DNA of 40,101 nt from Flavobacteriales bacterium (GTDB lineage Bacteria > Bacteroidota > Bacteroidia > Flavobacteriales_D > Sanyastnellaceae). The notes beneath the pieces were generated by a model that was not told the DNA's origin, ran no database searches, and was given only the letters and a program-made list of their open reading frames with translations. Below, one piece after another: positions 1-40,101 of this stretch. The number at the start of each line of letters is the position of its first letter. Position 1 is the first letter of the stretch. The stretch is taken from positions 1 to 40,101 of the forward strand of contig CANIAA010000003.1 in the NCBI GenBank assembly GCA_947465255.1, read 5' to 3'. Made by a program: the position numbers and the translations under genes.

Positions 1-553
1 AAGAAGGCATTCGATTCTTTTGCAAATACGCCGGCACATGATTCGCAACAATTCCCGATAAACGTCCATAGGGAATGCCACTTGGCAACACATCCATCTT
101 CGGACTTCCCTGCAAAAAAATCATCTTGCCGGACGTGAATTCGGAACGCCCTGTTTCAGCGATGTAACTCAACAAGGCATTGCGCGCAGTGCCTATATGA
201 TTCGGCATCGAATCGTTGGTAAGCGGTATGTATTTCGTGCCGCTTGTGGTGCCACTAGTTTTACAGAAATACTTCGGCACACCCGGCCACAACACATCGC
301 GCTCTCCTGCCTTCGCTCTCTCGATGTATGGCAGTATCCCTTCGTAATCAACAACAGGCATGGAGTCCTTCCACTCGTTGTAATTCCCAACGTCCACAAA
401 ACGATGATCTGTTCCAAAAGCAGTACTCTTTGCTTTGTGAAGCAACGCGCGCATAACCTCATCCTGCCTTTGCACAGCGTGAACAGCATCACGTTGAATG
501 CCTTTGTAAACCAGGCGTGCATAGAGTTTAGCTGCAAGGGACTTGGCTGACAT
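1..553 (-). CDS. GH3 auxin-responsive promoter family protein (acyl adenylase/amidosynthetase-like), N-terminal part, truncated by window edge
   Basis: Reverse-strand frame from ATG at 553 is open to position 1: MSAKSLAAKLYARLVYKGIQRDAVHAVQRQDEVMRALLHKAKSTAFGTDHRF...VLWPGVPKYFCKTSGTTSGTKYIPLTNDSMPNHI...; CKTSGTTSGTKYIP matches the GH3 ATP-binding motif. Not in the ORF track because it has no stop in the window. Confidence 0.88.
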   Translation of the reverse strand, partial: MSAKSLAAKLYARLVYKGIQRDAVHAVQRQDEVMRALLHKAKSTAFGTDHRFVDVGNYNEWKDSMPVVDYEGILPYIERAKAGERDVLWPGVPKYFCKTSGTTSGTKYIPLTNDSMPNHIGTARNALLSYIAETGRSEFTSGKMIFLQGSPKMDVLPSGIPYGRLSGIVANHVPAYLQKNRMPS

Positions 554-562
554 AAGCGCGAT

Positions 563-2446
563 TTAACGACGTACAACCGTTGCCTGATAGTGCTCCTCAC
601 CCGCATTCATCAGCACATGATAAACACCGGCAGGCAGCTCGCTCACACTCGGCTTATACTGAAGTTGAGTGGATGGTAAAAACCAATCGTCTCTTACGAG
701 TCTTCCTGTTCCGTCAAACCATTGTATCGCTACCCGATTCTTAAGATGAGTCGGCAACTCAATCAACACTTCATCACTTGCCGGATTCGGATAAACACGC
801 AAACGCTCCGCTCCGGTAAATGATTCCTCAACCGAATTGAAAGCCGCAAAATTCATACGAACCATGGGCAACATGTCTAAGTAGTACCAATCATTCGGGA
901 AGTAACGAACCAGCGCGGTGCCTTCTTCTGCGTCGCCCGACATGGCACATACAAAGTTGTCTACACCATCCGTACTTGCAACTGCGACGTAGTAGGCCTC
1001 GCCGGCATAAAGCTGAATAGGATTATCAAACACCAGATTCGTCAATATCTGATCACCATAGCCATTAAGCATTGATGCTGTCAAATCAATCGGCTGCGTT
1101 GTGCCAAGCAAATCGGCTTCAATGCCCGTTGAAATATCAAAGCGATAAATTCTACCTTGTATTTGTGCCGGCGTTGAAGACCCTATTCCAACTCCAACTG
1201 TAATCGAGTGACACGTTAAGTCCTCTGCCGTTATATGAAATACATTACCCAACTCATACTCGATATCGGCTTGCTCGGGCGCACCCAAGTAAACGGCACT
1301 GGCGAAAATCCGATCGCGCGCATACTGCACATCATCTATGTAGAAAAACGTTGTATCTGTATTATTCGTCTCATCTTCATCGACCTCTTGCTGATCAACC
1401 CCAAAGGCCAATTTATACTCTCCGACAACAGGAGCCATCTGATAATTGCCTGCACGCAACTCAATCGACTCGCCCGTGTTGATGAAAAAACCTTCAACTC
1501 CGGAGGTCTCATGAATAATCGCTCCCGAAGGGTGAGCTAATACATCCACATGCAAGCGACAATCAGATTGAAAGACCCCTCCTAAATTGGCAGCCGTAGC
1601 GGAAAATTTCAAATCGGGCGGCATAGCAGTTGGATATTTGGAATACTGCATGTACTCGTATCCCGTCGGATGCGAAGGATCCAGTAAATCGAAGTCACCG
1701 TAGTTGTATGAAGTAATAGCCAAATCATTGCTGAACGTATTGATTAGCTCAACATCGTCGAGCTGCCAGTAGTAATACATGGCATCAAATACAAAGCGAA
1801 TACGCACATTAGGTTGGTAAGCCACGTAAGTCGAAATCTGTATCACCTGCTCATCATATGGCAGTGTAGGATTGGGTACTTCCGGGTTTGAAAAAACAGG
1901 AAACCAGCCAAACCCTCCATCAATGGAAACTTCAACGTAGGTATTACCTGTCAGCTTCTTGCAATACTGATTGAACTTGAGCGCAACACTTGCATAAGCT
2001 GAAAGATCAATCTGCGGCGATGTCAGTGTCGCATAGTGCGGACCCGGTGCCGGCCCTGTTCCGAAATTCGCTTCACTGCAGGGCAAATCCGGATTATCCC
2101 ACCAGTTCGAATCGAAAATCATGAAACCATTAGCAGCCGTAGGGCTTAAGATGGGCTCCCCCAAATTACCCACCACACAACTGCCTCGCGAACCAACTTC
2201 GATGTTCGGAGTCGTATTAGGGCCGCGAAATTCCCAGTTAGCAACGCCGCCGGAAGCAAAACTGCTCCACCCGCTATTGAAGCCATCCGAAAAATCTTCC
2301 GCCCAAATAACATCACGATTGCCTCCTTCAGCGCTAAACACATGAGGATCCAAAGCATAGCTTCCGGGTGCTGGTGAAAAACGATGTTGTCCTAATGCCA
2401 GCGCACAACACATTAACAAGCACGCCGTCGTGTAAAGTGATTTCAT
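563..2446 (-). CDS. Secreted protein with T9SS type A C-terminal sorting domain
   Basis: Signal peptide MKSLYTTACLLMCCALALGQ; MAM/choice-of-anchor J-like N-terminal region (WAEDFSDGFNSGW...); C-terminus LRVYPNPASDEVLIELP...LPAGVYHVLMNAGEEHYQATVVRR is a typical T9SS type A CTD. Confidence 0.88.
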   Translation of the reverse strand: MKSLYTTACLLMCCALALGQHRFSPAPGSYALDPHVFSAEGGNRDVIWAEDFSDGFNSGWSSFASGGVANWEFRGPNTTPNIEVGSRGSCVVGNLGEPILSPTAANGFMIFDSNWWDNPDLPCSEANFGTGPAPGPHYATLTSPQIDLSAYASVALKFNQYCKKLTGNTYVEVSIDGGFGWFPVFSNPEVPNPTLPYDEQVIQISTYVAYQPNVRIRFVFDAMYYYWQLDDVELINTFSNDLAITSYNYGDFDLLDPSHPTGYEYMQYSKYPTAMPPDLKFSATAANLGGVFQSDCRLHVDVLAHPSGAIIHETSGVEGFFINTGESIELRAGNYQMAPVVGEYKLAFGVDQQEVDEDETNNTDTTFFYIDDVQYARDRIFASAVYLGAPEQADIEYELGNVFHITAEDLTCHSITVGVGIGSSTPAQIQGRIYRFDISTGIEADLLGTTQPIDLTASMLNGYGDQILTNLVFDNPIQLYAGEAYYVAVASTDGVDNFVCAMSGDAEEGTALVRYFPNDWYYLDMLPMVRMNFAAFNSVEESFTGAERLRVYPNPASDEVLIELPTHLKNRVAIQWFDGTGRLVRDDWFLPSTQLQYKPSVSELPAGVYHVLMNAGEEHYQATVVRR

Positions 2447-2514
2447 ACAGTCAATTGTTCGGAACGAATATAGGCGAAGAAAGAGCGGTGCCGCGCTGCA
2501 ATATTCCGCAACTC

Positions 2515-3129
2515 TTACAGAGCTACGACTACTTCCAGCTTACCCATTGTTTTGTGCCAAAGGCGAAAGCTGCGCTCGCCATGAACTCCGGAGTACTTCG
2601 CATCCAAAACCGGATCATCACATTGAAACGGCATAACCTCAATGTGCGCGGCAAAGTCAACCTGCTGTCCCCAATACTTGAATATCGCTTCCTTCGAACT
2701 CCAAACGATTGTCAGAGCTCGCACGATTTCAGCATGACTTTCCAGCCAACTCCACTCGCTGCTTGAACAAAACTTACGGCGAATCGTGAAGATCTGCTCG
2801 GTCGGTTCTTGAATATCCAGACCAATAGTGCCATCCGAGATTACCACAGCCACGCTGTTCTTGCAGTGTGAAATAGACAATGCACCTTGAGGAAGAACAG
2901 GCTTTCCATTGGCGAGAACATCAGGCCGCCCAATACCTTGGTTATGCAGTAAAAGCCTTGTCGCAAGCCATTCTCGCCTTCGATGCGAGGCTTTCAATGG
3001 GGGCATTTGCTCGCCCGTTGCCAGCAACTCCCATTGCTGAAGGAGCTCTTCATCCGACTCCGTGGGTGTCCACAAAGCCAGCGAGAAAGTGGTGTTCTCT
3101 ATTGATGAATGAACTATTTCAGCTTGCAT
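2515..3129 (-). CDS. 4'-phosphopantetheinyl transferase superfamily protein
   Basis: Motifs SISHCKNSVAVVISDGTIGLDIQ and VWSSKEAIFKYWG match the Sfp/AcpS-like PPTase signature (GxDxE-like, WxxKEAxxK). Confidence 0.85.
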   Translation of the reverse strand: MQAEIVHSSIENTTFSLALWTPTESDEELLQQWELLATGEQMPPLKASHRRREWLATRLLLHNQGIGRPDVLANGKPVLPQGALSISHCKNSVAVVISDGTIGLDIQEPTEQIFTIRRKFCSSSEWSWLESHAEIVRALTIVWSSKEAIFKYWGQQVDFAAHIEVMPFQCDDPVLDAKYSGVHGERSFRLWHKTMGKLEVVVAL

Positions 3130-3205
3130 GGGTTACTGCTTCGTGCAAACCTACGAAAAGGCCATTTTTTTCGGTTTTTTTTAACGAAATGTGTTAGCTT
3201 AATCC

Positions 3206-3213
3206 TATCTTTG
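3206..3213 (+). promoter_or_regulatory. Bacteroidota -7 box (TATCTTTG) upstream of ahcY
   Basis: Exact match to TAnnTTTG, 35 nt upstream of the ahcY ATG; the -33 element is not clear. Confidence 0.5.
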
Positions 3214-3247
3214 CACCCTCTTTTTCAAGTTATTAAAACCAATTAAC

Positions 3248-4567
3248 ATGAGCATTCCAACAGCCGACAAGGTTACGACCTACAAAGTGAAAGACATGAG
3301 CCTCGCAGAATGGGGCCGCAAAGAAATCAAATTGGCCGAAGCAGAAATGCCCGGATTGATGAGCTTGCGCTCTGAGTTCGGTCCTTCTAAACCTCTCGCA
3401 GGTGCGCGCGTTGCAGGATGTCTGCACATGACCATTCAAACCGCTGTACTCATCGAAACACTCGTTGAACTCGGCGCTGAAGTGAGCTGGAGCTCATGCA
3501 ACATCTTCTCTACGCAAGACCACGCTGCTGCTGCTATCGCTGCTGCCGGAATTCCAGTTTATGCTTGGAAGGGAATGAACCACGAAGAATTCGACTGGTG
3601 CATCGAGCAAACGCTTCATGCGTTCAGCGGTGGCCAGGCTCTCAATATGATCCTCGACGATGGTGGTGACCTTACCAACATGGTATTCGACAAATATCCT
3701 GAGCTCGTTGCCGGTATCCGCGGTATCTCAGAAGAAACTACAACCGGAGTTCTACGCTTGTATGAGCGCGAAAAGAATGGCACTTTGTTGTTGCCTGCCA
3801 TCAACATCAACGACTCAGTTACCAAGAGCAAATTCGATAACAAATACGGCTGCCGCGAATCACTCGTAGACGCTATCCGTCGTGCTACCGACCTTATGAT
3901 GGCCGGTAAAGTGGCTGTTGTTGCCGGTTTCGGTGACGTAGGAAAAGGATCTGCCGATTCATTGCGCCATGCAGGTGTGCGTGTAATGGTGTCTGAAATC
4001 GACCCAATCTGCGCATTGCAAGCAGCTATGGAAGGTTATGAAGTGAAGAAAATGGACAACGCCATTCCGGAAGCAGATATCGTGGTAACTGCAACAGGTA
4101 ACCACAACATCATCGTGGACCGTCACTTCAAAAACATGAAGCACAACGCGGTAGTTTGCAACATCGGTCACTTCGATAACGAAATCGATATGGCTTGGTT
4201 GAACACGAACTACGGCAACACCAAAGACACCATCAAGCCTCAGGTCGACAAATACTCAATCGGCGACAAAGACATCATCGTATTGGCTGAAGGCCGCTTG
4301 GTAAACCTCGGCTGTGCAACCGGTCACCCATCATTCGTAATGAGCGCATCGTTTACCAACCAAACAATTGCTCAATTGGAAATCTGGGAAAACCATAAGA
4401 ACTACGAAAACAAGGTATACGTTCTCCCAAAGCAACTTGATGAGAAGGTTGCACGCTTGCACCTTGCCAAAGTGAACGTCGAACTCGAAACCCTCACACC
4501 AAGCCAAGCCGAATACATCGGCGTGAAAGTGGAAGGACCGTATAAGTCGGACACGTACAGGTATTAA
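3248..4567 (+). CDS. ahcY: Adenosylhomocysteinase
   Basis: 439 aa with SAHase landmarks: [78 protein letters not shown]-terminal YKSDTYRY. Confidence 0.98.
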
Positions 4568-4569
4568 TT

Positions 4570-4659
4570 ACTAGTGACTAGTGACTAGTGACTAATTTGT
4601 GAAGGATCGACCTTTACATCATTAGTCACTAGTCATTTTACATTTGTCATTAGTCATTA
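4570..4659. repeat. Intergenic hairpin repeat, family A copy 1: (ACTAGTG)3 arm, 39-bp core, (ATTAGTC)-type arm
   Basis: Heptads ACTAGTG at 4570-4576, 4577-4583, 4584-4590; core AATTTGTGAAGGATCGACCTTTACATCATTAGTCACTAG (4594-4632) recurs at 5202-5240 with 2 differences; right arm is complementary to the left heptads. Confidence 0.85.
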
Positions 4660-4739
4660 CCTCGGGGCAACCCTTTGATTTTCACCGCGTCTTAGTATTG
4701 GAAGGGAAAAGTCCTTTCCATAACTAAATCTATTTTACA

Positions 4740-5171
4740 ATGGTTTCCTCTAGCATTTTTCAATCATTGGTGAATGAGTATGCGGGGTATACGTTCCTAG
4801 TGGGCTTCCTGCTCGTCATTGGTTCGTTGGGTGCGGCACGTTTGTTCGCCAAAGCAGATCAGCCCTGGGTAGCTGCGTTAGTTCCTGTTTGGAATGTGGT
4901 TGTTGTTCTGAAAATGGTAGGTCGGCCGGTAAGCCACCTGGCGTTTTTTCTTGTTCCTTTTTACAACATTTACTTCTTCTTCCGTCTCTGTGTCGAATTG
5001 GCGCAATCGTTCGGAAAGTACTCGTTGATAGACTACATCTTGGTATGTGTGTTCAATGTGTTTTATGTCTTGAATCTCGCATTGGCCTATAATGAAGAAT
5101 ATCAGGGCCCGGTCTACGGTGTTGATCGTGATCACCGCGAACATGCCGGTGATGCGCTAGCCGCAGGCTAG
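4740..5171 (+). CDS. DUF5684-like small integral membrane protein
   Basis: 143 aa; several hydrophobic helices and the pattern ADQPWVAALVPVWNVVVVLKMVGRP...FFLVPFYNIYFFFRLCVELAQSFGK typical of DUF5684. Stop codon lies inside repeat family A copy 2. Confidence 0.7.
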   Translation: MVSSSIFQSLVNEYAGYTFLVGFLLVIGSLGAARLFAKADQPWVAALVPVWNVVVVLKMVGRPVSHLAFFLVPFYNIYFFFRLCVELAQSFGKYSLIDYILVCVFNVFYVLNLALAYNEEYQGPVYGVDRDHREHAGDALAAG

Positions 5172-5274
5172 TGGCTAGTGGCTAGTGGCGAGTGGCTAGT
5201 TAATTTGTGAAGGACCGACCTTTGCATCATTAGTCACTAGCCATTAGCCACTAGTCATTTGTCATTAGTCATTT
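5167..5274. repeat. Intergenic hairpin repeat, family A copy 2: GCTAGTG-type heptads x5, 39-bp core, complementary heptad arm
   Basis: GCTAGTG at 5167-5187 (x3), GCGAGTG 5188-5194, GCTAGTT 5195-5201; core AATTTGTGAAGGACCGACCTTTGCATCATTAGTCACTAG at 5202-5240, same orientation as copy 1. Confidence 0.85.
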
Positions 5275-5766
5275 GACGACTGGTCCCACCTCCACCACAT
5301 TACTCTCATTCATATCTCGGTCTACTATCTTGACCTTAAACATGACCGTGTCGTATTCGCTGGGTAAATTCCACAATGGCATATCAATACGTATCTCGCC
5401 TTCTTGCGTCTGATCTTGCCCTGTAGGCTTTGCCCATGGGACCACATAGTAAAACGCAACGTCAGGATCGGGCTCCGGTCCGTCGCACGGATCAATTGGC
5501 ACCCATACCCATTGGCCGTTCTGCTTTTCATAATACTCTGCATAGAGGTTCCAACGACGAATGCATGGCTCAAATAGACCCGTTGTATCAGCTTCCTCCA
5601 ATCCGTAGTTACCGTCGCCGTCCGTAAAACTCAATACCATGGTGGCGGCGCTACCGGCAACATCAAGTCGGCCCGTCAATAACCGCGGCTCGTCCGGAAA
5701 ATTCTCACGCTCCAGACAACCGGCGAAAATCACAGAAATTCCAAATAAAATGAGGGCGCGTTTCAT
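5269..5766 (-). CDS. Predicted lipoprotein, hypothetical
   Basis: Start placed at internal ATG 5766 (MKRALILFGISVIFAGCLERENFPDEP), giving a lipobox (FAGC); the ORF-track start at 5850 would precede the signal peptide. Confidence 0.7.
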   Translation of the reverse strand: MKRALILFGISVIFAGCLERENFPDEPRLLTGRLDVAGSAATMVLSFTDGDGNYGLEEADTTGLFEPCIRRWNLYAEYYEKQNGQWVWVPIDPCDGPEPDPDVAFYYVVPWAKPTGQDQTQEGEIRIDMPLWNLPSEYDTVMFKVKIVDRDMNESNVVEVGPVVK

Positions 5767-5767
5767 G

Positions 5768-6886
5768 ATGCTCAAAACTATCGATTTTCTTTGTTCCCGA
5801 ATGAAAAATCTGCCTGATCCTTTTTCCATCTCTTCCAGTGCCCAACGCAACGAAGCCGCTCTGGAGATATTCCGACATCAGGCGGAGCATTGTGATATCT
5901 ATCACCAATACCTGAAGGCGATCAAAGTCAATGCGCTTGAAATACAAAACGCAATCGACATTCCCTATCTCCCCATTTCATTTTTCAAAACCCATCGCGT
6001 TTCCACGGGAGATTTCACTCCTGAAATCACTTTTACCAGCAGCGGTACCAGCCTTCGACTTCGCTCAGGCACCGTTGCTCAGGACGCCCGTTCAGAGCAG
6101 GCAAACAGTGCCCGAGCGGAACCCAGGGACGGTGCCCGAGCGGAACCGAGGGACGGTGCCCGAGCGGAGTCGAGGGCCCGTCATCTTGTTCGTTCCCTCG
6201 TCACCTACCGCCGCGCATTCCAACAAGCGTTCGAGTTGCAATACGGCTCCCCTTCTAACTACGTGATATACGCGCTGCTTCCATCGTACCTCGAGCGCGA
6301 AGGCTCATCGCTCATTCTCATGGCTGAAGAGCTCATTGCACAAGCGCAGCCGGGCAGCGGATTCTTTTTGCGACATCACGAAGAGTTACAGGCATTGCTC
6401 ATCGATAACGAGAAAGCCGGCAAGAAAAATCTGTTACTCGGTGTCACGTTCGCACTGCTTGACTTTGCCGAAGCGATGCCCACTCCGTTACCCAACACCA
6501 TCATCATGGAAACAGGCGGCATGAAAGGCCGACGCAAAGAACTCATCCGCGAAGAGGTGCATCGCATTTTGAAAGATGCATTTCAAGTAAAGCACATTCA
6601 CAGCGAATACGGCATGACAGAGCTGCTATCCCAAGCTTATTCGAAAGGTGAAGGCATCTTCAACTGCCCACCCTGGATGAGCGTTTCGGTGCGCGACGTG
6701 CAAGACCCGCTCAGCAACTACACCACAGGCAAAGGCGGACTCAACATCATGGACTTGGCGAACATCGATTCGTGCGCATTCATCGCCACACAAGACCTCG
6801 GCATCGTGCACCCCGATGGAAGCTTCGAAGTCACCGGCCGTTTCGACCACGCCGATGTGCGCGGGTGTAATTTGATGGTGGTGTAA
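5768..6886 (+). CDS. LuxE-like acyl-protein synthetase domain protein carrying an in-frame repeat insertion
   Basis: ITFTSSGT, ALLPSYLEREGSSLILM, LLGVTFALLDFAEAMP, NTIIMETGGMKGRRKELIREEVHRILKDAF, HSEYGMTELLSQAYSKG, GRFDHADVRGCNLMV are LuxE/acyl-protein synthetase landmarks. Start taken at 5768 (alternative 5801) because the upstream part of the ORF overlaps the divergent lipoprotein gene. Confidence 0.82.
   Translation: MLKTIDFLCSRMKNLPDPFSISSSAQRNEAALEIFRHQAEHCDIYHQYLKAIKVNALEIQNAIDIPYLPISFFKTHRVSTGDFTPEITFTSSGTSLRLRSGTVAQDARSEQANSARAEPRDGARAEPRDGARAESRARHLVRSLVTYRRAFQQAFELQYGSPSNYVIYALLPSYLEREGSSLILMAEELIAQAQPGSGFFLRHHEELQALLIDNEKAGKKNLLLGVTFALLDFAEAMPTPLPNTIIMETGGMKGRRKELIREEVHRILKDAFQVKHIHSEYGMTELLSQAYSKGEGIFNCPPWMSVSVRDVQDPLSNYTTGKGGLNIMDLANIDSCAFIATQDLGIVHPDGSFEVTGRFDHADVRGCNLMVV
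6051..6180. repeat. Repeat family B element inserted in the LuxE-like ORF, with terminal inverted repeats and three internal 24-bp units
   Basis: Left end CCTTCGACTTCGCTCAGGCACC; reverse complement of right end is CCCTCGACTCCGCTCGGGCACC. Internal direct repeats GTGCCCGAGCGGAACC(C/G)AGGGACG at 6108-6131 and 6132-6155, variant from 6156. Confidence 0.85.
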
Positions 6887-6899
6887 CTTCTAATCGTTT

Positions 6900-6966
6900 T
6901 TAACCGCAGAGGCGCAAAGTTCGCAGAGATTTTCACTCTTTGCGAACTTTGCGCCTCTGCGGTTAA
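6900..6966. repeat. Repeat family C hairpin copy 1
   Basis: TTAACCGCAGAGGCGCAAAGTTCGCAGAGA / TCTTTGCGAACTTTGCGCCTCTGCGGTTAA: 30-bp stem with one mismatch, 7-nt loop. Confidence 0.92.
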
Positions 6967-7105
6967 TAAAAAAATCCCCTGTAAAAAAGCAACCACCCAC
7001 ACCTCACCTTCGTCTTATATCCGGAGCACAACTCCACGATAAAACTGAAGCCGCTTGGCGTGCTGCAACACCCTCTCGGTTTTTGACTATCATGATTTCC
7101 TAAAC

Positions 7106-7143
7106 AAATAAACCGGGTTGGAAACGATTCGGTTTATTTTTTT
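7106..7143 (+). terminator. Terminator-like hairpin with T-tract
   Basis: AAATAAACCG...CGGTTTATTTTTTT: 10-bp stem, 14-nt loop, run of T; follows an otherwise unexplained intergenic stretch. Confidence 0.5.
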
Positions 7144-7163
7144 GTATGAACCGCAGTTTGGTT

Positions 7164-7226
7164 TTAACCGCAGAGGCGCAGAGGAAGCAGAAAAAAACTC
7201 TGCATACTCTGCGCCTCTGCGGTTAA
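7164..7226. repeat. Repeat family C hairpin copy 2 (left flank of GxxExxY gene)
   Basis: TTAACCGCAGAGGCGCAGAGGAAGCAGAAAAAAACTCTGCATACTCTGCGCCTCTGCGGTTAA; 20-bp terminal arms are exactly complementary. Confidence 0.93.
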
Positions 7227-7251
7227 TAAAAACACCTCAACCAAAAAAATA

Positions 7252-7635
7252 CTATTCCTCTAGCCCATTGACCACCCGACGAATACCATTCTTCAGAATC
7301 AGGGAATTGAAGTTGATGAGCAAACCCATTCGAAAGTCGCCTTGCTTGAGATAACTGAGCAACTGGGCAAAGTGGATGTCGTTCAGCTCGGATACTGACT
7401 TAGTTTCGACAACCAAACGCTTCTCCACCAACAAGTCCATTCGAAACCCGCATTCCAACTTCACTCCGCGATACTTAAGTGGCATGGCAACCTCTTTCTC
7501 AACACACAGTCCGAGTTGAGTAATTTCATAACATAAACACTCCTGATAAGCCTTCTCCAACAGTCCCGGACCTAGTTCCCGGTGAACCTTCATGGCTGCA
7601 CCCAATACTGAATAACTAAGTTCATTGTACGTCAT
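7252..7635 (-). CDS. GxxExxY protein (PDDEXK_3-like)
   Basis: MTYNELSYSVLGAAMKVHRELGPGLLEKAYQECLCYEI...EKEVAMPLKYRGVKLECGFRMDLLVEKRLVVETKSVSELNDIHFAQLLSYLK: GPGLLEKAY is the GxxExxY motif; D..LVE...VVETKS resembles a PDDEXK core. Start could also be 7647 or 7680. Confidence 0.9.
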   Translation of the reverse strand: MTYNELSYSVLGAAMKVHRELGPGLLEKAYQECLCYEITQLGLCVEKEVAMPLKYRGVKLECGFRMDLLVEKRLVVETKSVSELNDIHFAQLLSYLKQGDFRMGLLINFNSLILKNGIRRVVNGLEE

Positions 7636-7709
7636 TTTTAGCTGCAACATTCGGCCTTTAGACAATGGCATGCAACCCATAAATTATAAGAATATATGCC
7701 GTTTATTCC

Positions 7710-7771
7710 TTAACCGCAGAGGCGCAGAGTATGCAGAGTTTTTTCTGCTATCTCTGCGCCTCTGCGGTTAA
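7710..7771. repeat. Repeat family C hairpin copy 3 (right flank of GxxExxY gene, inverted relative to copy 2)
   Basis: TTAACCGCAGAGGCGCAGAGTATGCAGAGTTTTTTCTGCTATCTCTGCGCCTCTGCGGTTAA; nearly identical to the reverse complement of copy 2 (one T-run length change and two substitutions). Confidence 0.93.
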
Positions 7772-7784
7772 AACAAACAAGCGG

Positions 7785-9068
7785 TTAAAGCCCAGCCCTC
7801 AGCAAAAAGTAATTCTTCTTCCCTCTTTGCAACAACACCACTCCTCCTGCCAATACATCTGCGGTTGAAAGCATGCGCTCCGCATCGACCTTCACTTTAT
7901 TCACGCTGATGCTGCCCTCTTGCAACGCGCGGCGCGCCTCGCCGTTCGACTTCATGAAACCACTCTTCACGAGCGCATCTACAATCGAAAGTCCGGCCGA
8001 TAATTCATCGCGCGTTACATCACCTTGCGGCACGCCTTCAAATATTTCCAGCAACGTTTCACTGCTCAACTTTCGCAAATCTTCGTCCGTGCTTTTTCCA
8101 AACAATATCTCCGATGCCGCCACGGCTGCTTCATAATCGACCAAAGAGTGCACACGACACGTGATGTCTTTCGCCAAGGCCTTCTGCATGGGACGCTTGC
8201 CGGGATCCTGCTGCTGCTCTGCTTCGAGCGCTTCAATCTCTTCCCGCGTCATCAAGGTGAAAATGCGGATGTACGTCGACACGTCAGCATCACTCGCATT
8301 CAACCAAAACTGATAAAACTTATACGGCGACGTGCGCTTAGGATCCAACCAGATATTGCCGCTCTCGGTCTTCCCGAATTTCGTTCCGTCAGCCTTCTTG
8401 ATGAGCGGCGTCGTCAACGCAAATGCCTGACCACCGTCTTTGCGACGAATCAACTCCGTGCCTGTCACAATATTTCCCCACTGATCACTGCCGCCCATCT
8501 GCAACATCACGCCCTTATTCTTCCATAAAAAAAAGAAGTCGTATCCCTGCACCAGCTGGTAACTAAACTCTGTAAACGACATGCCCGTTTCCAAGCGGTT
8601 CTTCACCGAATCTTTCGCCATCATATAATTCACGCTGATGTGCTTGCCCACATCGCGAATGAATTCCAAAAAGCCAAACGACTTAAACCAGTCGTAATTG
8701 TTGACCATCTCAGCCGAATTCGCACCGCAGTTGAAATCGAGAAACTTCTCAATCTGCTTCTGCTGACACGCCTGGTTGTGACGCAGTGTTTCCTCATCGA
8801 GCAAGTTGCGCTCCGCACTCTTACCGCTGGGATCACCCACCATGCCCGTTGCACCGCCAATCAAGGCCATCGGCTTGTGACCGCATTGCTGGAAGTGCAA
8901 CAGCGACATAATCTGCACGAGATTGCCCACGCCCAGCGAATCCGCCGTTGGATCGAAGCCTATGTAACCTCGCACCATTCCCTTCTGCAGTTCATCTTCC
9001 GTGCCTGGCATCACGTCATGCAACATGCCGCGCCACTTCAATTCTTCAATGAAATTCTTCTTGCTCAT
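7785..9068 (-). CDS. tyrS: Tyrosine--tRNA ligase
   Basis: [73 protein letters not shown]-type motif; C-terminal S4-like domain. Start placed at [10 protein letters not shown] (9068); ORF track begins at 9080. Confidence 0.97.
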
Positions 9069-9090
9069 AGTCATTTGCAAAATTACCGCG

Positions 9091-10359
9091 TCACAGCGCG
9101 CTTACCACTTCTTCGAGTTTAATTCCCCGCGATCCCTTTATCAAAATCACATGATCGCGTATCGCCAGGGTTTCGAGATGAGCCTTTGCGGCCACGTTGT
9201 TCTCAAACACATCATAGTCGCCGTACTTCCAAACGGACTTGAAAATGGGCCCAACCAGAATTCCGTTCAACCCCAATCGCTTCGCTACTTCAATGATATG
9301 GCGGTGCTCGGAAGGCCCCATATCGCCCAACTCCAGCATGTCACCAATCACAAAAAACTTCTGCGCCGCCGATTGCTTGCTCAAGGCTTCCAGCGCAAAT
9401 TCCAAACTCGTTGGATTGGCATTGTATGCATCCATGATAAGCGTATTGCGCTCGGTTCGCTTCACTTGCGAACGATTATTCTCCGGTGTGTACGCGCATA
9501 TAGCAGCATGAATCACCTCATTCGAAACGCCAAAATGTTCGCCCACGATGATAGCTGAAGCGATGTTGTGCAGGTTATACGCACCCGCGAGTTGTGTTGC
9601 ATACTCGCTGCGCACGCCATCAAGCACATGAGCATACACGAGTGTCGGACTTTCCGAAACGCACTCCAATTGGCTGCTTGCGTAGGGAATGATCTTCATG
9701 CCGTCGGAGGCACTGCGTAATTTCTCGAGGTCGGTATTGACGAAAATGACTCCGCCGGAAGCATGCACGAAGTCATACAATTCCTTCTTGCCCTTCACCA
9801 CGCCTTCCTCACCGCCAAAGCCCTCCAAATGGGCCTTTCCCATATTCGTAATCATCGCATGCGTCGGCAAGGCGTATTCACAATAGCTGCGGATCTCGCC
9901 TTGATGATTCGCTCCCATTTCGACAATCGCCAATTCGCAATCGGCCGGAATTGCCAGCAGTGTAAGTGGCACACCAATGTGATTATTCAAATTTCCGATA
10001 GTAGCGCTCACACGATAGCGCCTAGCCAACACATCGCGAATCAATTCCTTTGTCGTTGTCTTTCCGTTGCTACCGCTGATTGCTAGAAATGGAATGTTCA
10101 AGCTCTCTCGGTACATCTTGGCAACGTGCTGCAATGCGGTAAGCACATCCTCCACCAACACCATGCGCTCGTCATGCGGCTGCTGTGGCTCATCAATCAC
10201 CACCATTGAAGCTCCCATTTCGAGTGCCTTTGCAGCAAACGTATTGCCGTTGAAGTTACCTCCTTTCAAAGCAAAGAAGATATCGCCGGGATTGATTTTG
10301 CGCGTGTCGGTGGTGACACTGCGCACGTTTAAGAACTGCTCAAAAATGCGTTGAATCAT
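9091..10359 (-). CDS. murF: UDP-N-acetylmuramoyl-tripeptide--D-alanyl-D-alanine ligase
   Basis: [75 protein letters not shown] are MurF motifs. Confidence 0.95.
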
Positions 10360-10370
10360 GTGCTAAAAGT

Positions 10371-10399
10371 AAAAACCCCGGTCGAGGTGACCGGGGTTT
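10371..10399 (-). terminator. Rho-independent terminator downstream of gldJ
   Basis: AAACCCCGGTC-gaggt-GACCGGGGTTT, perfect 11-bp stem; T-run on the minus strand. Confidence 0.85.
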
Positions 10400-10427
10400 C
10401 AATATCGAAATTTGAACAAGCTACTAC

Positions 10428-12176
10428 TTATTCGCCTGAAGCTATTCCCGTTGGGCTTCCCAAACGATCCATAGCACAGCGGAAACCAAGGGTCGACATA
10501 GAACGACGCTCATCAAGATAACGGCGTGTTCCCGGAATCGTGTAATAAGCACGATCTCTCCAGTTTCCACCCTTGTATACGCGAGCCCTGTCATTGATGA
10601 GAGAGGTCACTCCCCATTCGTACATGCGGTTCTTGTCTTGCTCCATATCCGCGTTTGCATAATAGATACTGCTATTGAAATCGCCATCGCGATAATCGAT
10701 ATAGTCTGCCTTGCGGTAGTTACGACGGTCAATGTTTTCCTCCACCGTCACATTGCGACGCTTCACCTCACCAGGCGCACTGATGATATAGTCTGACATA
10801 CCATCGCGGATATCGGCAGCAACCAAATCTTCAGAATCGGTCACCAAATCCATTGCTTCCTGCATTACGTCCTGCGCCTCATCGTCCTTGCGTTCCTTCA
10901 CTTTTTCTTGAGCAGAAGTTATCTTCTGATTGCACTGATCCAACAAGGTGAGCGACGTCTGCGTTAAACGCGCTCCAGCCTGCTCCTGATAGTTCTTGAG
11001 GAAATAGGCTACGCCTTCAATATCATAAATGTTCTTGTCATGCTTATCTGCAAAGCTTCCATCGCTGTTCAACACGCGTGTCTTATATACGTTACCACGG
11101 AATGGACGGAACTCACTCTTGTCTTCTGGAGAAAGCGGACGATATACGTCCATCACCCATTCTGAAACGTTACCCGACATGTTATACAAACCATAGTCAT
11201 TTGGCGGGTATGCGTAAACAGGAGCTGTGATATCAGCATTATCATTCAAGTATCCGGCTACACCCATGTAGTCACCGGCTCCGCGCACAAAGTTGGCACG
11301 AATGGTTCCGAAGAAACGTCCTGCGTTGTCATCGTTACGCACATAGTGTCCATTCCATGGATACGTGCGACGATCTGTAATCAATTCCTGGAATGAGTTT
11401 CCGATTAGACCCAATGCCGCATATTCCCACTCAGCCTCGGTAGGCAAGCGGTAACGAGGTAAAATGATACCGTCTGACATAGTTACTAAACGAGTACCGG
11501 TTCCTTTGGGGTTGTAATCTTTCAAACCGCCCGAAGCTGCATCACCGGAATATTGACCTGACAAGTAGGAATCCGTAGTGAAGTGTTCCTCATCTGCCTG
11601 ACCCGTTGGGTTGTATGACATAAGACCTTCGCGGATAAGAATCAACTCATTTACGCGGTCAGTTCTCCAAACGCAGTATTCACTTGCTTGAAGCCAGTTA
11701 ACACCCACCACCGGATAATCGCGGTAGGCCGGGTGGCGCAAGTAGTAATCCACTTGAGGCTCGTTGTATTCTGTGACTTCACGCCAGATATTGGTATCTG
11801 GCAATGCACGGTTTACCAATTCCGGGTAAGTATCGCCGTACACCAGTTTCAACCAATGCAAATAGTCCATCCAGAATTGGTTGGTAACCTCTGTTTCATC
11901 CATGTAGAAGGATGAAACGGTTACGCGGCGGGGTATGTTATCCCAGGCAAAGTTTAGATCGTCTTCTACACGACCCATGGTGAACGTACCACCTTCCACG
12001 AGCACAAGACCCGGGCCGGTTTCCTGTTCCACATAGTCCTGACGTTCGAAACCTCCGTTTTTCTCGTCGTTGTAGGCCCAACCGGTTGCTCCCGATCGCT
12101 CCTTGTCGCACGACGTAAAGATGGACGCTACTGCAATGGCGGCCAATCCGAAGAACATCTTAGAAACGGTTTTCAT
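10428..12176 (-). CDS. gldJ: Gliding motility / T9SS lipoprotein GldJ
   Basis: Lipobox IFTSCDKERSGATGWAYNDEKNGGFERQ; FGE-sulfatase fold (VEGGTFTMGRVEDD...DETEVTNQFWMDYLHW...PVVGVNWLQASEYC...LPTEAEWEYAAL). Adjacent to porU and murF, as in other Bacteroidota. Confidence 0.92.
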   Translation of the reverse strand: MKTVSKMFFGLAAIAVASIFTSCDKERSGATGWAYNDEKNGGFERQDYVEQETGPGLVLVEGGTFTMGRVEDDLNFAWDNIPRRVTVSSFYMDETEVTNQFWMDYLHWLKLVYGDTYPELVNRALPDTNIWREVTEYNEPQVDYYLRHPAYRDYPVVGVNWLQASEYCVWRTDRVNELILIREGLMSYNPTGQADEEHFTTDSYLSGQYSGDAASGGLKDYNPKGTGTRLVTMSDGIILPRYRLPTEAEWEYAALGLIGNSFQELITDRRTYPWNGHYVRNDDNAGRFFGTIRANFVRGAGDYMGVAGYLNDNADITAPVYAYPPNDYGLYNMSGNVSEWVMDVYRPLSPEDKSEFRPFRGNVYKTRVLNSDGSFADKHDKNIYDIEGVAYFLKNYQEQAGARLTQTSLTLLDQCNQKITSAQEKVKERKDDEAQDVMQEAMDLVTDSEDLVAADIRDGMSDYIISAPGEVKRRNVTVEENIDRRNYRKADYIDYRDGDFNSSIYYANADMEQDKNRMYEWGVTSLINDRARVYKGGNWRDRAYYTIPGTRRYLDERRSMSTLGFRCAMDRLGSPTGIASGE

Positions 12177-12227
12177 GATTTCCCTTTGATTTTGATGGTT
12201 CGTTTATCGTTTAAACAGTGTATTCAA

Positions 12228-13214
12228 CTAGAAAGAAGGACACGCTATTGTGCGGAACTTCTTTTTTTTCTGGCGGCATTCGAAATTGATGCCGAGTGAA
12301 ACTTCGTGTGAACCACCCGTGGATGGCGTAAGTTCTGAAATGGTCACGTCGTAGCTATAACCAAATCGCACAACATCAGTCTGTATTCCAATGGTGGCGA
12401 TGAATGCATCACGATATGTTTGACCGAAAAGAAGGCCTCGGAACCAAACACCCGCAACCAGCGGACCTTTGCTCACATACATTCCCAGATTCAACTGCTG
12501 GAATTCCCCCTGACGGCGGTACAGCAAATTGGGAGAAAGTCGAGCATCGTTATCCTTGCTTTTCTTTTCTATCGGAATAACGGCTCCGGCATGCACTGTA
12601 TACTTCATAGGCAAGCGACTGGTGCCAAGAATAAGTGATTCATTAGGCTCATTGAGGTGATGCACTGCAACACCGCCGTAAAACTTATCGCTAAAACCTA
12701 ACAAACCTGCCGAGAAGTCGACAGCTTTCACTTGTCCGCCGCGCTGCACGTCATTTGTTTGGTAAATAAACCCTTTGCGTGGGTCAATCATATCGCCAAA
12801 GGTCAACTGACTCCAGTCTAAGGTCTTCTGAAAATAGCTCGCCTGCAATCCGGCTTTGATAGAAAATTTGCGTGAGATTGGCTGCTGGTATGAATAAATA
12901 CCGCTCACCGTTGTAGTATTTAGCGTTCCCTGAGCTGCACGGTCATTCAACACCATTAATCCCAAACCTCCTTGAATCGTGGGAACGTGCTGATCGTAAG
13001 AAGCACTTGTTGTAACAAAATTACCGGTCAAGGAAGGCCATTGATTGCGGTAGTTCATCACCAGACGCGGACAACGATTGGTTCCTGCAAAGGCCGGATT
13101 GAGGTAAAGAGGGTTGGCGTAAAACTGCGTGAACTCAGGATCTTGAGCGCGCATTTCAGTAGCCAGAGCCATCACCGACAACAGAGCAAGAATCAGTCTA
13201 TACCTTTTGTTCAT
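12228..13214 (-). CDS. PorP/SprF family type IX secretion system membrane protein
   Basis: QDPEFTQFYANPLYLNPAFAGTNRCPRLVMNYRNQWPSL is the PorP/SprF signature. Confidence 0.93.
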   Translation of the reverse strand: MNKRYRLILALLSVMALATEMRAQDPEFTQFYANPLYLNPAFAGTNRCPRLVMNYRNQWPSLTGNFVTTSASYDQHVPTIQGGLGLMVLNDRAAQGTLNTTTVSGIYSYQQPISRKFSIKAGLQASYFQKTLDWSQLTFGDMIDPRKGFIYQTNDVQRGGQVKAVDFSAGLLGFSDKFYGGVAVHHLNEPNESLILGTSRLPMKYTVHAGAVIPIEKKSKDNDARLSPNLLYRRQGEFQQLNLGMYVSKGPLVAGVWFRGLLFGQTYRDAFIATIGIQTDVVRFGYSYDVTISELTPSTGGSHEVSLGINFECRQKKKKFRTIACPSF

Positions 13215-13353
13215 AGAGAAACGATTTCTTTTTTAGGTGGTTGAAAAGAATTAGCAATAATACAACAACTTTGCGAGGAAAAAAATTGCGCCGCGGTTGC
13301 AATAATCAGACTACCAAATGGTTTAAGCCGTTGCGCCAAACGAAAAAAATCGT

Positions 13354-16300
13354 ATGAGACTACTGCCCAAACTGCTGATATTCTGCATTTTAATTTATTC
13401 CAATACAATCCTATCCCAATCTCGTGAAACTATAATCCTGCATAAAAAGTTACAGTGGGGGCCGACAAAAGCAGACAACAGCTCGCTTAATGGCGCTCTG
13501 ACATTCGAAGATGCAGTCCCTTCGGCCTCATTCGGCAACTTACCCTCAATTGTGCACAGAGAGGCGTTAAAAAGTTTCGGGCGAATCACACAAGTCACCA
13601 TTGTGGCGGACCGAGCGGAAGCGATGAGTCAAAAATCCGGTGGTAATGACCTGGCTCAACTAACATACGACTGGCAATACACTGCAAGAATCACGGATGC
13701 GCGAGAGAAGCCCTACCTGTTGCTGGACGTTTTACCGATTCGAAAAACAACTTCCGGAGTTGAACGTATCGCAGAAGCAACCATCACCATCGAATGGGAA
13801 ACCGCTCCCAAACCTCAGTTGCGCACCCTCGATTTCGCCCCTGAGTCAGCCCTGAACCAAGGCGCTTGGTACAAAATAGCTATCGCCCGCGATGGCGTTT
13901 ACAAGATTGATAAAAACACATTCAATCAACTCGGCGTTAGCACAAGCGATTTGAATCCGCAAAGCATAAACGTATATGGAAACGGCGGTGAACTCTTGCC
14001 GTCGTCGAATTTGGAGCCTCGCTTCGATGACCTTCAAAAATGCGCTGTTTTCTTTCAGGGAGAAGAAGACAACGTGTTTCAAGACAATGACTACATCTTG
14101 TTCTACGGGAAAGGCCCGGATTCGTGGGAGCGAGAAATAAACAGCGACACCCAACAATCGCGCTGGCGTCACAACAAACACTATTACTCTGACTCTGCCT
14201 ATTATTTTATCCGTATCGACGATACTGAGCCGCTGCGAATTCAACCCGCTCCTCTGAGCGATCTTCCGGCCACACACACCATCACCCGATTTCAGGATTT
14301 TCAGTTTATTGAAACGGATCTTTACAACATAGGACGCACGGGAAGAGAATTCTTCGGCGAGCAATACGACATCAATACCTCCGGCTCTTACAGTTTTACC
14401 ATGCCCAACCTCATTTCAGATTCACAGGCGCTTCTAGAGGCTAACCTTGCTGTGCGCTCGTTGGGTGGAGCAAGCAACTGGAGCGTTACTGTTGCAGGAG
14501 CAACCGACCAAACCACTCCTAACAGCACAGGCGATGGGGTTTTGTCGGCCGTGGCGACTACCGAACGCTTATCCATTCCGTTTACACCCTCAGGATCGTC
14601 CGTGAATGTCAATCTTCAATTCAACAAATACAGCAATACGGCTGAGGTAATTGGCTGGGTCGATTTTCTTCGCCTCAATGCTACTCGCTCTCTAACAATG
14701 TCCGGAACACAAATGAAGTTTCGCGATACACTCAGCGTTGGTCCCGGTAATGTCGGATTGTATCAGATTAGCAATTCCTCATCGGTTTTTCAACTGTGGG
14801 ACATAACCAATTTCATTTCGCCTAAATCTATTGCTTTCAGCAGTTCTGACAATTCTTTAGAGTTCAAAACATCAACCACCGAACTTCATGAATACATCGC
14901 TTTTGCCAACAGCGGATATCTTGTGCCTACACCAAAAGGACAAGTAGCCAATCAAAACCTGCACGGTCTGTCGAATATCGATTATGTGATTGTAGCTGCG
15001 CCGGCCCACCGTTCCTCCGCCGAAGCTCTTGCTGAAATACACACGGCCCTTGGCACCTCTACAGTAGTTGTTTCTCAAGAGGAAATCTTCAACGAATTTT
15101 CGTGCGGTAATCCCGATGTAACCGCCATCCGGATGCTCATGAAAATGCTGTACGACCGTGCGCAAGGAAACACAGACCTCATGCCTCAAAACCTCTTGCT
15201 TTTCGGCGACGGCGACTTCAGCAACAACAAAGGAAATGCTGCTTTCACGGGCTCCAATGTGATGGTCTACGAAACGAGTGAATCGCTCAGCCCGGCTTGG
15301 TCAGCGGTGAGCGATGACTACTTCGTTTTTCTGAGTGATGATGATGACGAAAGCAGTTCAAACCTACTCGATGTAGGTGTCGGACGTATTCCCGCGTCTG
15401 ACGCACCTGAAGGTGCTGCCTATGTGGAAAAGGTGCGCACTTACGTGGCGCAAAACACCAACGCAGGCGGAGCCGCCAGTTGCCTGGGTGTTGAAGCCCA
15501 ATCACCCTTCGGATCTTGGAGAAACATGCTCACTTTTGTTTCTGATGATCAGGATGGAAATGGTGGGCCAACTGAACAAATTCACTTGAACGATGCCGAT
15601 GAGCTTTCCGCCATCGTCAAAGATCGTTACCCCGAATACGATGTTGTGAAAATTTACATGGACGCCTACAAACAGGAGTCAACACCGGGGGGTGAGCGCT
15701 ACCCCGAAGGTGAAGAGGCTATTCGTAACCGGGTCCAAAACGGATCACTTCTCGTTACCTATTTGGGTCATGGAGGCGAACGCGGCTGGGCACACGAACG
15801 CATACTAGACCTCAACACCATTGGCAGCTTGTCCAATAAATTCAGACTACCGGTTTTCCTTACGGCTACTTGCGAATTAGCACGCTATGACGACCCGGGT
15901 GTAAACAGTGCGGGGGAAATACTAGTAATGAATCCCGATGGCGGAGCCATTGCCATGCTAACTACAACACGCGTCGTTTTTGCGGGATCGAATATGGAAA
16001 TGGACCTTGCCTTTTTCGATGTGGCTCTTGAAGACGACAACATCAACAACCTTTCACTTGGCATGATCAACATGCTTACGAAAAATGGCGTTAATCCTTC
16101 CAATAGCAGTAAACCCAACTTCAGCCTGCTGGGCGACCCGGCATTAAAGATGACCTACCCGCGATACGAAGTGGTTACAACGGCCATCAACGATGTTCCA
16201 TTTGGTTCGTTTACTGACAATCTGAAGGCGCTTCAAGAAGTCAAATTCAGCGGATACGTGGCCGACGCATCGGGCAATAAACTTACCGACTACAATGGCT

Positions 16301-17253
16301 TTATCTATCCTACCGTATTCGACAAGATTACCCGCGTTTATACGCAAAACAACGATTTCGATGGATCCAATGGTGTCGTGCAGGAGTACGACGTGTTCAA
16401 TAAAAACATATTCAAAGGAAAAGCCAGCGTTGTAAATGGCGACTTCCAATTCGAGTTCGTCGTTCCTTACGACATTAATTACGTAGTCGATACAGCCCGT
16501 GTAAGCTACTACACTGTTGCCGGCAATAACGATGGTCATGGCTACTCCAACCAGTTCCGAATCGGTGGCTCTCTCAGTGGTGCCGAGCTTAACCGCGTTG
16601 GTCCGGAAATCAATCTTTACTTGAATGACACGCTGTTCGTTTCCGGAGGCCTTAGTGATACCCGTCCCATTTTGCTGGCGCGTTTGCGCGATGAAAATGG
16701 CATCAATACAGTTGGTAACGGCATCGGCCACGATTTAACCGCAGTAATCGATAACGACACACAACAGCCTATCATTCTCAATGAATACTACGAGACCGAT
16801 CTCGACACTTACAAAAGCGGGGAGGTTCGCTATCAGCTTCCGGAGCTTTCAGAAGGAAGTCATTCTCTCTCGTTGAAAGCGTGGGATGTTCACAACAACT
16901 CCTCTGCTGCATCCATCGATTTTGTGGTGGCCGATAAGAGCGAGATTGCTCTTGACCACGTGCTGAACTACCCGAACCCATTTACCACCTATACTGAGTT
17001 CATGTTCGAACACAACCAGGTGTGCACGTCACTCGATGTGCGTCTTCAAATTTTTACGGTAAGTGGTAAACTCGTAAAAACCATTGAACAACAAGTGTTG
17101 CAAAATGGTTATCGCTCGCAACCTATTCCGTGGGATGGAACCGATGACTTTGGCGACCGCATCGGAAAGGGTGTTTACGTTTATCGCCTCGAAGTTCGAA
17201 ACGAGGATGGGCAACTAGCAGAACAATACGAGAAACTCGTCATACTCAAATAA
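13354..17253 (+). CDS. porU: Type IX secretion system sortase PorU
   Basis: 1299 aa; gingipain-like C25 region with LLVTYLGHGGERGWAHERIL (His) and LPVFLTATCELARYDDPG (Cys), VDFLRLNATRSL, C-terminal NYPNPFTTYTEFMFEHN...KGVYVYRLEVRNEDG. Confidence 0.95.
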   Translation: MRLLPKLLIFCILIYSNTILSQSRETIILHKKLQWGPTKADNSSLNGALTFEDAVPSASFGNLPSIVHREALKSFGRITQVTIVADRAEAMSQKSGGNDLAQLTYDWQYTARITDAREKPYLLLDVLPIRKTTSGVERIAEATITIEWETAPKPQLRTLDFAPESALNQGAWYKIAIARDGVYKIDKNTFNQLGVSTSDLNPQSINVYGNGGELLPSSNLEPRFDDLQKCAVFFQGEEDNVFQDNDYILFYGKGPDSWEREINSDTQQSRWRHNKHYYSDSAYYFIRIDDTEPLRIQPAPLSDLPATHTITRFQDFQFIETDLYNIGRTGREFFGEQYDINTSGSYSFTMPNLISDSQALLEANLAVRSLGGASNWSVTVAGATDQTTPNSTGDGVLSAVATTERLSIPFTPSGSSVNVNLQFNKYSNTAEVIGWVDFLRLNATRSLTMSGTQMKFRDTLSVGPGNVGLYQISNSSSVFQLWDITNFISPKSIAFSSSDNSLEFKTSTTELHEYIAFANSGYLVPTPKGQVANQNLHGLSNIDYVIVAAPAHRSSAEALAEIHTALGTSTVVVSQEEIFNEFSCGNPDVTAIRMLMKMLYDRAQGNTDLMPQNLLLFGDGDFSNNKGNAAFTGSNVMVYETSESLSPAWSAVSDDYFVFLSDDDDESSSNLLDVGVGRIPASDAPEGAAYVEKVRTYVAQNTNAGGAASCLGVEAQSPFGSWRNMLTFVSDDQDGNGGPTEQIHLNDADELSAIVKDRYPEYDVVKIYMDAYKQESTPGGERYPEGEEAIRNRVQNGSLLVTYLGHGGERGWAHERILDLNTIGSLSNKFRLPVFLTATCELARYDDPGVNSAGEILVMNPDGGAIAMLTTTRVVFAGSNMEMDLAFFDVALEDDNINNLSLGMINMLTKNGVNPSNSSKPNFSLLGDPALKMTYPRYEVVTTAINDVPFGSFTDNLKALQEVKFSGYVADASGNKLTDYNGFIYPTVFDKITRVYTQNNDFDGSNGVVQEYDVFNKNIFKGKASVVNGDFQFEFVVPYDINYVVDTARVSYYTVAGNNDGHGYSNQFRIGGSLSGAELNRVGPEINLYLNDTLFVSGGLSDTRPILLARLRDENGINTVGNGIGHDLTAVIDNDTQQPIILNEYYETDLDTYKSGEVRYQLPELSEGSHSLSLKAWDVHNNSSAASIDFVVADKSEIALDHVLNYPNPFTTYTEFMFEHNQVCTSLDVRLQIFTVSGKLVKTIEQQVLQNGYRSQPIPWDGTDDFGDRIGKGVYVYRLEVRNEDGQLAEQYEKLVILK

Positions 17254-17267
17254 ATAACCTGACATTC

Positions 17268-18536
17268 ATGACTATATTTGCAAGAACGTTGAAAAAGAAA
17301 AACATGCAAAAGTATTTGGCCTTGGTCGTTATGCTGGGGTGCTCAGTAAACACGGCATTCGCACAGCTCAGCAACCCGGGAGATCCCGAGCGCAGTACAT
17401 GGCAATTAAATACCATCACTACAGCGGTTCCTTTTCTGCAAATCACTCCGGATTCGCGTTCCGGAGCCATGGGCGATGCCGGAGTTGCATTAAGTCCCGA
17501 TGCCAATTCGACTTTTTGGAATGCCGCCAAACTGGCTTTTGTGGAAGATGATGTAGAACTTTCTCTCTCCTATTCACCCTGGCTGCGTGCTCTTGTAAAT
17601 GACATGAGTCTTGCCTACCTCAGCGGATATAAAAAGCTATCAAAAAACCAAGCTATCGGAGGTTCACTCCGATATTTTACTCTCGGAAACATCACCTTCA
17701 CCGACGAGGTGGGCACTCAAATTCGCGACTTCAAACCCAATGAGTTTTCACTCGACATGTCGTTTGGACAAAAGTTTGGTGACAACTTGAGCGGTGGAAT
17801 AGCAATCCGATACATCTACTCCAACCTCACGGGAGGACAAAACGTATTAGGTGCAGACAGCAAGCCCGGTATGGGTGTCGCGGCCGATGTCAGCATGTTC
17901 TACACCAACGACCGCCTTCGCGTAAATGGTCGCAATGCACGCCTGAACATTGGAACCAATATCAGTAACATAGGAAATAAAATGCGCTACACAAATAGCG
18001 ACAAACGAGACTTCATTCCTACCAATCTCAAATTAGGAACCGCCTTTACGGTGAACCTGGACAAATACAATCAGATAACCACCTTGGTTGATTTCAATAA
18101 GCTACTTGTACCTACTCCTCCTCGCTACAACCTTGACGGCGATAGTATTCTGGCAGGAATGAATCCCGATGTCGGTGTTGCCACCGGTATGGTACAATCA
18201 TTTTACGATGCTCCCGGCGACGTAAGCAACGAGGGCACAATCATTCCCGGAACGGTCATTAAAGAGGAATTGCGTGAAATCAATATTGGAGGCGGATTTG
18301 AATATTGGTATGACCAACAGTTTGCTTTCCGTACCGGTTATTTCTACGAGAACTACACAAAAGGAAATCGTCAGTTCATTACGCTGGGCGCCGGTTTGAA
18401 GTATCAGGTTCTTACAATCGATATGTCATACCTCATAAGTACGACCCAACAAAACCCGCTGGCCAACACGCTTCGCTTTACCATGCGTTTCGCGCTGGGT
18501 GCAGGAGGTAATAACGACGAAGAACCTTTAGACTAA
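17268..18536 (+). CDS. porV: Type IX secretion system outer membrane channel protein PorV (LptO)
   Basis: FLQITPDSRSGAMGDAGVALSPDANSTFWNAAKLAFVEDDVELSLSYSPWLRALVNDMSLAYLSGYKKL matches PorV; directly follows porU. The start may be the internal MQKYLALVV (17304). Confidence 0.95.
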   Translation: MTIFARTLKKKNMQKYLALVVMLGCSVNTAFAQLSNPGDPERSTWQLNTITTAVPFLQITPDSRSGAMGDAGVALSPDANSTFWNAAKLAFVEDDVELSLSYSPWLRALVNDMSLAYLSGYKKLSKNQAIGGSLRYFTLGNITFTDEVGTQIRDFKPNEFSLDMSFGQKFGDNLSGGIAIRYIYSNLTGGQNVLGADSKPGMGVAADVSMFYTNDRLRVNGRNARLNIGTNISNIGNKMRYTNSDKRDFIPTNLKLGTAFTVNLDKYNQITTLVDFNKLLVPTPPRYNLDGDSILAGMNPDVGVATGMVQSFYDAPGDVSNEGTIIPGTVIKEELREINIGGGFEYWYDQQFAFRTGYFYENYTKGNRQFITLGAGLKYQVLTIDMSYLISTTQQNPLANTLRFTMRFALGAGGNNDEEPLD

Positions 18537-18544
18537 TTAGATTC

Positions 18545-19021
18545 ATGAACATCCGCGTCGGCTTTGGGTTTGATGTCCACCAACTTACGGAAGGCCGTGA
18601 CTTGTGGCTGGGCGGTGTCAAAATAGATCATTCAAAAGGAGCGCTGGGGCATAGTGATGCCGATGTCTTGTTGCATGCCATTTGCGACGCCCTGCTCGGT
18701 GCAGCCAACATGCGTGACATCGGGTTTCATTTTCCGGATACACATGGTGAGTTCAAAAACATTGACTCAAAGATTCTTTTAAAACGCACGACCCAACTTC
18801 TGAAGGATGCCGGTTGGATCATTGGCAACATCGATTGCACTTTGGTGCTTGAAAAACCGAAAATCATGCCGCACGTGGATTCCATGAAGATTGCCATTTC
18901 AGAATCTGCTGATATAAATACCGATGCGATTTCCATTAAAGCGACTACCAATGAAAAAATGGGATTCATTGGTCGCGAAGAGGGTGTTGTGGCGCATGCC
19001 GTGGCTCTAATCCATCGTTAA
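18545..19021 (+). CDS. ispF: 2-C-methyl-D-erythritol 2,4-cyclodiphosphate synthase
   Basis: RVGFGFDVHQLTEGRDLWLGGVKIDHSKGALGHSDADVLLHAICDALLGAANMRDIGFHFPDT; ISIKATTNEKMGFIGREEGVVAHAVALI. Confidence 0.98.
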   Translation: MNIRVGFGFDVHQLTEGRDLWLGGVKIDHSKGALGHSDADVLLHAICDALLGAANMRDIGFHFPDTHGEFKNIDSKILLKRTTQLLKDAGWIIGNIDCTLVLEKPKIMPHVDSMKIAISESADINTDAISIKATTNEKMGFIGREEGVVAHAVALIHR

Positions 19022-19035
19022 TCAAAGATTTACTT

Positions 19036-19521
19036 ATGCAACAACGAACCTTTACCTGCTCATTCGAGCACTATTCTTCACGCGAAGAAATGACTCCTAA
19101 GATGCAGGAACTGGCTGAGGCAAGCATTCAAGCTATGCAGGATGCATATGCACCCTATTCCAAATTCAATGTCGGTGCGGCGTTGCTTCTTGAGAACGGA
19201 GTTGTTATCAAGGGAAACAACCAGGAAAATGCCGCTTATCCAAGCGGTCTGTGTGCTGAACGTGTGGCTTTCTTCGCAGCATCGGCCAACTACCCCGGAG
19301 TTCGTATCGTGGCCGCTGCCGTTACGGCTTTATCTGCTCAATATGTGCAAGGCGAACCCGTAACTCCCTGCGGCAGCTGTCGACAAAGCATGCTCGAGTA
19401 TGAGTTGAAACAAGCATCTGATATTCCACTACTGATGATCAGCCCTTCCGGTGAAACACTGTTATCACCTTCCATTAAGCAACTACTTCCCCTATATTTT
19501 GAAAGCAGAGGGAAGTTTTAA
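19036..19521 (+). CDS. cdd: Cytidine deaminase
   Basis: APYSKFNVGAALLLENGVVIKGNNQENAAYPSGLCAERVAFFAA and PCGSCRQSMLEYE zinc-binding motifs. Confidence 0.96.
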   Translation: MQQRTFTCSFEHYSSREEMTPKMQELAEASIQAMQDAYAPYSKFNVGAALLLENGVVIKGNNQENAAYPSGLCAERVAFFAASANYPGVRIVAAAVTALSAQYVQGEPVTPCGSCRQSMLEYELKQASDIPLLMISPSGETLLSPSIKQLLPLYFESRGKF

Positions 19522-19569
19522 TGATTAAGAAGTGGGGTAATCTTGAGTAAGAAACGATTGTATAAAAAC

Positions 19570-19600
19570 AAAAAGGGCTGTCTTTCGACAGCCCTTTTTT
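19570..19600. terminator. Bidirectional terminator between convergent cdd and the 1265-aa secreted protein gene
   Basis: AAAAAGGGCTGTC-tttc-GACAGCCCTTTTT, perfect 13-bp stem with A/T tracts on both sides. Confidence 0.92.
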
Positions 19601-19618
19601 ATAGAGATATTTTAACTC

Positions 19619-22600
19619 TTAGTTAGGACAGATAGTACCGTAAGCTGCGATGAATATCAGCAAGTCTGATACACCCACAAAGCCGTTGCCGTCCAAGTCA
19701 GCCGGACAATCGCTGATAGCACCACTGAAATCGCAAGAACCATCGTCAACCGCTGCAGTTGGATCATAGTTAGCAGCAATTTCGTACGTACAACCCGAGC
19801 AAGAAGAGAAATCACACAAGGTGCAATCTCCAACCGTTGCAGCAGGATCGTAGTTACAAGCTACCGGAATAGTACAACCAGGGATACAGCTTACACCCGC
19901 AGTGCTGAAGCCAACACCTGCAGGATCATTAGCCAAACCGTTCAAGATTCCACCGGTAACACCGGTAAGTGTCCAGTTGATTTCTCCATCGAAGGTTCCA
20001 CCACCTACGATGATAGTAAAGCATCCGTCACCCAAACAGAATGACGCAGTTCCGTTACCACCGGTTGGAAGACCAGCAGAACCCACTGCATTACCTGAGG
20101 CATCCAAAATCGTTGCGGTAGCGCCGTTCCAACCATCACCGAACGTATCGTTCATAATGAGTGTTACACAGTTCTCAAAGCAGCACTGAGTAGCGTCGTT
20201 GATAGTAGCATCGGCATCGTAGTTACAAGCCGTTACATCCGTACAACCTGCACATGACGTGAATTCGCAAGAACCATCGTCTGAAGTAGCCGCAGCATCG
20301 TAGTTACAAGCTGTTGCATCTGTGCAACCGCAAACGCCTGCGCCAATAGTGAATGAGAAAGTTCCATCGCCATTCGGAGCAATTCCCGAAAGAATCACGT
20401 CACCGGCAGCATCAGAGATTTCCCAGCCAATCTCACCGGTGAAAAATCCACCGCCTACAGTCATATTGTAGCAACCGTCAGCCAAGCAAATAATGTCGAA
20501 ACCAACAGATTCACCATCGGTGCACTGAGCGTTATCAAGATCACCCTCAGCTACTACCGTTCCTGCCAAATCAGTGATCGAATAGGTGTTGCCGTTCCAA
20601 CCATCACCAAACGTATCATTCATGTCGAAACGATATGCGTTTTGACCTGCAGGACAAGTAACACATGAGAAGAATTCGCAGCTACCATTGTCGACGTTTG
20701 CAGCCGCATTGTAGTTACAAGCACATTCGTCTTGACAGCCTTGAACAACAGGCTCACACGTGTACGAAAGTGTGAAGCTTCCTTCTGTCAAATCATCTAT
20801 TCCGTCGCCATTCGTATCAACACCACCAGCAGTGATGTATACGTAGTACTGAGTTCCTACAGTTGAAACGAAACCAACAGAGGCGTCATCACCATCGAAG
20901 AAACCGCAACCGGCATCAGTAGCATCATCGTCTTCAGAGATTACGCACGTGTAAGGACCTGCGCAACCAGTAGCAGAGCTAACTACAGTGATACGTGAGT
21001 CGATAGGTGAACCACAAGTGCTCAGATTGATGAATTGACCATCACCTACAAATGAATACCATACACCGATATCGCCGGCGCCTGCAGGACAAACGTTCGG
21101 TGCACCTGTATTCGTAGCAGCTCCTGTTGAACCTGCAACGTCAACACCACAAACAAGCGGAGTTGCAGTTGAGCAAAGGTCGTTCGGTGTTACAGCACCG
21201 CATGACACGTATTCGCAAGAACCGTCGTCGAGTGTGCAATCAGCACAGAAGTTACAAGCTGTAGCATCAATACAACCTGCGTTAGCCAGAGCAACGTTAA
21301 GAACGAAATCACCACAGTTGATTGGGTCTGAAGTAGAAACACAGATATAGTAGTTTGTGTTAGCATTCAATCCCAAACCAAATTCCAATGAGTTGAAGAT
21401 GAAGCCATCCAATGGGTCACCATTGAAACCTACGCCACCAACAAACGGAGTAAGTGCTTCGCAACCTGCGCCACCTTCAAAGACACCGATACCAACATCA
21501 GTACCATCAGCTGCATCAGCACCCTGACCTGTACCGTTGAAGAAAGAAATATCCAATGCAGTAAAATCAGCTGAATTGATTACGTACCAGATACCGTATT
21601 CAGTTCCAAAACCGGCCCACTCACCCATATCATCATCCGGATTAGCGCAACAAAGGTTACCGGGGAAGTCAACACCTGTAGGCAATGGAAGAGCCGTAGC
21701 ACAAGCGTCGTTAATCGCAGGGTTATCGCATTCCACGCAAGTCATTGCCAATTCGAAATCGAGACCTGTACCGAAAGTACCAAACTCTGATACCAGCACA
21801 TAATATGCGAAACCGTTGATGGCAGTGAAAGAGATACTTGAAAGCAAACCTGCTTCACAACCATCGTCATTTTGAGTAACACAAACAGGTGTTGTGCAAT
21901 CGCCTGTGAAAACGTGAATCTTCGAATCACCACCTGCGCTGCCGCATGTTGAAAGGTTCACCAAATCACCGGTACCGATGAAAGTGTACCACACACCGGG
22001 TGCAGTGATAGGATTTTCTGCATCACAACTAACTGCTGAAGGATCAAGCGTTGCATTGATCGTTGTTCCGCTAACAGTAACATCACAACCAATTGGTGTA
22101 GCGTTTACGCATAGGTCGTTAGACGGTGGGCAAACGCAAGAACCATCATCGGTAGTAGCATTAGCATTATAGTTGTTGCAACCGGAGTCTGTGCAGCCGG
22201 GAATATCGCACGTAGCACCTCCCCATGGGAAACCAATGCTTCCTCCTGCACCACCTTCAGCCACCACTGTACCGGAAATACTTACGATTTCCCAAGAAAT
22301 CTGAGTTGGCTGAAAACCTTCCGTCGTAATCATGGTGTAGCAGCCTGGCGACAAGCACTCGCTGTAAGAACCAGAACCACCACCTGGCAAGTCACCGGTA
22401 TCAACCAAAGCACCTGAACCGGCATCTACCAGTGTCCAAGTAGCACCGCCCCAACCGTTGTTGCCGGAGTCAAACATATTAACCGTATAGAAAGAAGTAC
22501 CACCTGAACAGGTAATACAGCTACCATCATCGCACTGCGCAGCCGGATCGTAATTGTTAGCCCCCATATCTGTGCAACCTGAAGTGAAACCACCCAAGGC

Positions 22601-23416
22601 GATAATGGCGGTCTCAGGACCATTTCCATCCAATAAAGTACCGGTAGCTTCAACGTTTCCGTTTTCGTCTGTAATTGTAAACGCGTTACCGTTCCATCCA
22701 TCACCAAACGTATCGTTCATAATGAATTGGAAACCACAACCGGGAGTAACGCAGATAGTTTCGTTGTAAGCTACGCCACCACCTTCGGCAATAAGGTTCC
22801 CTGCAGCGTCGAGCAGTTGCCATTCTGTTTCGCCAATGAATGCTCCACCACCAACGGTGAGTGTGCGACAAGCACCAAAGCAACATGTACCATCGTCGTT
22901 GATCGCGTCTGGAGAGAAGTTACAAGCCGAAGGATCTGTGCAACCATCGGTATCAAGTTCGCATGTAACCGCGAATGTGAAGTTACCTTCGTTGACAGTG
23001 TAACCTCCTGCCCGTACCAAGTAGGTTGTACCTCCAACCATGGTAAAAGTAACTTGAGAAGTCAGAAAACCTCCGAAGTCATCATTACCTACAACACATA
23101 CCAAAGATCCACAAGACCCCGTATAGACATGAATCTTGGTGTCATAATCCGACCCTGCCAATGACATCGTGCATGTTCCACCTGCAGGCGCAGTAAATGA
23201 GTACCAGTATTGACCCGCAGTGCCAACTGATGTTACACACGTGGGCGCACCTGATGTGGCATTGTCATTTGCAACGCCTGTGGTGGCGCCAAAAACTGTT
23301 TCACCACACGTAATCACCGTAGGTGAGTCGCATGTGAACTGAGCCGAAGCAACACCCCAACAGAGCGAAGCAACAACCGTCAAAAACGAACCTAATCTCG
23401 TAAAAGTTTTCATCAA
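19619..23416 (-). CDS. Large secreted Cys-rich repeat protein with dockerin-like C-terminus
   Basis: Signal peptide; about nine GCTDxxACNYDxxAxxDDGSC-type units; four (M)NDTFGDGWNG-type domains; PPC-like blocks (NDLC..ATP...GVWYTF.G.G....LSTCGS); C-terminus CPADLDGNGFVGVSDLLIFIAAYGTICPN. Confidence 0.88.
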   Translation of the reverse strand: MMKTFTRLGSFLTVVASLCWGVASAQFTCDSPTVITCGETVFGATTGVANDNATSGAPTCVTSVGTAGQYWYSFTAPAGGTCTMSLAGSDYDTKIHVYTGSCGSLVCVVGNDDFGGFLTSQVTFTMVGGTTYLVRAGGYTVNEGNFTFAVTCELDTDGCTDPSACNFSPDAINDDGTCCFGACRTLTVGGGAFIGETEWQLLDAAGNLIAEGGGVAYNETICVTPGCGFQFIMNDTFGDGWNGNAFTITDENGNVEATGTLLDGNGPETAIIALGGFTSGCTDMGANNYDPAAQCDDGSCITCSGGTSFYTVNMFDSGNNGWGGATWTLVDAGSGALVDTGDLPGGGSGSYSECLSPGCYTMITTEGFQPTQISWEIVSISGTVVAEGGAGGSIGFPWGGATCDIPGCTDSGCNNYNANATTDDGSCVCPPSNDLCVNATPIGCDVTVSGTTINATLDPSAVSCDAENPITAPGVWYTFIGTGDLVNLSTCGSAGGDSKIHVFTGDCTTPVCVTQNDDGCEAGLLSSISFTAINGFAYYVLVSEFGTFGTGLDFELAMTCVECDNPAINDACATALPLPTGVDFPGNLCCANPDDDMGEWAGFGTEYGIWYVINSADFTALDISFFNGTGQGADAADGTDVGIGVFEGGAGCEALTPFVGGVGFNGDPLDGFIFNSLEFGLGLNANTNYYICVSTSDPINCGDFVLNVALANAGCIDATACNFCADCTLDDGSCEYVSCGAVTPNDLCSTATPLVCGVDVAGSTGAATNTGAPNVCPAGAGDIGVWYSFVGDGQFINLSTCGSPIDSRITVVSSATGCAGPYTCVISEDDDATDAGCGFFDGDDASVGFVSTVGTQYYVYITAGGVDTNGDGIDDLTEGSFTLSYTCEPVVQGCQDECACNYNAAANVDNGSCEFFSCVTCPAGQNAYRFDMNDTFGDGWNGNTYSITDLAGTVVAEGDLDNAQCTDGESVGFDIICLADGCYNMTVGGGFFTGEIGWEISDAAGDVILSGIAPNGDGTFSFTIGAGVCGCTDATACNYDAAATSDDGSCEFTSCAGCTDVTACNYDADATINDATQCCFENCVTLIMNDTFGDGWNGATATILDASGNAVGSAGLPTGGNGTASFCLGDGCFTIIVGGGTFDGEINWTLTGVTGGILNGLANDPAGVGFSTAGVSCIPGCTIPVACNYDPAATVGDCTLCDFSSCSGCTYEIAANYDPTAAVDDGSCDFSGAISDCPADLDGNGFVGVSDLLIFIAAYGTICPN

Positions 23417-23662
23417 AAAATCTGGTTTTGGTTAATACACTCACAATACTTACAAACGATGAAGCACGAATGCTACATCGACTTTCAGCAACCTCATTTT
23501 CTGCATGAATCCATTGAAATTGTAGACAAACAAATCAACGGGAGAGCGGTCAATTCGGTTAAAAAGTGAGCGCAAGATAGAATAAGCGCTCACAAATTCA
23601 CCAAAATGTTCGGAAAAAAAATAGTTGACCTGATTTCCTAGGAATAGCGGTGCCGATCGAGG

Positions 23663-24148
23663 CTATCGCCCCCACATTTCTGCATGCCAGCTGGAAATGA
23701 ATGGCTTCACAATTTCAGACCTCAACTGAATCAAGTTTCGAACTGTCGTGTCGAGAACGGGGGTCTTGTCATCAATTACAAGCGCTTTTCGCATGGCCCA
23801 AAACTGATGCATAGGCGCCTCCAACCACTCGTCATTACGCTGATAAAGAACGACGGTTCGTTGAAAGAAATCAACTCCCATCTTGATACCTAAATCCTTC
23901 ACGAAATGAACCGATTTGTCGATGCCGCAGCCACTTGCCTGGGCATCATCCTCATTGGCCGCTATAACCAACACCCTTCGAAAAAGAAGGGAAAAGGATG
24001 CGTCCATGGCAGCACCATGTGACGACCATTGCTGTATGAAGTTGGTCGTCAGTTTGGCAATTAGCTCCTGCTCCTCAGAATTGAAGAAACGATCAGCTTG
24101 ATAGATCCATACTCGCGCATGATCGGGCATTAATTCAAAAGCTTTCAT
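23663..24148 (-). CDS. Conserved Bacteroidota protein, often labelled 'ABC transporter ATPase' (label doubtful)
   Basis: MKAFELMPDHARVWIYQADRFFNSEEQELI...; ATG at 24148 overlaps the stop of the upstream gene (ATGA). No Walker A, Walker B or ABC signature in the translation. Confidence 0.7.
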   Translation of the reverse strand: MKAFELMPDHARVWIYQADRFFNSEEQELIAKLTTNFIQQWSSHGAAMDASFSLLFRRVLVIAANEDDAQASGCGIDKSVHFVKDLGIKMGVDFFQRTVVLYQRNDEWLEAPMHQFWAMRKALVIDDKTPVLDTTVRNLIQLRSEIVKPFISSWHAEMWGR

Positions 24149-24690
24149 TTGGTATGCGTGTTTTGAGTGAATTCCCAAAGTCTACTTGCGGGCCAAATAA
24201 TCATGACAGGCACCAATGACTGCAGAGCCCCCATCAACTTTCGGCTGATGGCGTAAAAATGGACACGTTCGGAGAAAAGTACGCCGGTCGCATAAACACT
24301 AAAGGCCAAGAATGCCACACCCACATAACACCAAATGAGCATTTTTACAGACGAAACAGCGGGATTAAGCAAGGTCAATAAGGCTACATTAAGCATGAAA
24401 AACAAGAGGGAAAAAACCAACGTTACGGTCCATTTGAGAGCCACCAGTTCATTCCGATTTAAACGATAAAGCCACTCCACGGTCTGGTGATTGTGGTAAT
24501 ACTCAAAAGGTTTATCGAATCGATTTGCTTCAATCCATTCACTCCTTTGTGCAGGTGTTGCTTCGAAAAAAGCAGGAATACCTTCCGTTTGATCCAAAAT
24601 GTAATTGATGCTAATTTTCAGTTTTTCCTGATAAAAGCCTCCGACAAGCCCCAAAACCACCAGTAAAACAAGCATTACATTTCGCTTCAT
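24145..24690 (-). CDS. Exosortase F-associated membrane protein
   Basis: MKRNVMLVLLVVLGLVGGFYQEKLKISINYILDQ...; several TM segments; overlaps the end of xrtF by 4 nt. Confidence 0.8.
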   Translation of the reverse strand: MKRNVMLVLLVVLGLVGGFYQEKLKISINYILDQTEGIPAFFEATPAQRSEWIEANRFDKPFEYYHNHQTVEWLYRLNRNELVALKWTVTLVFSLLFFMLNVALLTLLNPAVSSVKMLIWCYVGVAFLAFSVYATGVLFSERVHFYAISRKLMGALQSLVPVMIIWPASRLWEFTQNTHTK

Positions 24691-25232
24691 GCTGCTTTCG
24701 GTTGATTGGACAGACCGGAAAAGCGTTTAACCCAAATCATCCACAGAGCAAAGACATAGGCGTAAACGAGAATGGTAAATGTGTAATCATGATTGAAAGC
24801 CAACCATTCTTCATTGATGCTCATAATGATAGCCAGAGCCACTATTCGGAGGACGTTCACATAGTAGACGGTGAAGGCCCCAATCGGTATATACCACAGC
24901 TTATGTTTGAGGGGGCCGGGGAAAGCCACTACAAAAATGATAAACAATGCGTAGAGGATTACACCGTCACACGGCGCACCAATGGTCAACCCTTTAAACC
25001 CCTGTATACCAATATGCTCATGGAATTCCACATCCTCAGCTGCATAGTTCGTGGTTGAGTAACCTACGACATGCAAAGTAGACTGGGATAGCTCTACCAA
25101 TGAATTGATAACAACCTTGTCGAAATTAGTGTGAGGATGAAGGTAGAACTCATAAAAAAAATACCATCCCACATATAAAAACAAACCGCTGATTAAAAAT
25201 CGGAGGAGCGGATTGGAAACAATACCTTTCAC
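24687..25232 (-). CDS. xrtF: Exosortase family protein XrtF
   Basis: Exosortase catalytic landmarks: GAPCDGVILYALF (Cys), VNVLRIVALAIIM (Arg), FNHDYTFTILVY (His). Proposed GTG start at 25232 immediately after the PID-CTERM stop; the ORF-track ATG at 25295 would run 62 bp into the upstream gene. Confidence 0.88.
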   Translation of the reverse strand: MKGIVSNPLLRFLISGLFLYVGWYFFYEFYLHPHTNFDKVVINSLVELSQSTLHVVGYSTTNYAAEDVEFHEHIGIQGFKGLTIGAPCDGVILYALFIIFVVAFPGPLKHKLWYIPIGAFTVYYVNVLRIVALAIIMSINEEWLAFNHDYTFTILVYAYVFALWMIWVKRFSGLSNQPKAA

Positions 25233-25233
25233 G

Positions 25234-25449
25234 TTATTGCCTTTTGCGAGACAAATCGTATGACTTCTTTCCGCCATAGGCAACTCCCGCCGCAATCAGC
25301 AGGCTCACTCCGCCATCGATAGGACACGCGGCGCCAAAAGGCCCTCCGCACGGAGGTCCACCCGGAATGGGCGGGCCTGGTTGTGCTATGAGGGTTGACG
25401 CGCACAAAACGCAAAACAGGAATATTAATGAGGCAATTGATTTCTGCAT
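25234..25449 (-). CDS. PID-CTERM protein-sorting domain-containing small protein (candidate XrtF substrate)
   Basis: 71 aa: signal peptide MQKSIASLIFLFCVLCASTLIAQ, Pro/Gly-rich 20-aa body, then CPIDGGVSLLIAAGVAYGGKKSYDLSRKRQ (PID motif, TM, basic tail); directly upstream of xrtF. Confidence 0.87.
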   Translation of the reverse strand: MQKSIASLIFLFCVLCASTLIAQPGPPIPGGPPCGGPFGAACPIDGGVSLLIAAGVAYGGKKSYDLSRKRQ

Positions 25450-25469
25450 GAACTTGAATTATCGTGAAA

Positions 25470-25500
25470 CAAAAGTATACAAATTACCTCCAAAAACAAG
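25470..25500 (-). promoter_or_regulatory. Putative Bacteroidota promoter for the PID-CTERM/xrtF operon
   Basis: Minus strand: CTTG-N19-TACTTTTG, matching TTG-N19-TAnnTTTG, about 20 nt upstream of the ATG at 25449. Confidence 0.6.
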
Positions 25501-25551
25501 ATTTGTAAATCCATTGTGGCACGTTTTAACGTGTTGGAGGATTTAAACCAA

Positions 25552-25559
25552 TATATTTG
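25552..25559 (+). promoter_or_regulatory. Putative -7 box (TATATTTG) for the glycan operon
   Basis: Exact TAnnTTTG match 27 nt upstream of the ATG at 25586. Confidence 0.55.
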
Positions 25560-25585
25560 CACACCTACCAGACCAGAACTATCTT

Positions 25586-28021
25586 ATGTCTAATACGCCA
25601 GCAGCGCCCCAAAAGACAAACTTCCTTGACGCCGATGATTTACGGCCCATAATCAAATTCATCAGTAAAAACTGGTATTTGATGATTTTGTTCTCCGGTA
25701 TTGGCTGGTTATTCGCGATGTTCTATACTCACCGACTTCCGAATATCTACGCAGCGAAAACAGAGATTCTATTGAAGTCATCGGAAACCTATGACTACCA
25801 AACGCAAATCTTCAAGGACATTGGTTATTATTCCTTGATTCAAGATATCACGAACCAAAAAAGAATACTCAGCTCCTATGACCTCATTGGTAAAGTCATG
25901 CAGCGCATTGACTTTACGCATAGCTATTACCTGGTTGGACGCGTTAAAACCGAGCAGGTAGAACGATTTGCATATTTCGATGTGAAATGCGATTGGCGCA
26001 TGTTAGATCGACGTCTGTACGGCAAACCCTTCAATATAAAAATCATTGATCTCAATCGATATTCCTTAAGTTACATTCTGAATGGCAATAAGCTCACCCA
26101 TGAATTCGAATTCGGCAAACTGAATGAAGACGTAAACTTTACCATTCAAGTAAACCTTCTCCCGATAATAGACGAGGTGAGTTTAAAGAGCATTCAAGAA
26201 CAGAACTTCCAATTCACCGTTATTCATCCCGAAGTACTGATTGATAGGCTCAGAGCCGGTCTTACTATCGAGAACCAGGAATTTACCAGTATACTGACGC
26301 TCAACAAAAAAGACATGTTGGAAAGCCGTGCCAAGACATTTCTTGACACCCTCGCACAGGTATACATCGAATATTCCTTGCAAAACCAAATGCTCGTAAA
26401 CCAAAAAACAGAGGATTACATCGACAAACAGCTGGATGGCGTAATGATGATCATGGATTCGCTTGAAAGAGTAATAGAAGGATTTAAAGCGAGTAAAGAC
26501 ATCCTTGACCTAGACATGGAGCAGAAGAATGCCTTTTCAGCGCTCACTGCGGCTGACGAGGAAGAGAGGAAATTGATTCTTCGGAAAAACGCTTTGATTA
26601 ATGTGGAAGAATTCCTATCCAAAGAACAAGATTTATCTATTATCCCACCCCTCAATTTGTTACAAGCAGAGGATCAGTCACTAAGCAAACTAGTGATGGA
26701 CCTCTTCAATCTGAGCCAGCGGCGAACTGAGTTGTTAGTAGATATGAAGCCTACTGATCGGCGCGTTCAAAAGGTCGATTCTGTGGTAAAAACAATTCGA
26801 AACAGTGTTTTCCGCTATACATCGGATAATAAAAAACAAATTGAAATGCGCATTTCGGATTTGCGCGTTCAACGAAATAGTGCCGAAAGTGAATTGCGTG
26901 ACATACCTCGCTCTCAAAGAGACCTTTTGAGTATTGAACGAAAACTCACGGTCAATGAAGGGCAATACACCTTCCTGCTTCAGAAGAAAGCGAATACTGT
27001 TATTGCCCGAGCCGGTATTATACCGCAAGCAAGCGTTATCGAAGCCGCTCGATCCCTTGGCGTGGTCGGCCCGGAAAAATCAGGAACTATTTGGACTTTC
27101 ATTGGCGTAGGATTTTTCATCGCGCTTATTATCGGTTTCGTTCGAGCTATATTCTTCGAACGCATTGAAAATACGCGTGAACTGAAAGCGTATACTCGTA
27201 TGCCTCTTCTTGGTGGTGTTCCTAACTACCAGGACATTGATCTGGACCCAATTGTTATTTCAAGTAATCCTCGCTCAAACGTTAGTGAGGCATTTCGATC
27301 TGTGCGAACCAATCTACAATATATTCTGCAGGATGAGGGCCCGAAGCTGATACTCGTTACTTCTCTTCACCCCGGGGAGGGTAAGTCTTTTGTGTCTGTC
27401 AACTTGGCATCGGTGCTTGCTAAAGCATCTAAGCGAGTGCTGGTTCTTGACTTTGACATGCACAAACCTAAAGTGCACAAACTGATTCGCAGTGAAAATG
27501 TAAGCGGTATCTCTTCCTATTTGATTGGCAAAACAGATTACCGACAAAGCATAGTCTCTACATCAATTGAAAATCTGGATGCTATCACCGCGGGTCCGGT
27601 TCCCCCCAACGCATCCGAACTTGTATTGAATGCGCGTGTTGACCAACTCTTCAATGAAATCAAAGACCAATACGACTTTATCATAATTGATACACCGCCG
27701 CTATTGCTCATCAGTGACTCGCTGGTATTGTTGAGTAAAGTAGACTTGGGAATCTTTGTATTGAACACGGAGAAAGCCACTAAGGCAGGGATCCGTCATT
27801 TGGAAGACATTCTTTTAATGAATAATCTCCGCAAAAACGCACTCATCCTGAATAACATCAAGCAAAAACGCTGGAAGTATTATTACGGTAAGTACGCATA
27901 CCGTTATGGTTATGGTTATGGCTACGGTTATGGCTATGGCAATACTTATGGCGGATACATGTACGGTAACAACTACTACACCGAGGATGATTCCGTAAAA
28001 TCAAAACGACGTAAAAAGTGA
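25586..28021 (+). CDS. Polysaccharide biosynthesis tyrosine autokinase (Wzc/BY-kinase-like)
   Basis: Wzz-like N-terminal TM region and coiled coil; SLHPGEGKSFVSVNLASVLAKASKRVLVLDFDMHKPKVH (Walker A/A'), FIIIDTPPLLLISDSLVLLSKVD (Walker B); Tyr-rich C-terminus. Confidence 0.95.
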   Translation: MSNTPAAPQKTNFLDADDLRPIIKFISKNWYLMILFSGIGWLFAMFYTHRLPNIYAAKTEILLKSSETYDYQTQIFKDIGYYSLIQDITNQKRILSSYDLIGKVMQRIDFTHSYYLVGRVKTEQVERFAYFDVKCDWRMLDRRLYGKPFNIKIIDLNRYSLSYILNGNKLTHEFEFGKLNEDVNFTIQVNLLPIIDEVSLKSIQEQNFQFTVIHPEVLIDRLRAGLTIENQEFTSILTLNKKDMLESRAKTFLDTLAQVYIEYSLQNQMLVNQKTEDYIDKQLDGVMMIMDSLERVIEGFKASKDILDLDMEQKNAFSALTAADEEERKLILRKNALINVEEFLSKEQDLSIIPPLNLLQAEDQSLSKLVMDLFNLSQRRTELLVDMKPTDRRVQKVDSVVKTIRNSVFRYTSDNKKQIEMRISDLRVQRNSAESELRDIPRSQRDLLSIERKLTVNEGQYTFLLQKKANTVIARAGIIPQASVIEAARSLGVVGPEKSGTIWTFIGVGFFIALIIGFVRAIFFERIENTRELKAYTRMPLLGGVPNYQDIDLDPIVISSNPRSNVSEAFRSVRTNLQYILQDEGPKLILVTSLHPGEGKSFVSVNLASVLAKASKRVLVLDFDMHKPKVHKLIRSENVSGISSYLIGKTDYRQSIVSTSIENLDAITAGPVPPNASELVLNARVDQLFNEIKDQYDFIIIDTPPLLLISDSLVLLSKVDLGIFVLNTEKATKAGIRHLEDILLMNNLRKNALILNNIKQKRWKYYYGKYAYRYGYGYGYGYGYGNTYGGYMYGNNYYTEDDSVKSKRRKK

Positions 28022-28038
28022 TGTAACTCCCTCTGTTT

Positions 28039-28680
28039 ATGGTGTCGCTAATTATTACTACTTTCAACTACGCTCAATATGTGGAGAGGGCCATTCGTAG
28101 CGCACTTGACCAGAGTTTGGCGAGTAATCAATTTGAAGTGATTGTGGTAAATGACGCTTCCACCGATGAAACCGCCAGTATACTGGAGAACTACATTAAC
28201 GACGTTCGCATTTACAACCTGGAATCGAACTTGGGCTTATCCGGTGCACGAAATTTCGGAATCAAAAAAGCAAAAGGTCAGTTTATTGTGTTTTTGGATG
28301 CCGATGATTATCTGCATAAAGAAACACTCCGGGTTCAAAAACTATTTCTCGAGGAAAACAATAGCTTGGATGCTGTTTCGGTAGATTACTATTTAGTGGA
28401 TGAACGTGGCAAACACATAGAACATGTGCGAGCCACGGATAAACCCATTGCCTGCGGCATCATGTTTAGAAAGGATTTCCTTTACAATATCGGCCTGTAT
28501 GATGAAGGGTTTCGGGCCCGCGAAGAAGAAGACTTGCGAATCCGCTGGAATGAAAAATACAACATTTACAATGTGATTCTTCCACTCTATCGCTACCGCA
28601 TGCACGACAATAACCTCACGAAGAATGCGGGTGAAATGGACAAACATCTCGAAATGCTTCAAAACAAACACGGCAAATGA
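28039..28680 (+). CDS. Glycosyltransferase family 2
   Basis: MVSLIITTFNYAQYVERAIRSALDQSLASNQFEVIVVNDASTDETASIL...GLSGARNFGIKKAKGQFIVFLDADDYL. Confidence 0.95.
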   Translation: MVSLIITTFNYAQYVERAIRSALDQSLASNQFEVIVVNDASTDETASILENYINDVRIYNLESNLGLSGARNFGIKKAKGQFIVFLDADDYLHKETLRVQKLFLEENNSLDAVSVDYYLVDERGKHIEHVRATDKPIACGIMFRKDFLYNIGLYDEGFRAREEEDLRIRWNEKYNIYNVILPLYRYRMHDNNLTKNAGEMDKHLEMLQNKHGK

Positions 28681-29213
28681 ACCGATTCATTGAAGGCAAC
28701 ACCATCTATCTGCGCGCTATCGAAGCGACCGACGCTACAGAACGTTACCTCGCATGGATCAATGATGAAGAGGTAACCCGCGGCCTAGCCTCAGGGGTGT
28801 ATCCAAGCACACTGGACGATCTCAAGAAGTACATCCAAAGCACCACCTCATCTAAAAACGCGGTCATGTTTGCCATTTGCGATAAATCGAATGACCTTCA
28901 CATAGGCAATATCAAAGTCGATAATTTCGATTGGGTGAGCAGAACATGCGAACTCGGCGTGTTGCTTGGAGATCGCTCCTATTGGGGAAAAGGAATAGGT
29001 ACTGAAGTGATGCGACTAACTCTCCAATACGCCTTCGAACAATTGAACATTAGAAAAGTAATGCTGGCTGTGTATGCCAATAACCCTGCTGCAATCAAGC
29101 TTTACGAAAAAGTGGGTTTCGTCAAAGAAGGATGCCTGCGGCAGCAAATTCATTACAAAGGAGAGTATATAGACAAGTACTATATGGGAATCTTCAGCAA
29201 CGAGCTTCAATGA
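28677..29213 (+). CDS. GNAT family N-acetyltransferase (RimJ/RimL-like)
   Basis: IYLRAIEATDATERYLAWINDEEVTRGL...GVLLGDRSYWGKGIGTEVMRLTLQYAFEQLNIRKVMLAVYANNPAAIKLYEKVGFVKEG; start overlaps the GT2 stop (ATGA). Confidence 0.92.
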   Translation: MNRFIEGNTIYLRAIEATDATERYLAWINDEEVTRGLASGVYPSTLDDLKKYIQSTTSSKNAVMFAICDKSNDLHIGNIKVDNFDWVSRTCELGVLLGDRSYWGKGIGTEVMRLTLQYAFEQLNIRKVMLAVYANNPAAIKLYEKVGFVKEGCLRQQIHYKGEYIDKYYMGIFSNELQ

Positions 29214-29971
29214 ACATATGCATCATACAGGCACGCATGGGCTCTACCCGTTTACCGGGCAAAGTACTTCGCACCGTATTCAATAAACCCATACTCCAGC
29301 GTGTAATTGAGCGCCTCAGTCCTTCGAAGAACATTGATAAAATCATTGTTGCAACCACAACCAATTCGGAAGACGATGCCATTGAGACGTTTTGCCTTTC
29401 GCAGGGCATAGCTTTTTATCGCGGCAGCGATTGGGATGTGCTTGATCGTTTCATTTCTGCAGCCAACCAGGCAGGTGCTCAATCCGGTGATGCAATCATT
29501 CGAATTTGTTGCGACAACCCTATTCATTCATGGAAAGTGGTTGATTTCGTTTTGAGAGAATTTCATACTTATAAAGTTGACTACTTCTCAAACAGCAATC
29601 AGGAGCCCTTTTATCTGGAGGATGGATTTGACGTGGAGATAACATCTTATGACGCTTTAGCGGATGCTGCGAAAAATGCCAAGTTACTCAGTGAACGAGA
29701 GCACGTAATGCCCTACATCAAGAACTCCAAAAAGTTCAAACTGGGTTGGCGTAAGGCAAATGAAGCGTATACATTCAAATTATCGGTTGACACTGAACAA
29801 GACCTGATGCTTGCTGAGCAGATATTCACTGAATTGCAAGGCACACCCGATTTCAGTATTGATGAAGTAGTAGCTTTGCTGCAACAAAAACCGGAGTTGC
29901 TTCTTATTAATAGCGAAAGTGAAATCAACTCGGGCTATAAAAAATCCATTGCTAACGATCGCACAGTATAA
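29210..29971 (+). CDS. Cytidylyltransferase family protein (SpsF/NeuA/KdsB-like)
   Basis: MNICIIQARMGSTRLPGKVLRTVFNKPILQRVIERL; start at 29210 overlaps the upstream stop (ATGA); the ORF-track start at 29132 lies inside the GNAT gene. Confidence 0.9.
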   Translation: MNICIIQARMGSTRLPGKVLRTVFNKPILQRVIERLSPSKNIDKIIVATTTNSEDDAIETFCLSQGIAFYRGSDWDVLDRFISAANQAGAQSGDAIIRICCDNPIHSWKVVDFVLREFHTYKVDYFSNSNQEPFYLEDGFDVEITSYDALADAAKNAKLLSEREHVMPYIKNSKKFKLGWRKANEAYTFKLSVDTEQDLMLAEQIFTELQGTPDFSIDEVVALLQQKPELLLINSESEINSGYKKSIANDRTV

Positions 29972-29982
29972 CCTGAACAAGT

Positions 29983-31323
29983 ATGGCTGAAGTTGCATCA
30001 AACCTTATCACCAATTTCAAACGCAGCGATGAATACCGAAATGTGATTCATGACCTCATACCCGGAGGTGCACACACGTATTCCAAGGGCGATGACCAAT
30101 TTCCTATTCTTTCACCTGCGGCCATAACCCATGGAAAAGGCGCACGCGTGTGGGATCCAGACGGCAATGAATACATCGAATGCTTAGGGGGACTTGCATC
30201 CATAAGTTTAGGTCATGCTTACGAACCCGTAGTAGAACGCGTCATTCAGGAGCTTCACAAAGGCAACAACTTCAGTCGTCCGTCGGTAATTGAACGTGAA
30301 GTGGCAGAGCGCTTTTTGGCCAATGTGCCCGGACACGACATGATCAAGTTTGCGAAAAACGGTTCTGTTGTGACAACCGCCGCAGTGAAGTTGGCGCGAG
30401 CTTTCACGGGAAGAAAACTAGTGGCGCGACCTATCGATCATCCCTTTTATTCATACGACGACTGGTTCATTGGTAGCACAGATGTAAAGAGTGGAATACC
30501 GCAAGACATAAGCGCTCTTACCGTTACCTATCGATCCGATGATATGCAATCGCTGCGCGATTTATTCGAACAGTATCCTACAGAAATAGCATGTGTGATT
30601 TCTGAGCCTGAAAAGTTCAATGTGCTACCTGAAAATTATCTGGCTGATGCTATCGAGCTCGCTCACAAGCACGGTACGCTTTGGATCATGGACGAAATGA
30701 TAACCGGCTATAAAACGGATTATCCCGGCTCCATGAAGAGATACAACTTGGTTCCCGACATAGCTACTTGGGGAAAGGGCATTGCCAACGGATTTTCATT
30801 CTGCTGCATGACGGGTAAAAAAGAAGTGCTGGAGCTGGGTGGAATTCGAAAGAGCGGCAACGAAAAACTATTTTTGGTAAGTACTACACATGGAGGCGAA
30901 ACCTGCAGTATTGCTGCCGCCATAGCCACCATGGATGAATTCGAAAAGCAAGATGTTGTAGGCCACAATCAGAAACTGGGGCAACTATTTATCGATGGAA
31001 GCAAAGACATCATTGCGCGAAACGGTCTTCAGAACAACATTCGAAACATGCAATTCAATTGGCATGCTTCATTAGGCTATTTTGATCATGAAGGAAACAA
31101 CTCATTTGGCTTACGCACGTTGTTTCACCAGGAAATGATTAAGCGTGGCGTGCTTTTTCAAGGAGTTTTCTGTCCGCATTTCTCGCACACAGAAGAGGAA
31201 GTAAATTATGTGCTGCAGGCCATGGATGAATCGTGTGTGATTTTCAAAAAAGGATTGGAAGATGGATACGAAAGATATCTGGTCGGCGAGCCAATCAAAC
31301 CTGTTTTCCGCAAATACATTTAA
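29983..31323 (+). CDS. Class III PLP-dependent aminotransferase / glutamate-1-semialdehyde aminomutase-like protein
   Basis: IPGGAHTYSKGDDQFP...ITHGKGARVWDPDGNEYIECLGGLASISLGHAYEPVV; LWIMDEMITGYK...DIATWGKGIANGF with the expected PLP lysine. Confidence 0.92.
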   Translation: MAEVASNLITNFKRSDEYRNVIHDLIPGGAHTYSKGDDQFPILSPAAITHGKGARVWDPDGNEYIECLGGLASISLGHAYEPVVERVIQELHKGNNFSRPSVIEREVAERFLANVPGHDMIKFAKNGSVVTTAAVKLARAFTGRKLVARPIDHPFYSYDDWFIGSTDVKSGIPQDISALTVTYRSDDMQSLRDLFEQYPTEIACVISEPEKFNVLPENYLADAIELAHKHGTLWIMDEMITGYKTDYPGSMKRYNLVPDIATWGKGIANGFSFCCMTGKKEVLELGGIRKSGNEKLFLVSTTHGGETCSIAAAIATMDEFEKQDVVGHNQKLGQLFIDGSKDIIARNGLQNNIRNMQFNWHASLGYFDHEGNNSFGLRTLFHQEMIKRGVLFQGVFCPHFSHTEEEVNYVLQAMDESCVIFKKGLEDGYERYLVGEPIKPVFRKYI

Positions 31324-31372
31324 AACACCGAACATTTCATACCTGCTCAGATTCATTCGTTAACCATCAGAA

Positions 31373-32188
31373 ATGAAGACAACCGACCCTGCAACCATTG
31401 ATTTTCGTAAAAAATTCGAACTACACGATAAGGTCATCGTCATAAGTGGCGCTTGCGGACTCATAGGCCGGGCATTTTGCGAAGCTGCTGCTCAATTTGG
31501 CGCTACTATCGTTTGTGCAGACATAGAAGCAGCAAACCCGGTGGCATTTGCTCAAGCACTGAGTGAACGCCATGGTCGCCCCATGCTTGGCGTTGCATTG
31601 AACGTTGTCAATAAAAGCGAGGTGGTTGCTTTGCGCGATGCTGTTTTAAATAGCTTCGGTCGTATTGACGGATTGGTATGCGGACACCAGAACAAATCGC
31701 ACTTGAAGTTTGTGCCCTTCGAGCAAGTTCCCGAAGAAAACTGGGATACGGTTGTAGAGGTTAATTTGAAAGGAACTTTTTTGCTGTGTCAGGTTATCGG
31801 CTCCCATATGGCCGATCAAGGAAAAGGCAGCATTGTCAACATACCCAGCACCTATAGCGTAGTTGCACCTAATCAAAATCTATACAAGGGTACTTCGCTC
31901 GGCTGTCCGGCGGAATACAGCGCCAGCAAAGGCGGCATCGATGCTCTTTCACGCTACCTGGCCAGCTATTGGGCCTCAAAGAACGTTCGGGTTAACATGA
32001 TTACTCCGCACGGAGTATGGAACAACCATGAGGAGCAATTCGAAAAGAATTTCGCTCGTTTCTCGCCTCTGGAACGATTGAGTTTTAATCATGAAGTAGC
32101 GCCGGCACTCATCTATTTGCTGAGCGATGCAAGCAGCTACGTTACCGGCGACAACATGCTAGTGGAAGGCGGCTGGACTGTTTGGTGA
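31373..32188 (+). CDS. SDR family oxidoreductase (PtmA-like)
   Basis: KVIVISGACGLIGRAFCEAAAQFGA; NIPSTYSVVAPNQNLYKGTSLGCPAEYSASKGGIDALSRYLA; DASSYVTGDNMLVEGGWTVW. Confidence 0.93.
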   Translation: MKTTDPATIDFRKKFELHDKVIVISGACGLIGRAFCEAAAQFGATIVCADIEAANPVAFAQALSERHGRPMLGVALNVVNKSEVVALRDAVLNSFGRIDGLVCGHQNKSHLKFVPFEQVPEENWDTVVEVNLKGTFLLCQVIGSHMADQGKGSIVNIPSTYSVVAPNQNLYKGTSLGCPAEYSASKGGIDALSRYLASYWASKNVRVNMITPHGVWNNHEEQFEKNFARFSPLERLSFNHEVAPALIYLLSDASSYVTGDNMLVEGGWTVW

Positions 32189-32195
32189 GAGCGAG

Positions 32196-34298
32196 TTAGT
32201 TGTTGTTTAAAACAATGATGTAACCGAACCGATCGATGGCTCTACCTCGACCATCCTTTACCATGAAGTAGTAGTTGTAAACTCCCTCTTGCACCGGGCG
32301 GTTGTCCATGTATCCATCCCAGCCTTCCTCAACATCATGGGTTTCGAATATGTGATCACCCCATTTACTGAAAATGGAGAGGTAATATTCTTCCACGAGT
32401 GCATAAGAAATAACCGGCTTAAACACGTCGTTATAACCCCCAATCACAATCGTATTGGGTATCCACACAATGGGGTCGACCGACAAACTAATTTCATTCG
32501 ATTTGGATGTGTAGGGAGATCGGGAACCATCTGTCTTTTCCACTGCTTCAATGCAGTAAATAAACTCACCGTCCGATTCAATCAACTCCGAAATATCATC
32601 TTCGTAAAACAAACGGCTTCCGCCATTCATTTCGTGGATGAGCTCGAAGGGTTCATTTTTAAGGCGTCGATAGATGCGATACACGTCGACACCGTCCTTC
32701 CAATCAAGGTAGGGATTCCACAAGAGGGTATTCACCAATCGGGTTTGATCTGTTGTGCCGGTTAGCGCAATCGTCTTGCCCACATTGGTTGTTGCAACCT
32801 TAAGACCGCAAGAACTACTCACAACCACACGATAGGTGTAGGAGAAAACATCTGTCGCTCGCTGTTTATCAATAAAAGGGAATTCAAAAGCCGCACTTAA
32901 ATCTTGAACAAATAACTCCTCCCAAGAATCGGTCGTTGGCTCGAAGCGCTGCCACTCGTAACGAAAACTTTCGAATGTGGGTGTCATCCCAACCATAACT
33001 TCTACCTCACCCGGTGCCTGTACGGTAGCCCACTTTAGCTCAAGATTTTCCGGTGGTGTCAATGGATCTACCCTAACATCGGCTAACACATAGTTTGTGA
33101 ATGCTCGATAATCAGTTATCGTATCAATAGCCTCAATCCGGTAAATGTTATAACCCAAATACTGAATATTGAAATCCGTATAATCGGAAGAATAGACAGT
33201 GTCTATGATATTTAATTGAGCCGAAGCGAAATCGTCTGAATCTTCGAACGCCTTGTAAACAAGGTAGTAACTGGGCGAATTTTCCCAACCCCCATAGGCA
33301 TTCCATTGAAGAGAAATCGTTGTATCACACAGTACGTAATTCGGTGGATCCAGATAAGAAGACAAATAGCAATTCGAGGTATCCCGATTTTTACAAGCAT
33401 CATACGCCGCAATCTTGTATTCGTTTGCAGTATCTTCATTTGCGAGAAAATCCAAAAATTGCCATGGCGCTGAGTCTACAAAGCCTATCGAATCAGTCCC
33501 ATTTCCGATGCATCGATAAACCACGTAACCTGCAATTTCAGAGGAGCTATCATGCTCCCATTGAACTAACACATCAGCATCAGCATTCATCTCTAACTTT
33601 TCTATTAAGCCTGTATGCGGAAAAACATTATCGCTAAACTGATCACCCTCCTCATTGCTGACAAACTCACAGCCGTTGGGTGTAGCCAGTTGGATGAAGA
33701 AATTCATAGTTACCGGGATGCAATTGTAGACGTAGTGAATGTACTCGTTCGTACCAAAAGGCACGGTGGCCAGGAGTTCCCAAGCCCCGGTGGGGTAATC
33801 AATCCAAATTTGATACTCCAAGTTTTCAGTGTTTGTTCCCACGGGTAACCAGGGTTCATTCCACTCCAAATAGGCTGCGCTATCGCAATTCGCACAGATA
33901 TTCTGCGCCGGGTCGGCATCGAGGTAAATTGTGGAGAGTGTATCAGAGCTCACGGAATACAGACTTCCTGCGGCATTGGTATACCAAGCCTGAACGTAAT
34001 AATAGTAATCGTTGGTGAGAGCCAGATTCGAATTATGGGTGAAACTATTCAGTGCATAGGGCACCAGATTGTTGGCTATTGAGGTAAAAGCGACCTGCGG
34101 AGAAATACTGTAGAACACTTCATAGTGGCTGAAATCGGCGGCACCGGCCGCAGGTGGCGTCCAGTTGACCGCTACATTTCCATTGGCATCAACACTCAAA
34201 CAGGTTACGCCTGCTTCCTGCTGAGCAATCAATCCTGAAAAAGCTATCATCATGAGCAGCCCCGAAAGAGCCGCTGTAAGTGGTTTCGTATTCAACAT
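32196..34298 (-). CDS. Secreted protein with T9SS type B (gliding motility-associated) C-terminal domain
   Basis: Signal peptide from MLNTKPLTAALSGLLMMIAFSGLIAQ (start 34298); fibronectin III-like repeats; C-terminus VFKPVISYALVEEYYLSIFSKWGDHIFETHDVEEGWDGYMDNRPVQEGVYNYYFMVKDGRGRAIDRFGYIIVLNNN. Confidence 0.9.
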   Translation of the reverse strand: MLNTKPLTAALSGLLMMIAFSGLIAQQEAGVTCLSVDANGNVAVNWTPPAAGAADFSHYEVFYSISPQVAFTSIANNLVPYALNSFTHNSNLALTNDYYYYVQAWYTNAAGSLYSVSSDTLSTIYLDADPAQNICANCDSAAYLEWNEPWLPVGTNTENLEYQIWIDYPTGAWELLATVPFGTNEYIHYVYNCIPVTMNFFIQLATPNGCEFVSNEEGDQFSDNVFPHTGLIEKLEMNADADVLVQWEHDSSSEIAGYVVYRCIGNGTDSIGFVDSAPWQFLDFLANEDTANEYKIAAYDACKNRDTSNCYLSSYLDPPNYVLCDTTISLQWNAYGGWENSPSYYLVYKAFEDSDDFASAQLNIIDTVYSSDYTDFNIQYLGYNIYRIEAIDTITDYRAFTNYVLADVRVDPLTPPENLELKWATVQAPGEVEVMVGMTPTFESFRYEWQRFEPTTDSWEELFVQDLSAAFEFPFIDKQRATDVFSYTYRVVVSSSCGLKVATTNVGKTIALTGTTDQTRLVNTLLWNPYLDWKDGVDVYRIYRRLKNEPFELIHEMNGGSRLFYEDDISELIESDGEFIYCIEAVEKTDGSRSPYTSKSNEISLSVDPIVWIPNTIVIGGYNDVFKPVISYALVEEYYLSIFSKWGDHIFETHDVEEGWDGYMDNRPVQEGVYNYYFMVKDGRGRAIDRFGYIIVLNNN

Positions 34299-34502
34299 AA
34301 AAATTTTAGCACCGCCTGAACGGAAAAATTCACCTTTTATTACACGTAAAAGTTCGTTGAAAGGTTGCATTTTGCAGTTGAGATTTTTCAGTTTTAGCAG
34401 TGCTCTAAATTGCTTTAGCAAATGCTAACCGAAAATATCATTCCCAGATTTTCTCAACACTGCATGTTGAAAGCGTACATTTTAAGGCGGTACCCTAGAA
34501 TC

Positions 34503-35447
34503 CTAACGAATCGCAGAAAGTCGGTCGAGCGTAACTCTGCAGTCGGTCATCATTTGATGGACTATTTGAGCTGCGGGTAAAATATCGCGGATCATCGCTG
34601 AGGCTTGACCAATTTCGAGTTCACCTTCAACTAGGTCACCCTCGAACATGCCCTTTTTCGCCCTGCCTCGGCCCAGAAGTCCGGAAAGTTCCTCTGTTCC
34701 GGCATGTTTATCATAGGCTTCCTTCACTCGGTTGTAAAATGCGTTCTTAATGAGTCGCACCGGCGTAAGTTCCTTGAGAGTGAGCTGCGTTTCGCCTTCT
34801 CCGGTTTGAATTACCGTGTTTTTAAACGCCTCGTGCGCTGAAGCTTCGACCGACGCTACAAAGCGGCTGCCTACTTGAACACCGGAAGCCCCTAAAGCCA
34901 GGGCAGCCGCCATACTGCGACCGTCATGGATACCTCCTGCGGCTATCACTGGTATCTGAACTGCATCGACCACTGCCGGAACAAGGCAAAGCGTGGTGGT
35001 TTCTTCACGTCCGTTGTGCCCACCGGCCTCAAAACCTTCAGCCACCACGGCATCGCAACCGGCTTCCTGTGCCTTCAACGCAAAGCGAGAGCTGCTCACC
35101 ACGTGAACGACCTGAATGCCGTTCTCCTTAAAAAGCGATGTATAGGTCTTAGGGTTGCCCGCCGACGAGAACACCACCTTTACTCCCTCTTCGATAATGA
35201 CAGCAATATGATCGCTTATTTGGGGGTATAGCAAGGGTAAGTTGACCCCGAAAGGCTTGTCAGTCGCAGCCTTTGTTTTTCTAATCTGTTCACGCAAAAC
35301 ATCGGGATACATTGAGCCGGAACCCAACAGTCCCAGTCCTCCGGCATTACTGACGGCCGATGCCAGCTCCCAGCCCGAACACCAGATCATGCCTGCCTGT
35401 ATTATGGGGACTTCTATTCCAAACAAAGATGTGACGCGGGTTTGCAT
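34503..35447 (-). CDS. NAD(P)H-dependent flavin oxidoreductase / nitronate monooxygenase
   Basis: MQTRVTSLFGIEVPIIQAGMIWCSGWELASAVSNAGGLGLLGSG; VVAEGFEAGGHNGRE; PVIAAGGIHDGRSMAAALALGASGVQVGSRF. Confidence 0.93.
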   Translation of the reverse strand: MQTRVTSLFGIEVPIIQAGMIWCSGWELASAVSNAGGLGLLGSGSMYPDVLREQIRKTKAATDKPFGVNLPLLYPQISDHIAVIIEEGVKVVFSSAGNPKTYTSLFKENGIQVVHVVSSSRFALKAQEAGCDAVVAEGFEAGGHNGREETTTLCLVPAVVDAVQIPVIAAGGIHDGRSMAAALALGASGVQVGSRFVASVEASAHEAFKNTVIQTGEGETQLTLKELTPVRLIKNAFYNRVKEAYDKHAGTEELSGLLGRGRAKKGMFEGDLVEGELEIGQASAMIRDILPAAQIVHQMMTDCRVTLDRLSAIR

Positions 35448-35594
35448 GCTTAAAAAAGAATTAATTTGACTCGACAAAAGTACCATGGTCTTTCACCCGG
35501 GAAAAAACTTATGCTTCACAACAAATTAATTTCCATCTACCAAAATTGCTTCTATCTTAGCGGCTTGGCAGTAAGAGCCTTAATCAATTCAATC

Positions 35595-36683
35595 ATGAAG
35601 AAACTACTATTGCTTTTCTTGCTCTTTGCCTCTGTTTCCGTTTCGGCACAGTACCAATGGGATTATGGAGTGCGTTTGGGTGCAGCTAATTATCTCGGAG
35701 ATATTGGCGGTAAAGAACAACAACGCAGAGATTATTTCTGGGATATGCACTTGGGACAAACCCGCTATGCAGTGGGAGCCTTTGGCCGTTACAAGTTTTC
35801 CAAGCGTTTTGCTGTGAGCGGAGGGCTCGACCATCTCCTCATTGAAGATGCCGATCAATATTCCACTTACATACCTCGTCGCACGCGCAATTTAAACTTC
35901 CGCAATCGGATGTTCGAATTGTCGGCCCGTGCCGAATTCACCTTGTGGTACGACAACGACGTGGGTAACCGAGGTTTTTACAACCCCGACTACAAACTGT
36001 ACGCTTTTGCAGGCCTTGCAGCATACTACAGCAACCCGCAGGCTCGCCTTGTGTATGACGAAGCTGAAAAAGAGTTGGCTTACAGTTTAGGTGGTGACAC
36101 CGCCAAATTGGCACCGGGCGAATACGTGAACGATACCTGGTACAGCCTGCGACCCTATCGCACAGAGGGTGCTACTTACAGCAACTTTGGACTTGCTATT
36201 CCAATGGGAATAGGCATGTATTTCACCTTCAACAAATCATGGCGCATAGGATGGGAAATTTGTTGGCGTAAAACGTTCTCCGACTATCTCGATGATGTTT
36301 CTACTTACTACAACAAACCTTCACCTGACGATGCCTCAACCTATGACTTAGCTTTAGCGTTGCAGTCACAAACCTATCAGCAACTCCTCGACGAGCAGCT
36401 CATTCTGTTGCGTTTGGAGCAAGGCAATCCGATTTATGAAGACATCACGGGAATGTCACTCAATGACTTCCGATACCAGCCTCAGAACGAAACAACGCCT
36501 GATGCATTTCAATCTACCCGCGGTTTGCATGACCCTTCAAATCCACTCGCTCGCAAGGACAACTACGTAACGTCACAAGTTGTAATTACTAAACTTGTTC
36601 GCGGACGTTCGAAGTTCTACAAGAGCAAGTACAGCTGGGTTAAAAACAGAGCAACCGTGCGTCGCTCGAGAGCCAAGTTCTAA
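35595..36683 (+). CDS. DUF6089 family outer membrane beta-barrel protein
   Basis: Signal peptide MKKLLLLFLLFASVSVSAQ at 35595; YQWDYGVRLGAANYLGDIGGKEQQRRDYFWDMHLGQTRYAVGAFGRYKFSKRFAV. Confidence 0.85.
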   Translation: MKKLLLLFLLFASVSVSAQYQWDYGVRLGAANYLGDIGGKEQQRRDYFWDMHLGQTRYAVGAFGRYKFSKRFAVSGGLDHLLIEDADQYSTYIPRRTRNLNFRNRMFELSARAEFTLWYDNDVGNRGFYNPDYKLYAFAGLAAYYSNPQARLVYDEAEKELAYSLGGDTAKLAPGEYVNDTWYSLRPYRTEGATYSNFGLAIPMGIGMYFTFNKSWRIGWEICWRKTFSDYLDDVSTYYNKPSPDDASTYDLALALQSQTYQQLLDEQLILLRLEQGNPIYEDITGMSLNDFRYQPQNETTPDAFQSTRGLHDPSNPLARKDNYVTSQVVITKLVRGRSKFYKSKYSWVKNRATVRRSRAKF

Positions 36684-36704
36684 TGGAAAATTCAACCTCT
36701 GAAT

Positions 36705-36740
36705 AATGAAAAAGGCAGCTTGATAGCTGCCTTTTTCATT
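36705..36740. terminator. Bidirectional terminator between DUF6089 and GT2 genes
   Basis: AATGAAAAAGGCAGCT-tgat-AGCTGCCTTTTTCATT, perfect 16-bp stem with A/T tracts. Confidence 0.93.
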
Positions 36741-36747
36741 ACACTGA

Positions 36748-37509
36748 TTAGTTTGATTTTTTTCCTGGCAAGTATTGCTGCAGCTTTGATAGTGGTTTAC
36801 GAACGAGCGTTAAGAAGCCGGGTTGCAGACCGTTCATCTTCCACGCCAGTCTATCTTCTTGATTTGCCTTCCATCGGTTCTTTAGTGTAATGTTACTCTG
36901 GCCACCTGCGCGCATCTTGGTGATGACTCTCGGCAAATAAGCCATACTCACACCATGCTTGTGAATGAACCTAAGCATCAACTCGTAGTCGGCAGCAGAT
37001 TTCAGCTGTAAAGAATAAAGGCCATGCCTCTCATACCACGAGCGCTTCACAAAGAATGTGGGGTGCGGAGGCATCCATCCGCGCAGAAAGTCACCGTGGC
37101 GATATTCACCCGATTTCCAGGAGCGAATGACCTTGCTTATTTCAACGCGATCGACGTAGACCAAGTCGGCATAACACGCATCGCTTTTTGCTGATTGCAT
37201 GGTTCGAACGATGTCGCTGATGACCTTGTTATCGGCATAAAAATCATCACTGTTCAGGATTCCGATAACATCGCCTGTAGCTAATGACACCCCTTTATTC
37301 ATTGCGTCATAGATACCCTTATCGCGCTCTGAAACAATTTTGGAAATTGAACTCCTGTAGCGGTCCACTATTTCCATTGTGCTGTCTTTGGAAGCCCCGT
37401 CTACTATAATGTACTCGATGTCTTGATAGTCCTGAGACAATACGGATTGTATCGTTTCTTCAAGTGTTTCAGCACTATTGTATGTTATGGTAATGATAGA
37501 GACCTTCAT
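36748..37509 (-). CDS. Glycosyltransferase family 2
   Basis: MKVSIITITYNSAETLEETIQSVLSQDYQDIEYIIVDGASKDSTMEIVDRY...SERDKGIYDAMNKGVSLATGDVIGILNSDDFY. Confidence 0.95.
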   Translation of the reverse strand: MKVSIITITYNSAETLEETIQSVLSQDYQDIEYIIVDGASKDSTMEIVDRYRSSISKIVSERDKGIYDAMNKGVSLATGDVIGILNSDDFYADNKVISDIVRTMQSAKSDACYADLVYVDRVEISKVIRSWKSGEYRHGDFLRGWMPPHPTFFVKRSWYERHGLYSLQLKSAADYELMLRFIHKHGVSMAYLPRVITKMRAGGQSNITLKNRWKANQEDRLAWKMNGLQPGFLTLVRKPLSKLQQYLPGKKSN

Positions 37510-38066
37510 ACTTGCATCATTCTTTCCTTGACCTTCACTGCGGGATTACCACGATAGATTCCATAGGGCTCGAGAGGAGCACTTGCTACACTACCAACTG
37601 CTAAGACACTATGATTATGACACGTAACACCCGGGCAAACCACAGCTTTTGCGCCTATCCAAACACCATTTTCAAGTGTGATGTCGCCAACCAGTAAATC
37701 AAATGTGCTTCGTTTGTAATCGTGATTCCCACATAACAGCATAGCACCTTGTGAGAGACAACAGTTGGCGCCAATTTTCACTTCACCCAGGTTGTCTATC
37801 CAAACATCCTCTCCTATCCAGGTATGATCGCCCACATTCAACTTCCAGGGATACTTCACTCGAACGCGAGGCTTGATGACAACTCCATTGCCGATTCTCG
37901 CCCCAAACATTCGAAGCAATACGACACGCACAGCACTGACCGGATGTCCGGAACAGATGAAAAGCTCGTGTACAATATACCAGAGCACCCTGCGCAAGCG
38001 ACCTCCCGGCTGATACCAGGAGTTATCAAATTGACTGAGTTGGGTGGCAGGTCGTGGCTGAGACAT
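37506..38066 (-). CDS. WcaF-like colanic acid-type acetyltransferase (left-handed beta-helix)
   Basis: MSQPRPATQLSQFDNSWYQPGGRLRRVLWYIVHELFI...KPRVRVKYPWKLNVGDHTWIGEDVWIDNLGEVKIGANCCLSQGAMLLCGNHDY; start refined to 38066; 4-nt overlap with the GT2 gene. Confidence 0.88.
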   Translation of the reverse strand: MSQPRPATQLSQFDNSWYQPGGRLRRVLWYIVHELFICSGHPVSAVRVVLLRMFGARIGNGVVIKPRVRVKYPWKLNVGDHTWIGEDVWIDNLGEVKIGANCCLSQGAMLLCGNHDYKRSTFDLLVGDITLENGVWIGAKAVVCPGVTCHNHSVLAVGSVASAPLEPYGIYRGNPAVKVKERMMQV

Positions 38067-38154
38067 TGTGCGAACAAAGAAAATCGAAAAACAGCAATAA
38101 TCCACCATGAAGTGCAGCACCGCAGCAATTACATTTGAACCAATCGAATAAACT

Positions 38155-40101
38155 ATGCGTCCATTTACAGTCTTAGCTTTTATGCTGGCGTCCGCACTCC
38201 TGTGCAACCAGAGTCATGCCCAACAAACTTCCAACTCACTCAAGGTTCCGGAAGGCTTTAAGAATATGAATATGCGCAGCATTGGTCCTTCTGTTATGAG
38301 TGGCAGGGTCACGGCTATTGATGTGGACCCGCTGAATGACAATCTCATCTATGTGGGAACCGCCAGTGGTGGACTTTGGAAAAGCGAAAGTGCCGGCATG
38401 ACCTGGACACCCATTTTCGATGATCAGGAAGTGTTGAGTATCGGCTCAGTAGAAATTGACCCATCCAACCATGATGTTATTTGGGCCGGCACCGGTGAAG
38501 GAAATCCGCGCAACTCGCAAACCAATGGCGCAGGAATTTACCGAAGTCTCGATGCAGGAGAACATTGGCAACGCATGGGACTAGAAAAAACGTCTACGAT
38601 TCATCGCGTCATTGTCGACCCACGCAACTCGAATGTTGTTTTTGCCGGAGCACATGGAAATGCGTGGCAGCCTTCAAAAGATCGCGGCGTATATAAAACC
38701 AATGACGGTGGTAACACCTGGCAGAACATTTTATTTGTGAATGACACCGTTGGTTGTGCTGATCTGGTGATGGATCCGCACAACTCGAATCGACTGCTTG
38801 CTGCCATGTATCAATACCAGCGCAAGCCTTATCATTTCACATCAGGCGGAAAAGGAAGTGGGCTGCATATTACGGTTGATGGCGGAACAACCTGGACGAA
38901 ACTCACCGATAAAAACGGTTTACCGGAAGGCGAACTCGGACGCATCGGATTAGCTTTTTCACCGAGCAATAGCAAGGTTGTTTACGCATTGATTGAATGT
39001 GCTAAAACAGGTCTTTACCGCTCTAACGATGGCGGTTTGAACTGGCAACTAGTGACCGAAAAAGGAGTCGGCGACCGACCATTCTATTATCATGAATTGT
39101 ATGTAGACCCCACCAATGAAAATCATTTGATCTACTTGCATAGTACCGTGAGTGAAAGTATCGACGGAGGAAAAACGTGGACTACCCTCCTCCCCTACTA
39201 CGGCGTGCATCCTGATCACCATGCGTTTTGGTGGAACCCTCAGGATGCGCGTTACATGATTGAAGGAAATGACGGCGGTTTAAACATCAGTCGAGACGGA
39301 GGTAAAAACTGGACCTTCATCAACAACCTGCCCCTTGGTCAATTCTATCACATCGATGTCGACATGGAAACACCGTACAACATTTACGGAGGAATGCAAG
39401 ACAACGGCTCCTGGAAAGGCCCGGGGTATGTGTTTCATGGCGGAGGCATTCGAGCAGCAGATTGGCAGGAACTATTGTTTGGTGATGGCTTCGATGTGCT
39501 GCCCAAACCCGGCAATGGCCGATTTGCTTACGCCATGTCTCAAGGAGGTGAAGTGAATTACATCGACACGCAAACAGGAAATTCTATATACATAAAGCCC
39601 GTGCACCCGGAGGGAAAAAAACTTCGATTCAACTGGAATGCAGCCATCGGAAAAGACCCCTTCAATAACGAAGCGCTTTACTTCGGATCGCAGTATGTGC
39701 ATTACTCGAAAAACCATGGTTTGAGTTGGGAAATTATCTCTCCTGATCTCACTACCAACGATTCACTCAAACTGAAAGATCAAAATATCACTGGTGGAAT
39801 TACACCTGATGTAACCAACGCCGAAAATCATTGTACGATTCTATGCATCACTGCAAGTGCGCAGCATCAGGGTGAACTTTGGGTAGGCACCGACGACGGC
39901 CATGTTCAACTCACGCGTGATGGTGGCAAAACATGGACGAATCTTACCCCTTCCATCAAAGAATTTCCAAAGGCAGCTTGGGTGCCTCAAATAACCCTTG
40001 GAGCCACAGCCGGAGAAGCCTGGGTGGTGGTAAACAATTACCGGCAAGGTGACACTAAGCCATATCTGTTTTACACCACAGACTACGGCAAGTCATGGTC
40101 G
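38155..40101 (+). CDS. VPS10/sortilin-like BNR-repeat secreted protein (WD40/YVTN/BNR-like), truncated at right edge
   Basis: ATG at 38155: MRPFTVLAFMLASALLCNQSHAQQ...GFKNMNMRSIGPSVMSGRVTAIDVDPLNDNLIYVGTASGGLWKSESAGMTWTPIF; repeated S.DGG.TW Asp-box motifs. Missing from the ORF track because no stop occurs before the window end. Confidence 0.88.
   Translation, partial: MRPFTVLAFMLASALLCNQSHAQQTSNSLKVPEGFKNMNMRSIGPSVMSGRVTAIDVDPLNDNLIYVGTASGGLWKSESAGMTWTPIFDDQEVLSIGSVEIDPSNHDVIWAGTGEGNPRNSQTNGAGIYRSLDAGEHWQRMGLEKTSTIHRVIVDPRNSNVVFAGAHGNAWQPSKDRGVYKTNDGGNTWQNILFVNDTVGCADLVMDPHNSNRLLAAMYQYQRKPYHFTSGGKGSGLHITVDGGTTWTKLTDKNGLPEGELGRIGLAFSPSNSKVVYALIECAKTGLYRSNDGGLNWQLVTEKGVGDRPFYYHELYVDPTNENHLIYLHSTVSESIDGGKTWTTLLPYYGVHPDHHAFWWNPQDARYMIEGNDGGLNISRDGGKNWTFINNLPLGQFYHIDVDMETPYNIYGGMQDNGSWKGPGYVFHGGGIRAADWQELLFGDGFDVLPKPGNGRFAYAMSQGGEVNYIDTQTGNSIYIKPVHPEGKKLRFNWNAAIGKDPFNNEALYFGSQYVHYSKNHGLSWEIISPDLTTNDSLKLKDQNITGGITPDVTNAENHCTILCITASAQHQGELWVGTDDGHVQLTRDGGKTWTNLTPSIKEFPKAAWVPQITLGATAGEAWVVVNNYRQGDTKPYLFYTTDYGKSWS

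Follow-up and report, generated by a model that had tools for sequence, protein, structure and literature searches.

GxxExxY nuclease genes between cognate inverted arrays: a candidate class of minimal mobile element

Several described systems resemble parts of the unit considered here, a GxxExxY gene (PDDEXK_3, PF13366) between inverted repeats. REP-RAYT systems share with it a single enzyme gene between inverted short hairpins, many solo hairpins, and repeats that co-vary with the enzyme; however, the GxxExxY enzyme is a PD-(D/E)XK protein (PF13366) and not an HUH Y1 enzyme, its ends are arrays of 8-11-bp units in which no GTAG/CGTC tag was seen, and GxxExxY paralogues in one genome carry different array types, with solo units in the planctomycete G355 that span 90-260 bp and have interiors. 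Classical IS elements and MITEs have in common with it the short one-gene unit, inverted repeats at its termini, derivatives that lack the gene but keep the ends, and inversion (PMC3004938), but the GxxExxY unit has no DDE, HUH, serine, or tyrosine transposase and no detected target duplication (≥3 bp), and its ends are degenerate tandem arrays. The homing endonuclease I-Ssp6803I and free-standing homing genes are likewise small single-domain PD-(D/E)XK genes exchanged at one site apart from their flanks; GxxExxY genes, in contrast, lie outside introns and inteins, are boxed by cognate inverted arrays, and have many non-autonomous copies. Rpn proteins (YhgA-like, PF04754), although members of another Pfam family, are also PD-(D/E)XK enzymes tied to DNA mobilisation (PMC5350276). 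Cas4/RecB nucleases show the same active-site layout, H...D...ExK...QxxxY, and include the nearest PDB folds (SSO0001 and lambda exonuclease, both weak matches), but GxxExxY proteins are about 125 aa long, have no conserved iron-sulphur cysteines and no CRISPR or helicase context, and possess an extra invariant GxxExxY helix.

Being REP-RAYT-like without the HUH enzyme, IS-like in its ends without transposase or target duplication, and homing-like once but with gene-less copies, the unit was rated categorically new against the open-access literature searched. In that literature, with subscription papers and preprints mostly outside the search, GxxExxY proteins receive two passing mentions with no function given, and six literal array strings had no match among 5.39 million open papers. 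To our knowledge, no boxing arrays have been reported for Rpn genes, and we know of no mobile element driven by this enzyme type alone.

The window locus and its protein

The window, by which we mean the whole analysed stretch of 40,101 nucleotides, contains the following features at the locus:

6900-6966, no strand assigned: hairpin A, with TTAACCGCAGAGGCGCAAAG arms, a solo copy upstream of the unit
7164-7226 (63 nt), no strand assigned: hairpin B, an array pair 3' of the GxxExxY gene
7252-7680, minus strand: GxxExxY / PDDEXK_3 gene; the ORF has 142 aa, with the probable start at Met16, giving 7252-7635
7710-7771 (62 nt), no strand assigned: hairpin C, an array pair 5' of the gene and an inverted copy of hairpin B
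7164-7771, minus strand: the unit of hairpin B, GxxExxY gene, and hairpin C

The first-pass annotation had described hairpins of 63 and 62 bp around one GxxExxY ORF and had taken them for true inverted copies; on direct reading the coordinates are exact and the same differences are found, the reverse complement of hairpin B departing from hairpin C in the length of a T-run (7 vs 6) and in two adjacent substitutions (TC vs AT). All three hairpins are perfect or near-perfect and, folded as ssDNA, reach z-scores of -11 to -14, with hairpins B and C at -30.9 and -29.9 kcal/mol (z = -11.4 and -11.6; 0 of 200 shuffles equally good). Six copies of the half-site TTAACCGCAGAGGCGCAGAG (≤3 mismatches) were counted in the window, where 0.00 are expected. 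Comparison with known RNAs gave sub-threshold matches only, mostly to miRNA hairpin models and all below gathering scores. The neighbours of the unit, read from their translations, we take to be an acyltransferase-like gene and a tyrosyl-tRNA synthetase gene.

The family assignment made earlier is borne out, as the ORF covers the whole of both PF13366 (2.7e-40, 137.8 bits, cut-off 22) and TIGR04256 GxxExxY (3e-41, 140.4 bits, cut-off 35); Pfam reports PDDEXK_3 alone in the boxed gene, and no known transposase domain. The first 15 codons of the ORF are probably non-coding and Met16 the real start, because the orthologue in the congener G417 has ATA instead of a start codon at the first position, and the Met that is conserved lies at position 16. 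D82, E92, and K94 are invariant in two alignments, of 20 and 26 members; E42 of the GxxExxY motif, D82, E92-x-K94, and Q106xxxY110 are kept in all aligned members, and H33 in nearly all. The order H-D-ExK-QxxxY is typical of RecB/Cas4 nucleases. An AF2 model of the window protein is confident (pLDDT 88.9), and the nearest PDB folds found with it by Foldseek, Cas4 SSO0001 and lambda exonuclease, match weakly (E of 0.01); the PD-(D/E)XK homing endonuclease structure 2ost is a further weak match. Sequence searches of the PDB found no relatives; viral relatives with a similar fold carry PD-(D/E)XK nuclease annotation. Alignment and model together suggest for the GxxExxY protein a small PD-(D/E)XK nuclease, RecB/Cas4-like, whose active site is invariant.

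Inward arrays and their match to the gene

How often GxxExxY genes adjoin inverted repeats compared with other genes, a measure raised in the first-pass annotation, was assessed at 114 GxxExxY loci from about 11 phyla with one fixed definition of a boxed gene (≥2 units within 45 bp), using as controls 798 genes from the same loci, of which 329 were small (<250 aa). Boxing on both sides was found at 61.4% of the GxxExxY loci, against 0.1% of all controls and 0% of the small ones, and arrays on at least one side at 90%, against 5.9% and 5.5%, respectively; several of nine loci scored negative have arrays of other unit types (e.g., L075 and L086). Oriented flanks were read for 40 Bacteroidota genes and for 80 named loci from Bacteroidota, Planctomycetota, Acidobacteriota, Verrucomicrobiota, Chloroflexota, Cyanobacteria, Chlamydiota, Proteobacteria, Methanothrix, and others. 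In the common plan, short units such as ACCACAGAGGCACAGAGACACAGAG form an array directed into the gene, with an inverted array on the other side, a unit period of 8-11 bp, and a 3' inverted array that begins a median of 4 bp past the stop codon. Inward-facing arrays are far commoner than outward-facing ones, and the 7-mer CACAGAG is present in 40 of 80 inward flanks (0.6 expected) and in 7 outward flanks. A strict search for full hairpins around relatives of the gene found almost nothing, because most ends are arrays and not full hairpins; the hairpin-gene-hairpin architecture proposed at first holds in the window but not as the general form, in which each end is a single inward array.

Motif-free alignment of each 5' arm with the reverse complement of its own 3' arm gave a median of 15, compared with 9 for arms of other loci (P = 1.5e-28) and 8.5 for control-gene flanks (P = 1.7e-38). 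Genomes with many paralogues (14 in G297, 11 in G377, 7 in G236, and 6 in G325) have most of them boxed by their own unit type, among them CGCAAAG, CGCCGATGAA, CGCCAAG, CACGAAG, CGCAGATT, CACGGAA, ACACGAAT, and others, and within one genome a paralogue's own arms score 18 vs 8 for the arms of other paralogues (P = 7e-19). Across genomes, proteins of higher identity have more similar arrays (Mantel r = 0.28, 0 of 999 permutations, pairs >70% identical left out), a trend that comes partly from shared descent, an objection to which the within-genome test of paralogues is immune. The arrays are matched, element-specific ends, in the pattern of a paired enzyme and end. Genomes carry several array types each, as was seen when solo repeats were compared with the type of the genome's own GxxExxY gene. 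As a separate observation, several genus g8 species share a syntenic GxxExxY locus (L379, L381, L382, L385, L389, and L390) whose arrays have longer, spaced units, e.g., CGCAGAGATTCACAAAG; these arrays differ between species and could be used to trace the co-evolution of array and enzyme.

Gain, loss, inversion, and exchange of the unit

Gene and arrays are gained and lost as a unit between conserved neighbours, invert, and pass between species at one site. Empty sites in close relatives, which the first-pass annotation had advised looking for, were seen in genus g58 and in the window's own genus. Four species of genus g58 have the unit, ACCACAGAGGGCACAAAGG, gene, and CTTTGTGAACTTTGTGGTT, between two conserved genes; a fifth (G038) has a decayed remnant, and in three species without the unit the conserved neighbours are 0-3 bp apart. 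Between G054 and G026, dS is 0.14 for the element gene but 0.85 and 1.25 for the two flanking genes, with synonymous differences at 9/70 in the element vs 140/250 in the flanks (P = 4e-11, one site), so the element, and not its neighbours, was exchanged between these species, as in homing. Two further observations concern single loci of this group: the gene at L295:2252-2602 (G163) is a mosaic, its first 250 bp being 94-100% identical to G054 and the remainder 66-78%, and that at L296:1070-1420 (G026) has the damaged motif EPGLLELAD instead of GPGLLESAY, so that decay may have begun there.

At the window's locus, the gene stands in the opposite orientation in the congener G417 and in the same orientation in G414, where hairpin B is reduced to its left half; G413 has no gene and one solo hairpin where B-gene-C stands, and the more distant G415 has neither gene nor hairpins. 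Hairpin A has a counterpart at the same place in the congeners G417 and G413, which is absent in G415. A second orientation switch separates G089 from G263. For IS elements, inversion between terminal inverted repeats is documented (PMC3004938). Apart from genus g58, most syntenic pairs appear to descend vertically, so that the unit moves infrequently or did so long ago. In the search for target-site duplications, direct repeats of ≥3 bp that abut the unit occur in 6.8% of cases vs 5.4% of shuffled ones, not above chance; instead, the junctions share an inverted outer TTRA, and a duplication, if there is one, may be of 2 bp or a palindromic TTAA.

Gene-less elements were sampled in G355, which has 484 half-sites vs two PF13366 genes. 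Sampled pairs of 90-260 bp are homologous in their ends and, in several cases, in their interiors, which are not gene remnants; long alignments reach some 20-25 bp outward from the first unit of the array, and the ends are those of the genome's GxxExxY element (GGATGTCACCACGGAGACACGGAG). By these sequence features, the G355 copies are dispersed elements that behave as non-autonomous and MITE-like. Most of the gene-less elements at L242-L252 and L259 also have an extra palindrome of the CTTCGCCTTCGGCGAAG or GCTCGCCTTCGGCGAGC type just outside the arrays, which belongs either to the element or to the target.

The reading we prefer, with a probability of about 0.68, is that a GxxExxY gene and its two inward arrays form a minimal mobile element of ~0.5 kb, in which a lone nuclease would act on its cognate terminal arrays, the catalytic step being one that we infer. 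The nuclease would bind its own array, at about one unit per DNA turn, or a hairpin extruded as a single strand, and would then nick or cut at the array, after which host repair or replication might copy the unit, either to a new site or to a homologous one, by cut-and-repair resembling homing; the data hold signs of copying both to new sites and to the homologous empty site. Recombination between such inverted or palindromic ends would yield inversion and deletion alike, flipping the gene or removing it to leave a solo hairpin, which could still be acted on in trans. Beside the boxing, the cognate ends, the gene-dependent repeats, and the history of the unit, purifying selection on the gene and the conserved active site also favour this reading. 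Weighing against it are the lack of a detected target duplication (≥3 bp), the apparent vertical descent of most syntenic pairs, two Planctomycetota genomes with repeats and no gene detected (G362 and G350, below), and the weakness of the Cas4 match; moreover, chromosomal inversion or deletion between repeats can result from host recombination alone.

Among the alternatives, a free-standing homing endonuclease fares best, if still unlikely: it would cut the empty site, homologous repair would copy the unit, the arrays would be binding or autoregulatory sites, and solo hairpins would be scars of gene loss. Such an enzyme would suit the existence of PD-(D/E)XK homing endonucleases (I-Ssp6803I, and the weak match to 2ost), the swap of the g58 element from one species to another at a site whose flanks did not change, the single hairpin of G413 at the gene site of its relatives, and the decayed remnant in G038, but it leaves unexplained both the hundreds of dispersed gene-less half-sites of G355 with their homologous non-gene interiors and the paralogues at many unrelated sites, each with different cognate arrays.

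Considerably less probable is a regulatory role of the arrays in the host, as terminators, attenuators, or operators that control a domesticated, non-moving nuclease. The short distance from stop codon to 3' array, the stability of the hairpins, the vertical inheritance of some loci, and purifying selection on the gene (dN/dS 0.03-0.16 in genus g58) agree with such a role; sites that are empty down to gaps of 0-3 bp, genes inverted relative to their neighbours, many gene-less copies elsewhere, and array types that differ among paralogues of one genome do not.

Repeat number, wider significance, and a possible parallel class

Gene-less copies with the same end type (solo hairpins, MITE-like) pile up essentially only in gene-bearing genomes. 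Roughly one in two of the Bacteroidota and Planctomycetota genomes sampled has a GxxExxY gene, PF13366 being found in 151 of 297 Bacteroidota (phylum taken from named relatives). Across these 297, the pattern AACCRCRRAG-N1-5-CRCRRAG has 949 copies in gene-positive and 34 in gene-negative genomes, and at least five repeats occur in 57/151 gene-positive vs 0/146 gene-negative genomes (P = 3e-20), a statistic that, like the next, ignores kinship within the phylum. Among 99 Planctomycetota, at least ten repeats occur in 23/48 gene-positive vs 2/51 gene-negative genomes (P = 3e-7). The two exceptions, G362 and G350, with 165 and 60 CRCRRAG half-sites and no PF13366 gene detected, could have lost the gene, possess a divergent enzyme, or be incompletely assembled; G362 additionally has CACGAAT-type arrays.

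REP hairpins are classically linked to RAYTs (PMC2817692, PMC3116915), and the hairpins could on that precedent be REP or MITE sequences moved by another enzyme, a RAYT/Y1 HUH protein or an IS transposase, with the GxxExxY genes as passengers. The window's genome (a 2.45-Mb draft, 77% complete) indeed has one Y1_Tnp gene, but this is located elsewhere and has none of these hairpins at its flanks. In Bacteroidota genomes with Y1_Tnp, 53/130 with GxxExxY are repeat-rich vs 0/80 without it, and in those lacking Y1_Tnp, 4/21 vs 0/66; Y1_Tnp without GxxExxY has no effect on repeats. A RAYT as the driver of the repeats was rejected on this stratified table, and a passenger would have no need of an own matched array pair for each paralogue, so that we disfavour this explanation as a slim one.

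The window's genome has 48 half-sites (control pattern 1) and a single PF13366 gene, from which most hairpins lie far away, an arrangement as in REP-RAYT and not bound to the gene; on this point the first-pass annotation needs correction. Its core idea, a joint spread of the gene with its hairpins in a manner comparable to REP/RAYT, is supported by the controlled cross-phylum boxing, gene-dependent repeat number, empty sites, inversions, and one-site exchange.

The least probable reading, an anti-phage or toxin-type nuclease whose arrays merely help shuttling between genomes, can draw on Rpn, PD-(D/E)XK proteins once termed transposase-like and later reported to act in toxin-antitoxin defence (PMC5350276, PMC10327210), and on a PADLOC Cas4 profile match at 0.0086, but no PADLOC match is strong, relatives occur in 0 of 50,697 phage and 8 of 72,556 plasmid records, and the gene sits among housekeeping genes with no partner gene. 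Phage or plasmid cargo was rejected on the same near-absence. Two loci are in cultivable hosts: L378:783-1211, in a fabD-fabG neighbourhood of a Sphingomonas replicon, and L377:789-1163, between radA and an FAD-protein gene of Bacteroides finegoldii.

Taken as a lone nuclease with cognate ends, GxxExxY is rather probably an unrecognised and very widespread class of minimal mobile element, a RecB/Cas4-like nuclease with cognate terminal arrays, that accounts for many short intergenic repeats. If so, it would explain the repeat types CACAGAG, CGCAAAG, CACGAAG, CGCAGATT, and ACACGAAT of Bacteroidota, Planctomycetota, Acidobacteriota, Proteobacteria, and Cyanobacteria, and would give a large set of unexplained intergenic repeats a proposed origin. 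The pairing of gene and array offers an immediate candidate substrate for each GxxExxY protein, and matched pairs in one genome would amount to a ready specificity code in which each of many nucleases corresponds to a different DNA word.

Genes for four-helix-bundle proteins (23S IVS type) were likewise observed between inverted arrays, with units of ~7 bp such as GGTCGGA, AGTCGCA, AATTCGT, and AGTTACC (L140:5211-5537, L089:6489-6842, L371:483-890, L372:471-890, L373:462-860, and L375:507-863). These arrays often begin near the start and stop codons; at L374 and L376 they look direct and not inverted. Together, such genes and their heptamer arrays may form another class of element boxed by arrays, parallel to the first, to be compared with the intergenic TAACTGA heptamers (PMC4679880) and the Coxiella IVS (PMC4990558). 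Similar arrays of a heptamer-like kind (TAGTGAC/ACTAGTC), with both inverted and direct copies, lie in the window at 4566-4659 and 5170-5267 around a 143-aa ORF (4740-5171), which was rejected as a four-helix-bundle gene, its product being a different, hydrophobic protein. Elsewhere in the window, a large ORF on the minus strand (19619-23416) contains many related internal repeats of 40-70 bp and possibly encodes a repetitive, secreted or surface protein.
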